Source: Candidatus Manganitrophus noduliformans
Lineage (GTDB): Bacteria; Nitrospirota; Nitrospiria; SBBL01; Manganitrophaceae
Assembly: GCF_012184425.1 (NCBI RefSeq)
Contig: NZ_VTOW01000006.1
Span: forward strand, 1-64,000
Length of the DNA stretch: 64,000 nt
Direction of reading: 5' to 3'
Under the pieces are notes generated by a model. It was not told where the DNA came from and ran no database searches. It saw nothing but the letters and a program-made list of their open reading frames with translations. Shown here one piece after another: positions 1 to 64,000 of this stretch. Each line of letters starts with the position of its first letter. Positions within the stretch are counted from its first letter, which is position 1. The position numbers and the translations under genes were made by a program.

Positions 1-92
1 AGGAAAAGCTCCTGAGAGTGACATCTAAACTAAAAGAAAAATGAAATTCAGCCGGCTTCATAAAGGCAACCAGAGGTTAACAGATAGACTTC

Positions 93-1334
93 GTGATCCA
101 ATATCCATTTTTTCAGCACCCTGCTAGAACCCGTGTTCGGACAAAGAAGCTCGCGGCGGTTACTAAGGCCTCTGAATTAACTCCAAAGCCAGAAGTTGAA
201 GGGATATCCCAACACCTTAAGGAACTCATATCTGCTATAGATCAACGAATTTCTCAGCTTGAAAAAACTTTGGACCCAGAGCAACGGAAGGCCAACGAAA
301 GAGAATTACAAGAGCTAGAAGACCGTAACTGGTTATCGACAATACTCCCTGAGGTTGAAGAAGAAATCTCTAGGCTCAAGATAATTGCTGCATTTGACAT
401 GGCTATTCAGGATACCGATACGAATCGCATTACGAGAAAAGCGACCGAGGTATCCCGCTCCTTGGTAACTGATAAGATACGTGATGCGTTTGCTGCGGAA
501 GTAGCAGCATTAGGAATCGCAGACAGGCGGATTGAACTTGTCCAAGAGCCGAGCGGGTATGGTTCAACGAAGTTTAGAGTTTCGTTAATCCGTAGCCCCA
601 GCAGCAAGGTCGCACAAGTCCTCAGCGAGGGAGAGCACCGATGCGTTGCTTTAGCAGCCTTTCTGGCTGAGCTCTCCACAGCTAACAACCCTTCCGGAGT
701 TATATTTGACGATCCGGTATCTTCTCTTGACCACAATCATCGAGGTGTATTAGCAACCAGATTAGTACGTGAAGCAGCAAGCCAACGACAGGTTATCGTC
801 TTTACCCATGATATTCCTTTTCTCATGCTACTGGATGATGAGGCACGCAGGGTTGGGCTCGATCCGAATTACCAAAGCGTTAACCGGGCCGACGACCGGT
901 CCGGCATCTGCTCCCAGGGAACCCCTCTCAAAGCTCAGTCGATTCCGGAAATTCTTGACAAAATAGAGAAGCGTCTAAGTTCGACCAAAGAACTCTATCA
1001 TTCCGGCCGCAAAGATGAATGGTGTGAACAATTTAAGGCAATGGCAGGCCGCTTGCGGGACGCATGGGAGCTTGCTGTCGAAAACGTGGTCGCACCCGTA
1101 TTCCGGCGCTTTACCCACAAGGTCCACATCTCTGGCTTACGTCAACTAATTGTCATAACTGAACAAGATTTTATCAATATGAAGGAAGGTTACGATATCT
1201 GCTGTACCTATTGTCATACAGACCCTGCAGAGCTAAATAGACCAATACCAACTCCTGATCAAATTGACCTTGAGTTGAAACGTTTGCGTCTTTGGTTTGA
1301 TAGCGTTCGGACCCGTCAAGACCAAAAGAGGTAG
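93..1334 (+). CDS. N-terminally truncated ABC/SMC-type ATPase of a restriction locus (probable gene remnant)
   Basis: Opens at a GTG and gives about 413 residues. The C-terminal half of an ABC-type ATPase is clear: coiled-coil-rich segment (about 35-100), signature LSEGEH (177-182), Walker B plus D-loop VIFDDPVSSLDH (203-214) and a switch histidine in VFTHD (236-240). No Walker A lies in the frame, and a stop codon at 78-80 closes it upstream, so the nucleotide-binding N-terminal lobe is missing. A separate 28-codon frame (ATG at 41, stop 125-127) overlaps the start and may be another scrap of the same or a neighbouring gene. Visibly lower G+C than hsdR only 10 bp downstream. Such ATPases accompany type I restriction genes; on its own this fragment is unlikely to hydrolyse ATP. 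Confidence 0.6.
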   Translation: MIQYPFFQHPARTRVRTKKLAAVTKASELTPKPEVEGISQHLKELISAIDQRISQLEKTLDPEQRKANERELQELEDRNWLSTILPEVEEEISRLKIIAAFDMAIQDTDTNRITRKATEVSRSLVTDKIRDAFAAEVAALGIADRRIELVQEPSGYGSTKFRVSLIRSPSSKVAQVLSEGEHRCVALAAFLAELSTANNPSGVIFDDPVSSLDHNHRGVLATRLVREAASQRQVIVFTHDIPFLMLLDDEARRVGLDPNYQSVNRADDRSGICSQGTPLKAQSIPEILDKIEKRLSSTKELYHSGRKDEWCEQFKAMAGRLRDAWELAVENVVAPVFRRFTHKVHISGLRQLIVITEQDFINMKEGYDICCTYCHTDPAELNRPIPTPDQIDLELKRLRLWFDSVRTRQDQKR

Positions 1335-1344
1335 TTTACTGTTC

Positions 1345-4300
1345 ATGCCCCATTTCTATACCGAAGACCAGCTTTGCGAGCAACCCGCGATTCAACTTTT
1401 TGCGACATTGGGCTGGGCAACCATTTCGGCAATGGAAGAAGTCTTCGGTCCAAGCGGAACGCTCGGGCGCGAGACAAAGGGCGAAGTGGCCCTGGGGCGG
1501 CCACTTCGGACCGCGCTAGAGCGGCTGAATCCTGGCCTGCCGACAGAAGCAATCACCACCGCAATCGATGACCTCACGCGCAACCGCTCCGCAATGATCC
1601 TCACAGCAGCAAACCGTGAAGTCTACACGCTGCTGAAGGAAGGCATTCCCGTCTCCGTGCCGGACCGGGAACGGGGCGGGCAGAAAACCGAGCGGGTCCG
1701 GATGATCGATTGGGAAAACCCGGAATCCAACGACTTTCTCCTCGTCAGCCAGATGACCATCACGGGCCCCCTCTACACCTGCCGTCCGGATCTGATCGGC
1801 TTCGTCAACGGGCTGCCGTGGATCGTCATCGAACTAAAGAAACCCGGCATTCCCGCCCGGCAAGCCTTCGACGACAACCTCACCAGCTATAAAGACCCGC
1901 AAAACGGCATCCCAGCCCTCTTCTGGTTTAACGCGCTCCTCATCGCATCGAACGGCACCGACAGCCGCATCGGCTCGCTCACCGCCGATTGGGAGCGGTT
2001 CTTCGAATGGAAGCGGATTGAGCGGGAAGACGAGCCGCGACGCGTGTCGCTGGAAGTGATGATCCGCGGCACCTGCGCGCCGCCGCGCCTGCTCGACCTC
2101 GTGGAGAACTTCACCCTCTTCTCCGAGCAAAAAGCCGGACTCGTGAAAGTGCTCGCGCAGAACCATCAGCTCCTCGGCGTTAACAACGCCATCGCCGCCA
2201 CCCTCGCCGCGCGGAAGCAGGGCCACGGGCGCGGCGGGGTCTTCTGGCAGACGCAAGGTTCCGGCAAAAGCCTCTCGATGGTTTTCTTTTCCCAAAAGAT
2301 TCTTCGCAAGGTGCCGGGGAACTGGACCTTTGTCGTGGTGACCGACCGCACCGAGTTGGACGACCAGATCGCGAAGACCTTCAAAGCATGCGGCGCGGTC
2401 AGCGAAGCGGAGGGGGAGATCTGCCACGCCCAGAGCGGCGCGCACCTTCGGCAACTGCTCGGCGAAAACCACCGCTACGTCTTCACCCTCATCCACAAGT
2501 TCCAGACGACCGAAGTTCTCTGCGACCGGCCCGACGTGATTGTCTTGACCGACGAAGCACACCGAAGCCAGTACGACACCCTTGCCCTGAACATGCGCAC
2601 CGCGCTGCCGCGCGCGCTCTTCCTCGCCTTTACCGGAACGCCCCTCATCGCCGGGGAGGAGCGGACGCGCGAAGTCTTCGGCGACTATGTGTCGATCTAC
2701 GACTTCCAGCAGTCGGTGGAAGACGGCGCGACGGTGCCGCTGTTCTATGAGAACCGCACACCGGAGCTGCGGCTGGAGAACCCAAACCTCAATGACGACA
2801 TTTACGCCCTCATCGAAGCCGCGGAGCTGGACGAAGAGCAGGAGAGGCGATTGGAGCGGGAGTTGGGCCGGCAATATCACCTCCTCACCCGCGACAACCG
2901 GCTCGAAACGGTCGCGAAGGACATCGTAAAGCATTTCCTCGGCCGCGGCTTTCAGGGGAAAGCGATGGTCGTCTCCATCGATAAGGCGACCGCGTTTCGG
3001 ATGTACGACAAAGTGCGCAAGCACTGGGAGGCCGAGTGCAAGCGGGTGGAAAAAGAGTTAGACCGGCTCACCCGCTACGGCGCGAAGTCCGACCCCGACC
3101 AGGTGAAGGAGCTTCAACGGCGACTCGACCTAATTCAAAGCACCGACATGGCGCTGATCGTCTCACCGGGCCAAAACGAAATTGCCCAGATGAAAGAGCA
3201 TGGCCTCGACATCATCCCCCATCGAAAACGAATGAACGAGGAAGAACTGGACGAGGAGTTCAAGAACCCAACCAATCGGCTCCGCCTTGTCTTCGTTTGC
3301 GCGATGTGGCTGACCGGATTTGATGCGCCGAGCTGCTCGACGATCTATCTCGACAAGCCGATGCGGAACCACTCGCTGATGCAGACGATCGCGCGCGCCA
3401 ACCGCGTCTTTCCCGGCAAGCAGAGCGGCCTGATCGTCGATTATGCGAACGTCTTCACCTCTCTGGAAAAGGCATTGGCGATCTACGGCGCAGGCAAAGG
3501 GGGGGCGATGCCGGTGCGGGACAAGCAAAAGCTGGTAGAGGAGTTGCGGCAAGCGGTTACGGGAGCGGCGGCGTTCTGTGCGGAGCAGGGAGTCTCGATT
3601 GAAGCGATCGAGGCGGTCCCCTCCGGAAATTTCGACCGGGTCAAGCGAATCGGCGAAGCGGTGGAAGCACTGATCACCCCCGACCCCCTCCGCAAAGGAT
3701 TTCTGGCCCAGGAGCATCTGGTGCGAACGCTGTTCCAGGCCGTCAAGCCCGATCCGGTCGTCACCGAATTTGCCCCCCGCGTCTCTTGTCTCAGCACGAT
3801 CGCCGATTCGATTCGCGAAAGAACCGGCGAGGGCCGGGCCGATATCTCGGCCATCCTCTCCGATGTGAACCATCTGCTGGACGAGTCGATCGCTTCCGAC
3901 GGCTTCGTTATCAAGGAGAGTAAAGAAGGCTACGGCCGCATCGACCTCACGAAGATCGATTTTGCGGCGCTGGCGAAGCGGTTTGGTAAATCGAAAACAA
4001 AGAACATCGAGCTGGAACAGCTCAAGGCGGCGATTCGCGCCCAGTTGGACAGGATGGTTCGCCTCAACAAAACACGGGCCGACTACCTGGTCAAGTTCGA
4101 GGAGCTGATCGAGTCTTACAACACCGGCAGCCGGAACATCGAGGAGCTTTTTAAAGAACTCCTGAATCTGAGCCGAGCGCTTTCCGAGGAGCAGCAGCGC
4201 CACGTCCGGGAGCATCTCTCCGAAGAAGAGCTGGTGGTCTTCGACATCCTGACGCGCCCCGCGCCCGAGTTGAGTTCCGAAGAACGCGACGAGGTAAAAA

Positions 4301-4530
4301 AGATCGCGCGTGAGCTTCTTCAAAAACTGAAGGAGCTTCTGGTCTTGGATTGGCGGCAGAGATCGTCCGCCCGTTCTCAGGTAAAGCTTGCAATCGAAGA
4401 TCTGTTGGACCGCGGTCTCCCGCGCGCCTATTCGCCCGACCTCTATCGGCAAAAATGCTCGGCGGTGTTCGAACACTTTTATGAAGCCTATACCGATAGG
4501 GGAGAGAGTCTCTATGGAAATGTAAGCTGA
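1345..4530 (+). CDS. hsdR: Type I restriction enzyme, endonuclease/translocase subunit R
   Basis: About 1061 residues from the ATG at 1345, chosen because the conserved N-terminus MPHFYTEDQLCEQ begins there; the frame stays open upstream to 1297 but that would overlap the preceding gene. The motor and nuclease subunit of a type I restriction-modification complex: cleaves unmethylated DNA after ATP-driven translocation. Visible in order: PD-(D/E)xK nuclease core D149...E163-L-K165, Walker A GSGKS (305-309), DEAH box (403-406), TGTP motif (430-433), the helicase C lobe with IARANRVFPGK, and a helical C-terminal region that normally docks on the methylase. All catalytic residues are present. No hsdM or hsdS is in the window; if the system is complete they lie left of position 1. 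Convergent with mutS. Confidence 0.95.
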   Translation: MPHFYTEDQLCEQPAIQLFATLGWATISAMEEVFGPSGTLGRETKGEVALGRPLRTALERLNPGLPTEAITTAIDDLTRNRSAMILTAANREVYTLLKEGIPVSVPDRERGGQKTERVRMIDWENPESNDFLLVSQMTITGPLYTCRPDLIGFVNGLPWIVIELKKPGIPARQAFDDNLTSYKDPQNGIPALFWFNALLIASNGTDSRIGSLTADWERFFEWKRIEREDEPRRVSLEVMIRGTCAPPRLLDLVENFTLFSEQKAGLVKVLAQNHQLLGVNNAIAATLAARKQGHGRGGVFWQTQGSGKSLSMVFFSQKILRKVPGNWTFVVVTDRTELDDQIAKTFKACGAVSEAEGEICHAQSGAHLRQLLGENHRYVFTLIHKFQTTEVLCDRPDVIVLTDEAHRSQYDTLALNMRTALPRALFLAFTGTPLIAGEERTREVFGDYVSIYDFQQSVEDGATVPLFYENRTPELRLENPNLNDDIYALIEAAELDEEQERRLERELGRQYHLLTRDNRLETVAKDIVKHFLGRGFQGKAMVVSIDKATAFRMYDKVRKHWEAECKRVEKELDRLTRYGAKSDPDQVKELQRRLDLIQSTDMALIVSPGQNEIAQMKEHGLDIIPHRKRMNEEELDEEFKNPTNRLRLVFVCAMWLTGFDAPSCSTIYLDKPMRNHSLMQTIARANRVFPGKQSGLIVDYANVFTSLEKALAIYGAGKGGAMPVRDKQKLVEELRQAVTGAAAFCAEQGVSIEAIEAVPSGNFDRVKRIGEAVEALITPDPLRKGFLAQEHLVRTLFQAVKPDPVVTEFAPRVSCLSTIADSIRERTGEGRADISAILSDVNHLLDESIASDGFVIKESKEGYGRIDLTKIDFAALAKRFGKSKTKNIELEQLKAAIRAQLDRMVRLNKTRADYLVKFEELIESYNTGSRNIEELFKELLNLSRALSEEQQRHVREHLSEEELVVFDILTRPAPELSSEERDEVKKIARELLQKLKELLVLDWRQRSSARSQVKLAIEDLLDRGLPRAYSPDLYRQKCSAVFEHFYEAYTDRGESLYGNVS

Positions 4531-4602
4531 GAAAGAATAGATGAGCTCGCAATTAATCTGTTAGAAACCGGTTCTGCTCCCAATGGCGAGGAATCGCCCG
4601 GG

Positions 4603-7221
4603 TCATCCCTTCTTACCGTCCCGCCGCGCCTCTTCCGCCAGCTCGGCGAGTATCTGAAGCGCCTGCAGCGGGGTGAGGTTCATCGGGTCGATTTTCCGGA
4701 GGCGTTCTACAATAGGGCTGGTTTCCGCCGCGGGGGACGCAGGGGCGGGAGGAGCGGCGAAGAGATCGGGCTGCGCCGGGGGGGAGAGGGCCGGCTGCCA
4801 GGCATTTTCTTCAAGTTGTTTCAGCACCGCCTTGGCCCGATGGATGATCTCCGCGGGAAGCCCGGCGAGCCGGGCCACCTGAATGCCGTAGCTTTTGTCG
4901 GCCCCCCCTTCGACCATTCTTCTCAAGAAGATGATCTCGTCGTTCCACTCCCGGACCGAGACGTGATAGTTCCGAATCCCTTCGTTGGCGCCGGCCAGCT
5001 GCGTCAGCTCATGGTAGTGGGTGGCGAAGAGGGTCCGCGCCCCGAGGCGGTCCGAATGGGCGTGCTCCGCGATCGCCCAGGCGATGCTCATCCCGTCGAA
5101 GGTGCTCGTCCCCCGGCCGATCTCATCGAGCAGAATCAAACTCCGGGGAGTCGCGTGCCGGAGGATCTGGGCCATTTCGGTCATCTCGACCATGAAGGTG
5201 CTCATCCCTTCCGAGAGGGCGTCCTGCGCCCCGACCCGCGTGAAGATCTGATCGACCACGCCGATCGTCGCCTCGCGCGCCGGGACGAAGCTTCCCATCT
5301 GCGCCATTAAAACGATCAGCGCCACCTGCCGCATGTAGGTCGATTTCCCCGCCATGTTCGGGCCGGTGAGAATCAACAGCCGCTGGGAGGGGGGATCGAG
5401 GAGGGTATCGTTGGGAACGAAGCGCTCCCTCGCCCTCAACTGCTCCAGGACCGGATGTCGCCCTTCGACGATGCGGATCGTCCTCCCTTCGTTCACCGTA
5501 GGACAGACGTAGTTGTTTTGATGCGCCACCTCCGCGAGGGCCGCCGTCAGATCGAGAAGCGCGACCTTCTTTGCCATCGACTGGACCCGACCCGCCATCA
5601 GCGAGAGGTCGTGCCGGATCTCTTCGAAGGCCGACTCCTCCATTGCCCGGATCGCCTCCTCCGCCCCGGTCAGCTTTTCTTCGATTCTTCGCAGTTCGTC
5701 GGTGGTGAATCGCTCGGCCCGGGTGAGGGTCTGCTTGCGAACGTAGTCGGGGGGAATCTTCTTCAACTGGCTCTCGCTCACTTCGATGTAGTAGCCGAAG
5801 ACCTGGTTGTAGCGGACCTTGAGCGATTCGATCCCGGTCCGCCGCCGCTCCTGAAGCTCGACCTGGGTCAGCATCGCGCGTCCCTCTTTCTGAAAACGCC
5901 GAAGCTCGTCCAGTTGCGGAAGATACCCTTCCCGAATCACCCCTCCTTCTTTGATCGAGAGGGGGGGCTCGGGGACGATGGCGCTCTCGATGAGCCGGTA
6001 GGCCTCATCGAGGTTATCCCAACTCCGGAGGGTCTCTTCCAACAGAGGCGCCGTCGCGCTCGACAAGGCCTTGTGAATCTCCGGAAGAAGCGCGATCGAC
6101 TCCTTCAGCGCCACCAGATCCCTCGGGTGAGCCGCCTTGAGGCTGATTCGTCCGATGAGCCGTTCGAGGTCGGAGATCTTCTCGAGCAGATTTCGAAGGC
6201 GGGTCCGAAGCAGGAGATCGTCGTAGAACGAAGCGACCGCCTCCTGCCGTTCGATGATCTTCGCGGGGGAGAGGAGAGGACGGAGGATCCATTCCCTCAA
6301 GAGGCGTCCCCCCATGGCGGTCACCGTCCGATCGAGCAGGTGAAGCAGCGTTCCTGGGGCCCCCTCGCGCGAAGTCGGAACCAATTCCAGGTGCCGCTGC
6401 GCCAAGGGATGCAGGCGCATCTGCTCCCCGGAAGCGTGCGGCCGAAGCGAGAGGATGTTGCCGAGGGCGGTCTTTTGCGTCTCCTGAACGTGGCCCAAGA
6501 GGGCGCCGGCGGCAAGGAGCGCGGGACGATCCCCGCCGAGGGCGGCGACGGAATGGATTTGAAAGTGAGATTTCAGCAGGGCTTCCGTCCGCTCCGGAAT
6601 GAAGAGGGCGGGCGCCGTGTAGCGGATCGGCCATCGCCGGAAAAAGAGCGGCGCCTCTTTCCCTTCGAGGGAGGCGGGGAGAATCACCTCCCTCGGATCG
6701 ATCTTCGAAAGCTCGCTTTCGATCTCGCTCCAGCCGTCGGCGGAGGCGATCCGAAAATCGCCGGTGGAAAGATCGAGATAGGCAAGGCCGAGCGACTTGG
6801 CTTTTTCCAGCGGCGAGGCGAAATCCCAGGCGACGGCGGCGACGTAGTTGTTCTCCTTGGGGGAGAGGAGCTCCGGCTCGATCAGCGTTCCGGGGGTGAT
6901 GATCCGCACGACCTCCCGTTTCACCAGCCCCTTCGCCAAGGCGGGGTCTTCCACCTGCTCGCAGACCGCCACCGCGAGGCCGGCCTTGATCAGCTTGGCG
7001 ATGTAGCCGGAGGCGGCATGGTAGGGAATGCCGCAAAGCGGAACGGAGTTCTCTTTGCTTTTATCCCGTGAAGTGAGGGCGATCTGGAGGATCTTCGACG
7101 CGGTCACCGCATCTTCGTAGAACATCTCGTAGAAGTCGCCGACGCGGAAGAAAAGAATGGCGTCGGGATGCCGCCGCTTGGTATCGAGGTATTGTTTCAT
7201 GAGGGGGGTGACTTCAGCCAT
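4603..7221 (-). CDS. mutS: DNA mismatch repair ATPase MutS
   Basis: 872 residues, the usual length for MutS1. Recognises mismatches and short loops and recruits MutL. The mismatch-reading Phe-Tyr-Glu motif (GDFYEMF, F30-Y31-E32), connector and lever domains, and the ABC ATPase domain with Walker A GPNMAGKST (620-628, K626), DEIGRGTS Walker B and a FATHYHEL motif are all intact. A helix-hairpin C-terminal tail follows an Ala/Pro-rich linker (AQPDLFAAPPAPAS). Last gene of the pdxJ-to-mutS operon, separated from lapA by an AT-rich inverted repeat (7234-7313). No terminator is obvious between it and the convergent hsdR. Confidence 0.98.
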   Translation of the reverse strand: MAEVTPLMKQYLDTKRRHPDAILFFRVGDFYEMFYEDAVTASKILQIALTSRDKSKENSVPLCGIPYHAASGYIAKLIKAGLAVAVCEQVEDPALAKGLVKREVVRIITPGTLIEPELLSPKENNYVAAVAWDFASPLEKAKSLGLAYLDLSTGDFRIASADGWSEIESELSKIDPREVILPASLEGKEAPLFFRRWPIRYTAPALFIPERTEALLKSHFQIHSVAALGGDRPALLAAGALLGHVQETQKTALGNILSLRPHASGEQMRLHPLAQRHLELVPTSREGAPGTLLHLLDRTVTAMGGRLLREWILRPLLSPAKIIERQEAVASFYDDLLLRTRLRNLLEKISDLERLIGRISLKAAHPRDLVALKESIALLPEIHKALSSATAPLLEETLRSWDNLDEAYRLIESAIVPEPPLSIKEGGVIREGYLPQLDELRRFQKEGRAMLTQVELQERRRTGIESLKVRYNQVFGYYIEVSESQLKKIPPDYVRKQTLTRAERFTTDELRRIEEKLTGAEEAIRAMEESAFEEIRHDLSLMAGRVQSMAKKVALLDLTAALAEVAHQNNYVCPTVNEGRTIRIVEGRHPVLEQLRARERFVPNDTLLDPPSQRLLILTGPNMAGKSTYMRQVALIVLMAQMGSFVPAREATIGVVDQIFTRVGAQDALSEGMSTFMVEMTEMAQILRHATPRSLILLDEIGRGTSTFDGMSIAWAIAEHAHSDRLGARTLFATHYHELTQLAGANEGIRNYHVSVREWNDEIIFLRRMVEGGADKSYGIQVARLAGLPAEIIHRAKAVLKQLEENAWQPALSPPAQPDLFAAPPAPASPAAETSPIVERLRKIDPMNLTPLQALQILAELAEEARRDGKKG

Positions 7222-7233
7222 TTCTTAAATCTC

Positions 7234-7313
7234 ATTTTCCATTGACCATTTTTCATTTATCATTTTCCATTGCTCAATGACAAATGAAAAATGGCAAATG
7301 ACAAATGGAAAAT
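7234..7313. repeat. AT-rich 80-bp imperfect inverted repeat
   Basis: Arms of roughly 38 bp beginning ATTTTCCATTGACC and ending AATGACAAATGGAAAAT fold back on each other with few mismatches and a loop around CTCAATG. Built almost entirely of ATTT/AAAT words in an otherwise GC-rich genome, so it looks like an inserted palindromic repeat unit rather than native spacer. Lies between lapA and mutS and could act as a processing or termination signal for the operon transcript. Confidence 0.8.
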
Positions 7314-7323
7314 TGTTCCCCCG

Positions 7324-7677
7324 TTACCCGTCTCCCATTGTATCGTCCTGGCTGTCGTCATCGGTTGAATAGGCCGGACGTTTGGGGCCGGACGTCCTTA
7401 ACGCTTCCGCGCGCAGATGGTCGAGGTCGGCCTCCAACACTTCGATCCGCTTGTTCAGCTTTCGTTTCTCCAGCTTCATCTTCAGCCATCCCGGAAAGGT
7501 CATCAGCACCGCGAAGAGAATCCCGATCAAAAAGGAGCCGATCACGATCAGATAAGCCGGGACGGGGGGGAAGGGCCCTCCCCCGATGAAGTGAAGCGAG
7601 ATCTGCTCCTCTTGATTCATGTAGGAAAAGGTGAAGAGAAAGAAGACGACGATAATGAAGAGGATCAGTCGGAGCAC
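7324..7677 (-). CDS. LapA-domain inner-membrane protein
   Basis: 117 residues from a GTG start. Two hydrophobic helices (about 1-20 and 42-64, the second PAYLIVIGSFLIGILFAVLM) followed by a cytoplasmic coiled coil (68-95) match the small LapA/DUF1049 family, of which E. coli LapA takes part in regulating lipopolysaccharide assembly via LpxC turnover. No LapB-type TPR partner is adjacent, so a role in LPS control here is by family only. Directly downstream of the HIT protein gene with 7 bp between, within the pdxJ-mutS operon. Confidence 0.8.
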   Translation of the reverse strand: MLRLILFIIVVFFLFTFSYMNQEEQISLHFIGGGPFPPVPAYLIVIGSFLIGILFAVLMTFPGWLKMKLEKRKLNKRIEVLEADLDHLRAEALRTSGPKRPAYSTDDDSQDDTMGDG

Positions 7678-7684
7678 GGCGGCC

Positions 7685-8161
7685 TCATTTGAAATGACGC
7701 TTCAATTGGCGGTAGGTCTCCCGGATGTCTTCCGGGATGACCCGCACTTCCGGGGTCACCGTCATGAAGTTGGTGTCGCCTCCCCAACGCGGGACGATGT
7801 GGAAGTGAAGATGCTCTTCGATCCCGGCCCCCGCGGCCTTCCCGAGATTCAGCCCCATGTTGAATCCGTCCGGTTTGTGCGTTTTGCGAAGAACCGCCAG
7901 CGATTTCTTCATCAGACGCATCATCTCGGTCGTGATCGTATCGGAAAGCGCTTCCAGGCTGTTCACATGCCGATAGGGCGAGACCATCAGATGCCCGTTG
8001 TTGTAGGGGTAGAGATTCATCATCACGAAGGCATGTTTCCCCCGCGCCAGAATCAGATTGTCACGGTCTTTCTTCTCCCCCGGCTTATCGCAGAGGATGC
8101 AGCCGGGCGTTTTCTCCCCTTTGATGTAGTCGATCCGCCAAGGCGCCCAGAGATGCTTCAT
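7685..8161 (-). CDS. HIT-family nucleotide hydrolase/transferase
   Basis: 158 residues from the ATG at 8161, which overlaps the stop of the upstream udg gene as ATGA, indicating coupled translation. The histidine triad HLHFHIV (H117-x-H119-x-H121) and a CILC zinc-type pair (C21, C24) place it with the Ap4A phosphorylase/HIT-like branch (ATP adenylyltransferase-like), enzymes that clear adenosine-linked nucleotides. The motif [12 protein letters not shown] at the N-terminus is typical of this bacterial subgroup. The precise substrate cannot be read from sequence. Confidence 0.93.
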
Positions 8162-8955
8162 CCTTTTTTCAGCTCCTCCATGATCTTCTTGAGGTCTTCC
8201 CAGACGGTTTTCTTCTCGTTGGGGTTGCGCAGGAGGTAGGCGGGGTGGAAGGTCGGAAGGAGCTTCACGCCGTGATAGTCGTGGAATTTCCCGCGCAGGG
8301 CCGAGATCTTCTGCTGCGTTTCGAGAAGGGTTTGGGCCGAGAAGGTGCCGAGGGCGCAGATGACCTTGGGGCGGATCGCCTCGATCTGCTTCAGCAAAAA
8401 GGGGCTGCACGCCGCGATTTCATCCGGCTGCGGGTTCCGGTTCTCCGGGGGGCGGCACTTGATGATGTTGGCGATGTAAACCGTTTCCCGAGAGAGCCCC
8501 ATCGCCTCGATCATCTTGGTCAAAAGCTGTCCGGCCCGCCCGACGAAGGGTTGCCCCTGAGCGTCTTCATCGGCGCCGGGCGCCTCGCCGACGAACATCA
8601 ACGCTGCATGGGGATTTCCCGTTCCGAAGACGATGTTCTTCCGGGTCGAGCAGAGTTTGCAGCGCCGGCAGTCGCCGATCTCGTCTCTCACCTCCGACAG
8701 GGTGCTTGCCGGGGTCGCCTCGGAGGCGATCGGAAAAAGGGCGCTCGGCGCTTCGGCGGCGAGGAGCGATGGCTCCGCCGGTTCGTAGGGTTTTGGTTTA
8801 TTTTGATTTGGCATCCGTTGCGTCCCTTCATCCACTTGTATTGTGGGCACCGGCGAGACCTTCCAGGCATCGATCCCTTCCTGGCGATACCAGGAGAGCC
8901 GGGCCTTCATCTCGCGCGCAATCGCCGCTATTTCTTCCCGTCGAGGATCTTCCAC
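8158..8955 (-). CDS. Type 4/5 uracil-DNA glycosylase with [4Fe-4S] cluster
   Basis: 265 residues from a GTG start. Removes uracil from DNA after cytosine deamination. The catalytic core carries GEAPGADED, the family-4 version of the water-activating motif, a late HPAYLLRN motif, and four cysteines arranged CRRCKLC... and [17 protein letters not shown] that ligate the iron-sulphur cluster. About 85 N-terminal residues are an unconserved helical plus proline-rich extension, as is common in these proteins. The start overlaps the 3' end of tsaE by 28 bp and the end overlaps the HIT gene by 4 bp, so the three are translationally linked. Confidence 0.93.
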
Positions 8956-9488
8956 CGGCGCGCCTCCCGAATTTTACGAAGCCATTCTTGATAATGCGAT
9001 CCCGACGCGGAGAGGTGGAGCTCCCGCTGATCCTCTCCTGCATACTGAAAGGTGATCGTCAGCCGGGCCGGGGGGAGAACCTCCAGCCCTTTGTCGGCCC
9101 ATTCGACGGCGGCGACACCCTCTCCCTCCAGGAATTCTTCCAGGCCGAGCGCCTCCATCTCGGCCGCCTTCTCCATTCGATAAAGATCGATGTGATAGAG
9201 CGGAAGCCGTCCTTCGTAACACTGCATCAGGATGAAGGTCGGGCTGGTGATGTAGCGCTCGGCGACCTCCAGTCCCTTCGCCAGTCCCTGAACGAAACGG
9301 GTCTTCCCGGCCCCCAACGGTCCGACGAGGGCGAGGACTTCGCCGCCGGCCGCTTCTCTTCCGATCCACTCCCCCAGGGCGAAGGTCGATTCGGAGCGAT
9401 CGCTCCAGAGGGAGAGGCTCTCTTCGGGACGATCCTGGGCGGCCGGAGGAACCATCGATCCCTTCTTTCCTAAGCCGGGATGAAGCAT
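8928..9488 (-). CDS. tsaE: tRNA threonylcarbamoyladenosine biosynthesis ATPase TsaE
   Basis: 186 residues; the conserved domain starts around residue 25, so the ATG giving MVPPAAQ twelve residues in is a possible alternative start. Walker [17 protein letters not shown], then [25 protein letters not shown] and VEWADKG are family hallmarks. TsaE powers the TsaB-TsaD complex that makes t6A37 on ANN-decoding tRNAs. The other tsa genes are not in the window. Overlaps the upstream membrane-protein gene by 19 bp and udg by 28 bp. Confidence 0.95.
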
Positions 9489-10117
9489 CGCTCCATCGCC
9501 TTGGCCAAATTTTTGAGCGTTTCGACGTTGCGCACGATATGGGAAGGCTCCGTATCGGAGGGGCCGTCGTACGGCTTCCCCACCACCAGGGCGTCGGGGC
9601 CGAGCTGGAGGCTTGAGAACTCATCGAGGGGGGAGAGGAATTCTTTGACGCCGGCCTTCTCGAAGATCTCCCGGGCCGCTTCCGGGTTGAGCGATCGAAG
9701 TTGATAATTCGGCGCGGCCTCCGGCACGATTTGGCCGGCGTCTCCGGAAAAGGTCTCCTCATTCTTGATCGGCTTGAAATACTCCGCCTTGAGAAGAAGA
9801 AGATCGCACGGCAGATCGGCTTTGAGGCTGTAGATATAGTAGAGGATATGCTGGCGGCCGACTTTGACGACCTTGAAGAAGAGGTCGAATCGTCTGCCGT
9901 CGATATCGCCGGTGAAGTAGGGATAAACGAGCGCGTTTTCCTGCGCGACCAAACCTTGCAGCTCGGCGGCGAGGCGGAGGAAATTTTTCTTGATCCGTCG
10001 TTTGTCGATCCAGGAATGGACCACCATCGAAATGCCGATGACGGAGAGGATGAGGAGGAAAAAAGCGGTAATTTGGGACAGTGTCATGTAATGCCTCTTC
10101 ATTTTTGTTTGTTTCAT
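9470..10117 (-). CDS. Single-pass membrane protein of unknown function
   Basis: About 215 residues from ATG 10117 (MKQTKMKRHYM); ATGs at 10102 and 10087 are also possible. One N-terminal transmembrane helix (FFLLILSVIGISMVVHSWI) leads into a soluble domain with DGRRFDLFFKVVKVGRQHILYYIYSLKADLP, which reads like a beta-rich domain. I do not recognise the family. It is translated between nnr and tsaE, overlapping tsaE by 19 bp, so it is part of the operon, but nothing indicates a related function. The 28-bp palindrome 10126-10153 lies just upstream. Confidence 0.75.
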   Translation of the reverse strand: MKQTKMKRHYMTLSQITAFFLLILSVIGISMVVHSWIDKRRIKKNFLRLAAELQGLVAQENALVYPYFTGDIDGRRFDLFFKVVKVGRQHILYYIYSLKADLPCDLLLLKAEYFKPIKNEETFSGDAGQIVPEAAPNYQLRSLNPEAAREIFEKAGVKEFLSPLDEFSSLQLGPDALVVGKPYDGPSDTEPSHIVRNVETLKNLAKAMERCFIPA

Positions 10118-10125
10118 GATGTTCT

Positions 10126-10153
10126 GTAGGGGCGTATTGCAATACGCCCCTAC
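10126..10153. repeat. 28-bp perfect palindrome of the GTAGGGGC family
   Basis: GTAGGGGCGTATTG followed at once by its exact reverse complement. An identical 28-bp copy lies at 57450-57477 and related palindromes at 13186-13216 and 59919-59989. The element overlaps the 3' end of nnr, whose TAG stop codon (10150-10152 on the minus strand) is formed by the palindrome's terminal bases. Probably a REP-type interspersed element; in the transcript it would form a 14-bp hairpin. Confidence 0.9.
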
Positions 10154-11718
10154 GGCGGTAAGACGCCGGAATGACGTCTCACATAATTTTGAATCGCCTC
10201 CGGGATCTTCTGAATCAAATCGGAGGCGATCAGGCCGATCTCCCCGCGGTCGGCGGCGGCGAGATCGCCGGCCGTGCCATGGAGCGCCACCCCCCCGGCG
10301 GCGGCCTCGGCCGGGTCGATCCCCTGCGCCAGCCAGGCGCCGATCATCCCGGTGAGGGCGTCCCCGGTTCCGGCGGTCGCCATTCCCGGATTGCCGGTGT
10401 TGTTGACCCGAACGAATCCGTCGGGGGTGGCGACGACGGTGTGCGCTCCCTTCAAGACCAGAATGGCCCCCCATTGCTCCGCAAAATGGGCCGCGACGGT
10501 GAAGCGCTCTTTTTGAATGAGATCGGTCCGCTTTCCGATCAAACGGCTCATCTCTCCCGGATGCGGGGTCAAAATCGCCGGGGCCTTCCGTTTCTTCAGC
10601 GCCGAGAGATCGCCCGCGAGGGCATTCAGGCCGTCGGCATCGACGACGATCGGAAGAGAGATCTCGGCGATCAAGGTTCGGATCAGCCGCTGCGTCTCCT
10701 CGTTTTGCAAAAGACCCGGTCCGATGGCCACGGCATCTTTCCCCTGAACCGCTTGAAGAAGACTTTTCTCCGCCGCAAGCGAGAGGGTCCCCTCCGGCGT
10801 TTCCGGAAGGGGAAGGGTCATCACCTCCATCAAATCGGCCGTCGCGAGATCAATCGATTTCGGAAGGGCGACCGTCACCAGTCCGGCGCCGCAGCGCAGC
10901 GCCGCGAGAGAGGTCATCAGCGCCGCCCCTTTTTTGCCGAACGAGCCGGCGATGACGAGAAGGTGTCCCGCCGTCCCCTTGTGCGCGCCGCGCGGGCGGG
11001 GAGGGGGGAAGCCGGCGAGTCCTTCCGGGGTGATCAGATCGACCGGGATTTTGGCCGCCTCGATCATCGCCGGCGGGAAGCCGATGTCGATCACGGCGAG
11101 TCGGCCCCGGACCTCCAGCCCCTCCTGAAGAAAGTGGCCCCATTTCGGGAGGGCCATCGTAAAAGTGTAGTCGGCCTTCACCGCGACGCCGAGGACCTCG
11201 CCGGTATCGGCCGAGATCCCGGAGGGGATATCGACCGCAACGACCTTCCGGCCCGATCGGTTGATCAGGGTGATCGCCTTGGCGTAGTCCCCCTCGACCG
11301 GATGGGAGAGCCCGGTGCCGAGGAGGGCGTCGATGATCAGATCGCTTTCCGACAGCTCCCGCGTCAGATGGTTCCAGCGGAACGAGCCGGCCACGTGAAG
11401 GACGCCGCCGGTCTGCATCCAGATGTCGAGCGACGTCTTCGCGTCCCCCCCGACCTTCTCGATCGGCGAGAAGAGGTAGACGATGACCTGCGCGCCGCGC
11501 ATCCGCAGATGCCGCGCCGCCGCGATGCCGTCCCCGCCGTTGTTCCCGCGTCCCGCCAGGATGACCACCCGCTTGCCGGCGGCCGGGCCGAGCGTTTTCT
11601 CGATCTCGTCTACCAATCCCCGGGCCGCATTCTCCATCAGCAGGAGCGAGGGAATGGCGTAGTCGGTCGTCGCCTTCCGGTCGAGCTTTTTCATCTCCTC
11701 CGCGGTCACGATTTTCAT
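10150..11718 (-). CDS. nnr: Bifunctional NAD(P)H-hydrate epimerase / ADP-dependent dehydratase
   Basis: 522 residues, the length of the fused bacterial enzyme. Repairs NADHX/NADPHX, the hydrated damage products of nicotinamide cofactors. The N-terminal YjeF epimerase domain (about 1-215) has GRGNNGGDGIAAARHL and DALLGTGL; the C-terminal ribokinase-fold dehydratase (about 230-505) has HKGTAGHLLVIAGS, LTPHPGEMSRL and AGTGDALTGMIGA. The ATG overlaps the acpS stop by 4 bp. The final codons and TAG stop run into a palindromic repeat, so the extreme C-terminus may have been reset by its insertion. Confidence 0.96.
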   Translation of the reverse strand: MKIVTAEEMKKLDRKATTDYAIPSLLLMENAARGLVDEIEKTLGPAAGKRVVILAGRGNNGGDGIAAARHLRMRGAQVIVYLFSPIEKVGGDAKTSLDIWMQTGGVLHVAGSFRWNHLTRELSESDLIIDALLGTGLSHPVEGDYAKAITLINRSGRKVVAVDIPSGISADTGEVLGVAVKADYTFTMALPKWGHFLQEGLEVRGRLAVIDIGFPPAMIEAAKIPVDLITPEGLAGFPPPRPRGAHKGTAGHLLVIAGSFGKKGAALMTSLAALRCGAGLVTVALPKSIDLATADLMEVMTLPLPETPEGTLSLAAEKSLLQAVQGKDAVAIGPGLLQNEETQRLIRTLIAEISLPIVVDADGLNALAGDLSALKKRKAPAILTPHPGEMSRLIGKRTDLIQKERFTVAAHFAEQWGAILVLKGAHTVVATPDGFVRVNNTGNPGMATAGTGDALTGMIGAWLAQGIDPAEAAAGGVALHGTAGDLAAADRGEIGLIASDLIQKIPEAIQNYVRRHSGVLPP

Positions 11719-12101
11719 TGATTCGTCACCAAAATCACTTGCGCGATCGAATAGTCATGATCATGCGTGATGCTGGCGAAGACGTCGGCGACGTTTCGCG
11801 CGTCGGCCAGCTCGCGCGTCCGGCCCCAGAGCTTCACCTCCGGTTTGCCCGCCGGGTTGTTGATCGTTTCGATCTCCCGCCATCGGGTCCCCATCCGAAG
11901 TCCCGTCCCCAGCGCCTTGAGGATCGCCTCCTTCACCGCGAACCGGGCGGAGAGGTGGACGTGGGGCGCCTTTCGATGAAGGCAATAGGCCTGCTCGGTG
12001 GGGGTGAAGACCCGGTCGAGAAAACGAGGGCCCCATCGCGCCGTCATCTCTTGAATCCGGGAGATTTTGACCAGATCGACCCCGATTCCGACAATCGTCA
12101 T
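11715..12101 (-). CDS. acpS: Holo-[acyl-carrier-protein] synthase
   Basis: 128 residues, typical of AcpS. Transfers 4'-phosphopantetheine from CoA to the serine of apo-ACP. The Mg-binding aspartate in GIGVDLVKISRI (residues 5-16) and the SARFAVKEAILKALGTGLR motif with its catalytic Glu are present. The end overlaps nnr by 4 bp, a common bacterial pairing. Separated from the upstream pdxJ by a GC-rich inverted repeat (12113-12230). Confidence 0.96.
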   Translation of the reverse strand: MTIVGIGVDLVKISRIQEMTARWGPRFLDRVFTPTEQAYCLHRKAPHVHLSARFAVKEAILKALGTGLRMGTRWREIETINNPAGKPEVKLWGRTRELADARNVADVFASITHDHDYSIAQVILVTNQ

Positions 12102-12112
12102 GACTGAAAACC

Positions 12113-12230
12113 GGGGGCCAGGGGCCGGGGGCCAGGTGTCGGGGAAGAACGAAAAAGAGAGTTCCTTTGAGGCGCCCCCAGGATTTTCTTTTGGTTTTCC
12201 CCGGCCCCTGACACCCGGCCCCCGGCCCCC
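12113..12230. repeat. GGGGCC-rich imperfect inverted repeat element
   Basis: Left arm 12113-12144 (GGGGGCCAGGGGCCGGGGGC...) and right arm 12199-12230 (ending GGCCCCCGGCCCCC) are about 32 bp each and pair with one gap. Both contain the word GGTGTC or its complement. The 54-bp centre is A-rich (GAACGAAAAAGAGAG). Fills the pdxJ-acpS spacer and has the look of an inserted palindromic repeat; it could also act as a strong mRNA hairpin inside the operon. Confidence 0.75.
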
Positions 12231-12231
12231 A

Positions 12232-12942
12232 TCATCGGATTCGTTCCTTCATCTCGCGGACGGCCCGCTCCATCCCGACCAAGACGGCCCGGGCGATGAT
12301 GCTGTGGCCGATGTTCAGCTCCTCGATCTCCGGGATCCGCGCCACGGCGGCGACATTCTGATAGTCGAGGCCGTGCCCCGCGTTGACTCCCATCCCGAGT
12401 TTGGCGGCGAGCCGGGCCGCCTCTAAAATTTGATTCAGCTCCGTCCGGCGGTCTTTTCCCCGGCTGTTGGCGTACGGGCCGGTATGGATCTCGATCAGAT
12501 CGGCCGAGACCTTATGCGCCTCCTTGATTTGCGCCGGATCGGGATCGATGAAGAGGGAGACCTCAATTCCCCCGTCGTGAAGCAGGTCGATCGCTTTCTG
12601 CAATTCATCCCGGTTCGAGACGACGTTGAGTCCCCCCTCGGTTGTCAGCTCTTGCCGCCGCTCCGGGACAAAGGTCACCATTTCCGGTTTCACCTCAAGG
12701 GCGATCCGGACCATCTCATCCGTCGCGGCCATCTCCAGGTCAAGCTTGGTTTGAATCGTTTCCCGAAGGATTTTGAGGTCTCGATCGTGGATGTGGCGTC
12801 GGTCTTCACGGAGGTGGACGACGATCCCGTCCGCTCCTCCCAATTCCGCCAGGACCGCCGCAGCGATCGGATCGGGCTGTTTCGCCTTCCGCGCTTCGCG
12901 CACCGTCGCCACATGATCGATATTCACCCCGAGTCTCGCCAA
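12232..12942 (-). CDS. pdxJ: Pyridoxine 5'-phosphate synthase
   Basis: 236 residues from a TTG at 12942, chosen because GAGGAG stands six bases upstream and the product begins [15 protein letters not shown], exactly where family members begin; an in-frame upstream ATG would add 13 unconserved residues. Condenses 1-deoxyxylulose 5-phosphate with aminoacetone phosphate in the DXP-dependent vitamin B6 route. Family motifs [29 protein letters not shown] and [12 protein letters not shown] are all present. First gene of the minus-strand operon ending in mutS; no clear promoter is visible upstream because the region is packed with hairpin repeats. Confidence 0.95.
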
Positions 12943-12969
12943 GCGTTTCTCCTCTTTGTTGAACACGCA

Positions 12970-13014
12970 CGCGCGTCGCATTCCCCGCAGCTTGCTGCGA
13001 AAGTTAGACGCGCG
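12970..13014. repeat. Hairpin repeat, degenerate CCCCGCAGC copy
   Basis: Outer inverted arms CGCGCGTC (12970-12977) and GACGCGCG (13007-13014) enclose ATTCCCCGCAGCTTGCTGCG (12980-12999), which is repeated at 13053-13072. In this copy the right half of the inner hairpin has decayed (GCGAAAG instead of GCGGGG). Confidence 0.7.
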
Positions 13015-13054
13015 AATACAAATAGAGTCTTTCCATCCTTTCGGGTCGAAGATT

Positions 13055-13074
13055 CCCCGCAGCTTGCTGCGGGG
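13055..13074. repeat. Perfect 20-bp hairpin repeat
   Basis: CCCCGCAGC-TT-GCTGCGGGG, a perfect 9-bp stem with a 2-base centre. Preceded by GATT as in the copy 73 bp upstream, so this is a dispersed unit rather than a unique terminator; no T-run follows on either strand. Confidence 0.75.
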
Positions 13075-13185
13075 AGCTTCAATAGGAAATTTTAGAAGAA
13101 CCCCTTTAAATTCGGACCATTATTGCAGAAACGGACCAGGGGGTCAAGGGCCGAGGCGGGCGGTTTTTATCCATTTTACGGGATG

Positions 13186-13216
13186 TGCGGGGGCGGGTTT
13201 TAAACCCGCCCCCGCA
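13186..13216. repeat. 31-bp palindrome, divergent GTAGGGGC-family member
   Basis: TGCGGGGGCGGGTTT, one T, then the exact reverse complement. The layout (G-rich arm, short core, C-rich arm) matches the 28-bp palindromes at 10126 and 57450, but the core is GGGTTT in place of GTATTG. Lies 43 bp past the amylase stop codon, so it may double as its transcript end hairpin. Confidence 0.75.
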
Positions 13217-13259
13217 GGAAATCTCGATCCAAAATCCGAAATCGCCGATCCGGCAATCG

Positions 13260-15110
13260 TCAGGCGAGGATCGCCATCCCCGCGGGGGGGAGATCGATCC
13301 GGACCGTCGCCCGGTCCTGATCATAGAGGACCGGAACCCGTTTGTTCCGGGGGGGGTGGCGAAGCTCCGTCTCGCCCCAATCGCCCCGGTAGAGAAAGGT
13401 CATCATCGAACCGGGGGGGTGCAAGGAGGCGTCTACCGTGACATCGGCTCCGCGGGGCGCGGTTCCATGGGGGTTGAGCGCGACCAATACCTCCTGATCG
13501 AAGAGAAGGCGCGACCAGGCGGCCAGCTCCCCGGCGCCGGGGATCGAGAAGGGCTGTCCCAGAAAGGAGGTCTCGCGAAGGTACTGGCGGCCGCGCCGCA
13601 GCGCGAGGCCGGTGGGGCTGTTCTGGTTTCGGATCCGCGCGATCGCCCTGATCCGAAGGAAGGTCGGATGGTTGGGATCGAAGAAATGGCAGCCGGCGGT
13701 TCCGAATGCGCCGAAGCTCCCGCCGAACATCGCCTCGCGGATGTAGCGGTCTTCGAAACCGGAGTCGATCGCCGGATCGTGGCGGTCCTCCGTCCCGTCG
13801 AAGGCCTGCTCGGTGCCGTAGTAGAGGCAGGGGATGCCGAGGGTGGTCAGCTGGACCCCGACCGCGTGGGCGACCTGCTCGGCCTTGTTGGGGATCGGAT
13901 TGCGCGCCGCAAAGCGGTGCTTTCCATCGCGTCCGACCATATCGTGATCGTCGAGGATCGAGATATGGTAGCGCCCGGTCTCCCGATGGCTTCCGAGGAT
14001 GTCGTGGCCGCTGAACTGATTGAAGAATCGGGCCGGCTCGGTCAGCCCTTTGACCAGGGCGGTGAGATTCCGGGCCGGCTCGCCGATATCGAGGGCGGCG
14101 TCCAGGTTGCGGCCGAAGATGTCTAGATAATCGCGCGCGAGCGCGGCGCCGCCGGTGACCTCGCCGACCAGGAAGAAGTTTTCTTTTCCGATCGACTCGG
14201 CATATTCGCGGATCGCCCCGCAGAAGTTTCGGGAGCCTTCGAAGCTGACATGTTTCACCGTGTCGATCCGGAAGCCGTCGCAGTCGCTCAACGCGATCCA
14301 ATATTGATAAACACGGGCGACCGCCGAGAGGGCTTCGTTCCGGTTCAGGTTGATATCTTTGAGATCGAAGAAGTCGCCCCGGCGGAATTCATTTTCGGGA
14401 TGGAGCGGATCTTCCCACGGCTCCGGATCCCACCGCCCGATCCGCCCGGCGCGGGTGTACCAATCGCTGTTTTGAAACTCCTTCGGCCAGACCCCGTCGT
14501 CGAGCGAGAGGATATCGGGAATGCTGGCGCCGGTTCCGGATCGCCAGCCGTGCATCGGATACGGTGGCGCATAGCGGTAGGGGAGGTCGCTCTTCGGCCG
14601 GCCCCCCTCATCGTAGAACCAGTTGTTGCCGGAGTGGTTGTAGATGATATCGAGGAGAATGTACATCTCGCGGTCGTGGGCGGCGTCGACCAGATCCCTC
14701 AGCTCCTGAAGGGTCCCGAATCGGGGATCGATATCGAGAAAGTTCTGAATCCCGTAGCCGTGATAGGTCTCCAGATCGGGCCGCTGGCGCCAGATCGGGC
14801 CGATCCAGAGGGTGGTGACGCCGAGCTCTTTCAAGTAATCGAGTTTGCCGGCAATCCCCTTGAGGGTGCCTCCCTGGAATCGCCTTCCCGATTCCTGCCA
14901 GAGTCGCCGATCGGCGGCGGCATGTTGATCGGGACGTTTCCAATCGAATAAGGGGCGTTCTTCTTCATGCCCGTCGCTGAAGCGATCGGGGAGAAAAAAG
15001 TAAAGGGTCTGGTCGCGCCAGGTGGCGGGGCTTGGCTGAACGCGGCCGCGGGGTCTAAGGTCGGCGGCCGAGAGGGTCGTGGGGGCGGATGGTTCGACGA
15101 TGGTCGGCAT
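13260..15110 (-). CDS. Glycoside hydrolase family 13 alpha-amylase-like enzyme
   Basis: 616 residues; ATG 15110 is preceded by AGGAGG at good spacing. All four GH13 regions are readable: DIIYNHSG (I), DGFRIDTVKHV with nucleophile D283 (II), FLVGEVTG with acid/base E317 (III) and LDDHDMV with D390 (IV). A (beta/alpha)8 barrel occupies about 30-480 and a C-terminal beta domain the rest. No signal peptide, so a cytoplasmic alpha-glucan hydrolase or transferase is likely. The N-terminal segment WRDQTLYFFLPDRFSDG is typical of cyclomaltodextrinase-like and related GH13 enzymes. No other glycogen or trehalose gene is adjacent; exact specificity is open. Confidence 0.92.
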   Translation of the reverse strand: MPTIVEPSAPTTLSAADLRPRGRVQPSPATWRDQTLYFFLPDRFSDGHEEERPLFDWKRPDQHAAADRRLWQESGRRFQGGTLKGIAGKLDYLKELGVTTLWIGPIWRQRPDLETYHGYGIQNFLDIDPRFGTLQELRDLVDAAHDREMYILLDIIYNHSGNNWFYDEGGRPKSDLPYRYAPPYPMHGWRSGTGASIPDILSLDDGVWPKEFQNSDWYTRAGRIGRWDPEPWEDPLHPENEFRRGDFFDLKDINLNRNEALSAVARVYQYWIALSDCDGFRIDTVKHVSFEGSRNFCGAIREYAESIGKENFFLVGEVTGGAALARDYLDIFGRNLDAALDIGEPARNLTALVKGLTEPARFFNQFSGHDILGSHRETGRYHISILDDHDMVGRDGKHRFAARNPIPNKAEQVAHAVGVQLTTLGIPCLYYGTEQAFDGTEDRHDPAIDSGFEDRYIREAMFGGSFGAFGTAGCHFFDPNHPTFLRIRAIARIRNQNSPTGLALRRGRQYLRETSFLGQPFSIPGAGELAAWSRLLFDQEVLVALNPHGTAPRGADVTVDASLHPPGSMMTFLYRGDWGETELRHPPRNKRVPVLYDQDRATVRIDLPPAGMAILA

Positions 15111-15201
15111 GGTCGGTCCTCCTGGGATTGAGGTGAGGGGCTTTCCTCAGGATAGCCAAATGAGAGGAGAGAATTCAACTGTCGGTTTCGGAACGGGCTT
15201 A

Positions 15202-15210
15202 TGTTAGAAT
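15202..15210 (+). promoter_or_regulatory. Extended -10 promoter of the hemerythrin gene
   Basis: TGT-TAGAAT matches an extended -10 (TGnTATAAT) 32 bp before the ATG; no good -35 is seen at 16-18 bp. The same TAGAAT hexamer serves as -10 in the near-consensus promoter at 56186-56214. Confidence 0.5.
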
Positions 15211-15241
15211 AAAATTAAATGGTCATCACGGAGACGGAATC

Positions 15242-15835
15242 ATGCCGATTACCATCGGGCGAGGGCCCGAGGTTACATTCACCAATCCATTGGGATGGCT
15301 TCGCGGTTGCCACGACCGGATCGCGCACTTTCTGAAAGTGCTGGCGACCGTGGCGATCCGGCGGCAATGGGGGGCGCTTCACCGGGCCGATCGGGAGGCG
15401 CTCGAAGCGTTTCTCCGCTACTTCCGGGAGGCGGCCCCGAAGCATACCGAAGATGAGGAGCAGTCGCTTTTTCCGAGGTTGAAGGAATCAACCGCTCCGT
15501 CCGCGGTCGCGTTGCGGCCGACGCTGGATGCGCTGGCGGCGGAGCATCGGACGATCCAAAAGATCCAATCTGAGGCTGAACAGCTTGTCGAACGGTGGCT
15601 GATGGAAGGGCAACTCCTCCCTCATGAAGGGAAGCGGCTGCTGGCGCTGCTTCCGCCGCTGCAGGGATCGTATGAAAAGCATATGGAGGTTGAGGATCGG
15701 GAGGTTTTTTCGGTCGCCGCCCGTGTCCTGACCGCATCGCAGATGGTTGCGATGGGGCGCGAGATGGCGAAGCGGCGCGGGATCGATCCCGACCTGGCGA
15801 TCGCCTATCCGATGGAAGGTCCCCCGGCCGACTGA
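15242..15835 (+). CDS. Hemerythrin HHE-domain protein
   Basis: 197 residues. A four-helix hemerythrin-like domain with the expected ligand pattern: HDRIAHFLKVL near residue 22, HTEDEEQSLFPRL around 68-80, EHRTIQKI around 101 and EKHMEVEDREVF around 142-153. The di-iron site of these proteins binds oxygen or NO, or senses redox and iron. The N-terminal segment and a C-terminal region AMGREMAKRRG are common in soluble bacterial versions. Monocistronic or co-transcribed with the DHH gene 26 bp downstream. Confidence 0.88.
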   Translation: MPITIGRGPEVTFTNPLGWLRGCHDRIAHFLKVLATVAIRRQWGALHRADREALEAFLRYFREAAPKHTEDEEQSLFPRLKESTAPSAVALRPTLDALAAEHRTIQKIQSEAEQLVERWLMEGQLLPHEGKRLLALLPPLQGSYEKHMEVEDREVFSVAARVLTASQMVAMGREMAKRRGIDPDLAIAYPMEGPPAD

Positions 15836-15861
15836 AGCAAGGCTGAAGAGGAGCGAAGCGA

Positions 15862-16662
15862 ATGTCCCAAAAGCCCCTTGTGTTGTACCATGCCGGATGC
15901 GCGGACGGTTTTTCCGCCGCCTGGGTGGTGCATCAACTCGGAATCGACGCCGAGTTTCGCCCGGTCGACTATGAGCATGGCCCGCCCGACGCCACGGGGC
16001 GCGACGTGATGATCTTCGATTTCGCCTACCCGCGCGAAGCGCTTCTGGCGATGAAGGAAAGGGCCGCTTCGCTCGTCGTCCTCGATCACCATAAAACCCA
16101 CGCGGAAGTTCTCTCCGATCTGCCGTTTTGCCGGTTCGATATGGAGAAATCGGGGGGACAGATGGCGTGGGAATATTTTAAGAAGGATGAGCCCCCTCCC
16201 TGGCTGGTCGCCTATACGGAAGATCGGGACCTCTGGCGCTGGGCGCTGCCTCACTCCCGTGAAGTAAACGCGGCCCTTCGCTCCTACCCGAGAAAGCTCG
16301 ACGTTTGGGACGCGCTCGCAAAACGGGACGTGCTCGAATTGGTGGCGGAGGGAAAGGCGATCGCCCGCTACGAGGACCAGCTGGTCCGGGCGCTCGTCCG
16401 GCTGGCGCGGGAAATCGAATTCGACGGCCACAAGGTCCTCGCGGTCAATACCTCCGCCCTTCTTTCGGAAGTGGCGGGGAAGCTGGCGGAGGGCCGTCCC
16501 TTCGGGATCGCCTGGTTTACCCGCGCGGACGGAAAACGATCGGTCGCTCTTCGCTCCCGCGAGGGGGGAATCGACGTTTCGGAGATCGCCAAGCGCCACG
16601 GCGGCGGGGGGCATCGGAACGCGTCCGGCTTTATCGCCGAGGCGAAGGGGTTTGATTATTGA
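15862..16662 (+). CDS. DHH/DHHA1 family phosphoesterase
   Basis: 266 residues. Motif I is HAGCADGFSAAWV (a CADG variant of the HxDxDG metal site), the DHH signature is LDHHKTH (about 74-80), and the C-terminal DHHA1 domain ends in GGGGHRNASGF. These manganese enzymes hydrolyse phosphodiester or pyrophosphate bonds in nanoRNA, pApA or related nucleotides; this shorter stand-alone type lacks the CBS or GGDEF additions of GdpP and its role is not established. The 3' end overlaps the convergent yfcE-like gene by 7 bp. Confidence 0.9.
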   Translation: MSQKPLVLYHAGCADGFSAAWVVHQLGIDAEFRPVDYEHGPPDATGRDVMIFDFAYPREALLAMKERAASLVVLDHHKTHAEVLSDLPFCRFDMEKSGGQMAWEYFKKDEPPPWLVAYTEDRDLWRWALPHSREVNAALRSYPRKLDVWDALAKRDVLELVAEGKAIARYEDQLVRALVRLAREIEFDGHKVLAVNTSALLSEVAGKLAEGRPFGIAWFTRADGKRSVALRSREGGIDVSEIAKRHGGGGHRNASGFIAEAKGFDY

Positions 16663-17177
16663 TCGTCGAACGCAAACGATCGTGAGGTCGGCCGTCCTTC
16701 CTCCAGAAAAATCAGCTTCAACCGAACCGCCTCCTTGCTCCACGCCATCAAACCGATCGATCGCTTCAGCGAGAACCGCTTCGGTCCGGCGCCGCCCGGA
16801 TTGAAGTAGATCATCCCGTCCTTCTGCTCGATGATTCCCTTGTGGCTGTGGCCGGAGATCACCAGATCGGGATCGGCCCCTTTCAGCCGCTCTTTCATTT
16901 CACCGGCCGGCTTCCAGTAATCTTTGACATTGTGAATCAGCAGGATTTCTCTTCCGTCGAGCTCGATCCGATCCACATCGGGGAGGCGTTCGAGCGGTGT
17001 GCCGAGATCATTGTTTCCCCGAATCGCCGTGACCGGCGCGATCTTCTCCAGGGCCGAGAGGACCTCCTCGCTTCCGATGTCGCCGGCGTGAAGAATTCGG
17101 TCGACCTTTTCGAAATGCTTCAGCGCCGCCGGATCGAGCCGGCCATGTGTGTCGGAAATGATGCCGAATCGGGTCAT
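16656..17177 (-). CDS. YfcE/MJ0936-type metallophosphoesterase
   Basis: 173 residues from ATG 17177, where the conserved MTRFGIISDTHG begins; the frame extends upstream without conservation. Calcineurin-like phosphoesterase motifs are complete: DTHG, HAGDIG, GNND, GHSHKG and NPGGAG. These small manganese phosphodiesterases act on simple phosphodiesters in vitro and their cellular substrate is generally unknown. Begins 10 bp after the end of the DUF4864 lipoprotein gene on the same strand, so probably co-transcribed with it. Confidence 0.92.
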   Translation of the reverse strand: MTRFGIISDTHGRLDPAALKHFEKVDRILHAGDIGSEEVLSALEKIAPVTAIRGNNDLGTPLERLPDVDRIELDGREILLIHNVKDYWKPAGEMKERLKGADPDLVISGHSHKGIIEQKDGMIYFNPGGAGPKRFSLKRSIGLMAWSKEAVRLKLIFLEEGRPTSRSFAFDDQ

Positions 17178-17187
17178 CGCCGCCCCG

Positions 17188-17673
17188 CTATAAAGCCCGG
17201 AAGGGATCGAGCGGTTCCAGCCCGTCGATTTTCCAACTCCCCTCCTCGAAAACCATCCGGTACTCGACCGCGGCGAGCCGGGCGTTTGCCCCGGCGACAT
17301 CGACCTCCAGCGCGGCGCGGGTGTCGCCCGGGCGGAAATGAAGCCTTCGGAAGAGGACCTGCGCCGGCCGGGCGATCTCCTTAAAGCGGGCGCGAATCCT
17401 CGCCTCAAAGAGGTCCCGCGGGAATTTCTTTTGGAAGGCCTTGGAGACGAAGGTATAGGCGCCGCTGTAGTCGTCCCGCTTAAAGGCGTCGAGTTGTTGC
17501 CGGATGACCGACGCGATCTGCGCCAGCGTTTCCTTTCGATCGGCCGGGGGAGCGGCCGGTTCGGTGAGAGCGGCCGCTCCGTTCGATCCGTGGAGGGGGC
17601 CCCCTGCGGTGCAGCCGAGGAGAAGAGAAAGGAGCATCATCATCCCGGGAAGGATCAGGGCTCTTATCCCCAC
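17188..17673 (-). CDS. DUF4864-type lipoprotein
   Basis: 161 residues from GTG 17673, chosen for the AAGGGGG ribosome binding site eight bases upstream; it overlaps the upstream paralogue by 10 bp. A short signal sequence ends in the lipobox LLLGC, so it is probably a lipid-anchored envelope protein. The domain IASVIRQQLDAFKRDDYSGAY...VSKAFQKKF...W+IDGL is DUF4864-like, an NTF2-like alpha+beta fold. Shares the string IASVIRQQLDAF with the neighbouring gene, showing a tandem duplication. Function unknown. Confidence 0.8.
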   Translation of the reverse strand: MGIRALILPGMMMLLSLLLGCTAGGPLHGSNGAAALTEPAAPPADRKETLAQIASVIRQQLDAFKRDDYSGAYTFVSKAFQKKFPRDLFEARIRARFKEIARPAQVLFRRLHFRPGDTRAALEVDVAGANARLAAVEYRMVFEEGSWKIDGLEPLDPFRAL

Positions 17674-18104
17674 CCGATCGGCCCCCTTGCCCGAAGGGTG
17701 GTGATCGTGATGCCGTCCACTCGCCACCCTTCCTCTTCCCGGATCATTTGATATTCCGCCGTGACTTTTTTATGATTGAACCCGGTGATCTCGACCCGGG
17801 CGGTCGCGTGGGTCGGATCGGGGGCGAAGCGGATCTCACCGAGCGACACACTGAGCGACTTGGTGATTTCCGGATACTCGGCGCGGACCATCTGCGCGTA
17901 CTGGTCGAGTGAGAGCCGGTCTTTGGTCTTTTTGGACACGAGGCGGTAGGCTTCCTCATAATTGTTGAACGTGAACGCGTCGAGCTGCTGCCGGATGACC
18001 GACGCGATCTCTTGCGCTTCGGGAGAGGGATCCGGGGCTTGAATGGGGCGCGTCGAGGGGCGCAAGGTAAACAGGGTGAACCAGAGGATCAGGCTGGGGA
18101 TCAT
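17664..18104 (-). CDS. DUF4864-type secreted protein, paralogue of the next gene
   Basis: 146 residues with an N-terminal hydrophobic segment (MIPSLILWFTLFTL) that is a weak signal peptide or anchor and, unlike the downstream copy, has no lipobox cysteine. Core IASVIRQQLDAFTFNNYEEAYRL...VSKKTKDRL...EEGWRVDGI is the same NTF2-like DUF4864 domain. The duplicates overlap by 10 bp and were evidently copied in tandem, one remaining soluble or membrane-tethered and the other lipidated. Function unknown. Confidence 0.78.
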   Translation of the reverse strand: MIPSLILWFTLFTLRPSTRPIQAPDPSPEAQEIASVIRQQLDAFTFNNYEEAYRLVSKKTKDRLSLDQYAQMVRAEYPEITKSLSVSLGEIRFAPDPTHATARVEITGFNHKKVTAEYQMIREEEGWRVDGITITTLRARGPIGWG

Positions 18105-18216
18105 GGCGGCCTCCGAGGAAGGGGGTTTCTGCCGGATCGGATTATAACATGAGAAGTGAAGGAGAACCTAGATGTTAAAATCCAAAGGGTCACCGCGCGG
18201 CGTTCGATTTCAATTT

Positions 18217-19188
18217 CTACCAGGCGTAGGCTTCCGGCGCCTCTCCCCGGGGGCCGGGCCAGATTTTATCCAACTGCCGGAGGAGCTGTTCGTCGAGGGT
18301 GATCTCGAGCGCGCGGAGGCTGTCGGTCAGCTGCGCCAGGGTCCGGGGGCCGATGATCGGGGCGGTAACGACCGGATTGGAGAGGACCCAGGCGAGGGCG
18401 ACCGTCGACGGCGATTCGCCGATCTGTTTGCAGAGATCTTCATACTGCGTCAACTGGGCGCGATGTTTTTCGACCTCGGACTGGAACTCCTCCGTGCTCC
18501 GCCGCCCTTCGGTCGGCTTTGCGAGGGCCCCGGCCAGGAGACCGCCGGCGAGGGGACTGTAAGGAATCAGTCCAAGGCCGTAGGCGCGGCAGACGGGGAT
18601 GACTTCCAACTCGATCGTTCTTGTTTGCAGGCTGTAGATGCTCTGCTCGCTGACGAGTCCCATGAAGTGGCGCCGCGCGGCGAGCTGATTTGCGGTGGCG
18701 ATCTGCCAGGCGGGGAAGTTGCTGCTTCCGACGTAGATCACCTTTCCCTGCTGCACCAAGATCTCCATCGCCTGCCAGATCTCTTCCCAAGGGGTTTCCG
18801 GGTCGATGTGATGCATCTGGTAGAGATCGATGTGGTCGGTCTGCAGCCGCCGCAGGCTCTCCTCGCAGGCCCGCCGGATGTGATAGGCGGAGAGCCGCCG
18901 CTCGTTCTCCAACTCCCCCATCCGGCCGTAGACCTTCGTCGCCAGGACGATCTGGTCGCGGCGGCCGCCGCCTTGCGCGAGCCAGCGGCCGATGATCTGC
19001 TCCGTCCACCCTTCGCCGCGCTTCCAACCGTAGACGTTGGCGGTATCAAAAAAATTGATCCCGAGCTCCAACGCCTTGTCCATGATGGCGAAGCTTTCCT
19101 GCTCACTCGTCTCCGGTCCAAAGTTCATCGTGCCGAGGCAAAGACGGCTGACCTTGAGCCCGGTTCGTCCCAATCCAACATAGTCCAT
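18217..19188 (-). CDS. Aldo/keto reductase
   Basis: 323 residues from ATG 19188, with AAGGAG eight bases upstream; the open frame extends further but without a start signal. NAD(P)H-dependent reductase of the AKR superfamily, (beta/alpha)8 barrel. The catalytic tetrad is intact: D and Y in DTANVYGW, K in ATKVYG and H in YQMHHIDPETP. Nicotinamide-phosphate pocket motifs SPLAGGLLAG and GPRTLAQL are present. Transcribed away from kaiC across a 332-bp gap. Substrate unknown. Confidence 0.92.
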   Translation of the reverse strand: MDYVGLGRTGLKVSRLCLGTMNFGPETSEQESFAIMDKALELGINFFDTANVYGWKRGEGWTEQIIGRWLAQGGGRRDQIVLATKVYGRMGELENERRLSAYHIRRACEESLRRLQTDHIDLYQMHHIDPETPWEEIWQAMEILVQQGKVIYVGSSNFPAWQIATANQLAARRHFMGLVSEQSIYSLQTRTIELEVIPVCRAYGLGLIPYSPLAGGLLAGALAKPTEGRRSTEEFQSEVEKHRAQLTQYEDLCKQIGESPSTVALAWVLSNPVVTAPIIGPRTLAQLTDSLRALEITLDEQLLRQLDKIWPGPRGEAPEAYAW

Positions 19189-19520
19189 TCGCGCATCTCC
19201 TTGTGTATTCGTTGCAGAGGCTGGGTCGCTCCGTTTTCGATGACTTGTCCCTTGCAAATTAACCGATTTCCCCTCAGAGTGCAAGCGCTGTTATAAGTTG
19301 AAAAAAGTTTTTACAAGGTATTGAAACCGATAAATCGCCTTGTATATAATTTTTATATTGATCCTGAACGTTGATACGAAGCATATCTGAAAAGAGAATT
19401 CCTCCTGCTCATGAAAACATGCCGGAACACTGGGAACGATGGATCGTTCATTGATCGTATCGCGGGTTTTTTATTGCCTTTGCGCGATGTTTCCGCGCCT
19501 ACAGTCAGGATAAGCGTCGG
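19189..19520. other. Divergent intergenic region, aldo/keto reductase and kaiC
   Basis: 332 bp with no gene. Contains the kaiC promoter (19321-19350), a leader of about 160 nt, and an imperfect hairpin at 19437-19463 (CGATGGATC/GATCGTATCG) followed by GGGTTTTTTATTG, which could be an attenuator in the kaiC leader. The reductase promoter is not clear. Confidence 0.6.
19321..19350 (+). promoter_or_regulatory. Sigma-70-type promoter of the kaiC operon
   Basis: TTGAAA (19321-19326), 18-bp spacer, TATAAT (19345-19350). Predicted transcription start near 19357 gives a leader of about 160 nt before the kaiC start at 19521. Confidence 0.7.
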
Positions 19521-21302
19521 ATGGGTTCCGAATCAGCCATTGGGAAAGGAGGAGAATCGTCCGTATTGAAGGTAAAAGCGAGCCCATCGCAAAATCTATT
19601 TAAGAAGTCTCCCACGGGAATAAAAGGCCTGGATGAAATTACCGCCGGTGGATTCCCCAAGGGCCGTCTCACCTTGATTTGCGGCGGTCCGGGATGCGGT
19701 AAATCGCTGATGGCGACGCAGTTTTTGGTCAAGGGAGCGGTCCATTACGATGAACCGGGCGTCTACGTCTCTTTCGAGGAGCGTCCCGAGGAAATAATTC
19801 AGAATGTCGCTTCGATCGGATTTGATCTGGCCGGCCTGATCGCGAAAAAGAAAATCGTCCTCGACTATGTTCACGTCGAACGGAGCGAGATCGAAGAGAT
19901 CGGGGAGTATGACCTCGGCGGGCTCTTTGTCCGGTTAGAAGAGGCGATCCAAGCGGCCGGGGCCAAGCGGGTGGTCATCGACACCATGGAAACCCTTTTT
20001 GCCGGACTGAGCAACGCCGCGGTCCTTCGATCGGAAATCCGGCGCCTCTTCCGGTGGTTAAAGGACAAAGGGGTGACCGCCGTTGTGACTGCGGAGCAGA
20101 ACGGGGCCGCATTTACGCGGCAGGGACTGGAAGAGTATGTTTCCGATTGCGTGATCCTCCTCGATCATCGGGTCAAAGACGAGCTCTCCACGCGAAGGCT
20201 GCGGGTGGTGAAGTACCGCGGCTCGGAGCACGGGACGAATGAATACCCCTTCCTCATCGAAGAGAAGGGGATCTCGGTCCTTCCGATTACCTCCTCCCTC
20301 TTAGACCATCCTGCTCCGATGGATCGGATTTCAACCGGTATTGCCGGATTGGATGAGATGCTGGACGGCGAGGGCTACTTCCGGGGAAGCACCGTCCTGA
20401 TCTCGGGGACGGCCGGCACCGGAAAGACGAGTATGGCGGCCCATTTCGCCAGCGCCGTCTGCCGCCGGGGAGAGCGGTGTATTTACTTCACCTTTGAGGA
20501 ATCGGTCGCTCAGATTCTCCGCAATATGCGATCGATCGGGTTAAATCTCGGCGTCTGGGTAAAAAAAGGAGATCTGAAGTTCAATGCGGTCCGACCGACC
20601 CTCTCCGGCTTGGAGCGGCACCTCGTCAGCGTCCATAAAATGATTCAGGAGTTCGCGCCGATCGCCGTCGTCATCGACCCGATCACCAACCTGACCACGG
20701 TCGGGCAGACGATGGAAGTCCAACTGATGTTGACCCGGCTGATCGGCTTTTTAAAGGCGAAGGGGATCACGACCCTCTTCACCAGTTTGATCGGCGGGGG
20801 GCATGTTGTCGCGCAATCGGAGGTCGGCATCTCTTCCTTGATCGATACCTGGATTTTGCTTCGCGATATGGAGAGCGGGGGGGAGCGGAACCGGGTGGTC
20901 GAGGTCTTGAAGTCGCGCGGGATGGCCCACTCGAATCAGATCCGGGAGTTCTATTTCAGCAATCGGGGGATCAAACTTCTCGACGTCTATCTTGGACCGA
21001 CAGGGGTGCTGACCGGCTCGGCCCGGATCGCGCAGGAGTCGCGGGAGCGGTCGGCCCTTCTGGCGCAGCGCCAGGAAGTCGAGCGGAAGCGGCGCGATGC
21101 TCTTCGGAAACGGAGAGGGCTTGAAACGCAGATCTCGGCCCTTCAGGCCGAACTGGACGCGGAGGAGCAGGAGTTGCGCCGGCTGTCGGAAGAGGAGCAT
21201 CAGCGGTTCCAGCAAGTTCTGGCGGATCGGGCGGCTCTCGCCCGGAGCCGCAAGGCCGATCCTTCCTCGAACGGGATCAAGGCGGAAAAATCGAGAAGCT
21301 GA
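19521..21302 (+). CDS. kaiC: KaiC-family double-RecA ATPase
   Basis: 593 residues. Two tandem KaiC domains: CI (about 30-260) with Walker A GGPGCGKS (55-62) and catalytic Glu pair FEERPEE (E86, E87); CII (about 266-500) with Walker A GTAGTGKT (296-303) and FEES (E326, E327). By alignment to cyanobacterial KaiC, the Ser431/Thr432 phosphosite pair corresponds to S438-S439 in GISSLIDTW and Thr426 to S433, so phosphorylatable hydroxyls are kept as serines. A long C-terminal coiled coil (about 500-575, LLAQRQEVERKRRD...) replaces the cyanobacterial A-loop tail. No kaiA is present. Leads an operon with two kaiB genes and a histidine kinase; such KaiA-less systems are thought to serve signalling or stress rather than a full clock. 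Confidence 0.95.
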   Translation: MGSESAIGKGGESSVLKVKASPSQNLFKKSPTGIKGLDEITAGGFPKGRLTLICGGPGCGKSLMATQFLVKGAVHYDEPGVYVSFEERPEEIIQNVASIGFDLAGLIAKKKIVLDYVHVERSEIEEIGEYDLGGLFVRLEEAIQAAGAKRVVIDTMETLFAGLSNAAVLRSEIRRLFRWLKDKGVTAVVTAEQNGAAFTRQGLEEYVSDCVILLDHRVKDELSTRRLRVVKYRGSEHGTNEYPFLIEEKGISVLPITSSLLDHPAPMDRISTGIAGLDEMLDGEGYFRGSTVLISGTAGTGKTSMAAHFASAVCRRGERCIYFTFEESVAQILRNMRSIGLNLGVWVKKGDLKFNAVRPTLSGLERHLVSVHKMIQEFAPIAVVIDPITNLTTVGQTMEVQLMLTRLIGFLKAKGITTLFTSLIGGGHVVAQSEVGISSLIDTWILLRDMESGGERNRVVEVLKSRGMAHSNQIREFYFSNRGIKLLDVYLGPTGVLTGSARIAQESRERSALLAQRQEVERKRRDALRKRRGLETQISALQAELDAEEQELRRLSEEEHQRFQQVLADRAALARSRKADPSSNGIKAEKSRS

Positions 21303-21308
21303 GACGCG

Positions 21309-21644
21309 ATGGCACGGAGAAAAACAGGGGATAAAAAAAACAAATCGATGGAGCCCCTCTGGGAATTGCGTCTTTATGTCGCCGGTCTGACCGCCAAGTC
21401 GATGACCGCCTTGGCCAATTTAAAAAAGATCTGTGAAGCCCATTTGGATGGAAAGTATCGGATCGAAGTCATCGATTTATTGAAGCAACCGCAACTCGCG
21501 CGAGGAGACCAGATCTTAGCGACGCCGACGCTGGTTCGAAAGCTCCCCCCGCCTGTTAAAAAAATCATCGGCGATTTGTCGAACGCGGAGCGGGTTCTCG
21601 TCGGGCTCGACCTCCGCCCTATTCATGAGAGAACGTTAGAGTGA
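21309..21644 (+). CDS. kaiB: KaiB-family protein, copy 1
   Basis: 111 residues; ATG six bp after the kaiC stop. Thioredoxin-like fold of Kai[28 protein letters not shown], then [31 protein letters not shown] with the cis-proline region, and [17 protein letters not shown]. About 18 basic residues precede the domain. In cyanobacteria KaiB switches fold to bind the KaiC CI ring; whether this copy does so cannot be told. The stop overlaps the GTG of the next kaiB (GTGA). Confidence 0.95.
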
Positions 21645-21970
21645 AGAGAGTCAGTAAAAAAACGAATGCCGCTGCTTCTATGATGGAAAATCTTTCCGTT
21701 GAAAAATATCAACTCCGGCTCTTCGTGACGGGGGCCACGCCTCAGTCGACGCGGGCCATCATGAACATCAGGGAGATATGCGAAACACATCTGAAAGGGA
21801 GATACAATCTGGAAATCTACGATCTCTACCAGCAGCCCTCTTTGGCGAAAAAGGAAGGGATCATCGCGGTCCCGACACTGATCAAACGGTCCCCCCTTCC
21901 GCCCAGGAGACTCGTCGGCGATCTCTCCAGCCAAGGGCGGGTTCTCTTGGGGCTGGGAATAACGGCTTAG
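21641..21970 (+). CDS. kaiB: KaiB-family protein, copy 2
   Basis: 109 residues from a GTG overlapping the previous stop. Same fold as the first copy ([65 protein letters not shown]) but clearly diverged, with roughly half of the residues identical by eye. Paired kaiB genes next to kaiC suggest division of labour, for example one partner for KaiC and one for the downstream kinase; that is inference. The kinase gene follows by 14 bp. Confidence 0.94.
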
Positions 21971-21984
21971 CGCAGATCGGCGGC

Positions 21985-23643
21985 ATGCGGCGGGAGGCGA
22001 CCAAGAAAGAGCTGGCTGAACAGGTGGCGGAGCTTCGCGCGCGGCTTGAAGAGGCGGAAGAGACCCTCCGCGCGATCCGCAAAGGAGAGGTCGATGCCCT
22101 GATTGTCGAGGGGGCGGAGGGGCCCCAAATCTTTACCTTGAAGGGAGCCGACCATACCTACCGGGTTCTGATCGAAGCGATGGATGAGGCGGCTTCGGTT
22201 CTGGCGGACGACGGCACCCTCCTCTACGCAAATCGATGTTTTGCGAAGATGCTGAAGACCCCGCTGGAGAAACTGATCGGCCATTCGATTCTGCCGTTTA
22301 TCGGGCCGAAGGACCAGGCGACCTTCGAAGCGCTCATCCGGGAGGGGAGGAAAGGAACCCGAAAGGGGGAGATCGCGTTAAAAACCGGGGGGGGGAATCT
22401 GCTGCCGGCGTACGTCACGGTGAACACCATCGAGCTCGATCAGGTTTGCCGGATCGGTCTGGTCATCACCGATCTCACCGAGCAGAAACGGAACGAGGAG
22501 ATCGTTGCCGCCGAGAAGCTGGCCCGGTCGATCCTGGAGCAGGCGGCGGAGGCGATTGTCGTCTGCGACGAAGGGGGCCGGATCATCCGCGCCAGCCGGA
22601 TGGCCCATCGCCTTTGCGATAAAAATCCGATCTTCCAGCCGTTCGATGCGGTTTTTCCCCTCTATTTGTCTCCGAAAGGATCGGCGGTGATTTCCGAAGC
22701 GCCCGGCGGCGATCAGGGCCGCCCCTTCTCGATCGCATCGGTTCTGAAGGGGGAGGCCATCCAGGGGGTCGAGGCGCGCTTTGAAAAAGAAGACGGAGAG
22801 CGGTTCGATCTGCTGGTGAGTGCCGGCGTCCTCTTCGGAGCCGGAAGCCGGCGGATCGGCTGCGTCGTGACGCTGACGAACATCAGCGAGCGCAAGCGGG
22901 CGGAGGAGGAGCTGAAGCGCAAGACGCTCGAAGCACAGGAAGCGAGCCGGTTGAAATCGTATTTCGTCTCCAATGTCTCTCATGAGTTGAGAACCCCGCT
23001 GAACAGCATTATCGGTTATACCTATCTTCTGCTCGGGGGAACGTATGGTTCCCTCGATGAGGCGCAGCGCACGTCGCTCGAAGCGGTCTCCCGGAACGCG
23101 AAGGAGCTCTTAATTTTGGTTAATGACATCTTGAATCTTTCGCGGATCGAATCGGGAAAGCTCTCTCTGGAGGTCGATTCCGTTCGCCTTCGCCCCCTGG
23201 TCGAGGAGGCTCTCACCGCGGTGAAGCCGCTTCTCACGGGGAAATCGCTCGCGCTGCAAGTGAAATTCGCCCCCGGCATCGGCCCTTTGCAGACCGACGG
23301 GTTCAAGGTCAAGCAAATTCTGATCAACCTTCTCTCCAACGCGGTTAAGTTTACACAGAATGGAAAGATTACCCTCCGGGTTGAAAACCGGCCCGAAAAA
23401 AAGGGGATCGAAATGGTCATCGAGGATACGGGAATTGGGATTCCGCCGGAGCAGCTCTCGAAGATCTTCGACCCCTTCTACCAAGCCGACGGCGATATGA
23501 CCCGGGAGTATGGCGGGGTCGGCCTCGGCTTGACCATCGTCAAAGAGCTGGTCGCTCATCTTCAGGGGGATATCCAGGTCGAGAGTCAATACGGCGATGG
23601 ATCGACCTTCACCGTTTTTCTCCCGTATCGGATTGAAGTTTAA
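21985..23643 (+). CDS. PAS-PAS hybrid-free sensor histidine kinase of the Kai operon
   Basis: 552 residues from ATG 21985. N-terminal coiled coil (EEAEETLRAIRKGEVDALIV), two PAS-like sensor modules (about 50-175 and 180-300), HisKA dimerisation helix with phospho-acceptor H333 in VSHELRTPLNS, and a complete HATPase_c domain (N box LINLLSNAVKFTQ, G1 DTGIGIPPE, G2 GGVGLGLTIVKEL). No transmembrane segment, so a cytoplasmic kinase. No response regulator is encoded beside it. Being last in a kaiC-kaiB-kaiB operon it plays the position of SasA or CikA-like output kinases, but it lacks the KaiB-like N-terminal domain of SasA. A terminator follows at 23655. Confidence 0.93.
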   Translation: MRREATKKELAEQVAELRARLEEAEETLRAIRKGEVDALIVEGAEGPQIFTLKGADHTYRVLIEAMDEAASVLADDGTLLYANRCFAKMLKTPLEKLIGHSILPFIGPKDQATFEALIREGRKGTRKGEIALKTGGGNLLPAYVTVNTIELDQVCRIGLVITDLTEQKRNEEIVAAEKLARSILEQAAEAIVVCDEGGRIIRASRMAHRLCDKNPIFQPFDAVFPLYLSPKGSAVISEAPGGDQGRPFSIASVLKGEAIQGVEARFEKEDGERFDLLVSAGVLFGAGSRRIGCVVTLTNISERKRAEEELKRKTLEAQEASRLKSYFVSNVSHELRTPLNSIIGYTYLLLGGTYGSLDEAQRTSLEAVSRNAKELLILVNDILNLSRIESGKLSLEVDSVRLRPLVEEALTAVKPLLTGKSLALQVKFAPGIGPLQTDGFKVKQILINLLSNAVKFTQNGKITLRVENRPEKKGIEMVIEDTGIGIPPEQLSKIFDPFYQADGDMTREYGGVGLGLTIVKELVAHLQGDIQVESQYGDGSTFTVFLPYRIEV

Positions 23644-23654
23644 TATTTAGGAGC

Positions 23655-23690
23655 GAGGCCGGTGCAAGATGCACCGGCCTCTATTTATTG
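23655..23690 (+). terminator. Intrinsic terminator of the Kai operon
   Basis: GAGGCCGGTGC-AAGAT-GCACCGGCCTC, a perfect 11-bp stem (23655-23681) followed by TATTTATTGTTTT, 11 bp after the kinase stop. May also work in reverse for the convergent gene at 23704. Confidence 0.85.
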
Positions 23691-23703
23691 TTTTGCAGCG
23701 TTT

Positions 23704-24111
23704 CTATTTTGAGTTGTTGTCGGGTTGTTTCGACCCGTTGCCGTTTTTCCCCGCCTCGGCCCCCCCCTTGTCGCTGCTGGCCGGCGGGCAGGGAACGTGT
23801 CCGGCGTCGATCTCTTCATTGGAATTTTTGGTGAGCGGGCTGTCATTCCCCACCGCTTGATCTCGTCGGCCGAGATTCGCTGTCCCGTCCAACCCCGCCG
23901 CCTGGTCCCGGCTCGACGGCAATTCCCCGCTTAACCCGGGTGGACACTCGGCCGCCGTTTCCTGCCGGTCCCCGCTTTTCGGTTTTTCTTCGGCTGCCGC
24001 CGGGGAGTTTTTCTTTTCGGAGGGTTTTTCACCCCATCCTAGATCGGCCTGAATAAAAAAGATCCCCGTCACAAATACAAAAAACAAAATCCCGCGCATT
24101 TTCTTCATCAC
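23704..24111 (-). CDS. Small secreted hypothetical protein
   Basis: 135 residues. A cleavable signal peptide (KKMRGILFFVFVTGIFFIQADLGWG) is followed by a low-complexity, charged, Pro/Ser/Asp/Asn-rich mature part with only two cysteines and no recognisable domain. Probably periplasmic and intrinsically disordered. I do not recognise the family; reality as a gene rests on the signal peptide and strand context. Confidence 0.55.
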   Translation of the reverse strand: MMKKMRGILFFVFVTGIFFIQADLGWGEKPSEKKNSPAAAEEKPKSGDRQETAAECPPGLSGELPSSRDQAAGLDGTANLGRRDQAVGNDSPLTKNSNEEIDAGHVPCPPASSDKGGAEAGKNGNGSKQPDNNSK

Positions 24112-24265
24112 GACCTTGCTCCTCTGAGGTTGAAACCTCCCCCCGTCGCAAATACCCTATACATCCATGGTAATGTTTGAGGCGAAGGCGGGTCAAGAGA
24201 AGCCCCAAAGCGGTGCCGGAATGGAATGTAGGGATGTTAATAAATATGCTTGGAGTCCAAGAAAC

Positions 24266-24295
24266 GACAACGCCCACCGATGAGTGGGCGTTGTC
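24266..24295 (-). terminator. Perfect hairpin downstream of the 24344-24784 gene
   Basis: GACAACGCCCAC-CGATGA-GTGGGCGTTGTC, 12-bp perfect stem. On the minus strand it is followed by GTTTCTTGG, a weak T-tract, 49 bp after the gene's stop codon. Confidence 0.65.
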
Positions 24296-24343
24296 TGCAT
24301 CCTGAGCTGATTTGTTTTGAATTGGGAATATGGATCTAAGCGG

Positions 24344-24784
24344 CTATCTCCCTCGCCGCGGGCTCGGCGGCAGGGCTTCGTAGCGTTGCTTTAAGTCGGG
24401 ATGCTCCGATAAGAATCGGTTTACGGCTTCTTTGTCCGCAAAGACCTCCGGGCTTCGCTTCTGGTACTCTGCGATCGTGAGATCATGTTTGGCGAGCACC
24501 TTCGCCACCTCCGCATTGATCTCCTCTTCCATTTTTTGCAATTCTTCCATCGAGGGGCCCCCTCCCTCCGGATCGCCGAATCGCGGCGCTCCCCGCCGGC
24601 GGAAATAATCCCGCATCGATTCCCCCAGATCGATCCGCGCCTTCACATACTTTTCGACTTCCGCCGGATCGGTCGCGGTCCCCGGCGCGGTGTCGGCGGC
24701 CGATTCGGACATCATTCCCATCCACCCGATGGCGCCGATCATGAGGATGAAAACCCATCTGAGATTCGCTCGAAAGTGGTTCAT
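24344..24784 (-). CDS. Periplasmic hypothetical protein
   Basis: 146 residues. N-terminal signal peptide or anchor (LRWVFILMIGAIGWMGMMSESAADTA), then a mostly helical domain with AEVEKYVKARIDLGESMRDYFRRRG and EEINAEVAKVLAKHDLTIAEYQKRS. The last segment (VLAKHDLTIAEYQ) is reminiscent of DUF4168-type repeats, but I cannot assign it firmly. Ends in a basic Pro-Ser-Arg tail. Flanked by hairpins and divergent from the FadL-type porin. Confidence 0.65.
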   Translation of the reverse strand: MNHFRANLRWVFILMIGAIGWMGMMSESAADTAPGTATDPAEVEKYVKARIDLGESMRDYFRRRGAPRFGDPEGGGPSMEELQKMEEEINAEVAKVLAKHDLTIAEYQKRSPEVFADKEAVNRFLSEHPDLKQRYEALPPSPRRGR

Positions 24785-25022
24785 TGTATCCCCCTGTCTA
24801 AGTAATGATTCATTTTAAATGACGATCCCTGATGAAAAGCTGATCGATAGTCTGCCATGGACGGGGGGAAGGTGTCAACGGTGTTCCTCCGTCTTGACAT
24901 TTTTCCCCGAGAAGCTGACATTATTCTAAAATAGAGTAAACTTAAAAGGAATATTTTGATGTCGGAGGGAGATCATGCTCTCCCTTGTCTTTCACCTTGT
25001 TTTTGATTGAGGGGAGGTCGGA

Positions 25023-26282
25023 ATGCGGACGGTTTGGAAGGCGTTGGCCGTTTGTTTTGCGGTTTTAGTCTTCGGGTTTGTTTCTCCGGCGATGGCCGGC
25101 GTATACACCTATTCTGATGTGATGATCGGCGGACGGAGCGCCCAGATGGGCGGGGCCTACACCGGCGTCGCGGAAGACGGGTCCGCGGCCTACTTCAACC
25201 CGGCGGGGCTGGGCCAGATCACGACCCCCAGCATGTCGATCTCCGCCAACGGCCTCGATATCCAGACGTACACCCTTGAAAAGCGCCTCTTCGAGCAGGA
25301 TCTCACCTTCCGATCGAACGCATTTTATCCTTCCGCCTGGTCGGTCGTCCAGTCGTTGGGGGAGTATCGGCTTGCTTTTTCCGCAATCGTCCCGAGCAAC
25401 CTTGATGTGATCTCAACGACGAACTTCAGAAATGTGGAACTGTTGCCGGGCCAGTTCTTCGATGTCGGATTGATCGACTCCAGAATCAAAGACCGTGTTT
25501 ATCTCATCGGCCCGTCGCTGGCGTACCGGATCACGCCGACCTTGATGGTCGGTGCAACCCTCTATTATTGGTATGGTGAAGCCCTTCGAGAGACGACCCT
25601 CTTTTTCGGCGGAGCGAGCGGGCAGAGCCAGGTAGGGCAGTTCAGCCGGACAAGCACGACGACGCACGGTCTGCTGGGGCAGATCGGTTTCTTGGCCAAG
25701 CCTTCGGAGCGCTACGCCGTCGGCCTGCTCCTGCGGGCGCCGGTTCCTTTGGACCAGACGATCAAGACGGACAATCAGGAATATTCGTTTGATGCGACAT
25801 CCGGTATTTTTACGAACAGTTTTTCACAAAGCGAAACAAGCCAGTCGGCCCGGCGCCCGCCCGGCGCCACCCTCGGTCTGGCGCTTCATCCGTCCTTGGG
25901 CCGGACATTCTCCTTTGATCTCTCCTACTACGGTTCCGCCGGTTATTCTGTTTCATCGAGGGAGATCGACATCCGCCCGGTTTGGAATGCGGCGTTCGGG
26001 TTTGAAGAAGTGATCCGGCCGAAATTCCCGATCCGGTTCGGCCTCTATACGAATCGAAGCGCCGCGCCCCGTCTGAATGATCGTCCAACGGTGCAGGATG
26101 ACCGGGTCGATTCGTACGGGGCGACCCTCGGCGCCGGCTACATCGATGAACTTTCTACGTTCGATGTGGGGATGCGCTACGCGCTGGGGAAGGGAAAGAC
26201 CAAAGATGCAACCACCGGAGAGCACTTTGACGTGAAATCCCAGGTGCTGACCTTTTTTGTCTCCGGCAGCGTTCTTTTCTGA
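25023..26282 (+). CDS. FadL/TodX (OmpP1) family outer-membrane channel
   Basis: 419 residues with a clear signal peptide ending PAMA. The mature N-terminus GGRSAQMGGAYTGVAEDGSAAYFNPAGLGQI is the diagnostic hatch region of FadL-type 14-stranded barrels, with NPA conserved, and the C-terminus ends in F (VSGSVLF), the outer-membrane insertion signature. These proteins pass hydrophobic molecules such as long-chain fatty acids, aromatics or alkanes through the outer membrane by lateral opening. A TTGACA at 24894 could be a -35 but no convincing -10 follows. No fatty-acid or hydrocarbon catabolic gene is adjacent, so the substrate is open. Confidence 0.9.
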   Translation: MRTVWKALAVCFAVLVFGFVSPAMAGVYTYSDVMIGGRSAQMGGAYTGVAEDGSAAYFNPAGLGQITTPSMSISANGLDIQTYTLEKRLFEQDLTFRSNAFYPSAWSVVQSLGEYRLAFSAIVPSNLDVISTTNFRNVELLPGQFFDVGLIDSRIKDRVYLIGPSLAYRITPTLMVGATLYYWYGEALRETTLFFGGASGQSQVGQFSRTSTTTHGLLGQIGFLAKPSERYAVGLLLRAPVPLDQTIKTDNQEYSFDATSGIFTNSFSQSETSQSARRPPGATLGLALHPSLGRTFSFDLSYYGSAGYSVSSREIDIRPVWNAAFGFEEVIRPKFPIRFGLYTNRSAAPRLNDRPTVQDDRVDSYGATLGAGYIDELSTFDVGMRYALGKGKTKDATTGEHFDVKSQVLTFFVSGSVLF

Positions 26283-26290
26283 GGGGTCGG

Positions 26291-26599
26291 TTAATTCGAA
26301 CCCCGGTCGATCCACTTCCGGATTTTTTCTTCGTTTTGGACGGAGAGATTGAGGAACGAGACGCCGGCGCCGATGCCGGGATGAATGTAGAGGACGCGGG
26401 CGCGGACGCGGATTTCGTCCGGGTCGGCGTCGGCCAGTTTGAAGCGAAGCTCGAATTCGGCTCCGGTCTGAAAATCGGCCACCATTTCAATGTACATCCC
26501 GCCGATGCTCAGGTCCATGGTGCGCCGCTTCCCAACACCGACAATGTCGATATCTGTAATGAAGGGGACCCGTTTTGATGCGCACTGGTCATCCGTCAT
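26291..26599 (-). CDS. PilZ-domain protein with incomplete c-di-GMP motif
   Basis: 102 residues, a single PilZ beta-barrel. The second signature is intact (DLSIGG, i.e. DxSxxG), but the RxxxR motif is reduced: the residues preceding VPF are CASKR, so the first arginine is replaced by Cys6. c-di-GMP affinity is therefore doubtful, although residues flanking the motif are basic (KRRTMD). Convergent with the fadL-type gene, 8 bp between ends. A PAS-GGDEF-EAL protein elsewhere in the window shows that c-di-GMP is made and degraded in this organism. Confidence 0.85.
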   Translation of the reverse strand: MTDDQCASKRVPFITDIDIVGVGKRRTMDLSIGGMYIEMVADFQTGAEFELRFKLADADPDEIRVRARVLYIHPGIGAGVSFLNLSVQNEEKIRKWIDRGSN

Positions 26600-26880
26600 G
26601 GCGGCCTTCCTACACTAAAGGTGAGAATTCAGACAGGGGATGGACGGGAAGAAGATTAGCAAATGTTCCCTAAGGCGTCAAGGTGAAAGTGACGAAATTG
26701 TCTGATGCAGGATCGTACCGCTTCTATCCCTATCGTAACCCTGGGGGACTGAATCGGTTCCGTCTTTTTCACCCCGCGTTTTCTTTCTGCAGAAATTGCA
26801 TTCGTCCTGTTGTTTCGTTTATGATGAATTTGTTTTGCGGTTCATTCAGGGTACATACGGGGCAGGGAGCGCGTGCTGGG

Positions 26881-27528
26881 ATGATTCGAATTCGGAGGGT
26901 GTGGAAAGCGGTCATCGGCGTGGCTCTCATTTTTTTTCTCCTTTCCGGCCAGGCCCTGGCGGAAGAGAAGGAACGGAAGAAGTTCGATCTCTCGGCCGCC
27001 TTTCGGTACAGTCTTCCGATCGGAGAGGAAGAGCCGGGATTGGATTGGTCGGACCTCTATGAGGTGGGCTCCGTGGTGGCGCTCGAATTGAGCTATCGCG
27101 CCACCCGTCGTGTCGCCGTCTACGTTGGAGGGGCCTACCATCTCTACCGGGCGAAAGAGATTTCGCTGGAGACCCCTGCGGGGACCGTCGACGGGCGGTT
27201 TAACGATCAGGAGCTGCTCTCGGTTTATCTGGGGGTGAAGGGATATCTTTTCGGTCCGGCCCTTCCGCAAGAGGCGGCCGGCATCGATCCTTACCTGCGG
27301 GCCGATGTCGGTTTCACGCAATTCAACGGGGCGGACTTCAACGCCGAACCGATCGCCGATCGGAGCCGGAAGTTCGCCTTCTCCTTCGGCGTCGGCGCCG
27401 ATGTCCTCACCTACACGAATGTTCTCCTTTTCTTCGAGATAAAATATGAGGATCACGGTATCCCCGATGAAGCGGGGGAGTCGTTCCGCGCGATGCCGAT
27501 TTCGGTGGGCGTTCGGTATTTGATGTAG
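26881..27528 (+). CDS. Outer-membrane beta-barrel protein
   Basis: 215 residues from ATG 26881, where a signal peptide (RVWKAVIGVALIFFLLSGQALA) begins; the frame extends upstream but without signal-like sequence. The mature protein alternates polar and hydrophobic residues in strands (VVALELSYRATRRVAVYVGGAYHLY, LLSVYLGVKGYLFG, FAFSFGVGADVLTY) and ends ISVGVRYLM, close to the usual aromatic-terminated barrel end. Looks like an eight-stranded OmpA/OmpW-like barrel. No substrate can be inferred. Confidence 0.75.
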   Translation: MIRIRRVWKAVIGVALIFFLLSGQALAEEKERKKFDLSAAFRYSLPIGEEEPGLDWSDLYEVGSVVALELSYRATRRVAVYVGGAYHLYRAKEISLETPAGTVDGRFNDQELLSVYLGVKGYLFGPALPQEAAGIDPYLRADVGFTQFNGADFNAEPIADRSRKFAFSFGVGADVLTYTNVLLFFEIKYEDHGIPDEAGESFRAMPISVGVRYLM

Positions 27529-27646
27529 AACCGGGTTCTGTTTCTTCATCCCAAAATTGACTTTCTCTCCGCATCGCAGTATCATGCCGTGGTTTCCTGC
27601 CTGCCGGGTCGCGCTTCGGATTTGGTTCGTTCCACGGAGAAAGGTG

Positions 27647-28057
27647 ATGTTCAATCGGATGACCTCGATCTTTATCCCCCTGATGGCGCTGAATCTATCC
27701 CTCATCTCCATCCTGGAGCCTCCCAGCCCCGTCATTTCCGATCTCAACATCTCGCCCGCGTCCGGCCCCGCCGGGAGCATCTACACGATCTCGCTTCGGA
27801 TCGCGAGCCGGGGCGGTATTGTCCCGCTGCTTCATCAGTTGAGGGAGGGACGTGAAGAGCTCGACATCCCTCTTCGAGACGACGGCTTGGAAGGGGATGT
27901 GAAGAAGGGGGATGGGATCTACATCGGGCACAGCGGGGTCCCGCCTCGGGCGGCCAGGCAGACCCACCGCTTCGAGGTCTTCGTGCAAGATCACGCGGGG
28001 CGTAAAAGTAACGTGCTGGAGTATCGGTTCACGGTGTTGAAAGGGACGGGAGTTTGA
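27647..28057 (+). CDS. Secreted Ig-like domain protein, unknown function
   Basis: 136 residues from ATG 27647, preceded by GGAG at good spacing. A signal peptide or anchor (FIPLMALNLSLISILEPP) is followed by a beta-sandwich-like domain: PVISDLNISPASGPAGSIYTISLRIA..., DIPLRDDGLEGDVKKGDGIYIG and HRFEVFVQDHAGRKSN. The D-DG-x-GD-x-x-x-GDGIY pattern is common in extracellular domains that follow Ig-like repeats (choice-of-anchor X type). Probably periplasmic or surface. Convergent with the VOC gene. Confidence 0.65.
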   Translation: MFNRMTSIFIPLMALNLSLISILEPPSPVISDLNISPASGPAGSIYTISLRIASRGGIVPLLHQLREGREELDIPLRDDGLEGDVKKGDGIYIGHSGVPPRAARQTHRFEVFVQDHAGRKSNVLEYRFTVLKGTGV

Positions 28058-28066
28058 AGGGAAACT

Positions 28067-28477
28067 TTAATCGGAAAATGTGATCCCCGTCTTCTGTACT
28101 TCTTGATACGGCAGCAGCCACACCATCGACTCGTCGTGCAAATCAATCACCTGAATCCGGTTGCCGAATGGGTCGCGGAAGTCGCAACGGAACCGCGGTT
28201 CCAGCGTGAGCCCATATTTTTTACCGACTTTTTCGCGGACTTCCATCACCTGTTTGTCGTCCCGCACGATGAGGGCAAAATGCCGCGTCCGGTCGGGCTT
28301 CACCTCGTCGACCTCGAACATAGCCAAGAACTGATGCTCGCCGAGCTTGAAAAAAGCGTCTCCTTCCCCATCATCGAGTTTTTCGAGATTGAAGACATCC
28401 TGGTAGAAAGCGATCCCCTTCTCCAAGTCATCCACTTCGATTGCAATGTGACCCAAGCCGTAGACATGCACGCTCAT
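28067..28477 (-). CDS. VOC (glyoxalase/dioxygenase fold) family protein
   Basis: 136 residues with two beta-alpha-beta-beta-beta modules. Starts VYGLGHIAIEVDDLEKGIAFYQDVFNLE, and the second module ends CDFRDPFGNRIQVIDLHD, the DPxGN pattern of the superfamily. Candidate metal ligands are H10 and H68 (HFALIV), but the usual final glutamate position reads Gln or Asp, so metal dependence is uncertain. Members include glyoxalase I, extradiol dioxygenases and resistance proteins; no substrate can be assigned. Confidence 0.85.
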   Translation of the reverse strand: MSVHVYGLGHIAIEVDDLEKGIAFYQDVFNLEKLDDGEGDAFFKLGEHQFLAMFEVDEVKPDRTRHFALIVRDDKQVMEVREKVGKKYGLTLEPRFRCDFRDPFGNRIQVIDLHDESMVWLLPYQEVQKTGITFSD

Positions 28478-28510
28478 ATCGATCTCCTTATTTCAGTGCG
28501 GTTGGCGGAA

Positions 28511-29473
28511 TCATTTTTGAGTTAAGGACTGCTGCGGAGTCAATTTTTCCAGAAAATGCCGGGCGACCCGGTACCGAATGTAGCGGTCGAAAAGTGAAGC
28601 GGTGTAGTGTCCGGCGGGGAGGACGATCCAGTCGGGCTGTCCCAATGCCTTCCAAAGTTCTCGGGCGTTCGTATGAGGGATCACCTTGTCGAAGCGGCCA
28701 TTGACCATCAAGATCCGCTCCGGGTCGAGCCGCCCTGCATAGGTGAGCGGGTCGACCGGTTTCAGCGCGGTGATCGCTTCCCGTTTGAATTCCTCGGCGC
28801 TCCACCCGTTCGCGAGCATGATCCGGTCCCGAATTCTTCCTTTGACATATCCTTGTGGGGAGGCCATGATCTCGGGAAGATTTCCCCCGCCGAGGAGATA
28901 GGCCGTCGCTTCGATCTGACCGTCGGCTTCCGTAAGAAGGGCGCCGACAATCGCGCCGAGACTGATGCCGAGGAGGCCGATCCGTTTTGCATCGACGGAG
29001 GGCTGGCGGGAGAGCCAATCGACAAGCTGCGCCGCCTCCGCCACCTGCAGCCGGATCAGCTCCGCGAGGGTGTCGAGCCTCACCGCGGCGCTGCGGAGGC
29101 CGGTCAGGTAGCGTTGGCTGCTGAACTGCAAACAAATGAATCCCTTTTTGACGAGCTCTTGCGCAAAACCTGAAATGATGCGGTCGCCCCAGATGCCGGG
29201 GAGCAGGAGGATCGCCGGAAAGGGTCCATTCCCCTCCGGCTGCCAGACGCGGACCGTCATGGCGCCGAGGTGAACTTCTTCAACGATGTAACCGTCGTCC
29301 TGATGAAAAACGGTCCGCTGAATCGCCTGGTAGGGCGGACCGGGATCTTGGAGGGAGAAGATCGGATTGGTTCTCACGCCGGGGGTCTCTCTATGTTTGT
29401 TGGGGTACTCGATACAGGCGGCCATCGATAAAAAGAGAAGCAAAAAGAGAATGGCCTGATTCAGCCGGTTCAT
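28511..29473 (-). CDS. Lipoprotein alpha/beta hydrolase (dienelactone hydrolase/BAAT-like)
   Basis: 320 residues. Lipobox SMAAC near residue 20 marks a lipid-anchored protein. Alpha/beta hydrolase fold with oxyanion region LLLPGIWGD, nucleophile elbow GISLG, acid in VNGRFDKVIP and histidine in PAGHYT, so the catalytic triad is complete. The layout resembles acyl-CoA thioester hydrolase C-domains and dienelactone hydrolases; substrate unknown. Promoter candidate on the minus strand at 29555-29584. Confidence 0.85.
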   Translation of the reverse strand: MNRLNQAILFLLLFLSMAACIEYPNKHRETPGVRTNPIFSLQDPGPPYQAIQRTVFHQDDGYIVEEVHLGAMTVRVWQPEGNGPFPAILLLPGIWGDRIISGFAQELVKKGFICLQFSSQRYLTGLRSAAVRLDTLAELIRLQVAEAAQLVDWLSRQPSVDAKRIGLLGISLGAIVGALLTEADGQIEATAYLLGGGNLPEIMASPQGYVKGRIRDRIMLANGWSAEEFKREAITALKPVDPLTYAGRLDPERILMVNGRFDKVIPHTNARELWKALGQPDWIVLPAGHYTASLFDRYIRYRVARHFLEKLTPQQSLTQK

Positions 29474-29554
29474 AAGCCGGTCCTCATTGAGGACTTACAC
29501 AGCGGGCGGGCGGTTCAGGGCGAGCGATGAAATACCCATCAAAGACGACACTTT

Positions 29555-29584
29555 ATTCTAAAATAGCGGGAGCGCGGTTTACAA
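29555..29584 (-). promoter_or_regulatory. Promoter of the lipoprotein hydrolase gene
   Basis: Minus strand TTGTAA (29584-29579), 18-bp spacer, TAGAAT (29560-29555); start of transcription near 29548, about 75 nt before the ATG. Confidence 0.5.
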
Positions 29585-29617
29585 CTATTTAATTGTGCGT
29601 TGAACGGTTGAAGCCGC

Positions 29618-30637
29618 CTACCGACGCCGAGGGGAAGGTTTTTTTCTCCGAGCGGTTTTCAAGGTCGCCTCCAGAATTCCGATCTTCCCATCGACCCGCG
29701 TCCGGCGGAAGCGCGAAAAGCCGGCGCGCTTCAGCCAGGCCGTCGCCTCCTGCCAGGTGTAGCAGCGGCCGCGTTCAGTGAAGAGAAGCATCATCAGGTT
29801 AAAGGAGGAGACGTCGGGGGGATGGGCCTGGTCTTTGTCGAGAAAATATTCGACGATGATGAGCCGGCCGCCCGGTTTTAATGCCTTTTTGATTTTTTTC
29901 AAAACCCGGCGGTTTTCTTCGGGGGAGTAGATATGGACCACATTGGAGTAGAAGATCACGTCATACGGCCCGCCGTAGTCGTCGGTGAAGAGATCCCCCC
30001 CGATGACGTCGACCTGTTCCGAGAGGTCCGCGCGCTTTGCTTCGGCAAGGGCGACTTTGACCGCCGCCGGGCGGTCGAAGATGGTGGCGTGAAGTTCGGG
30101 ATATTTGACCAGCAGGGCGAAAGCGTACGAGCCGGCCCCTCCCCCGAGGTCGAGGAGGGTCCGGGCGCCGCGCAGATCGATGGGGCGGAGGATCTTCGGA
30201 GCAAGGTAGAAGCTTCGCTCGTGAAGGGCTTTGGAAAAATGTCTGCGGAAGGCCGGATTGTCGGGCGGGGAACGTTTCTTCGGCCGGCGGCCTTTTCGGA
30301 CGGCGTCGGCCAGACCGATCCAGTCGTCCCAATGCTGGCCGGCGAGCCAGATGAAATTGGTGATCGATTGGATGCTGGCGGTGTCGAGGTAGGTTCGGCT
30401 GAGGGGGGTGTTACGATAGCGTTCGCCCGACTTGGCGAGGAGGCCCATCCCGGTCAAGGCGTTGAGGAGGAATTCCACCCCTTCCGGGGAGGCATCCGCC
30501 CTGCGGGCGATCTCCTTCGCCGTCGCCGGTTTCTTCCCGATATGGGTAAAGAGGTCGAGCTCCACCCCGGCGATCAGTGTGCGGGAATCGGTGAAGGCGT
30601 CGGCGGTGCGGAGGAGCTCTTCGTAGGTTCGGATCAA
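29618..30637 (-). CDS. SAM-dependent O-methyltransferase, acetylserotonin OMT-like
   Basis: 339 residues. An N-terminal winged-helix dimerisation domain (about 1-90, ELDLFTHIGKKPATAKEIARRAD) precedes the Rossmann methyltransferase domain with the SAM motif LLDLGGGAGSYAFAL (about 162-176), DRPAAVKVA, GGDLFTD and LKPGGRLIIVEYFLD. This layout belongs to the small-molecule O-methyltransferases that act on phenolic or polyketide-type acceptors. No biosynthetic cluster surrounds it. The C-terminal tail KTARRKKPSPRRR is strikingly basic. Confidence 0.88.
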   Translation of the reverse strand: MIRTYEELLRTADAFTDSRTLIAGVELDLFTHIGKKPATAKEIARRADASPEGVEFLLNALTGMGLLAKSGERYRNTPLSRTYLDTASIQSITNFIWLAGQHWDDWIGLADAVRKGRRPKKRSPPDNPAFRRHFSKALHERSFYLAPKILRPIDLRGARTLLDLGGGAGSYAFALLVKYPELHATIFDRPAAVKVALAEAKRADLSEQVDVIGGDLFTDDYGGPYDVIFYSNVVHIYSPEENRRVLKKIKKALKPGGRLIIVEYFLDKDQAHPPDVSSFNLMMLLFTERGRCYTWQEATAWLKRAGFSRFRRTRVDGKIGILEATLKTARRKKPSPRRR

Positions 30638-30691
30638 GGGGTGTCGCTCCGTTTGTTTTTCATTCCGAATTCCTCATTCCACGATTGTTCT

Positions 30692-31039
30692 TTAGAGCCC
30701 CATCCTCCGTTTTAAATAAAGGTATCCCAGCGAGAAAAGGCTCATCAGGATGACGGCGGCGAGGGTGAGGATCAAGATGCGGAGTTTGGCGCGGATTTCT
30801 TTTTCGATCAATGCGTCGAACCGCCGCTCGATCTCATCGATCTTGGCGTCGACCTTCGCTTCGATCAGGAGCATCTGCTCCGCCGCGAATCGGTCCGCCT
30901 CGGTGCGGGCGTGGGAGACAAATTCATTCCGCTTCCGATCGATGTACAGATCGGTTTTCTCCCGGACCCTTTCCGCCATCCGCGCGGTCACAAAAGGGCT
31001 GAGGACCTTTCCGATATTGATCCAGACTTGCCATGCCAT
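30692..31039 (-). CDS. Small membrane-anchored coiled-coil protein
   Basis: 115 residues. A long amphipathic helix or coiled coil (about 18-85, EADRFAAEQMLLIEAKVDAKIDEIERRFDAL) is followed by one C-terminal transmembrane helix (LRILILTLAAVILMSLFSLGYLYL). Tail-anchored topology, bulk in the cytoplasm. No family recognised. Six bp downstream of the next small membrane gene on the same strand, so the two probably form a unit. Confidence 0.7.
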   Translation of the reverse strand: MAWQVWINIGKVLSPFVTARMAERVREKTDLYIDRKRNEFVSHARTEADRFAAEQMLLIEAKVDAKIDEIERRFDALIEKEIRAKLRILILTLAAVILMSLFSLGYLYLKRRMGL

Positions 31040-31045
31040 CGACGA

Positions 31046-31288
31046 CTACCCTTTCAACAAAAGGACCGTGAGCCAGCCCTGAACAAAAAAGAGGATCACG
31101 ATCAGTGACAGCTCCACCTTCAATGCGCGGGAACGAAGTTGAAGAAGCTTTAAGAAGACGATCCGCTGGACCATCCGCGGGAGCGCGCGGTACCAGGCCC
31201 TCAGTTCGATCAGGTCGTATAGAAGATAGCCGGCGAAGAGGAGCGCCACGATCCACCGAAACGCCGGATAGGGTTCAAAGATTTCCAT
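31046..31288 (-). CDS. Small two-helix membrane protein
   Basis: 80 residues with transmembrane segments at about 12-29 (WIVALLFAGYLLYDLIEL) and 58-79 (VELSLIVILFFVQGWLTVLLL) joined by a basic, helical loop (RALPRMVQRIVFLKLLQLRSRALK). No family recognised; linked to the coiled-coil gene downstream. Confidence 0.65.
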   Translation of the reverse strand: MEIFEPYPAFRWIVALLFAGYLLYDLIELRAWYRALPRMVQRIVFLKLLQLRSRALKVELSLIVILFFVQGWLTVLLLKG

Positions 31289-31371
31289 TCTGATGACCTT
31301 TCGGAATCTGTTTCGGCTGCTATCCTAACGATTCTTTCGACAAAGATCAAGACGGAAGAGGGATGCGCGGG

Positions 31372-31417
31372 GATAAAAAACAATCCGCCGCCGGAGTCGT
31401 CGGCGACCCGGCGGCGG
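31372..31417 (-). terminator. Intrinsic terminator of the TPR protein gene
   Basis: Stem CCGCCGCCGG / CCGGCGGCGG (31385-31417) followed on the minus strand by ATTGTTTTTTATCC, 22 bp past the stop codon. Confidence 0.85.
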
Positions 31418-31439
31418 TCTGTCTTGGGAAGAGATGCGA

Positions 31440-33065
31440 TTAGAATCGCGAGGCGGTGAGTCTGACGTCGGCCCGCTGCCACGCCTTCTCGAACCGCCGC
31501 TTCGCCGAGGCCGCTTTTTCCTTTTTCCCTTGGGCCTTGCGGCTTTTCATCAGGCCGTAGAACGACCAGCCGTTGTTCGGATTGCGCTTCAGATCTTCCA
31601 GATAGACCTGCTCGGCCTCCGCCGGGCGCTCCGCCGCCAGGAGGACCGCGCCGAGATTCTGGCGGACCGGCTGATACCAGGGGGGCGGCTCCTCGTAGAC
31701 GAGGCGGTCCTCGATCTCGACCGCTTCGTTGAGCGCCTTGACCGCGTCGTCGGTCCGGCCCTCGCCGGCGGCGATCTCTCCGGAGAGGACTTTGGTTGCG
31801 ATCCGGAGGAGCGCCTGGCCCGAGTTGATGCTGATGATCAGATCGGGGCCGACCTCCTCGGCCAGCTTCGCCAACGAATCGAGCTCCGCTTGGGCTTCTT
31901 CCGTTTTCCCGGTTGCCGCGAGGGCGCGCCCGCGGGCGTAGCGCCAGATGCCGGTGGTGTATTTAAATTCGGTCGCCGGGGCCGGCTCCTTCAAAATCTC
32001 TTCCCACTTTCCGAACCGGGTCAGGGCGAAATAAGCGGTCGGCTTGAACATCTCGAGCGGCGGGACCCCCCGCACCAATTCATCGGGGACCTTCTCCACC
32101 AGATCCCGCGCCGCTTGAATCGCCACCTCACTCCTTCCGGCCATCGCCGCCGCCGCGTAGAGAAAGTGAATGTTGTGCGGGTAGTAGGCCATCGTGTAGA
32201 AACCTTGCGCTTTCCGGTCCTGGATAAAGTTCTCATCGGCGTGGATGGCGTGGACATTGGCCTCCTCGGCCTCTTTGTACATCCCGACCCGGATGTAGAC
32301 ATGGGCCGGCATGTGGACCAGATGTCCCGCCCCCGGCATCAGCTTGGCGAGGCGCTTGGCGCAGGGGAGGGCCCGTTCCGGCTCGAAGGAGGCTTCGACG
32401 GCGTGAATGTAGTAGTGGCAGGCGCCGGGATGATTCTTGTTTTTATCGAGCACCGCCTCGAGCGTTTCGACGATCTCTTCGGTGTTTCCTTTCGCCTCCC
32501 CCTCGTAGGTCCAATAGTCCCACGGCTGCAAGTCCATCAGCGCCTCGGCGAAGAGGGTCGCGGCGTCGGTGTCCTTCGGATATTTTTTGGCGACCTCGCG
32601 CATCGCGCCGGCGTAGGCCCGATCGCGCGACGCGCGGCTCTCTCCCGGCTCGGCGGCGTAACGCTTCGAGAGGGCGTCGATGTAGGCCCGCTCGGCTTCC
32701 GAGACGTTCGGGGCGAGGGCGACCGCATTCTGAACCAGCTCGTGCGCCGACGGCTCGGTCTTCGGCTCCATCGGCAGATTGATGTTCGGCCCCATTGCCA
32801 ACGCCGCTCCCCAATAACACATGGCGCAGTCGGGATCGATCCGCGCCCCTTCCATGAAGGAGACGATCGCCTCCTCATGATTGAAGGCGTAGGTGAGCCG
32901 CAAGCCCTGGTCGAAATAACGCTGGGCTTGAGGAGATTTTGTGGTGATTTTGTGGTGATGTTTTCCGAGGTTGTCGTAGAGAGGAACCGAGGCGGGTTCC
33001 GCCTCCTTCGCGAGGGAGGGAGCCGCCCAGAGCAACGCCAGTAGCAAAAGTGTTCCGTATTTCAT
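31440..33065 (-). CDS. Secreted tetratricopeptide-repeat protein
   Basis: 541 residues with a signal peptide (LLLLALLWAAPSLA). TPR-like helical repeats begin with SPQAQRYFDQGLRLTYAFNHEEAIVSFMEGARIDPDCAMCYWGAALAMGPNIN and recur to the end (FYGLMKSRKAQGKKEKA). The CAMCYWG motif and HAVEASFEPERALPCAKRLAKLMPGAGHLVHMPAHVYIRVG are features of a widespread bacterial family of unknown function. Probably a periplasmic scaffold. Own terminator downstream. Confidence 0.85.
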   Translation of the reverse strand: MKYGTLLLLALLWAAPSLAKEAEPASVPLYDNLGKHHHKITTKSPQAQRYFDQGLRLTYAFNHEEAIVSFMEGARIDPDCAMCYWGAALAMGPNINLPMEPKTEPSAHELVQNAVALAPNVSEAERAYIDALSKRYAAEPGESRASRDRAYAGAMREVAKKYPKDTDAATLFAEALMDLQPWDYWTYEGEAKGNTEEIVETLEAVLDKNKNHPGACHYYIHAVEASFEPERALPCAKRLAKLMPGAGHLVHMPAHVYIRVGMYKEAEEANVHAIHADENFIQDRKAQGFYTMAYYPHNIHFLYAAAAMAGRSEVAIQAARDLVEKVPDELVRGVPPLEMFKPTAYFALTRFGKWEEILKEPAPATEFKYTTGIWRYARGRALAATGKTEEAQAELDSLAKLAEEVGPDLIISINSGQALLRIATKVLSGEIAAGEGRTDDAVKALNEAVEIEDRLVYEEPPPWYQPVRQNLGAVLLAAERPAEAEQVYLEDLKRNPNNGWSFYGLMKSRKAQGKKEKAASAKRRFEKAWQRADVRLTASRF

Positions 33066-33442
33066 CGGTGTTTTCTCCTTTTCGATCGAAGTGACTGCCG
33101 AAGGGTAAGATGCAGGGGTGATGGAGTGGAGTATAAGCAGGGATCGTGGAGATAATCAAGGGGAATACAGAGCAGTCCCCCTTCTAGGAGAGGGAAACCA
33201 ATCGAATTGATCGACCTGTCGAACCCTTTTTGGCGCGGGCCGATGGGGTATACCACTCTGTCCCAGAGCTCCGGGGGTTCTACACTTCCAACCCAAAAAG
33301 CAAGGGGTTGATTCTACAAAACCGATCTTGTTTTTTCTTCCTCTTGATTGACCTGCCCCCGCCTGCCTATAATTTAACCATGAATGTGAAATCTCTCGAT
33401 CATTCGATCTCCTTTCGTCATCCTCCCTTTGAAGAAGGATGG
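33066..33442. other. Gene-free region between the TPR gene and an alpha/beta hydrolase
   Basis: 377 bp. The right end holds a promoter (33344-33373). Around 33159-33182 there is a weak hairpin (AAGGGGA...TCCCCCTT). The GGGTTCTACACTTCCAACCC stretch near 33276 looks superficially tRNA-like but does not fold as one. I see no gene here. Confidence 0.6.
33344..33373 (+). promoter_or_regulatory. Sigma-70-type promoter of the alpha/beta hydrolase gene
   Basis: TTGATT (33344-33349), 18-bp spacer, perfect TATAAT (33368-33373). The predicted start of transcription near 33380 coincides with an in-frame ATG, which argues that the true start codon is the downstream ATG at 33443 with its own ribosome binding site. 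Confidence 0.7.
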
Positions 33443-34474
33443 ATGAAGCTCTTGTGGGGGCAATTGAATCGGATTCGTCCCGACGGTGAGAGCCTGCGTC
33501 GCGCTCTGACCGGTTGGGGAAAAATGGCCATGTGGGGTCTGGTCCCCATTCTGGCGGGGGTTGCCTATCAAGCAAGGGTGAGCGCAAACAATGCCCGGCG
33601 TTATCCGGCCCCCGGCAGACTGATCGATGTAGGGGGACGCCGTCTTCACCTCCATGTGATGGGAGAAGGAAAGCCGACGGTGCTTCTGGAGGCGGCCGGA
33701 TTCGGCTGCTCGGTCGACTATCTCGCGATCCAGTCGGAGATTTCGAAAACGACCCGCGCTTGCACCTACGATCGGGCGGGGATGGGATGGAGCGATCCCT
33801 GCGATGCACCGCGCAGCGTTCGTGCGCTCGTGGAAGATTTAAGGACGCTCCTCCGGTGCGTCGAAATCGAACCTCCTTATGTCCTCGTGGGCGGATCCGC
33901 CGGGGGACTGATCATTGAGTTCTTCGCGCGAACGTACCCGGAGGAGGTGGTCGGGCTGGTGCTGAGCGACGCCCTGGATGGGGAGGTGCTTGCGCGGTTG
34001 CCGCGCGCCAGCGCGCACGTAATGAAGATGGTCTCCCTTGGACAAATTTGCGCCCGCTTAGGAGTTCTCCATCTGCTTGATCCTTTCAGTCTAAAAAAGC
34101 TGCCGCTGGACGAGGGGAGCATCCGCTCGGTGCTGACCTATCGTGCCGCCGCCTGGGATGCGGCGCGATGCTTTCTGAAGAGTCTCGAGAGAAGCGAAAT
34201 CGATCTGCGCGAGGCACCGCCGCTGCGGCCCGATCTGCCGCTTCGCGTCCTGACCCACGGCCTCACCGGCGACCTGCTCGGACCGCGGGGCGATCCTGAA
34301 TTATTGCAGGAGATCGAACCGATCTGGCAGGCGCAACAGGCCGCCCTGGCACAGCGCTCCTCAAAGGGAAAGCAGATCATCGCGGAGAAGAGCGGCCATC
34401 GAATTATTGCGCAGCAACCCGATCTGGTTCTTCATGCGATTCAAGAAGTCATTGAGGCGGCCAAACAGGGTTGA
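33443..34474 (+). CDS. Membrane-anchored alpha/beta hydrolase
   Basis: 343 residues from ATG 33443 (AAGGA four bases upstream; the in-frame ATG at 33380 sits at the predicted transcript start and would add 21 residues). One N-terminal transmembrane segment (MAMWGLVPILAGVAYQARV), then an alpha/beta hydrolase domain: GRRLHLHVMGEGKPTVLLEA, nucleophile GGSAGG, SDALDG and a C-terminal SGHRI histidine. Resembles the prolyl aminopeptidase/haloperoxidase-like group. Substrate unknown. An aldo/keto reductase gene follows. Confidence 0.85.
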   Translation: MKLLWGQLNRIRPDGESLRRALTGWGKMAMWGLVPILAGVAYQARVSANNARRYPAPGRLIDVGGRRLHLHVMGEGKPTVLLEAAGFGCSVDYLAIQSEISKTTRACTYDRAGMGWSDPCDAPRSVRALVEDLRTLLRCVEIEPPYVLVGGSAGGLIIEFFARTYPEEVVGLVLSDALDGEVLARLPRASAHVMKMVSLGQICARLGVLHLLDPFSLKKLPLDEGSIRSVLTYRAAAWDAARCFLKSLERSEIDLREAPPLRPDLPLRVLTHGLTGDLLGPRGDPELLQEIEPIWQAQQAALAQRSSKGKQIIAEKSGHRIIAQQPDLVLHAIQEVIEAAKQG

Positions 34475-34570
34475 ACCTTCAAGAGACTTTCCATCGCTTC
34501 GATCTTCATGAAGCATCGATCTAACCGACTAAGCAGGATCATTGCTTTCAGCCATGAGAAGGAGCTTGGC

Positions 34571-35557
<987 letters not shown>

Positions 35558-35583
35558 TCCCGTTCAGATCGGGTCGGAAAAAG

Positions 35584-35616
35584 CGAGGCCGGCCTTGGAA
35601 CTGAAGGCCGGCCTCG
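35584..35616. terminator. Bidirectional hairpin between convergent genes
   Basis: CGAGGCCGGCCTT and its exact complement AAGGCCGGCCTCG, a perfect 13-bp stem with a 7-nt loop, between the ends of the aldo/keto reductase (+) and BON (-) genes. No long T-run on either side. Confidence 0.75.
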
Positions 35617-35626
35617 TCGTTCAGGA

Positions 35627-36172
35627 TCACTCTTCGGAGAGAACCTTGATTTCGTTTTGAAGCGATGCGACCTGTTTTCGATCCCGCACCAGATCGCCGG
35701 CTTGTCTCTTCTGGCTTTCGGACAGCGCGTATCCCTGCAATCTCACCGATCCATCTTCAACCGTGACGTTGAGCTTCGAAATATTGACCATCGGGTTTTT
35801 CAGAAGATCCGCTCTGATTTTCTTCGCCAGTGCGATATCCGGGGTCAGGGGCGCGACCACTTTGATGCGATCAACGAGTTCCTTCACGACGGGGATCTCG
35901 CCGGCGGTTTGCACCGCGTACCCCCGCTCATAGTGGGTGAGGACCGTTCCGCTGAGGATCACAATGCCGTTTTCGGTCTTCACGTCGACGTCGCTGAGAT
36001 CGACATGATTGTCCCGGTCGAAAAGCGCTTTCACTCTGGTTGTGATTTCCAGGTCCGATGCGGCCGGACCCGTCGGCCCTTTCGGGGCCGACCAGGCCGG
36101 CGATACGGCCGTTGCGATCATGAGAAAAAAGAATCCGAAAAGGGTTCCCATCGGCAGGAAGGTTCTTTTCAT
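35627..36172 (-). CDS. Periplasmic protein with two BON domains (OsmY-like)
   Basis: 181 residues with a signal peptide (FGFFFLMIATAVSPAWSA). Two BON domains: DLEITTRVKALFDRDNHVDLSDVDVKTENGIVILSGTV (about 40-105) and DIALAKKIRADLLKNPMVNISKLNVTVEDGSVRLQGYA (about 112-175). BON domains bind phospholipid or peptidoglycan-associated surfaces; the two-domain secreted form is that of OsmY, linked to envelope stress. No osmotic regulator is adjacent. Confidence 0.92.
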   Translation of the reverse strand: MKRTFLPMGTLFGFFFLMIATAVSPAWSAPKGPTGPAASDLEITTRVKALFDRDNHVDLSDVDVKTENGIVILSGTVLTHYERGYAVQTAGEIPVVKELVDRIKVVAPLTPDIALAKKIRADLLKNPMVNISKLNVTVEDGSVRLQGYALSESQKRQAGDLVRDRKQVASLQNEIKVLSEE

Positions 36173-36529
36173 GAGCGTCCCTCCTTATGAGTTTAGGTTG
36201 ACGAAATGTGACGGCCGAGGGCTGGGCCGGATTCGGCACGTCCTTTAGCGCATATAGATGGGCGTGATAGTCTGCCCGGTAATATCCCGTTCTCGATCTC
36301 TTCCAGAATACCAAAAGAGGAAATCGATGGATAGTCACCCCTTGGGTATTACCCGAATAGACTAGACCCTATTTTCCAGAGGACTGACTCCGGTTATTTT
36401 CTCGAATTGAATGGACGATTCGGAGTTGATAGGCTAGAGAGCTTGGACAGGCCGGGACCGTACCCGGCAATTGAGAACCGAAAGCCTATCGATGCTCCAA
36501 GGGATATGCCGGAGCAGAAAGGAGGCGCG
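36173..36529. other. Divergent intergenic region, BON gene and small secreted gene
   Basis: 357 bp. A weak sigma-70-like element reads TTGAAT (36407-36412), 17-bp spacer, TAGGCT (36430-36435) for the rightward gene. Nothing firm is visible for the leftward BON gene, and no small gene is supportable. Confidence 0.5.
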
Positions 36530-36874
36530 ATGAGCATGAAAAAAATGACGATCGGATTGGGCCTGTGGACGGCTCTTTTCATGCTGCCTGACGGCTCGCT
36601 GCATGCGGCGACGCCTCGATCTGAAACTGAAAAGGCCTTTACCACGATCACGGGAAAAATCGACCGGATCGACGGGGGGATGATCTTCCTGGAGCCGGAG
36701 GAGGGGAGCGGAAAGCAGCGGATGTTCAGCCTGAACAAAGCAAAGGAAGAGGGGCTTCGGAATTTCAACGTCGGCGACCGGGTGACGGTCGAACTCGACC
36801 GGGATAATCTGATTGTCGATATTTACAAAGGGATGCCGAAGAGCGAGCCTGATGCTGCGGAGATGACGCGCTGA
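36530..36874 (+). CDS. Small secreted protein with an OB-like domain
   Basis: 114 residues from ATG 36530, behind a strong AAAGGAGG. Signal peptide (MTIGLGLWTALFMLPDGSLHA), then a short beta-rich domain: TTITGKIDRIDGGMIFLEPEEG...MFSLNKAKEEGLRNFNVGDRVTVELDRDNLIVDI. The pattern G-K-I-x-x-I-x-G-G...V-G-D-x-V is that of small periplasmic OB-fold or DUF5666-like proteins. Function unknown. Confidence 0.7.
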   Translation: MSMKKMTIGLGLWTALFMLPDGSLHAATPRSETEKAFTTITGKIDRIDGGMIFLEPEEGSGKQRMFSLNKAKEEGLRNFNVGDRVTVELDRDNLIVDIYKGMPKSEPDAAEMTR

Positions 36875-36926
36875 GGCACTGAGCGCGAGCAACGCGACCT
36901 CGCTCTATCCCGTGATTCTTCAAAGA

Positions 36927-36959
36927 GAAGCCCCGGGGGAGGTAATCCCTTGGGGCTTC
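36927..36959 (+). terminator. Hairpin after the small secreted gene
   Basis: GAAGCCCC (36927-36934) and GGGGCTTC (36952-36959), with an inner GGGGGA/TCCCT pairing, 52 bp past the stop codon. Followed by ACCCTTTCC rather than a true T-run. Confidence 0.6.
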
Positions 36960-37102
36960 ACCCTTTCCGCTTTTGAAAACGGCGGGAGGAGGATACTCCT
37001 TTCGGATTACCCCTTTTGGGGGATCGTTATCGGGCTCAAACGTTGATAAGATAAAGTTAGGGTATCTGTTTCCCGGGATTCATTTACTGTGAGGTGAGAG
37101 AG

Positions 37103-37513
37103 ATGAAACGTCGGACCGGCTTGGTTTTGATCGGAATCTGGATGGGAACACTCCTTTTCGGGGTTTTCCCGGCCGGGGCGGAGGGGGAGAAGGTCGTTCA
37201 TCCGGTCAGACCGGTTCAATCGGAGCGGGATCTCGGTTCCGATCGCTCCGCCACGGTCGAGCCGGAAGATCGCGGGGGGGGCGGCCTCGACGATCCCCTT
37301 GAGTTTGAAGCCCGGCGCGAAACTCCGCCCCCGCAAAGGGAAGCGGAAGCGCTTCGGTTTCATCAGAATTCCACTTTGGAGCGCTTTGAGAATGCCGATG
37401 CGCATGGGCAGCTGGTTCTCTCCTTCTCGTCCGAGGGGGTGGAACTGAAGCTTCGAAGCATCACGGGTGCGGAGGCGCCGGTGGCCGGCGCGAACCGCTC
37501 GCCCGAAGAGTGA
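37103..37513 (+). CDS. Small secreted hypothetical protein
   Basis: 136 residues from ATG 37103, with GAGGTGA just upstream; an in-frame GTG nine bases earlier is possible. A signal peptide (TGLVLIGIWMGTLLFGVFPAGAEG) precedes an acidic, glycine-rich region (EDRGGGGLDDP) and a short C-terminal part QLVLSFSSEGVELKLRSI that reads like a pair of beta strands. No family recognised. Convergent with the Anbu operon, 5 bp between ends. Confidence 0.6.
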   Translation: MKRRTGLVLIGIWMGTLLFGVFPAGAEGEKVVHPVRPVQSERDLGSDRSATVEPEDRGGGGLDDPLEFEARRETPPPQREAEALRFHQNSTLERFENADAHGQLVLSFSSEGVELKLRSITGAEAPVAGANRSPEE

Positions 37514-37518
37514 ATGGA

Positions 37519-38265
37519 CTAGATCGGGTCGAGTTTTTCCCCCCAGCAAGGATCGGGAAGACGCGCGAAGGTTTCCCGAAGCCCCTCCGCCCACTGCCGT
37601 TTGATTTCGCAGAAGTAGGGATCTTGTTGATCGATGCTCCGGCGGACGTCGACCCGCAGACGGTCGCGCTCGTAGCAGAGCAGATCGATCGGAAGACCGA
37701 CGGAGATATTGCTTCGAATCGTGGAGTCGAAGGAGAGGAGGGCGCACTTGGCCCCTTCGTCCAAAGTACTGCTCCGGGTGATGAGGCGATCGAGAATCGG
37801 TTTTCCGTATTTACTCTCTCCGATCTGGAAGTAAGGGGTTTCCGCCGTCGCCTCGATGAAATTCCCGGCGGCGTAGATGTTAAACAAACGCGGCTGCTCG
37901 CCGCGAATCTGTCCCCCCAAGATGATCGACGCGATGAACTCTTCCCCATGCTGCTTCAGATAGCCGCCGTCGATCTCATAGATCTTCCGTAAAGCGCTTC
38001 CGACCAGCCGCGCCGCGGCGTACAGCGACGGCACATTCCAGATCGTCTCGCCGATCTCCGCGGAAGGATCTTCGTCCAAGAGATTGATCACCCCCTGCGT
38101 GATCGACAGATTCCCGGCGGCCATCAAAACCAACAGCCGGTCTCCCGGTTTTTCATAGACGGTCATCTTCCGAAACGTGGCGATATGATCGACACCGGCA
38201 TTGGTGCGGGAGTCGGAGGCGAAAACCAGCCCCGAATCAAGCAACATTCCAACACAATACGTCAT
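37519..38265 (-). CDS. Anbu, bacterial proteasome beta-subunit homologue
   Basis: 248 residues. N-terminal nucleophile hydrolase fold starting M-T-YCVGMLLDSGLVFASDSRTNAG: Thr2 becomes the catalytic N-terminal threonine once Met is removed, with Asp and Lys partners in FASDSRT and FRKMTVY. No propeptide, as is typical of Anbu. Further family features are LMAAGNLSITQG, EIDGGYLKQ and IGESKYGKPILDR. Anbu forms ring or lock-washer assemblies; its physiological substrate is unsettled. It is the last gene of an operon with transglutaminase-like, alpha-E and ATP-grasp proteins, the conserved Anbu set, suggesting joint work on a peptide-like product or its turnover. Confidence 0.93.
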   Translation of the reverse strand: MTYCVGMLLDSGLVFASDSRTNAGVDHIATFRKMTVYEKPGDRLLVLMAAGNLSITQGVINLLDEDPSAEIGETIWNVPSLYAAARLVGSALRKIYEIDGGYLKQHGEEFIASIILGGQIRGEQPRLFNIYAAGNFIEATAETPYFQIGESKYGKPILDRLITRSSTLDEGAKCALLSFDSTIRSNISVGLPIDLLCYERDRLRVDVRRSIDQQDPYFCEIKRQWAEGLRETFARLPDPCWGEKLDPI

Positions 38266-38290
38266 AGGACCTCCATTTAAATGAAAAGCG

Positions 38291-39094
38291 CTATTGTTGC
38301 GCGCTCATGACTTGAACCTGGACGTCCATGGTCTCATCGCCGCCTCCGAATCGAACGCCGCGCACCGGGCAGGCGTCGAGATAATCCCGCCCGACGGCGA
38401 GGCGGAGATGCGCGGCCTCCGCCGGGCTTCCGTTGGAGATGTCAAAACTCAGCCAGCCGATCCGGTCGACCCACGCTTCCGCCCAGGCATGCATGGCGAG
38501 CTCCGGATTCGCTTCGGTGCCGGTGTAAAGATAACCGCTGATATAACGCGCCGGAAGGCCGAGGATACGGCAGCAGGCAATGAAGAGATGGCTGTGATCC
38601 TGGCAGACACCGCTTCCTTGCGATAAAACTTCAGCCGCCGTGGTTTGGACCGTGGTGGTCCCTTTTACATACCGGACAGCGGCCCGAATCCGTTCCGCAA
38701 GGGAATGAAGGGCGGCGACCGGATCCGAAACGGTCCGGCCCCGGTCTTCCTCTGAAAAATGGCGGAGGCGCGGATCGGTCGCCGTCAGCGCGGTCTCCCG
38801 CAGAAAGATAAACGGGGAGAGCACTTCGCCCCGGTCGGGGCCGGGCGCCTCGGACATCTCAACCACCCCTTCGACCCCGATCCGGATCTCTTCGTGGGGC
38901 TCTTCGACGGTCAACAACTGTGTGAGATTCCCGAAGGCATCCACATATTCCGATGCGGCAGCGGGAAGGTCGAGGCGCCATTTCAGGATCTGCTGCCGCC
39001 GGTTTGATCGGGGGGTCAGACGAAGCGTCTGAACGCTGCGCTGGACCGGCGCGCTGTAGCGATACACGGTCTGATGCTTCACCTTCAGGCGCAT
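38291..39094 (-). CDS. Transglutaminase-like cysteine protease of the Anbu operon
   Basis: 267 residues. A bacterial transglutaminase-like N-terminal beta domain (LKVKHQTVYRYSAPVQRSVQTLRLTPR, about 1-80) precedes the papain-like core with a full triad: C164 in GSGVCQDHSH, H202 in MHAWAEAWV and D218 in WLSFDIS. Family members may cleave or form isopeptide bonds. No signal peptide, so cytoplasmic like its partners. Overlaps the alpha-E gene by 10 bp and is followed by anbu after 25 bp. Confidence 0.93.
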   Translation of the reverse strand: MRLKVKHQTVYRYSAPVQRSVQTLRLTPRSNRRQQILKWRLDLPAAASEYVDAFGNLTQLLTVEEPHEEIRIGVEGVVEMSEAPGPDRGEVLSPFIFLRETALTATDPRLRHFSEEDRGRTVSDPVAALHSLAERIRAAVRYVKGTTTVQTTAAEVLSQGSGVCQDHSHLFIACCRILGLPARYISGYLYTGTEANPELAMHAWAEAWVDRIGWLSFDISNGSPAEAAHLRLAVGRDYLDACPVRGVRFGGGDETMDVQVQVMSAQQ

Positions 39095-40020
39095 ATCTGT
39101 CCCCGAAATCCCTCGTCTATTTTTGCGCTTAGCCTGCCGAGTGCGCCGGTAAAATCGATCAGATAATCATGCAGGTGATATTGGAGGGTTTTTCGGATCC
39201 CGCCGTCGTGAAGCAGAAAGTGAAGATCTGCGGCAAGCCGCACCGCTTCGGGGCCGATCCCGCCCGAAAGCGGCCGGAGAAGATCGTTGACTCGGTCCAT
39301 GCAGGCGTGAAGAGAGCAGGGAACCTCCTCCCGTAGAATCAGAAGTTCGGCCACCCGGCCGGGGGTGATCAGATCTCGATAGAGGCGCCGGTAGGCCGTG
39401 TCCGCGCCGACCGATCGGAGGATCGCAAGCCATGAATAATAGTCGGCCTCCCGCTTCCCCTGCTGGAGCAGGCAGGCGTACCGGGCCCGGAGGGTGCGTA
39501 TGGTGTGATCGGCCCGTTCGAGGAAGGTTCCCAAATCGATTGGGCGGAGCACCTCCTCCTGACCGAGGGCGCTGTGGAGAATACCGCGGAAGAGATAGGC
39601 CCCTTCTTTGACCCGTTCCAGGAAGGGGATCACCCCCGTGGAGAGAAGGCGATCCTCATCGACCTCTCTGAGATCGAGCCAGATCGTATTTAAGCTCTCC
39701 CACATTTCGGGGGAGAGGTTCCCGTTGACGGAGCGGCCGTTTTCCCGAGCCGCCCGCAGAGAAGAAAGGAGACTCACCGGATTCTCCAGGTCGATGCTCA
39801 TGAAGCGGAGGACCTTTGCGGCGGAAGGAGAACCGTAACGCGCAAAAAAATCGTCCCGCTGGCCGACCATGGCAAGGAGGCCCTCCCATTCCCGGTCGGC
39901 GGAGAGCGCGGCCGGCAGAAGCGAGGCCTGATAGGCGACCTCGATGGCGCGCGCGGTGCTCTCCGTCCGCTCGATGTAGCGTCCCATCCAGTAAAGGTGG
40001 TCGGCGACTCGCAGAAGCAT
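39085..40020 (-). CDS. Alpha-E domain protein (DUF403)
   Basis: 311 residues, almost entirely alpha-helical, opening with the signature LLRVADHLYWMGRYIERTESTARAIEV. Contains NPVSLLSSLRAARENGRSVNGNLSPEMWESLN and FLERADHTIRTLRARY, both conserved in the alpha-E family. Function unproven; invariably paired with the circularly permuted ATP-grasp protein encoded just upstream (3 bp between them here), so the two are probably one enzyme complex. Confidence 0.93.
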   Translation of the reverse strand: MLLRVADHLYWMGRYIERTESTARAIEVAYQASLLPAALSADREWEGLLAMVGQRDDFFARYGSPSAAKVLRFMSIDLENPVSLLSSLRAARENGRSVNGNLSPEMWESLNTIWLDLREVDEDRLLSTGVIPFLERVKEGAYLFRGILHSALGQEEVLRPIDLGTFLERADHTIRTLRARYACLLQQGKREADYYSWLAILRSVGADTAYRRLYRDLITPGRVAELLILREEVPCSLHACMDRVNDLLRPLSGGIGPEAVRLAADLHFLLHDGGIRKTLQYHLHDYLIDFTGALGRLSAKIDEGFRGQICA

Positions 40021-40023
40021 GTT

Positions 40024-41514
40024 TTACTCCTCCAGGACCCAGGTATCTTTTGTTCCTCCCCCTTGGGAAGAGTTCACGACCAGGGAGCCGTCGCGTAACG
40101 CAACACGGGTGAGGCCGCCGGGGACCAGATGAACGGTCCGGCCGCTCAACACGAAGGGGCGAAGATCGACATGCCGGGGCGCGATCCCCTGTTCCACAAA
40201 GGTGGGACAGGTCGAAAGGGAAAGGGTCGGCTGGGCGATATAGCTCTCCGGATTGCGAAGAATGCGCTGCCGGAAGAGATCCCGTTCTTTCGCGCTGCTG
40301 GCCGGTCCGATGAGCATGCCGTATCCTCCCGAGCCGTGAACCTCTTTCACGACCAGCTCGCTCAAATGCGCCAAGACATAAGCGCGCTCTTCCGGATTGC
40401 GCAGTTGAAAGGTCGGGACATTTTTCAGAATCGGCTCTTTGCCGAGATAAAAGCGGATCATCTCCGGAACGTAAGCATAGATCGCCTTGTCGTCGGCCAC
40501 CCCGGTGCCGACGGCGTTGGTGAGGGTGACCCCTCCGGCGCGGTAAACCGAAAGAAGTCCCGGCACCCCCAATGTCGAGTCGGAGCGGAAGGCGAGGGGA
40601 TCGAGAAAATCTTCATCGATCCGCCGATAGAGAACATCGACCCGGACCGGTCCTTCCATCGTTCTCATGTAAACTTTGTTGTCCCGGACGAACAGATCGG
40701 ATGCTTCGACGACTTCGATCCCCATCTGCTGCGCGAGAAAGGTGTGCTCGAAGTAGGCGCTGTTATAGGGACCGGGTGTGAAAAGCGCCACGGTCGGCTC
40801 ATCGACCCCCGCCGGGGCGATCGAGCGGAGCGTTTCAAGGAGCAGCTCGGGATAATGTTCAACCGGCGCGATGGCGTGACGGCGGACGAGATCGGGGAAG
40901 AGCCGGGTCATCATCCGGCGGTTGGCCAGCATGTAGGAGACGCCGGAGGGGGTCCGCAGGTTGTCTTCAAGGATGTGAAACTCCCCCTCTCCGGTATGGA
41001 CCACATCGAGCCCGGCGATGTGAATGTAGACCCCGCCGGGGAGGTTGATCCCCTGCATTTCGACCCGGTACTGGGGATTGCTGAAGATCATCTCGGCCGG
41101 GATGCGCCCCGCCTTGAGAATCTCCTGGCCGTGGTAGATGTCGTGAAGAAAGGCGTTGAGAGCGAGGACCCGCTGGCGGAGGCCGGCCGCCAGGATCTTC
41201 CATTCTTTCGCCGGGATGATCCGGGGGATGAGATCGAATGGAATCAACCGCTCGGCGCCGGCGGATTCACCATAAATCGCAAAGGTGATGCCGAGCCGGC
41301 GCAAAAGACGTTCCGCTTCGTCCCGCTTTTGTTTCATTTGCGCGGGAGGTACGGTTTGCAGCCAGTCGTTGAAGGAGGTGTAGTGCGATCGGACGGCGCC
41401 GCCTGAATCGCGCATCTCATCGAGGGTGTATTGCCGAAGCGCGGTCGGCTCCGACGCGGGGACCGCCGCCGTGTTTCTCATGATCCGAGGGAAGGAAAGC
41501 CGTTCCGGTTTCAT
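40024..41514 (-). CDS. Circularly permuted type 2 ATP-grasp protein
   Basis: 496 residues. Permuted ATP-grasp ligase (DUF404/DUF407): RLIPFDLIPRIIPAKEWKILAAGLRQRVLALNAFLHDIY, then EDNLRTPSGVSYMLANRRMM and, near the end, VVKEVHGSGGYGMLIGP, VEQGIAPRHVDLRPFVLSG and TRVALRDGSLVVNSSQGGGTKDTWVL. ATP-grasp enzymes form acyl-phosphate intermediates to make amide-type bonds, so this is presumably the synthetic partner in the operon with the transglutaminase and Anbu on the hydrolytic side. First gene of the operon; GGAGG sits five bases before the ATG, and an apparent attenuator precedes it. Confidence 0.93.
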   Translation of the reverse strand: MKPERLSFPRIMRNTAAVPASEPTALRQYTLDEMRDSGGAVRSHYTSFNDWLQTVPPAQMKQKRDEAERLLRRLGITFAIYGESAGAERLIPFDLIPRIIPAKEWKILAAGLRQRVLALNAFLHDIYHGQEILKAGRIPAEMIFSNPQYRVEMQGINLPGGVYIHIAGLDVVHTGEGEFHILEDNLRTPSGVSYMLANRRMMTRLFPDLVRRHAIAPVEHYPELLLETLRSIAPAGVDEPTVALFTPGPYNSAYFEHTFLAQQMGIEVVEASDLFVRDNKVYMRTMEGPVRVDVLYRRIDEDFLDPLAFRSDSTLGVPGLLSVYRAGGVTLTNAVGTGVADDKAIYAYVPEMIRFYLGKEPILKNVPTFQLRNPEERAYVLAHLSELVVKEVHGSGGYGMLIGPASSAKERDLFRQRILRNPESYIAQPTLSLSTCPTFVEQGIAPRHVDLRPFVLSGRTVHLVPGGLTRVALRDGSLVVNSSQGGGTKDTWVLEE

Positions 41515-41534
41515 TGCATCCTCCGTATCTGGTC

Positions 41535-41589
41535 AATAAAAAAGGCCTCCTCTCCAATAAACCCACCTCATTATGGGAGAGGACGCCTT
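41535..41589 (-). terminator. Leader terminator (attenuator) of the Anbu operon
   Basis: On the minus strand, AAGGCGTCCTCTCC pairs with GGAGAGGAGGCCTT (13 of 14), loop of about 20 nt, then TTTTTATT, ending roughly 12 nt before the GGAGG ribosome binding site of the ATP-grasp gene. Any transcript starting upstream must read through it. Confidence 0.75.
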
Positions 41590-41601
41590 GCCCGTCCGGG
41601 A

Positions 41602-41615
41602 ATACAACGTTGTAT
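41602..41615. promoter_or_regulatory. 14-bp perfect palindrome, candidate operator
   Basis: ATACAACGTTGTAT, a perfect dyad lying just upstream of the leader terminator. Size and symmetry suit a dimeric HTH repressor site. No regulator of known binding sequence is adjacent apart from the divergently encoded sigma-54 activator, whose sites look different. Confidence 0.5.
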
Positions 41616-41862
41616 CCGACCCTATAAAAAAGCAAGAGCCGTACCCTGCTCCAGAATCGGTGTGCAGACAGCAGATGGAATTGTTTTATCGTCAAAATTC
41701 AGCCGTTCACCGAAACGGCCCGACCCTGAAACGGCGACCTCGGATGACAGAATTGTCTTTTGTCCGACGATTTGAGGCGAAGCGTGATTACCGAGAGCAT
41801 TGAAGAATGAGATTCCGGGCTGGATTTCATTTCCCTCTTGATTCTTGGTGAGAAGGGGAGTA

Positions 41863-43266
41863 ATGAATAAGGTTGGTTTGGGGATCGTTTTCCACGGGGG
41901 TGAAGAACGAGACCATCGGGGAGTCGGCATGAAGTTCGACGCGGCGGCGATTTTAAACGCGATGAGTGAAGGGGTCTTCGCGGTGAATACCGATAAGAAG
42001 GTCATCTTCGCCAATCGGGCGTTGGGGCGGATGTTGTTTCATCATGATGAGGCGGCGGCCGATCTCCAAGCCGTTCAGCAGATTCTCAGCGACAGCATCT
42101 TCGTTCCGAAACATGCAGCCCTTCTCGATCGCCTGATGTTCAATCGAGAACGTGTTTCACACTATGAAACGGTTTTAAGAGACCTGAATGGAATGCCGAT
42201 CCCGGTCCAGATCCATATCGATCTTCTTCTGGATGAAGCGGGGGAGGTGGTCGGCGCCGTGGAGATCGTCCGGAGTCTTGCCCCGTTCTCTTCAGAGCCG
42301 GGAGAAAAACAGTCGCGACCCTCCGGCCTTCGCTCGCTGGTCGGAAAGAGCAAGAAACTGTTGGAGATGCTCGATCTGGTGGCGTCGGCTTCCGGATCGA
42401 CCGCGACCGTTCTGCTGGAGGGGGAGAGCGGCACCGGAAAGGAATTGATCGCCCGGGCGATCCATCAGATGGGCCCGCGGCGCGAGAAGCCGTTCATCGC
42501 CGTGAACTGCGCCTCTCTTCCGGACGAGCTTCTCGAAAGCGAGCTCTTCGGCCATATGAAAGGCGCCTTCACCACGGCGATTTATGATCGCCCCGGCCGA
42601 TTTGAGCTGGCCGATCATGGGACCCTCTTTCTCGACGAGATCGGCGATATGAGCCCGACGGCGCAGGCAAAGGTGCTCCGGGTCTTGCAAGAGCATGAGT
42701 TTGAGCGGGTCGGGGGGACGAAGACGATCCAGGTCGATGTCCGGATCATCGCCGCGACCAACAAGGATCTCACCGAGGAGGTCCGCGCCGGAAAATTCCG
42801 GGAAGATCTTTACTACCGTATCCGCGTCTTCCCGATCCGTGTCCCTCCGTTGCGGGAGCGAAAGGATGATATTTTCCCCCTCATCAAACACTTCATGGCG
42901 AAGTTCAGCCGCGAGACAGGCAAACAGATCAGCAACATCTCGCCCGAGGCGCTTGAATATCTCCTCTCATACGATTATCCTGGGAATGTGAGGGAATTGG
43001 AGAATATGATCGAGCATGCCTTCGTGACCTCGCCCGGGCCGACCTTGTCGATTGAACATCTTCCGAAACCGGTGGCCCCTCTTTCAAAGCAAGCCCCCCT
43101 TTCCTCTCGGAAGGAGGGGACGCTGGCCAATCAAGAGAAAACATTGATGTTGAAGGCGCTCGAGAAAACAGATTGGAATCAGGCAAAGGCCGCTGAGGAA
43201 TTGGGTATCAGCCGATCGACCCTTTGGCGGCGGCTCAAGGAGTATGGCATCAAAATCCCCAAGTAA
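41863..43266 (+). CDS. PAS-AAA-Fis sigma-54-dependent activator with GAFTTA loop
   Basis: 467 residues from ATG 41863 (AAGGGGAG upstream). An N-terminal PAS domain (about 20-140, MSEGVFAVNTDKKVIFANRALGRML) replaces a receiver, so it is a one-component sensor. The AAA+ domain has Walker A GESGTGKE (187-194), LFLDEIGDM Walker B and the R-finger region FREDLYYRI. The sigma-54-contacting loop reads GAFTTA (234-239) rather than GAFTGA: the second glycine is Thr238. A C-terminal Fis HTH (AAEELGISRSTLWRRLKEYGI) ends the protein. Directly downstream lie tandem repeats and a sigma-54 promoter, the likely target. Confidence 0.93.
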   Translation: MNKVGLGIVFHGGEERDHRGVGMKFDAAAILNAMSEGVFAVNTDKKVIFANRALGRMLFHHDEAAADLQAVQQILSDSIFVPKHAALLDRLMFNRERVSHYETVLRDLNGMPIPVQIHIDLLLDEAGEVVGAVEIVRSLAPFSSEPGEKQSRPSGLRSLVGKSKKLLEMLDLVASASGSTATVLLEGESGTGKELIARAIHQMGPRREKPFIAVNCASLPDELLESELFGHMKGAFTTAIYDRPGRFELADHGTLFLDEIGDMSPTAQAKVLRVLQEHEFERVGGTKTIQVDVRIIAATNKDLTEEVRAGKFREDLYYRIRVFPIRVPPLRERKDDIFPLIKHFMAKFSRETGKQISNISPEALEYLLSYDYPGNVRELENMIEHAFVTSPGPTLSIEHLPKPVAPLSKQAPLSSRKEGTLANQEKTLMLKALEKTDWNQAKAAEELGISRSTLWRRLKEYGIKIPK

Positions 43267-43287
43267 ATCTCATTCTGAAACTATTCC

Positions 43288-43319
43288 TGTGTCAACCTGA
43301 AACACTTGAAACACTTCAA
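43288..43319 (+). promoter_or_regulatory. Candidate upstream activator sites of the sigma-54 promoter
   Basis: TGAAACACT occurs twice in tandem (43298-43306 and 43307-43315). An overlapping inverted pair TGTGTCA-N3-TGAAACA (one mismatch) starts at 43288, and TTGAA-N4-TTCAA is a perfect dyad at 43306-43319. The sites lie about 60-90 bp before the -24 element, the usual place for enhancer-binding proteins. Confidence 0.65.
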
Positions 43320-43378
43320 AAGATACTCCTGAAAACATAAGTCATTGATAAACATTGGCTTTTAATTTTTTATGCATT

Positions 43379-43394
43379 TGGCATCTCCTTTGCT
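43379..43394 (+). promoter_or_regulatory. Sigma-54 (-24/-12) promoter
   Basis: TGGCAT-CTCCT-TTGCT: GG at 43380-43381 and GC at 43392-43393, exactly 12 bp apart as required, matching TGGCAC-N5-TTGCW with one deviation. Predicted start near 43405, about 28 nt before the small gene's ATG. Confidence 0.85.
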
Positions 43395-43432
43395 CTAGAG
43401 ATAGGGCATACAACCTTTTGAAGGAGGGTGCC

Positions 43433-43636
43433 ATGGAAAATGGATTTTTTGAGTTTGGGTTTTTTGCGTTGGCTGCTTTTGCGTTTGTGAATGTGATTTG
43501 GGGAGTAACTATGGATGCCCCGCCGGTTCGGAGAGGGATCGCGCATTCTGATTTGAAAGAATTGGAAGCGGGTATCCCGCTGGAGGGGGCTGAATTGGTC
43601 ACCCCAACGCTTAAAGAAAAGATACACGTCGGTTAG
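43433..43636 (+). CDS. 67-aa single-pass membrane peptide under sigma-54 control
   Basis: 67 residues from ATG 43433, behind a strong AAGGAGGGTG. One hydrophobic N-terminal helix (FFEFGFFALAAFAFVNVIWGV) and a polar C-terminal tail with VRRGIAHSDLKELEAGIPLEG, ending TLKEKIHVG. No family recognised. The strong ribosome binding site and dedicated sigma-54 promoter make it very likely a real, regulated gene. Its stop codon lies within the candidate structured RNA 43625-43714. It could be a small membrane regulator or part of a stress response. Confidence 0.8.
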   Translation: MENGFFEFGFFALAAFAFVNVIWGVTMDAPPVRRGIAHSDLKELEAGIPLEGAELVTPTLKEKIHVG

Positions 43637-43714
43637 TTCCCTCCCCCTGGAGGGCCCCCCACCGGGGTTGGAGCCGAATGAGAATGCACTGGCTCTAGCC
43701 CCGGCCCCGACGTG
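43625..43714 (+). ncRNA. Candidate three-way-junction RNA element
   Basis: A closing stem CACGTCGG (43625-43632) with CCGACGTG (43707-43714) encloses two hairpins: CCCTCC-CCCT-GGAGGG (43639-43654) and a 14-bp helix CCGGGGTTGGAGCC (43662-43675) with GGCTCTAGCCCCGG (43691-43704). The long helix pairs at every position only if two G-U pairs are allowed on the plus strand; on the minus strand these would be A-C mismatches, so the sequence favours a plus-strand RNA. It overlaps the stop codon of the 67-aa gene and ends 56 bp before the HTH gene. No T-run follows directly, so not a simple terminator. Confidence 0.55.
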
Positions 43715-43770
43715 GGCATAATCAGAATTCAATCAAGAGGAAACGTTTTTTTATAGAAAGGGAAAGAGCA

Positions 43771-44601
43771 TTGCTGACCGTATCGACGGCTTCTACCGTC
43801 ATCAAATCAAAGTCGACTGCTCGGCCGCTGAAGAACCAGGGCGAACCGTTCTCCTGGCTAAAGGGGATGGTGACCAACAAGGTGGATCTCTGGAGGGTCT
43901 CGGATAGTCTGAATGTGAATCCCTCGACAGTTCAAAAAATATTGGAGGGGAGTCAGGTTTCGAGAAGCGTCACCAAGAAGATCCACGCCGCCTTTGAACA
44001 AGGAGGGGCGCTGGGCGACAAGCGAACACGCCGGAAAAATATTTCGCCGAATCACTCGACGGTCGAAAGGCTCATGGAAGTCTATGCTCTCTATGAGAAA
44101 GAAAAAAGTCTCAGAGGTGTCGGGGCGAAGCTCGGATTAAGCTGGGAGCGAGTGCGCCAGTTGTTAAAGAAGGGGGCGGCGATCGGGCTGTTCAAATACG
44201 AGCCGCCGAAGGCCCCGCTTCTTTCAAAGGAAAAAATATTGAAGGATTACCGCAAATTCCTCAAAATGGCCAAAGTGGCGAAGTCAAATCATGTCTCTGT
44301 GAATTATCTCTCAAAGCAGATCACGCTTCTGGGGATCTCCGACGAAGAGCTCGAAGCGGTCCGGACGGAGGGTCGTAAACTGCAAAGCATCAAACAGTAC
44401 GACACCCTCGTTCGGAAACGGGGCGTCCATCCGACGACCACCGAATTGAGTCGATCGAAAGCAACCCGATCGCTCGCGTTCAACATCAGAAGGACGTGGG
44501 GATCGCTGGAAGCGTTTCGGAAGGAACGGAACATCGTTCCCGGCAGGCCGGTTCAGAAGACGAATGTAAAAGAAGAAGCGCCGGTTTTGGCGGGGGTGTA
44601 G
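43771..44601 (+). CDS. Multi-HTH DNA-binding-like protein with a homing-repeat-like C-terminus
   Basis: 276 residues from a TTG start with AAAGGGAAAG upstream. Very basic. Three helix-turn-helix-like stretches can be read: LWRVSDSLNVNPSTVQKILEG (about 47-67), SLRGVGAKLGLSWERVRQLLKKG (about 113-135, sigma region-4-like) and KVAKSNHVSVNYLSKQI (about 170-186). The C-terminal QYDTLVRKRGVHPTTTELSRS...RRTWGSLEAFRKERNI resembles the repeat found beside HNH homing endonucleases. A sequence-specific DNA-binding role is likely; no nuclease motif is present. Ends before a strong bidirectional terminator. Confidence 0.65.
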   Translation: MLTVSTASTVIKSKSTARPLKNQGEPFSWLKGMVTNKVDLWRVSDSLNVNPSTVQKILEGSQVSRSVTKKIHAAFEQGGALGDKRTRRKNISPNHSTVERLMEVYALYEKEKSLRGVGAKLGLSWERVRQLLKKGAAIGLFKYEPPKAPLLSKEKILKDYRKFLKMAKVAKSNHVSVNYLSKQITLLGISDEELEAVRTEGRKLQSIKQYDTLVRKRGVHPTTTELSRSKATRSLAFNIRRTWGSLEAFRKERNIVPGRPVQKTNVKEEAPVLAGV

Positions 44602-44633
44602 GGTCGGTAAGTAAGATAGAAGGGTTAAAAAAA

Positions 44634-44670
44634 ACACGCGGAGATCGAATCTCTCCGCGTGTTTTTTATT
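44634..44670. terminator. Bidirectional intrinsic terminator
   Basis: ACACGCGGAGA / TCTCCGCGTGT, 11-bp perfect stem (44634-44662), with an A-run on the left and T-run on the right, so it can end both the HTH gene (+) and fusA (-). Confidence 0.92.
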
Positions 44671-44679
44671 GCTGTTTTC

Positions 44680-46776
44680 TTATTTTCGCTCTTCGGCCCG
44701 TTTCGCTTGGTAGGCTTTGATCAGCTCATCGGAGATCTGTCTCGGCACCGGGGCGTATTTGAGGAATTCCATTGTGAATTCTCCTTTTCCCTGGGTGCCG
44801 CTGCGCAGATCGGTCGAGAAGCCGAACATCGCGGAGAGGGGAACTTCGGCTTCAATCTGGACGAAGCTGTCGTTGCTCTGCGTTCCGGTGATGATCCCGC
44901 GCCGCTGATTGATCAGCCCCATGACGCCCCCCTGAAATTCGGTCGGCGCTTCACACCCGAGCTTCATGATCGGCTCCAGGATGACCGGTCTTCCCTGAGG
45001 ATAGGCCTCGCGGAACGCCGCCATGGCGCAGATCTTAAAGGCCATTTCGGAGGAGTCGACCGGGTGGGAGGCGCCGTCGTTGATGACGACCCGGACCCCG
45101 ACCACCGGGAATCCGATCAACGTGCCGGTTTTGACCTGCTCGCGGAAGCCTTTTTCACAAGCCGGGATGAATTCGCGGGGAATCGCCCCCCCCTTGATAT
45201 CATCGACGAACTCGAATGTTTCGACCGCGTCGGACGGAAGGGGCTCGATGTAGCCACCGATCTTGGCGAACTGGCCGGAGCCGCCGGTCTGTTTCTTATG
45301 GGTGTAGACGAAGTCGGCCCGTTGTGAAACCGTCTCCCGATAGGCGACCTGTGGTTGACCGTTTTGGACCTCGCAGCCGTACTCCCGCTTGATCCGCTCC
45401 ATATAAATGTCGAGGTGCAACTCGCCCATTCCGGAAATGATCGTCTGGGCGCTCTCCTCGTCCCGGTGCACCCGGAACGTCGGATCTTCACGCGTAAAGC
45501 GGTTGAGCGCTTTGGAGAAGTTCCCGGCGCCGGCTTTGTCCTTCGGCCAGACCGCCAGGGAGATAACGGCGTCGGGGACATGCATCGAGGTCATCGTGTA
45601 TCGAACCGTGCCGTCGGTGAAGGTGTCGCCGGAGGCGCAATCGACGCCGAACATGGCGCAGATATCGCCCGCTTCGGCGCTGTCGATATCGTGCATCTCA
45701 TCGGCATGCATCCGGACCAAACGGGAAACGCGGATCTTCTTCCCGTTCGTCGAGTTATGAATGACATCTCCTTTGCTGAGCTTGCCCTGGTAGAGGCGGG
45801 TATAGGTCAACTGGCCGTACCGCCCATCTTCGAGCTTAAAGGCCAGCATCACCAGCGGTTTGTCCGAACGGCTCTCCAGGACCACTTTTGCCTCATTATT
45901 GTCCTGATCATGGGCCACATTGGTGACCTCCGTCGGATCGGGGAGATAGTAGCCGATCCCATCGAGGAGCAGTTGAACCCCTTTATTTTTGAAGGCGGAG
46001 CCCATCATGACCGGGATGAATTGAAGCGCGATTGTCGATTTCCGGATTGCCTTTCGGAGTTCCTCGGTCGAGACCGGCTTTTCTTCCAAGAATTTCTCGG
46101 CAATGGCATCGTCAAAATCAGCCATCGCTTCGATCAGGTCATGGCGCAGGCTTTCGGCCCGCTCTTTGAGCGCCTCCGGGATCGCTTCTTCCCGAATATT
46201 CTCGCCGTTGTCGCCGTCGAAGTAATAGGCTTTCATATTGGTCAGATCGATCGTACCTTGGTAATCGTGTTCGGCGCCGATCGGCATCGTGATGGCATGG
46301 GCGTTATGGCCCAGCTTCTCACGCAGCTGCTTGATCACGCGGAACGGATCCGCTCCAGATCGATCCAGTTTGTTGATGAAGGCGATCCGCGGAATCTTGT
46401 ACCGGCGCATTTGCCGGTCGACGGTAATCGACTGGCTCTGCACGCCGGAGACGCCGCAGAGAACCAGGATCGCCGCGTCCAACACCCGAAGCGCCCGTTC
46501 CACCTCGATCGTGAAATCGACGTGGCCCGGCGTATCGATGATGTTGATGACATTGTCCTTCCAGGTGCAATAGGTGGCGGCCGACTGGATAGTGATCCCC
46601 TTCTCCCGCTCGAGTTCCATGGAGTCCATCTTCGCGCCGACGCCCGATTTTCCCCGGACCTCTTCGATTCGATGGATCTTCCCGGTGTAATAAAGTATCC
46701 GTTCTGTCAGAGTCGTCTTACCGGAATCGATGTGCGCTGAAATGCCGATATTTCGAACTTGACTGATGCTTGCCAT
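44680..46776 (-). CDS. fusA: Elongation factor G, spirochaete/mitochondrial-type (EFG1)
   Basis: 698 residues, full-length translational GTPase. G1 is HIDSGKTT, G2 [18 protein letters not shown]3 DTPGHVDF, G4 NKLD; domains II-V follow, with [34 protein letters not shown] in domain III. The N-terminal [28 protein letters not shown] is characteristic of the mtEFG1/spdEFG1 branch rather than canonical EF-G (which has AHVDAGKTT and MDWMEQEQERGITI). Not in a str operon; stands behind a cold-shock gene. In organisms with this branch it usually serves translocation, with a partner spdEFG2 for ribosome recycling. Confidence 0.95.
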
Positions 46777-46795
46777 GATTGCTCCTCACATGAAA

Positions 46796-46825
46796 CACCC
46801 CGCCGGAACAGAATCCGGCGGGGTG
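46796..46825 (-). terminator. Terminator of the cold-shock gene
   Basis: CACCCCGCCGG / CCGGCGGGGTG, 11-bp perfect stem, followed on the minus strand by TTTCATG. Lies between csp and fusA, which start about 50 bp apart from it on either side. Confidence 0.8.
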
Positions 46826-46850
46826 CCCTTGGGTCAAAAAGGTTTCTGTC

Positions 46851-47057
46851 TTAGGAAACGAGTTTGACGTTGGTGGCTTGCGGCCCTTTTTGGCCTTGGG
46901 TCACTTCGAATTCCACCGCGTTTCCCTCTTCGAGGGAGCGGTAGCCGTCGCCCACAATCGCGGTAAAGTGGACGAAGACATCGCCTTGTCCATCTTCACG
47001 TGTGATAAACCCATAGCCCTTGCTGCCGTTAAACCACTTCACGGTTCCTTTGATCAT
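46851..47057 (-). CDS. Cold-shock-domain RNA chaperone
   Basis: 68 residues, the length of CspA-type proteins. RNP1 KGYGFITRE (residues 13-21) and RNP2 VFVHFTAI (27-34) are intact, giving the single-strand nucleic-acid-binding OB fold. [15 protein letters not shown] is standard, and the C-terminus [13 protein letters not shown] matches the family. Leader: an extended -10 TGGCATAAT on the minus strand near 47086-47094 would start transcription about 20-25 nt before the ATG, with TTGGAG as ribosome binding site. Confidence 0.97.
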
Positions 47058-47141
47058 TTTAGGTGCTTCTCCAACTGGTGTTATTATGCCAGCCCTTCGC
47101 TGGCGGAACGCCCACTGCTTACTTTAGTTTTAATCAGTCTT

Positions 47142-47181
47142 CAATAAAAAAGCTGCAGCGTGTTGTAAAAGGCTGCAGCTT
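47142..47181 (-). terminator. Terminator of the zincin-esterase operon
   Basis: AAGCTGCAGC / GCTGCAGCTT, 10-bp perfect stem (47150-47181), followed on the minus strand by TTTTTATTG. Lies about 115 bp past the zincin gene and before the csp promoter. Confidence 0.82.
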
Positions 47182-47296
47182 CCGATGGATTCTGTTCAAC
47201 TTTTACAATGGACTGCCTCTTATATATCATAACGAGCCGATTGCGTCAATAGGAAATTCGGTCGCGACGCAGGGAGAGGCATGCATCTCCCCATCT

Positions 47297-47665
47297 TCAA
47301 TCATATCCGTAACGCGCGAGGATCTCTTCATCGAACCCGAAATAGTGGGCGATCTCGTGGACCAGCGTGATCTCAATCTCCCGGATGAGCTCTTCCGGGT
47401 CGGGAAAATCTTCCTCAAGCGGTTTGCGGTAAAGGTAGATTATGTCCGGGAGCATTCCGGAGTCATCGACGGTCCGCTCCGGAAGCGGGATTCCCTGATA
47501 AAAACCGTAGAGGGCTCCCTCCGGATCATCGTCGATCAGATCCTCGGCCTCCGGACCGGGCCAATCCTCGATGAGGATGGCGATGTTTTTCATCGCCGCC
47601 TGAAATTCGGACGGAATCCGGTCGATTGCTTTTCGGACAAGCCCTTCAAACGATTTCTTTGTCAC
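47297..47665 (-). CDS. Small zincin-type metallopeptidase
   Basis: 122 residues. HEIAHYFGFDEE gives the extended zinc motif HExxHxxGxxD (H103, E104, H107, D112). Belongs to the minimal metallopeptidase family (DUF1025/PF06262-like) found near the ribosome-associated and stress genes of many bacteria; substrates unknown. Upstream IDRIPSEFQAAMKNIAILIEDWP is the family's helical N-terminal motif. The ATG overlaps the stop of the esterase gene by 4 bp, so the two are co-translated. Confidence 0.92.
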   Translation of the reverse strand: MTKKSFEGLVRKAIDRIPSEFQAAMKNIAILIEDWPGPEAEDLIDDDPEGALYGFYQGIPLPERTVDDSGMLPDIIYLYRKPLEEDFPDPEELIREIEITLVHEIAHYFGFDEEILARYGYD

Positions 47666-48303
47666 GAGATCCTCAATTGAGTTTTTAAAAAATCCCCGAT
47701 CAGTTGGATCTCCTCCGGAATGACTTGGTGTCCCATCGGATACTCCTCCAGTCGAGGCTGATACCCTTCCTTCACGAGGACCGTGTGTGCTTTTCGGGAT
47801 CCGTCCACCGGAACCACCTCATCCATCGTCCCATGCACGAGGAGGATCGGGGTCTTTATAGAGGCAGGTGATTTCTCGGCAGTAAGCTTTTCTGGAGAGG
47901 CAAGATAACCGCTGAGCGCAATCATCGCCGCAAGCGGTTGGGGATAACGAAGGCCGACGTCGAGACTCATCACCGCCCCCTGTGAAAAACCGATCAACGC
48001 GATCCGGTCGGAGGGAATTCCCTCCCGGGTCATTAGCGTATCCAAGAGATCGAAGAGCAAACGGCGGCTTTCCAAAATTCCCGATTGGCCCTGCGGCGGG
48101 GAGGTGTACCACATCCGTCCGCCGAAGTCGTCGGGAAAGGGGAACGGGGCGTCGGGGAAAATCCAGCGTATTCCGGGAAGCGCGATCTCATCGGCCAGCG
48201 GGATCAGATCTTCCCCCGTGGTGCCGCGGCCGTGCAATGTGATCACGCATCCTTCAAACCTCCCTGATGGAGCTTTCTCGTGCCGTTCAAGGCGGTTCGG
48301 CAT
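47662..48303 (-). CDS. Carboxylesterase/phospholipase-type alpha/beta hydrolase (YpfH-like)
   Basis: 213 residues. Oxyanion segment TLHGRGTTGEDL, nucleophile elbow GFSQGAV, acid in HGTMDEVVPV and histidine in YPMGHQV form a complete triad. The compact fold and lack of a lid match the acyl-protein thioesterase/carboxylesterase II group. Cytoplasmic. Precedes the zincin gene in a two-gene operon ending at the terminator 47142-47181. Confidence 0.9.
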   Translation of the reverse strand: MPNRLERHEKAPSGRFEGCVITLHGRGTTGEDLIPLADEIALPGIRWIFPDAPFPFPDDFGGRMWYTSPPQGQSGILESRRLLFDLLDTLMTREGIPSDRIALIGFSQGAVMSLDVGLRYPQPLAAMIALSGYLASPEKLTAEKSPASIKTPILLVHGTMDEVVPVDGSRKAHTVLVKEGYQPRLEEYPMGHQVIPEEIQLIGDFLKTQLRIS

Positions 48304-48450
48304 CGGTGTCTTTTTCCTCTCGCGCTTGAATCGATCTCAGACCCGGACTATATTCGAACGAAGCGCTCCATTGTCCGCGTCGGGTTCTCCTCAAAGACGA
48401 TATCAGGACGGGCCTTTCATTTCAATTGAGAATTTCCCAGGAGGTGGAAC

Positions 48451-49065
48451 ATCGGTTTTTATTCGCGCGTCATTTTCCCAAGGCTCCTTGATTTCGCGAT
48501 GCGCCGGGACGATCTATCCGAATTGAGGCGTACCCTTCTCGCCGATCTTCGCGGGGAAGTTCTGGAGATCGGATTCGGGACGGGGCTGAATCTCCCGCAT
48601 TATCCGCCGGGGGTAAAGAAGCTTACGACGGTCGATCCCAATCCCGGCATGAATGCGCTGGCAAAGAAGCGGATCGCCGCCTCCCCGATTCCCGTAGAGA
48701 CCCGGCTGCTCGATGCCGAACGGCTTCCGTTTTCGGACGGCTCATTCGATGCCGCCGTCAGCACCTGGACCCTCTGCAGCATCCCGAAAGTCGACCAGGC
48801 GCTTCGCGAAATCCATCGGGTCCTCAAGCCGGGAGGGCGCTTCTCCTTCCTGGAACATGGCCTTAGTGATGAGCCGAAAATTCAGAGGTGGCAGCATCGG
48901 TTCACCCCATTGAGTCAGACGTTCGCGGACGGCTGCCATCTGAATCGAGAGATCCATCTCCTTATTGGAAAACACTTCAAGGTCGTCCGGCTCGATCGGT
49001 TTTATCTGGCGGGGGCGCCGAGAATCGCCGGTTATTTCTATCGGGGGACGGCCGAGAAATCTTAA
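48451..49065 (+). CDS. Class I SAM methyltransferase, probable ATC start
   Basis: 204 residues if read from ATC 48451; 188 from the first ATG (48499). The ATC stands six bases after AGGAGG (48439-48444), and the added residues GFYSRVIFPRLLDFAM are exactly the usual N-terminus of this family, which begins MGFYSR, so the annotated ATG would cut a conserved helix. Methyltransferase motifs: LEIGFGTGLNLPHYP (SAM loop), VDPNPGM, DAERLPFSDGSFDAAVSTWTLCSI and LKPGGRFSFLEHG. Close to the methyltransferase-like phospholipid or small-molecule group (METTL7-like). Convergent with metF. Confidence 0.85.
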   Translation: MGFYSRVIFPRLLDFAMRRDDLSELRRTLLADLRGEVLEIGFGTGLNLPHYPPGVKKLTTVDPNPGMNALAKKRIAASPIPVETRLLDAERLPFSDGSFDAAVSTWTLCSIPKVDQALREIHRVLKPGGRFSFLEHGLSDEPKIQRWQHRFTPLSQTFADGCHLNREIHLLIGKHFKVVRLDRFYLAGAPRIAGYFYRGTAEKS

Positions 49066-49080
49066 CCGAGAAGGATTGCT

Positions 49081-49950
49081 TTACCGAAGGTCCGAAAGTG
49101 ATCGAAGGATGGCGCGCGTGGCGGGTGACTTGTTCAGGGTATAGAAGTGGATTCCGGGGGCGCCGTTGGAGAGGAGCTCGCGGCATTGCGTCGCCGCGTG
49201 CCCGATTCCGAGCGCCATCACGGCCGCCGGATCGTCCTGAACGGCCTCCAGTTCGCAGAGAAGGGATGCGGGAATCGACGCGCCGCACATCTCCGTGAAG
49301 CGCTTCACCTGGCCGACGTTGGTGATCGGCATGATGCCGGGGAGGATCGGGACGCCGATTCCGATCGCCCGGGCCCTCTTTACAAAATCAAAATAACATC
49401 GGTTGTCGAAGAAGAGCTGGGTAATGATGAAATCAAGCCCGGTATCGACCTTGGTCTTCAGGTGGCCGAGGTCTTTGTCGAGGTCGCGGCACTCGACGTG
49501 CCCCTCCGGATAACAAGCGCCTCCAATCGAGAAGTGATGACGTTTGCGTATATAGGCGACCAATTCGTAGGCGTAGGAGAACCCGTCGGCGGTCCGGGTA
49601 AAGGTCGCTTCCCCTTTGGGCGGATCGCCCCGAAGGGCAAGAACGTTCTCGATCCCCGCCTCTTTGAGTTGACCGAGGACCCGATCAATCTCGTCCCGGT
49701 CCGATCCGACGCAGGTGAGATGCGCCATCGCCTCGACGCCGTGTTCTCCCTTGATCCGCTTGACCACCTCGACCGTTCGCTGGCGGTTGCTTCCCCCTGC
49801 GCCATAGGTGACGGAGACAAACGCCGGCGCCAGCGCCTTCAATTCGCCGATGGTCCGGAAAAGATGTTCCACCCCTTCTTCCGTTTTCGGCGGAAAGAAC
49901 TCGAATGAGAAAATCGGACGGCCCGATTCAAAATAAGCTGGGATTTTCAC
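49081..49950 (-). CDS. metF: 5,10-methylenetetrahydrofolate reductase
   Basis: 289 residues from the GTG at 49950 (MKIPAYFESGRPIFSFEFFPPKTEEG), which aligns with family starts; a second GTG four codons upstream overlaps the GGAG. FAD-dependent enzyme making 5-methyl-THF for methionine synthesis. The catalytic Glu in FSFEFFPPKTEEG, the FAD site AHLTCVGSDRDEI, ALRGDPPKG and the QLFFDNRCYFDFVKRARAIGIGVPILPGIMPI barrel strand are all present. Not linked to metE or metH here. Confidence 0.96.
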   Translation of the reverse strand: MKIPAYFESGRPIFSFEFFPPKTEEGVEHLFRTIGELKALAPAFVSVTYGAGGSNRQRTVEVVKRIKGEHGVEAMAHLTCVGSDRDEIDRVLGQLKEAGIENVLALRGDPPKGEATFTRTADGFSYAYELVAYIRKRHHFSIGGACYPEGHVECRDLDKDLGHLKTKVDTGLDFIITQLFFDNRCYFDFVKRARAIGIGVPILPGIMPITNVGQVKRFTEMCGASIPASLLCELEAVQDDPAAVMALGIGHAATQCRELLSNGAPGIHFYTLNKSPATRAILRSLSDLR

Positions 49951-50026
49951 CTGATGAACCACTCCGAAAGCATCGTTATTATCTTAAACGAAGATTCAAA
50001 AAACTGGAAGAAAAAAAATGGGGAGA

Positions 50027-50335
50027 TCAATTGAGCGGGATCAGACGGATACCGGGCTCCTTCGATTCCGGATGATGAAATTTGAATCCGCCCGGCTCCT
50101 GATAATCGAGCGTCACCCCATCCATCCGGCGGGCGCTTTTGGCTTCGATCGCAACAGTCAAGCCGTCATGGTCTTGGACCTCGTCTTCTTCTTCGGGGCT
50201 TGAAACGAGGACGATTCTAAAAAGGAGGTGCCCGTCATCTCGGTTCTTCACCGTCAGCCGAACGACCGGATCGGCCGGATGCGCGACAATGAGTGCGTTC
50301 AATTTTTTCCGTGCTTCGGGGGTGATCTGAATCAT
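50027..50335 (-). CDS. IscA/HesB-fold protein lacking all cysteines
   Basis: 102 residues. The A-type carrier fold is recognisable: MIQITPEARKKLNALI, VRLTVKNRDDGHLLFRIVL, and DGVTLDYQEPGGFKFHHPES in place of the usual VDYVES...GFKFxNPNA. The three cysteines that bind the Fe-S cluster (one central, CGC at the end) are all absent; there is no Cys in the protein. It therefore cannot be an ordinary cluster carrier and may be structural or regulatory. Follows selO on the same strand by 16 bp. Confidence 0.8.
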   Translation of the reverse strand: MIQITPEARKKLNALIVAHPADPVVRLTVKNRDDGHLLFRIVLVSSPEEEDEVQDHDGLTVAIEAKSARRMDGVTLDYQEPGGFKFHHPESKEPGIRLIPLN

Positions 50336-50351
50336 CGATCTCTGAGTCCGA

Positions 50352-51821
50352 TTATGACGAGCAGCTGACTTGAATTCCCTTTGCCCACTCCGGCGGCGGG
50401 GCGGCGTAATGATCTTGATCCGGCTGCTCGTCGAAGGGGCGCTTGAGGAGTGTCAGCAGCCGATCGATCTCGGTGTAGTTCCGTTCCAGGGTGGCCTTCT
50501 GGATGGCGGTCTGCGCCAGATAGTTGCGAAGAATATATTTGGGGTTGACCCGATCCATCGCGTTTTTTCGCTCTTCATCCCGCGCTCCATCGGCAAGCAA
50601 TCGGGCCCGGTAACGTTCGGCCCAGGCATCGAAAGCCGCCGCATCGATGAACCGATCACGAAGATCGGCGTTTTTTTCTCCGGGGGCCTGCTTGAAATTC
50701 CCCAAGGCGCGAAAGAAATTTGTATAGTCGATCCGGTTGGCCTGAAGGAGAGCGAGCAGGTCGACCAAGAGGGGGGCGTCCCCGCTCTGAAATTCTTTGA
50801 ATCCCAGCTTCCGCGCCATCCGTGTGATGTAGTGCGCGTTGAAGACCGGCTCGTATTGATCGAGCGCTTCCGATGCCGCTTCTTTCGAGATCAGCGGCGA
50901 GAGGGCCTGCGCCAGGGCGCTTAAGTTCCAAAGGCCGATCTGCGGCTGGCGATGGAAGGCATACCGGCCGATGTGATCGGAGTGATTGCAGACGAAGCCG
51001 GGATCGTACGCTTCCATGAACCCGTAAGGGCCGTAGTCGAATGTCAGTCCCAGGATCGACATGTTGTCGGTGTTCATCACCCCGTGGGCGAATCCCACCG
51101 CCTGCCATTCCGCCATCAACCGGGCGGTCCGAAAGACGACCTCCGTCAGAAAGAGGGCGTGCCTTTCCTTCTTTTCCGCCAATTCGGGGAAGTGATGGGC
51201 AATGACATCATCGGCGAGGGTCTGGAGATGCTCGTGCTGGCGGCGATAATAAAAAATCTGGAACGAGCCGAAACGGACATGGGAGGGGGCGAGGCGCAGC
51301 AAAACCGCGGCGGTCTCCACCGTCTCCCGGAAGACCTTCTGATCGCTCCCGACAATGGAGAGGGCGCGGGTGGTCGGAATTCCAAGCCCATGCATCGCCT
51401 CGCCGCAGAGGTATTCGCGAATGGTGGAGCGGAGAACGGCGCGGCCGTCGCCGTCGCGGGAGTAGGGGGTGCGGCCGGCGCCTTTCAATTGCAGCTCCCA
51501 CCGCTCCCCGGATCGGGTTCGAACTTCGCCGAGCAGGATCGCCCTCCCATCTCCCAGCTGCGGGACATAGACGCCGAACTGGTGGCCGGAGTAAAGCATG
51601 GCGAGCGGCTCGCTCCCCGGGAGGAGCTGATTGCCCGCAAAATAGCCGACGAACTCCGGACGCCCTCCTTCATTGGGATTAAGCTCGATCAACCCCGCCG
51701 CATCCGCATTGAAGTGGACGAGGTAGGGGTCGGGGAGCGGCGTCGGAGAGAGGCGGGAGTAGAACGCGGCGGGAAGGCGCGCGAAGGAATTATCAAAATG
51801 AAGTGTTTCAAGTGTTCTCAT
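50352..51821 (-). CDS. selO: SelO-family protein AMPylase (YdiU)
   Basis: 489 residues. Pseudokinase-like adenylyltransferase that transfers AMP from ATP to Ser/Thr/Tyr of target proteins under oxidative stress. Diagnostic stretches: LETLHFDNSFARLP, YSGHQFGVYVPQLGDGRAILLGE, LQLKGAGRTPYSRDGDGRAVLRSTIREYLCGEAMHGLGIPTTRAL and GVMNTDNMSILGLTFDYGPYGFM. The protein ends CSS, with C487 at the position that is selenocysteine in animal SelO, so this is the cysteine form. Co-directional with the IscA-like gene. Confidence 0.95.
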   Translation of the reverse strand: MRTLETLHFDNSFARLPAAFYSRLSPTPLPDPYLVHFNADAAGLIELNPNEGGRPEFVGYFAGNQLLPGSEPLAMLYSGHQFGVYVPQLGDGRAILLGEVRTRSGERWELQLKGAGRTPYSRDGDGRAVLRSTIREYLCGEAMHGLGIPTTRALSIVGSDQKVFRETVETAAVLLRLAPSHVRFGSFQIFYYRRQHEHLQTLADDVIAHHFPELAEKKERHALFLTEVVFRTARLMAEWQAVGFAHGVMNTDNMSILGLTFDYGPYGFMEAYDPGFVCNHSDHIGRYAFHRQPQIGLWNLSALAQALSPLISKEAASEALDQYEPVFNAHYITRMARKLGFKEFQSGDAPLLVDLLALLQANRIDYTNFFRALGNFKQAPGEKNADLRDRFIDAAAFDAWAERYRARLLADGARDEERKNAMDRVNPKYILRNYLAQTAIQKATLERNYTEIDRLLTLLKRPFDEQPDQDHYAAPPPEWAKGIQVSCSS

Positions 51822-51908
51822 GAAATCCTAAAGCAATCTCCCAAAGACATTATACATCAGCGGCGCGACGGTTTGTAAAGGTCGTTCGCTCGATCAAATT
51901 TTTTTGCG

Positions 51909-52253
51909 TTACCATCGGAGGATGAAAAAGGGGAGTTCGATCCGGAGAGGCTGTGGAGAGGCAGACTGGGATCTGACTTCAAAGTCGGTCAAGCTGTGGG
52001 GCGCCGCATCTTCCCCTTTGCGTTTTAGTTCGGCCAGCGCCGGCGGTTGATCCGTTCCGGGTAATGAAGATTCCGGCTTCTGTTTGTTGACTTGCTGGCT
52101 GTATCCGATATTAAACGAGACAATGCCGCCGCCGATCGCGACGGCGGTGCCGACGCCGACGCCGACGTAAACCCGTCTATCACGGGCATGCGCGTTCCAG
52201 GGCCCGAGGAGGAGGGCCAACCCGATTATAAACAGAACCGTCATCCGTCTCAT
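51909..52253 (-). CDS. Small membrane or secreted hypothetical protein
   Basis: 114 residues. Signal peptide (MTVLFIIGLALLLGPWNAHA) followed by a glycine-rich hydrophobic stretch (YVGVGVGTAVAIGGGIVSFNIGY) and a polar tail with QPPALAELKRKGED. No domain recognised. On the same strand as the 84-aa gene upstream, 42 bp away. Confidence 0.6.
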   Translation of the reverse strand: MRRMTVLFIIGLALLLGPWNAHARDRRVYVGVGVGTAVAIGGGIVSFNIGYSQQVNKQKPESSLPGTDQPPALAELKRKGEDAAPHSLTDFEVRSQSASPQPLRIELPFFILRW

Positions 52254-52295
52254 GGCGATCTCCTTATGGAGCGGGAGAACCTTCTTCCCCGATGA

Positions 52296-52550
52296 TTACT
52301 CGCCCCGTTCCTGATAAATCTCAAAATAAGCGTCGATGCTTTCGTGAAGTTGCCTTCGGATCTCCGCCAGGCTGCCATTCATCACATGCAGCGGCATTTC
52401 CCCTTCGGTCCCATCGGGGAGGGTGATCGGAACATGCGGATGAACTTGCTCCGGGGCGGTTCCGGGGTCGAGCCGAATTCCGTAGGTGAGGGTGTACTCC
52501 GGTTTGACGATCTTCAGCTTTCTCTTTCCGTTCTCTTTTTTATCGGCCAT
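52296..52550 (-). CDS. Small conserved-looking hypothetical protein
   Basis: 84 residues. Basic N-terminus (ADKKENGKRKLKIVK), then a compact beta-alpha unit: YTLTYGIRLDPGTAPEQVHPHVPITLPDGTEGEMPLHVMNG and a helix SLAEIRRQLHESIDAYFEIYQE. Cytoplasmic, no Cys, no family recognised. ATG is supported by the open frame and a plausible upstream GGAAAGTCC region only. Confidence 0.6.
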   Translation of the reverse strand: MADKKENGKRKLKIVKPEYTLTYGIRLDPGTAPEQVHPHVPITLPDGTEGEMPLHVMNGSLAEIRRQLHESIDAYFEIYQERGE

Positions 52551-52651
52551 CTCGGGAAAGTCCTTCCGTTCGTGGGGGACGCCTCTGCTCCCCGCAATTA
52601 CCCCGGGTAGAAGATCTGCTCCAAATCATACGGGATTCGAATCGATCTTGT

Positions 52652-53731
52652 CTACTCCGGCAGTTTCGGCGGGGTGATGTTGATCGGCTCGCCGGTGAGC
52701 GATTTGAGGAATTCGACCAGCGCCTTTTTGTCCTGATCGGTCAGAAGGCTCAGAGGGGTGAGCAGCGGATGGCGGGGGGAGGTGGTCGGCTCCGCCTTGA
52801 CGTAGAATTCGACCACCTCTTCCAGCGTCGCGAAGATGCCGTTGTGCATGTAAGGCGCGGTCTGGGCGATGTTGCGGAGGGTCGGCGTCTTGAAGTGCTC
52901 CTTCTCCGCCTCGTCCTGGGTGATCGCGTAGCGGCCGATGTCGTTGGGGATTCCCTCTCGTTTCGGCAGGCCGAGCGGATGAAATTTGTTGTCGGTAAAG
53001 TTCGGTCCGTTGTGGCAGGTGACGCATTTTCCTTTTTCGTTAAAGACCCGGATGCCGTGCTGTTCGGTCGGGGTCAATGCGTTATCATCACCCGCCATAA
53101 ACCGATCAAAGGGAGAGTTGTTGGAGAGAATCGTCCGCTCGAAGGCGGCGATCGCTTGCGCGATGCCGTCGGCCGTCACCCCGGTTCCGAAAACTTTTTT
53201 AAAGGCTTCGACATATCCGGGAACGGCGTTCAGCTTTTGCACGAGGCGGTTTAAATCTTCCCCCATTTCGATCGGATTTTGGATTGGACCCAGGGCCTGT
53301 TCCTCGAGCGATCCTGCGCGGCCGTCCCAAAAGTGTGTTTTGTTGTAGGCGACATTGAAGATCGTCGGCGCGTTCCGGGTCCCCTTCTGTCCGCCGATGC
53401 CGACCGACACCGGCCGGGCATCCGAGAAGCCATGTTCCGGGTTATGGCAGGTGGCGCAGGAGACGGTATTGTCCCGCGAGAGCCGCGGATCGAAGAAGAG
53501 CATCTTCCCCAGTTCTACCTTGGCCGGGGTTTGGAGATTGTAGGGGGGAATCGACGGCGCAAGGAGCGGATGGAGATGAAACGGCGGATTCGGAAGGGTA
53601 TCGAAGAGGGTCTCCGGAGGATACTTGTTGCTCTTCTTCGGGCGGGCCTGAAGCGGGGCCTCCCATCCCAGGAAGAAAACCATGAAAATGATGAGCCCGA
53701 AAGTGATCCAACGGTATTTTGTTTTCTTCAC
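52652..53731 (-). CDS. Di-haem cytochrome c peroxidase (MauG/CcpA family)
   Basis: 359 residues with an N-terminal signal anchor (FGLIIFMVFFLGWEAPLQA). Two haem-binding motifs, CATCH (C92, C95, H96) and CVTCH (C236, C239, H240), mark the low- and high-potential haem domains. Typical stretches include LGKMLFFDPRLSRDNTVSCATCH, GTRNAPTIFNVAYNKTHFWDGRAGSLEEQALGPI and TPTLRNIAQTAPYMHNG. Reduces H2O2 in the periplasm using cytochrome c electrons, or acts on another substrate as MauG does. No methylamine genes are nearby. Confidence 0.95.
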   Translation of the reverse strand: MKKTKYRWITFGLIIFMVFFLGWEAPLQARPKKSNKYPPETLFDTLPNPPFHLHPLLAPSIPPYNLQTPAKVELGKMLFFDPRLSRDNTVSCATCHNPEHGFSDARPVSVGIGGQKGTRNAPTIFNVAYNKTHFWDGRAGSLEEQALGPIQNPIEMGEDLNRLVQKLNAVPGYVEAFKKVFGTGVTADGIAQAIAAFERTILSNNSPFDRFMAGDDNALTPTEQHGIRVFNEKGKCVTCHNGPNFTDNKFHPLGLPKREGIPNDIGRYAITQDEAEKEHFKTPTLRNIAQTAPYMHNGIFATLEEVVEFYVKAEPTTSPRHPLLTPLSLLTDQDKKALVEFLKSLTGEPINITPPKLPE

Positions 53732-53837
53732 ACGATCCTCCTCAACAAGAAAGCGGGCCGATTATAGGGGGCGGTTCAGCTTCTTGTCAAGGTGGAATGA
53801 GGCCGGAATGTTCGGGACAAACAGAAAGGATGATTCG

Positions 53838-55940
53838 TTACGAGGGAAACGAGACCCCTTTTTTCTCGACCAGGAGCTTTGTCGCCTCCTCCGCCGCCAG
53901 CGGACGGCTGAAGAAGTAGCCTTGCATGCGGTCGCACTTCAGCGATCGGAGGAAGGCGAGCTGCTCGGCCGTTTCCACCCCTTCCGCGACGACCTTCAGC
54001 TTAAGGCTATGGGCCATATTGATGATAGCGCTGGTGATGGCGGCATCATCCGGATCGGTTGTGATATCGCTGACAAAAGAGCGATCGACCTTCAAGTTGG
54101 AGATCGGAAAGCGCTTGAGATAACTCAGCGAGGAGTAGCCGGTCCCGAAGTCGTCGACGGAGATCTGTATCCCCATGCCGTCGAGCTCGGAGAGCACCGA
54201 GGTGATGATTTCCAGCTTTTGCATCAAGATGCTCTCGGTCAATTCAAGCTCCAGGTACGCTGGGTCAAGCCCGGTTTCGGTCAAGGTCCGCCGGACCGTC
54301 TCGATCAAGTTTTTCTTTTGGAACTGGCGTCCTGAAAGGTTGACCGCAACCCGGATCGGCGGGAGGCCGGCCTCCTGCCATGCTTTGTTCTGCGCGCAGG
54401 CGGTGCGAAGCACCCATTCTCCGATGGGGAGGATCAATCCGGTCTCTTCGGCGAGCGGAATGAATTTCGCGGGGGAGATCAGCCCCGATTCGGCGTGATG
54501 CCAGCGGACCAGCGCCTCCATCCCGACAATCGCTCCCGTGTTTAAATCGACCTGAGGCTGGTAGTGTAAAAGAAATTCTTTCTTCTCCAGCGCCTTCCGA
54601 AGGGAGTTTTCCATGGCGAGCCGCTCGGAGACCTTGGCGTTCATTTCGGGAAGATAGAACTGGTAGTTGTTCCGTCCCTGTTCCTTCGCGCGATAAAGGG
54701 CGGTGTCGGCGTTTCTCAGCAGCTTATCGGGGGTGTCGCCGTCGTTGGGGTAGAGGCTGATCCCGATGCTGGGGGTGACAAAAAGCTCATGCCCCTCGAT
54801 AAAGAAGGGGGTCATAAAAATATTGACGATCCTTTGGACCACGATCGGGACATCTTGCGTCTGGGCGATGTCGGTGAGCAAGAGGGTGAATTCGTCTCCG
54901 CCGAGGCGCGCAACCGTCCCGTTCATGGCGTTTAGACGGGCGACCGTGTCGGTCCGGCGGAGGCAGATGTTCAGCCGGTCGGCAACCCCTTTGAGGAGAA
55001 GATCCCCGACACCATGCCCGAGTGTGTCGTTGATGAGCTTGAAGCGATCGAGATCGAGAAAGAGAACCGCCACCAGCCGTTGATGCCGCTTCGCCGTCAT
55101 CAACGCCAGCCGGAGATGCTCCATAAATAAAGCCCGGTTCGGCAAACCGGTTAAAGAATCATGATTGGCGAGGTATTGTAAACGCTCTTCGGAGAGTTTT
55201 CTCTCGGTGATATCGATCACGAAGCCTTCCAGGGTCAGCAGTTTCCCATTGGACGCAAAGATCCCGATTCCTTGCTCCCACACCCACTTCTCGTTTTGAG
55301 CGGCATCCACCATTCGATAGACCAATTTGAATGAGTGTTTCTCCTTGAGAGCGGTCTTGATGTCCGCTTCAATCCGCTCCAGATCGTCGGGATGGACCAG
55401 TTTCGCGAAAGAGATTTTCGTGTTTCCGATCAGGTCGGAAGGAGAATAGCCGGTCAACTCCAACGCTCCCTCGCTGGCAAACTCCATCGTCCGGTCCGGG
55501 TCATATTTGCAGCGATAGGCCATCCCCGGGAGATTGCCCATCAGCGTGGAGAGAACCCGCTGGCTTTCCCGCAGCGCCTCCTCCGATTTCTTCCTTTCCG
55601 TTATATCCTGAGCCAGCGAAATGATTCCCTGGATCTGGCCCGCCGCGTCCCTCATGACGGAACCGGAAATCAAAACGGGGATTTTTCTCCCGTCTTTCGA
55701 AAGATAGGTGCTCTCGAACACACCCGATCCCATTCCTTTGAAGGGGGAGTCATCCGCGAAAATAAACTCAACCGGCCGGCCGACGAGCTCCTCTTCGGTA
55801 TACTTCAACAGATTCCGGGTCGCCCGGTTAATCGTTTTGATCAGACCATCCGGATCGATCACGATGAGGGCGTTCATCATGCTATCGACGATGGAGTCGA
55901 CGTAGTCTTTATCGAGGGAGGTCGTCTTCTCTGTCTTCAA
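53838..55940 (-). CDS. PAS-PAS-GGDEF-EAL c-di-GMP signalling protein
   Basis: 700 residues. Two PAS domains (about 10-125 and 130-255), each followed by ITERKKSEE/ITERKLSEE linkers, then a GGDEF domain (GGDEF at 347-351) and an EAL domain (EALVRWHHAES, ELTESILM, DDFGTGYSSLSYLK, VAEGVET). Both active-site motifs are intact. Oddity: the strand before GGDEF reads TVARL-NAMNG-TVARL-GGDEF, a ten-residue insertion that duplicates TVARL, placed in the beta strand leading to the active-site hairpin. No I-site RxxD is visible in the usual place. No transmembrane segment. Output could be phosphodiesterase-dominant. Confidence 0.94.
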   Translation of the reverse strand: MKTEKTTSLDKDYVDSIVDSMMNALIVIDPDGLIKTINRATRNLLKYTEEELVGRPVEFIFADDSPFKGMGSGVFESTYLSKDGRKIPVLISGSVMRDAAGQIQGIISLAQDITERKKSEEALRESQRVLSTLMGNLPGMAYRCKYDPDRTMEFASEGALELTGYSPSDLIGNTKISFAKLVHPDDLERIEADIKTALKEKHSFKLVYRMVDAAQNEKWVWEQGIGIFASNGKLLTLEGFVIDITERKLSEERLQYLANHDSLTGLPNRALFMEHLRLALMTAKRHQRLVAVLFLDLDRFKLINDTLGHGVGDLLLKGVADRLNICLRRTDTVARLNAMNGTVARLGGDEFTLLLTDIAQTQDVPIVVQRIVNIFMTPFFIEGHELFVTPSIGISLYPNDGDTPDKLLRNADTALYRAKEQGRNNYQFYLPEMNAKVSERLAMENSLRKALEKKEFLLHYQPQVDLNTGAIVGMEALVRWHHAESGLISPAKFIPLAEETGLILPIGEWVLRTACAQNKAWQEAGLPPIRVAVNLSGRQFQKKNLIETVRRTLTETGLDPAYLELELTESILMQKLEIITSVLSELDGMGIQISVDDFGTGYSSLSYLKRFPISNLKVDRSFVSDITTDPDDAAITSAIINMAHSLKLKVVAEGVETAEQLAFLRSLKCDRMQGYFFSRPLAAEEATKLLVEKKGVSFPS

Positions 55941-56265
55941 TCTGTTTTCTCGGTCAATTCTGTTTGTCGATCTTCTTCGGAGGACTCCCTCCGAAGGGTG
56001 AACGCTGGAACTCCAATGAAATCAACTAAGAGAGCAGGGATTTCCATTCATTGCAGGATCCGACCCCCTTTAGTTTACTACCTCTTGATTTTCTGTCAAT
56101 TGAGGAGCCATATGCCATACACCACGGCCCTCCGGAGAGGGCCGATCTGCCGGTTCTGTCGTGCCGGTCTGGTCATGCTATTTGTTTGACAATCTAAGCC
56201 TTTTTAAATAGAATGGTTAAATTTCAATCAGTTCGATTTCTCAACTTATTTTCGAAGAGGGTGGG
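55941..56265. other. Divergent intergenic region, PAS-GGDEF-EAL gene and aminotransferase operon
   Basis: 325 bp with no gene. Its right end holds the near-consensus promoter of the aminotransferase operon (56186-56214). The left part holds no clear promoter for the leftward signalling gene. Confidence 0.6.
56186..56214 (+). promoter_or_regulatory. Strong sigma-70-type promoter of the aspartate-family operon
   Basis: TTGACA (56186-56191), 17-bp spacer, TAGAAT (56209-56214). The best promoter in the window; predicted start near 56221, 45 nt before the GTG start codon. Confidence 0.85.
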
Positions 56266-57438
56266 GTGGAATTTCAACGGATCAAGCGGCTGCCGCCGTA
56301 TGTGTTCAATGTCGTCAATGCCATGAAAATTGACGCCCGCCGCCGGGGCGAAGACATCATCGATTTCGGAATGGGAAACCCGGACCAGCCGACCCCGACG
56401 CACATTGTTGAAAAGGCCATCGAAGCGCTCGAAAACTCAAAGAACCACCGCTACTCCGCCTCAAAGGGGATCACGAAGCTTCGGCTGGCGGTCACCGACT
56501 GGTATAAGCGGAATTACGCAGTGGAGCTCGATCCCGACACGGAGGCGATCGTCACCATCGGCTCCAAAGAAGGGATCTCGCATCTGGCTTTGGCGACGCT
56601 CGGCCCGGGGGATGTGGTGCTGGTTCCCAGTCCGACCTATCCGATCCACCCCTACAGTGTCGTCATTGCCGGCGGGGAGGTCCGCTCCATCCCGCTGGCG
56701 CCCGGGCGCGATTTTTTCGAGGACATGATCACCGCCTTCAAGCAAACCTGGCCCCGTCCGAAAATGTTGATCATCAACTTTCCGCACAATCCGACCACGC
56801 AGGTCGTCGAGCTTGATTTCTTCAAGAAGATCGTCGATTTCGCGCGCGAGAATCAGGTTCTGGTGGTCCATGATCTGGCCTATGCCGATCTGGTTTTCGA
56901 CGGCTACAAAGCGCCGAGCTTCCTTCAGGTGCCCGGGGCGAAGGAGGTCGGCGTCGAATTTTATACCCTTTCAAAAAGCTACAACATGCCGGGATGGCGC
57001 GTCGGCTTCTGCGTCGGAAACCGGGAGATGGTCGGGGCCTTGACCAAGCTGAAGAGCTATCTCGACTACGGGATCTTTCAACCGGTTCAGATCGCCGCGA
57101 TCATCGCGCTGAACGGACCGCAGGATTGCGTCGGTGAGGTGGTGGAACTCTACCGCCGCCGGCGGAATGTCCTGGTCGACGGCTTAAACCGGATCGGCTG
57201 GAAAATTGAGAAGCCGAAGGCGACGATGTTTGTCTGGGCGCAGATTCCGGAGCCGTTCCGGCAGATGGGGTCGCTCGAGTTCTCCAAGCTTCTCTTGACG
57301 GAGGCGAAGGTTGCCGTCGCTCCCGGGATCGGGTTCGGAGAATACGGCGACGATCATGTCCGCTTCGCCTTGGTCGAGAACGAACACCGGACGCGTCAGG
57401 CGATTCAGGGGATTAAGAAGATACTGAAGGAACGTTGA
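56266..57438 (+). CDS. Class I/II PLP aminotransferase, AlaC-like
   Basis: 390 residues from GTG 56266 with GAGG upstream. Fold-type I aminotransferase: [42 protein letters not shown] is the N-terminal signature of AlaC-like and related transaminases; [26 protein letters not shown], the PLP lysine in [15 protein letters not shown] and the final [15 protein letters not shown] are conserved. Probably transaminates alanine/pyruvate, though this clade includes LL-diaminopimelate and aspartate aminotransferases. Placed ahead of hom-thrC-lysC it may serve the aspartate family. Confidence 0.9.
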
Positions 57439-57449
57439 ATATTCGCACG

Positions 57450-57477
57450 GTAGGGGCGTATTGCAATACGCCCCTAC
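57450..57477. repeat. 28-bp perfect palindrome, identical to the copy at 10126
   Basis: GTAGGGGCGTATTG plus its exact reverse complement, in the 71-bp spacer between the aminotransferase and hom. Identical over 28 bp to the element overlapping nnr, so it has spread by copying. In the operon transcript it would form a hairpin but has no T-run. Confidence 0.92.
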
Positions 57478-57509
57478 AATGGCCGTAACGGATAACGTCA
57501 TCTGAATTT

Positions 57510-58823
57510 ATGAAATCATCCATCAAAGTCGGCTTTATCGGTTTTGGGACCGTCGCCACCGGCGCGGTGAAGATTCTAACCGAACAGAAGGGGCTGATCC
57601 GAAGGCGGCTCGGCTGTCCGATCGAAATCGTTCAGATCGCCGACCTCGACGTCAAACGGAGCCGGGGGGTCTCCCTTCCAAAGGGGGTTCTGACGACCGA
57701 TGCCATGAAGGTCGTCCGGCATCCCGAGATCGATATCGTCGTGGAGCTGATCGGAGGATATGATCCGGCGCGGCAGTTCCTCCTGGAGGCGATCCGGCGG
57801 GGAAAACAAGTCGTCACTGCGAACAAAGCGCTGCTCGCCGCCCACGGGGAGGAGATCTTTCGCGCGGCGGTGGAGCGGGGGGTTGATGTCGGCTTCGAGG
57901 GGAGCGTCGGCGGCGGCATTCCGATCATCCACGCGATCAAAGAAGGCCTGGCGGCCGAGAAGATCGCGGCGATTTATGGGATCGTCAACGGCACCTGCAA
58001 TTACATCCTGACGAAGATGACCGACGAGGGGAAGAAGTTCTCCGAGGTCCTGACCGAGGCGCAGCGGCTCGGTTATGCCGAGGCCGACCCGACCCTCGAT
58101 ATCGGCGGGGCCGACTCGGCGCACAAGCTTGCGATCTTAACCTGCCTCGCCTTCGGGACGGCGGTTCCGCTCAAGGAGATCTACACGGAAGGGGTCGATA
58201 AGGTGACGCCGCTCGACATCGCTTTTGCAGAGGAGTTCGGCTGCAAGATCAAGCTCCTCGCCATCGCGAAAGCGGCCGACGGCGAGATCGAGGCCCGCGT
58301 CCATCCGACGATGATCCCCAAGGAGTATCTCCTCTCCCGGGTCGCCGGGGTCCATAACGCGGTCTATCTTGTCGGCGAAGCGATCGGAGAGGCGCTCTTT
58401 TACGGGCGGGGGGCGGGAAGTCTTCCGACGGGGAGCGCGGTGGTCAGCGATTTGATCGACATCTCCAGGAATATCTTGAAGGGGGCGAACGGCCGGGTCC
58501 CGCCGGCCTCCTTCCTGCCGGAGGCCCGGCCGGCGCTTCGGATCAAGCAGATGGACGAGATCGAGAGCCTTTACTATCTCCGGTTCATGGCCGAAGATCG
58601 TCCGGGGGTTCTCAGCAAGATCTCCGGCGTGCTGGGCAAACACCGGATCAGCATCTCGTCGGTCATCCAACAGGGAAGAAAGGCGGGGGGGAATGTCCCG
58701 CTGGTGATGATGACCCATCGCGCCAAGGAGAGGGACGTCCAAGAGGCGCTCTCTAAAATCAATCGGATGGATTACGTCTCGGAGCCGACCGTGCTGATTC
58801 GTGTGGAGGGGGAAGATGAGTGA
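57510..58823 (+). CDS. hom: Homoserine dehydrogenase
   Basis: 437 residues. Reduces aspartate semialdehyde to homoserine, the branch to threonine and methionine. N-terminal NAD(P) fold VGFIGFGTVATGAVKIL (7-23), ANKALLAAHG, GSVGGGIPIIHAIKEGL, the catalytic region GIVNGTCNYILTKM and AEADPTLDIGGADSAHKLAILTCLAFG, and a C-terminal ACT domain (about 350-437, LRFMAEDRPGVLSKISGVLGKHRISISSVIQQG) for allosteric control. Stop overlaps the thrC ATG region by 8 bp. Confidence 0.97.
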   Translation: MKSSIKVGFIGFGTVATGAVKILTEQKGLIRRRLGCPIEIVQIADLDVKRSRGVSLPKGVLTTDAMKVVRHPEIDIVVELIGGYDPARQFLLEAIRRGKQVVTANKALLAAHGEEIFRAAVERGVDVGFEGSVGGGIPIIHAIKEGLAAEKIAAIYGIVNGTCNYILTKMTDEGKKFSEVLTEAQRLGYAEADPTLDIGGADSAHKLAILTCLAFGTAVPLKEIYTEGVDKVTPLDIAFAEEFGCKIKLLAIAKAADGEIEARVHPTMIPKEYLLSRVAGVHNAVYLVGEAIGEALFYGRGAGSLPTGSAVVSDLIDISRNILKGANGRVPPASFLPEARPALRIKQMDEIESLYYLRFMAEDRPGVLSKISGVLGKHRISISSVIQQGRKAGGNVPLVMMTHRAKERDVQEALSKINRMDYVSEPTVLIRVEGEDE

Positions 58824-59916
58824 GGCCCCGAAAGGCCGGTTAGGCGGTTTCGCCGGGAGCAAGCGATGGCCCGGGATCATTGAAGCCTACCGAGAATTCC
58901 TTCCGGTCACCGACCGGACGCCGGTCATCACGCTGCATGAGGGAAACACGCCGCTTATCCCGGCGCCTCGGCTCGCCGCGGCGGCGCACGCCGACATCGA
59001 TCTCTATCTCAAATTCGAGGGGGAGAACCCGACCGGCTCCTTCAAAGACCGGGGAATGACGCTGGCGATCTCGAAGGCGAAGGAAGAGGGGGCGAAGGCG
59101 GTCATCTGCGCCTCCACCGGAAATACCTCCGCCTCTGCCTCGGCCTACAGCGCCCGGGGGGGGATGAAGGCGTATGTCTTGATCCCGGAGGGAAAGATCT
59201 CCCTCGGCAAGCTGGCCCAGGCGATGATCCACCGGGCCACGGTGATTCAGGTGGATGGGAACTTCGATGAGGCGTTGGAGTTGGTGAAACAGGTGGCCGG
59301 GAAATATCCGATCACCCTGGTCAACTCCATCAACCCGTATCGTCTTGAAGGGCAAAAGACGGCGGCCTTTGAAATCTGCGACCATTTGGAGACGGCGCCG
59401 ACCTATCATTTTCTCCCGGTCGGCAACGCCGGCAACATCACCGCCTATTGGAAAGGTTATCAGGAATATTATCATCGTGGAAAGGTGACGACCCTGCCGA
59501 AGATGATCGGTTTTCAGGCCGCCGGCGCCGCGCCGATCGTTCTCGGGCATGTGGTCGAGAAGCCCCGAACGATCGCCACCGCCATCCGCATCGGGAACCC
59601 GGCCAGTTGGAAATCGGCCGTAGAGGCGGCGGCCGAATCGAAGGGGGAGATCAACCTGGTGACCGACGATGAAATCGTCGAGGCCTACCGGATGATCGCC
59701 GGTTTGGAAGGGCTCTTCTGCGAGCCGGCCTCGGCCGCCGGGGTGGCCGGCGTAATCAAGTTGAGCAAGCGGGGGTTTTTTAAAAAGGGGGATACGGTCG
59801 TCTGCACGTTGACCGGCCACGGCTTGAAAGATGCCGACTTTTCGATGAGCATCGCGCAAAAGCCGACGACAGTCAAGGCGCGTCTGGATGATGTTTTGAA
59901 GGTCATGGGGTTTTAA
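58816..59916 (+). CDS. thrC: Threonine synthase
   Basis: 366 residues from ATG 58816, inside the hom 3' end, with GGAGGGGGAAG as ribosome binding site. PLP enzyme converting O-phosphohomoserine to threonine. PLP lysine K77 in NPTGSFKDRG, phosphate-binding PVGNAGNITAYWKGY, and ASTGNTSASASAYSARGG are in place; the compact length and LPVTDRTPVITLHEGNTPLIPAPRL start show the bacterial class without the long N-terminal domain of E. coli ThrC. Followed by a composite palindromic repeat, then apgM. Confidence 0.97.
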   Translation: MSEAPKGRLGGFAGSKRWPGIIEAYREFLPVTDRTPVITLHEGNTPLIPAPRLAAAAHADIDLYLKFEGENPTGSFKDRGMTLAISKAKEEGAKAVICASTGNTSASASAYSARGGMKAYVLIPEGKISLGKLAQAMIHRATVIQVDGNFDEALELVKQVAGKYPITLVNSINPYRLEGQKTAAFEICDHLETAPTYHFLPVGNAGNITAYWKGYQEYYHRGKVTTLPKMIGFQAAGAAPIVLGHVVEKPRTIATAIRIGNPASWKSAVEAAAESKGEINLVTDDEIVEAYRMIAGLEGLFCEPASAAGVAGVIKLSKRGFFKKGDTVVCTLTGHGLKDADFSMSIAQKPTTVKARLDDVLKVMGF

Positions 59917-59918
59917 TT

Positions 59919-59989
59919 GTAGGGGCGCACCGACGTGTGCGCCCTTTTTTCCATTGGAGGATCGGGCGGACACACCGGTCCGCCCCTAC
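59919..59989. repeat. Composite 71-bp GTAGGGGC-family palindromic element
   Basis: Two hairpins, GTAGGGGCGCAC...GTGTGCGCCC (59919-59943) and GGGCGGACACACCGGTCCGCCCCTAC (59964-59989, split by a short spacer CTTTTTTCCATTGGAGGATC). The outer ends GTAGGGGC and GCCCCTAC match the 28-bp elements, so this looks like a longer relative. It fills the thrC-apgM spacer. Confidence 0.85.
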
Positions 59990-60010
59990 GAGTGGACCTG
60001 ATTTCAAATA

Positions 60011-61216
60011 ATGAAATACGTTGTTTTGGTTGCGGACGGGATGGCCGACCGGCCGATCGAAGCGCTCGGCGGGAGGACGCCGCTTGAAGCGGCGAAAACA
60101 CCCAACATTGATCTCCTTGCGACCTGCGGAGAAATCGGCCTGGTCCGGACGACGCCGGATGGATTCGTCCCGGGGAGCGATGTCGCGCATCTGTCGATCT
60201 TCGGTTATGACCCGCGCCGGTTTTATCCCGGGAGAGGGGCGCTTGAGTCGGCGGGGATGGAAGTCTCGCTCAATGAAGGGGATGTCGCCTTCCGATGCAA
60301 CCTCGTGACCCTTCGGGACCGGCAGAAGGGATATGCCTTCAACGAGCTCTCCGCCCGGGTATTTTTAGAGGACCCCACGGCGGGGAAGATCGGCGACGAA
60401 GAGGCCCGGGAGCTGATCGATCTGCTCAACAATCTGCTCGGAAGCGATCAGATTCAGTTTTATACAGGGAAGGGATATCGGCACCTGATGGTGTGGGTCC
60501 ACGGCGTCTCGAAGGTGGAGTGCCTCCCCCCTCACAAGCTGATCGACAAGGAGATCGTCTCGGTTTTTCCCCGCGGGGCCGACAAGGGAATTTTAAAGAA
60601 GCTGGTTCAGAGCGCCTTTACCGTTTTATTGGGCCATCCGGTCAACGAAGAGCGGATGGCGCGAGGGGAGCGGCCGGCCAACGGCGTCTGGTTCTGGGGG
60701 CCGGGACGAGAAGCCGAATTGCTCCCCTTCTCAGAACGGTTCGGGAAGCGCGGTACGGTGATCTCGGAGGCCGATTTCCTGCGCGGTTTGGGACGGAAAA
60801 CGGGAATGAAGGTCATTGATGTCCCCGGCGGCGACGACGCGGCAAAGGTGAAGGCGGCCTCCGAAGCGCTTGACGCGCACGATCTGGCCTATCTCCATTT
60901 CGAAGCGTGTGATGCGGCGGGGCATGCAGGCGACCTGCAGTTGAAGGTGGAGGCGATCGAACGTTTCGATCGGCAGATCGTCGGCCCGTTGCTCTCTCAA
61001 CTGAAAGAGAAGGGGCCGTGGCGGCTGCTTCTTCTCTCGGATCACGCCACGCCGGTATCGACACGGGACGCGGTCGCCGATCCGGTTCCCTTTCTCCTCT
61101 GCCGGGGGCTTGGCGGGAAAAAAGAAGAGCGCGCCTTCTCGGAGAGGGACGCGGCCGGAAACGCGATTTTCTGGCCCGAAGGCCATCGATTGATGGAGCA
61201 TTTCTTAAGGGCATAA
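60011..61216 (+). CDS. apgM: Cofactor-independent phosphoglycerate mutase
   Basis: 401 residues, the archaeal/bacterial ApgM class. Interconverts 2- and 3-phosphoglycerate without 2,3-bisphosphoglycerate. The metal and phosphoserine site starts MKYVVLVADGMADRPI and continues with TPNIDLLATCGEIGLV, PGSDVAHLSIFGYDP, then YLHFEACDAAGHAGD and LLLSDHATPVSTRDAV carry the second metal ligands. It stands between thrC and lysC, a placement found in several Nitrospirota and deltaproteobacterial-type genomes; an early guess that such genes are homoserine kinases has been made for this position but the sequence is of the mutase family. Confidence 0.93.
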   Translation: MKYVVLVADGMADRPIEALGGRTPLEAAKTPNIDLLATCGEIGLVRTTPDGFVPGSDVAHLSIFGYDPRRFYPGRGALESAGMEVSLNEGDVAFRCNLVTLRDRQKGYAFNELSARVFLEDPTAGKIGDEEARELIDLLNNLLGSDQIQFYTGKGYRHLMVWVHGVSKVECLPPHKLIDKEIVSVFPRGADKGILKKLVQSAFTVLLGHPVNEERMARGERPANGVWFWGPGREAELLPFSERFGKRGTVISEADFLRGLGRKTGMKVIDVPGGDDAAKVKAASEALDAHDLAYLHFEACDAAGHAGDLQLKVEAIERFDRQIVGPLLSQLKEKGPWRLLLLSDHATPVSTRDAVADPVPFLLCRGLGGKKEERAFSERDAAGNAIFWPEGHRLMEHFLRA

Positions 61217-61233
61217 ACAGGGATGGGTTGTAA

Positions 61234-62502
61234 ATGTTGATCGTTCAGAAATTCGGCGGGACCTCCGTCGGAACCACCGACCGGATTAAAAACGTGGCGC
61301 GGCGGGTCGCGCAGGCGCGGGCGGAGGGAAACGATGTCGTGGTGGTCGTCTCCGCGATGAGCGGGGAGACCGACCGGTTGATCGGGCTCGCCCACCAGAT
61401 TTCCCCCCTTCCCGATCAGCGAGAGATGGATATGCTGATTTCGACCGGAGAGCGGGTGACGATCGCCCTGCTGGCGATCGCCCTTCAGGAATCGGGGGTG
61501 GCGGCGCGCTCCTTCACCGGAAGACAGGTCGGCATCTTGACCGACGCGGTCCACACCAACGCCCGGATCGAGCAGATCACCGCGGAGCGGTTGAAGGAAT
61601 CGCTCGCCGAGGGGGTCGTCCCGGTGGTGGCCGGTTTTCAGGGGATCAATCAGCGATCGGATGTGACGACCCTCGGCCGGGGGGGCTCCGACACCACCGC
61701 CGTCGCATTGGCCGCCGCGCTGAAGGCCGATCTCTGCGATATTTATACCGATGTGGACGGGGTCTATACGACCGACCCGAATATCGTTCCGAACGCAAGA
61801 AAGTTGTCGAAGATCTCCTATGAGGAGATGCTGGAGATGGCGAGCCTGGGGGCGAAGGTGCTCCAGACCCGTTCGGTGGAATTTGCGATGAAATATCAGG
61901 TTCCGGTCCGTGTCCGGTCGAGCTTCAACGACCACGAGGGGACCCTGGTGACAAAGGAGGATCTAGAGATGGAGCAAGAGGTCGTCTCGGGGGTGACCTA
62001 CGATAAAAATCAGGCGAAAGTAACCCTCCTCGGCGTGCCCGACCGGCCGGGGATCGCCTCGAAAATTTTCGGCACCCTCGCCCGGGAGAATGTGGTCGTC
62101 GATATGATCATCCAGAACGTAAGCCAGGGAGGGATGACCGATATCTCCTTTACCGTCCCGAAGGGAGATGCGCGGCGGGCGAAAGAGACCCTTTCCAAAT
62201 TGGCGGAAGAGATGGGGGTGCAGGACATTCAATTGACGGAGAACATCGCCAAGGTCTCGATCGTCGGGGTCGGGATGCGTTCCCACTCCGGGGTGGCGGC
62301 CAAGATGTTCTCCAGCCTGGCGGCGGAGGGGATCAACATCATGATGATCTCCACCTCCGAAATCAAAATCTCCTGCGTCATCGATTCGAAGTATACCGAG
62401 CTGGCGGTCCGGACCCTTCATGATGTTTTCGAGCTGAGCAAGACCCCGCCGCAGAAGAGCGAAAAGGGCAAGGCGAAGACGGCGAGGCGGGCTTCAAAAT
62501 AA
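61234..62502 (+). CDS. lysC: Aspartate kinase
   Basis: 422 residues. First enzyme of the aspartate pathway (Asp to aspartyl phosphate). Catalytic domain [19 protein letters not shown] (4-22), [48 protein letters not shown] and a C-terminal regulatory half with two ACT domains (about 265-340 and 345-410, [44 protein letters not shown]), the lysine/threonine-sensitive allosteric part. Followed by a hairpin leader and cimA. Confidence 0.98.
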
Positions 62503-62505
62503 AAG

Positions 62506-62555
62506 GTCTTTGCGGGCGCGAGCGACGCTCGAAGAGGTCTCACAACCGCAAAGAC
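62506..62555 (+). promoter_or_regulatory. Hairpin abutting the cimA ribosome binding site
   Basis: GTCTTTGCGG (62506-62515) and CCGCAAAGAC (62546-62555) form a perfect 10-bp stem with an inner CGAGCG/CGCTCG pairing at 62519-62531. The right arm runs straight into AGGAG (62556-62560), the cimA ribosome binding site, so folding could limit translation. Confidence 0.6.
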
Positions 62556-62565
62556 AGGAGTGACC

Positions 62566-64000
62566 ATGCAGATCGTTGAGATCTACGACACCACGTTACG
62601 CGACGGCGCACAGTCGGAGGATGTCTCCTTCTCCGTCGAGGATAAGCTTCGCATCGTACAGAAGCTTGATGAGCTCGGCCTTCATTACATCGAAGGGGGA
62701 TGGCCGGGGGCGAACCCGAAGGATATCACCTTCTTCGAGGAGATGAAAAAAATCCCGCTCAAGTCGTCCAAGCTCGTCGCTTTCGGCGCCACGCGGAAAT
62801 CGAGAAACAAGGTTTCGGAGGATCCCAACATCAAAGCGCTGGCCGAGGCCGGCACCGAGGTCGTCACCCTTTTCGGCAAGAGCTGGGACCTGCACGTCAC
62901 CGAGGCGCTCGGGATCACACTCAAGAAAAATCTGGAGATCATCTCCGATTCGATCGAGTACCTTCGCTCTCAGGGGAAGCGGGTTTTTTACGATGCGGAA
63001 CATTTCTTCAGCGGTTATCTGGCGAAGCCCGACTACGCGCTGAAGACGCTGGAAGCGGCCAAGCGGGCCGGCGCGGAGTGCATCATCCTCTGCGACACCA
63101 ACGGCGGGACGATGCCGTGGCAGCTCCGCGAAGCGCTGGAGGTGGTTCAGCGCGAGATCGGCGGCTCGCTCGGCATCCATACCCATAACGACTCCGAGAT
63201 GGCGGTGGCCAACGCCTTGACGGCGGTCGAAATCGGCGTGACCCAGGTTCAGGGGACGATGAACGGGTTCGGGGAGCGCTGCGGAAACGCCAACCTCTGC
63301 TCGCTCCTCCCGAATCTGAAATTGAAGATGAAGATCAACTGCATCGCTGACGACCAGCTCAAGCGGTTGAGAGAGGTCTCTCACTTCGTCAGCGAGATCG
63401 CCAATCTCCCCCACAACAAACACCAGCCGTATGTCGGCGACGCCGCCTTCGCCCACAAGGGGGGGATTCACGTCCACGCCGTCCGGAAGAATGCGGAAAC
63501 ATACGAGCATGTCGCTCCGAGCAAAGTGGGAAATCGGCAGCGGGTTCTGATCTCCGACAACGCCGGAAAGAGCAACCTTCTGGAGAAGGCGAAGGAGTTC
63601 CGGATCAACCTGGCGAGCGACAGCCCGCATCTTACGGAAATTCTCGAACAACTCAAAGAGCGGGAGCACCAGGGCTACCAGTTCGAGGGGGCGGAGGGCT
63701 CCTTTGAGCTGATGATGAAGAAGGCGCTCGGAAAACATAAGAAGTTTTTTAATCTGGTCGGCTTTCGCGTGATCGTCGAAAAACGAAAGGGAAGCGAGGA
63801 GACCTTCTGCGAGGCGACCATTATGGTCGAGGTAGGGGGCCAGGTGGAGCACACTGCGGCGACCGGAAACGGACCAGTCAATGCGCTCGACCACGCGCTT
63901 CGAAAGGCGCTCGAAAAATTTTATCCGGCCCTCTCTCAGGTCAAGCTCCTCGATTATAAGGTCCGCGTCTTGACCGCCAGCGACGGGACCGGATCGAAGG
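62566..64000 (+). CDS. cimA: (R)-citramalate synthase, 3'-truncated by the window edge
   Basis: 478 residues visible from ATG 62566; the gene continues past 64000. Condenses pyruvate and acetyl-CoA to citramalate, the threonine-independent route to isoleucine. HMGL-like barrel motifs: DTTLRDGAQSEDVSFSVEDKLRI, GWPGANPKD, CDTNGGTMPWQ and HTHNDSEMAVANALTAVEIGVTQVQGTMNGFGERCGNANL, and HKGGIHVHAV; a C-terminal LeuA-like allosteric domain begins near 390. The CimA-type branch (GWPGANPKD) distinguishes it from isopropylmalate synthase (LeuA). No stop or frameshift in the visible part. Confidence 0.95.
   Translation, partial: MQIVEIYDTTLRDGAQSEDVSFSVEDKLRIVQKLDELGLHYIEGGWPGANPKDITFFEEMKKIPLKSSKLVAFGATRKSRNKVSEDPNIKALAEAGTEVVTLFGKSWDLHVTEALGITLKKNLEIISDSIEYLRSQGKRVFYDAEHFFSGYLAKPDYALKTLEAAKRAGAECIILCDTNGGTMPWQLREALEVVQREIGGSLGIHTHNDSEMAVANALTAVEIGVTQVQGTMNGFGERCGNANLCSLLPNLKLKMKINCIADDQLKRLREVSHFVSEIANLPHNKHQPYVGDAAFAHKGGIHVHAVRKNAETYEHVAPSKVGNRQRVLISDNAGKSNLLEKAKEFRINLASDSPHLTEILEQLKEREHQGYQFEGAEGSFELMMKKALGKHKKFFNLVGFRVIVEKRKGSEETFCEATIMVEVGGQVEHTAATGNGPVNALDHALRKALEKFYPALSQVKLLDYKVRVLTASDGTGSK

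Follow-up and report, generated by a model that had tools for sequence, protein, structure and literature searches.

A conserved 3′ hairpin behind a small sigma-54-driven peptide gene of Candidatus Manganitrophus: a candidate mRNA decay barrier

Decay barriers and the layout of the locus

Operon-internal hairpins protect upstream mRNA segments from 3′-to-5′ exonucleases in E. coli, and malE and puf are older cases cited in the same work (PMC5927463). For cip-cel of Clostridium cellulolyticum, the stability of the 3′ stem-loop tracks the transcript ratio (PMC4423207). The element described here resembles such decay barriers (E. coli malE-malF, Rhodobacter puf and the cip-cel SRPS stem-loops; PMC5927463, PMC4423207) in that a stable hairpin without a U-tract stands just past the stop codon of the first cistron, a second gene follows that is presumably needed in smaller amounts, and structure rather than sequence is conserved. 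It differs from them in being a single locus behind a sigma-54 promoter and not a REP repeat, in its partial closure by a stem whose 5′ arm lies in the final codons of the upstream gene, and in being known from sequence alone.

The window (the whole stretch of 64,000 nt that was analyzed) was assigned to Candidatus Manganitrophus (Nitrospirota) because its HTH protein is 96% identical to a protein of Candidatus Manganitrophus sp. GAC4. The gene order of the genus is a PAS/AAA+ sigma-54 activator, a sigma-54 promoter, a 65-67-aa peptide gene, one or more hairpins and the HTH gene (Table 1). The activator matched the Pfam families Sigma54_activat (9.5e-71), HTH_8 (2.7e-17) and PAS (about 1e-7). 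Five congeners retain the promoter, TGGCAT-N5-TTGCT, between -54 and -61; in G016, a genome from the same order but a different family, it stands at -65. The 67-aa peptide is 63-97% identical across the genus and matched no family in Pfam or NCBIfam. The HTH gene was found in all six genus members, and its aligned start codon is GTG or TTG. Promoter, peptide gene, 3′ structure and HTH gene stand together in four relatives (G005, G003, G001 and G004) and are split across two contigs in G002, whose orthologous element is L018. When the interval between the peptide and HTH genes was scanned for a sigma-70-like promoter, none was found; therefore, the two genes are likely to share one transcript, as predicted from the layout of promoter and terminator. 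The HTH protein is also weakly similar to the CRISPR-repeat binder Cbp1 (E 5e-6, under the cut-off) and has several paralogues per genome (L056-L064), with 9 matches in G003.

Table 1. Positions of the features at the locus and of related elements
Feature	Position	Strand	Basis or remark
Sigma-54-dependent activator, PAS + AAA+ + Fis-type HTH	41845..43266	+	start codon uncertain
Sigma-54 promoter TGGCATCTCCTTTGCT (-24/-12)	43379..43394	+	TGGCAT-N5-TTGCT
67-aa single-TM-like peptide gene, ending ...KIHVG*	43433..43636	+	TAG at 43634-43636
P1 5′ arm CACGTCGG	43625..43632	+	fold; within the last codons of the peptide gene
P2 hairpin CCCTCC-CCCT-GGAGGG, 6 bp	43639..43654 (43639-43644/43649-43654)	+	fold
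P3 long helix, 14-15 bp, conserved core	43662..43704 (43662-43676/43690-43704)	+	fold, covariation, pair probability
P1 3′ arm CCGACGTG	43707..43714	+	fold; non-coding
HTH protein gene, 276 aa, TTG start	43771..44601	+	Sigma70_r4 6e-5, under the curated cut-off
Classical bidirectional intrinsic terminator 3′ of the HTH gene	44629..44667	+	terminator scan
Peptide family in G000, examples	C1:745856, C1:1240161, C1:1431776, C14:3865, C3:605438		
Peptide family in G000, further examples	C1:1857235, C3:676010, C3:254798, window 43433-43636		
Hairpin GATCAAGCC-n-GGCTTGRTC	G000 C1:746107, G005 C1:1762362, G002 C322:618, G004 C1:127790, C4:81026		search

The fold and the conserved hairpin P3

The initial annotation had drawn a three-part fold at 43625-43714, with an 8-bp P1, a 6-bp P2 and a P3 holding G-U pairs, which overlapped the stop codon of the peptide gene and preceded the HTH gene. 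All of this was recovered. The stop codon sits just within P1, the HTH start lies 57 nt past the end of the fold, and P3 begins about 25 nt past the stop codon. P3 was extended to 15 bp including three G-U pairs; the 14 bp drawn earlier hold two. On the plus strand the minimum free energy of the segment was -51.3 kcal/mol versus -32.5 +/- 3.2 kcal/mol for shuffled versions (z -5.9), of which not one in 200 was as stable. Among 169 gene ends sampled from 464 kb of this genome, none reached -51.3 kcal/mol in the first 90 nt (best -46.5), and three further places in the 64-kb window attain -50 kcal/mol. REP-like recurring palindromes, GTAGGGGCG...CGCCCCTAC and GTAGAGACGTCCCGCCGGGACGTCTCTAC, were also seen at gene ends on contig C1 of this genome (G000) and in the window, e.g., 3′ of 56265-57438.

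The proposal that the RNA structure is under selection was examined by a covariance check, which revealed compensatory changes in P3. Both sides had changed in 6 of 14 pairs and 98.2% of the cells were paired (86.5% when shuffled), in rows from G000, G005, G003, G001 and L018 that are four distinct sequences from about three lineages; the covariation score was 0.55 versus 0.30 +/- 0.07 for shuffles, counts that are not to be read as probabilities. The counts were made on two ungapped 14-nt arms taken directly from the sequences and not on the MAFFT alignment, which misplaced one P3 base of G001. Pairing was lost when the arms were slid by one column, the slid versions being at most 62% paired. 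Two species have a perfect or near-perfect P3 helix of different sequence, and a covariance model built from four species matched the left-out orthologue L018 at E 6.9e-10. In transcript context, P3 paired with a probability near 1 in each of the five species for which both sides are known. G004 was excluded from the count, having a shorter helix in another register; its peptide is 63% identical and the gene order is retained, and its isolated element is weak (-22.8 kcal/mol, z -2.1). Conservation of the peptide, raised beforehand as a possible source of the stems, cannot explain P2, P3 or the P1 3′ arm because all of them lie 3′ of the stop codon; only the P1 5′ arm is coding. Stop-codon read-through was considered and rejected, the frame after the TAG being short and unconserved among G000, G003 and G001 and the stop of G004 being TAA. 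These results support P3 as a conserved 3′ hairpin, which is the safe claim from the comparison of orthologues.

The three-way junction had also been proposed, and it stands as a fold of the window species but was not robust among relatives. The P1 5′ arm (HVG* codons) is invariant in four species and reads CACGTCAG in G004; because of this invariance P1 cannot show covariation. The 3′ arm reads CC(T)GACGTG, CCTGACGG, CCTGATGTG or CATGTG in relatives and remains complementary, with a bulge in G005 and G003, a mismatch in G001 and a G-U pair in G004; L018 would have a G-U pair too, assuming that its missing 5′ arm resembles that of the other species. A hairpin at the position of P2 was found in G005, G003, G001 and L018, with the register shifted in the last two. 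When transcripts reaching from close to the start of the peptide gene to 170 nt beyond its stop were folded, P1 was in the best fold for two of five species, the window species (0.99) and G003 (0.5-0.6), and the junction was not the best fold in G005, G001 and G004. The junction is thus modeled as a probable elaboration of the P3 hairpin in some species.

The strand of the element was considered separately. The G-U asymmetry read from the letters is real in P3, but it does not fix the strand alone. The minus strand breaks P3 at the wobbles, yet gains pairs elsewhere and is nearly as stable as the plus strand (-51.9 kcal/mol, z -4.2), so that energy alone does not choose between them. On the plus strand, the non-Watson-Crick pairs of P3 are G-U, with no A-C, in the orthologues as in the window (two or three in the window, one each in G005, G003 and L018, two to three in G004), a supporting and not a decisive count, as common descent accounts for some of the G-U pairs and a plus-strand fold served to pick the G004 helix. 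The sigma-54 promoter points in the same direction. The plus-strand RNA suggested at the outset is therefore the likelier form, judging from promoter and pairing.

No known family accounts for the element, in keeping with the first impression that the motif was not a familiar one: the Rfam search of the window gave no match at the gathering threshold, and at E up to 10 there were three sub-threshold matches in the region, none spanning the whole fold. Searching 31 relatives with the covariance model gave no convincing match outside the orthologous locus of the genus. The element is single copy in its genome, which speaks against a repeat or mobile element. Related PAS activators across the rest of the phylum yielded no further copies because other small proteins follow their sigma-54 promoters. 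At the Nitrospirota loci L096-L104 and L108, the sigma-54 promoter next to the PAS sigma-54 activator serves another small-protein gene, whose product is either zinc-ribbon-like (MKCPKCKG...) or acidic, the gene in the latter case preceding an IscU-like one.

The partner gene and the explanations weighed

Given that the fold lies between two genes, the more distant genome G016 was informative. It has an orthologous activator, the sigma-54 promoter TGGCATGACCTTTGCT and a 78-aa peptide gene with strong hairpins on its 3′ side, one of them starting in the last codons; no HTH gene follows, and the hairpins precede about 550 nt without a gene. Because activator, promoter, peptide and hairpins are retained there without the HTH gene, the hairpin belongs to the peptide. 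Gene neighborhoods thus show that the 3′ structure goes with the peptide gene and not with the HTH gene. An association with the HTH family elsewhere was also tried and rejected, as eight HTH paralogue loci lack an upstream sigma-54 promoter and peptide gene.

Structure, P3 covariation and the tie to the peptide gene are observations on the locus. On weighing them we tentatively favor, at somewhat less than an even chance, a 3′-end barrier in which the U-less P3 hairpin, with P2 and in some species P1, would raise the peptide mRNA over the HTH mRNA. In the two-gene transcript, the HTH portion downstream would be cleaved or would decay first, the hairpin would halt 3′-to-5′ exonucleases at the end of the peptide message, and the peptide message would then outlive and outnumber the HTH message. 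Co-transcription, the nuclease barrier and the effect on the ratio are what we infer. A ribosome terminating at the UAG would probably sit on the P1 5′ arm and the first part of P2 without disturbing P3, which would fit P3 being the retained part. Two of the features expected of a decay barrier were found here, a stable hairpin between the cistrons near the upstream stop and a structure under selection, as indicated by P3 covariation and the L018 match. Moreover, sequence, loop and length vary while P3 pairing is retained, and this freedom fits a physical barrier better than an RNA carrying a ligand site or a seed. On the other hand, the G004 helix is much weaker despite the retained gene order, the covariation comes from only about three independent lineages, and similar U-less hairpins at many gene ends may be non-standard terminators.

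This last point leads to the main rival, a partial or Rho-assisted terminator without a U-tract, which would end most peptide transcripts and let a minority read into the HTH gene, with a similar outcome. A strong hairpin directly past the stop is what such a terminator would have, the G016 hairpins are followed by about 550 nt of gene-free sequence, and GC-rich U-less hairpins are frequent at the gene ends of this genome, including between convergent genes (about 15% of gene ends carry one with at least 11 Watson-Crick pairs). The element thus shares with an intrinsic (Rho-independent) terminator a GC-rich hairpin at a gene 3′ end. Intrinsic termination, however, normally requires a U-tract, and none follows the hairpin in any species, the tails reading CCCCGACG, CCCCTGAC, CCTGACGG and TCCATGTG; the terminator scan found no terminator here, yet classical U-tract terminators are in use in this genome, one of them right after the HTH gene. 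We regard the terminator as somewhat unlikely.

A cis-acting switch for the HTH gene, working by translational coupling or attenuation and sensed by a ligand or the ribosome, had been offered by the initial annotation. In its favor, P1 would be opened by a ribosome that terminates at the stop codon within the junction, and the HTH gene is constant in the genus. However, the G016 hairpins occur without an HTH gene, the HTH start is unsequestered at its distance from the fold, and the junction is not the best in-context fold in three species. A riboswitch-like element would keep a conserved unpaired core and always stand before the regulated gene; here the junction and loop bases are unconserved. 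Nor is the fold a classical attenuator, because no U-tract follows it. The switch is accordingly not supported as first proposed and is quite improbable.

The other role first suggested, a 3′-UTR-derived small RNA acting in trans, is held to be just as improbable on the letters as they stand. The very stable 3′ end of a sigma-54 mRNA recalls such RNAs, which come from the structured 3′ end of a regulated mRNA, and the element is single copy and genus-restricted; unlike them, it has neither a conserved unpaired seed nor a terminator U-tract. The P3 loop is about 10 nt shorter in G003, other loops differ, and Rfam gave no match. A DNA-level palindrome, such as an operator of the HTH protein or a mobile-element remnant, is very unlikely: the inverted repeats do score on the minus strand too, but the element is single copy, its helix sequence has changed between species with 71-97% identical HTH proteins, unlike an operator, and its non-Watson-Crick P3 pairs are G-U on the plus strand, without A-C.

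A putative family of small sigma-54-driven peptides

About nine single-TM-like peptides of 67-80 aa, sharing a motif around FGF...FAF..N..W...PP, were observed in G000, so that the window peptide has about eight relatives in its own genome, the weakest at E 0.007-0.015. A sigma-54 promoter lies within 200 nt of 5 of the 9 peptide genes versus 1 of 422 other sampled genes, and 6 of the 9 carry a 3′ hairpin of at least 11 Watson-Crick pairs versus 32 of 219 gene ends; both counts are post hoc and include the window's own locus among the nine. From this, the small membrane peptides seem to form a sigma-54 regulon that has not been described before. A hairpin, GATCAAGCC-n-GGCTTGRTC, was seen in four Manganitrophus genomes, each time immediately behind a peptide gene of this kind, and in G004 it follows two different peptide paralogues. 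That each gene of the regulon has a dedicated structured 3′ element, releasing stable 3′ RNAs or setting the peptide dose by a shared decay-barrier scheme undescribed in Nitrospirota, is an unlikely extension.

Coming back to the decay barrier, the element looks like another case of a familiar type and not like a novel switch. A fold noted by eye now has phylogenetic support in a barely cultured lineage that is known to grow on manganese. It also leads to a so far undescribed family of small membrane peptides driven by sigma-54, with mRNAs that often end in strong hairpins. If the barrier is true, Nitrospirota, a phylum with little RNA biology, would supply a further case in which an RNA structure determines how much of each of two products a single transcript yields.
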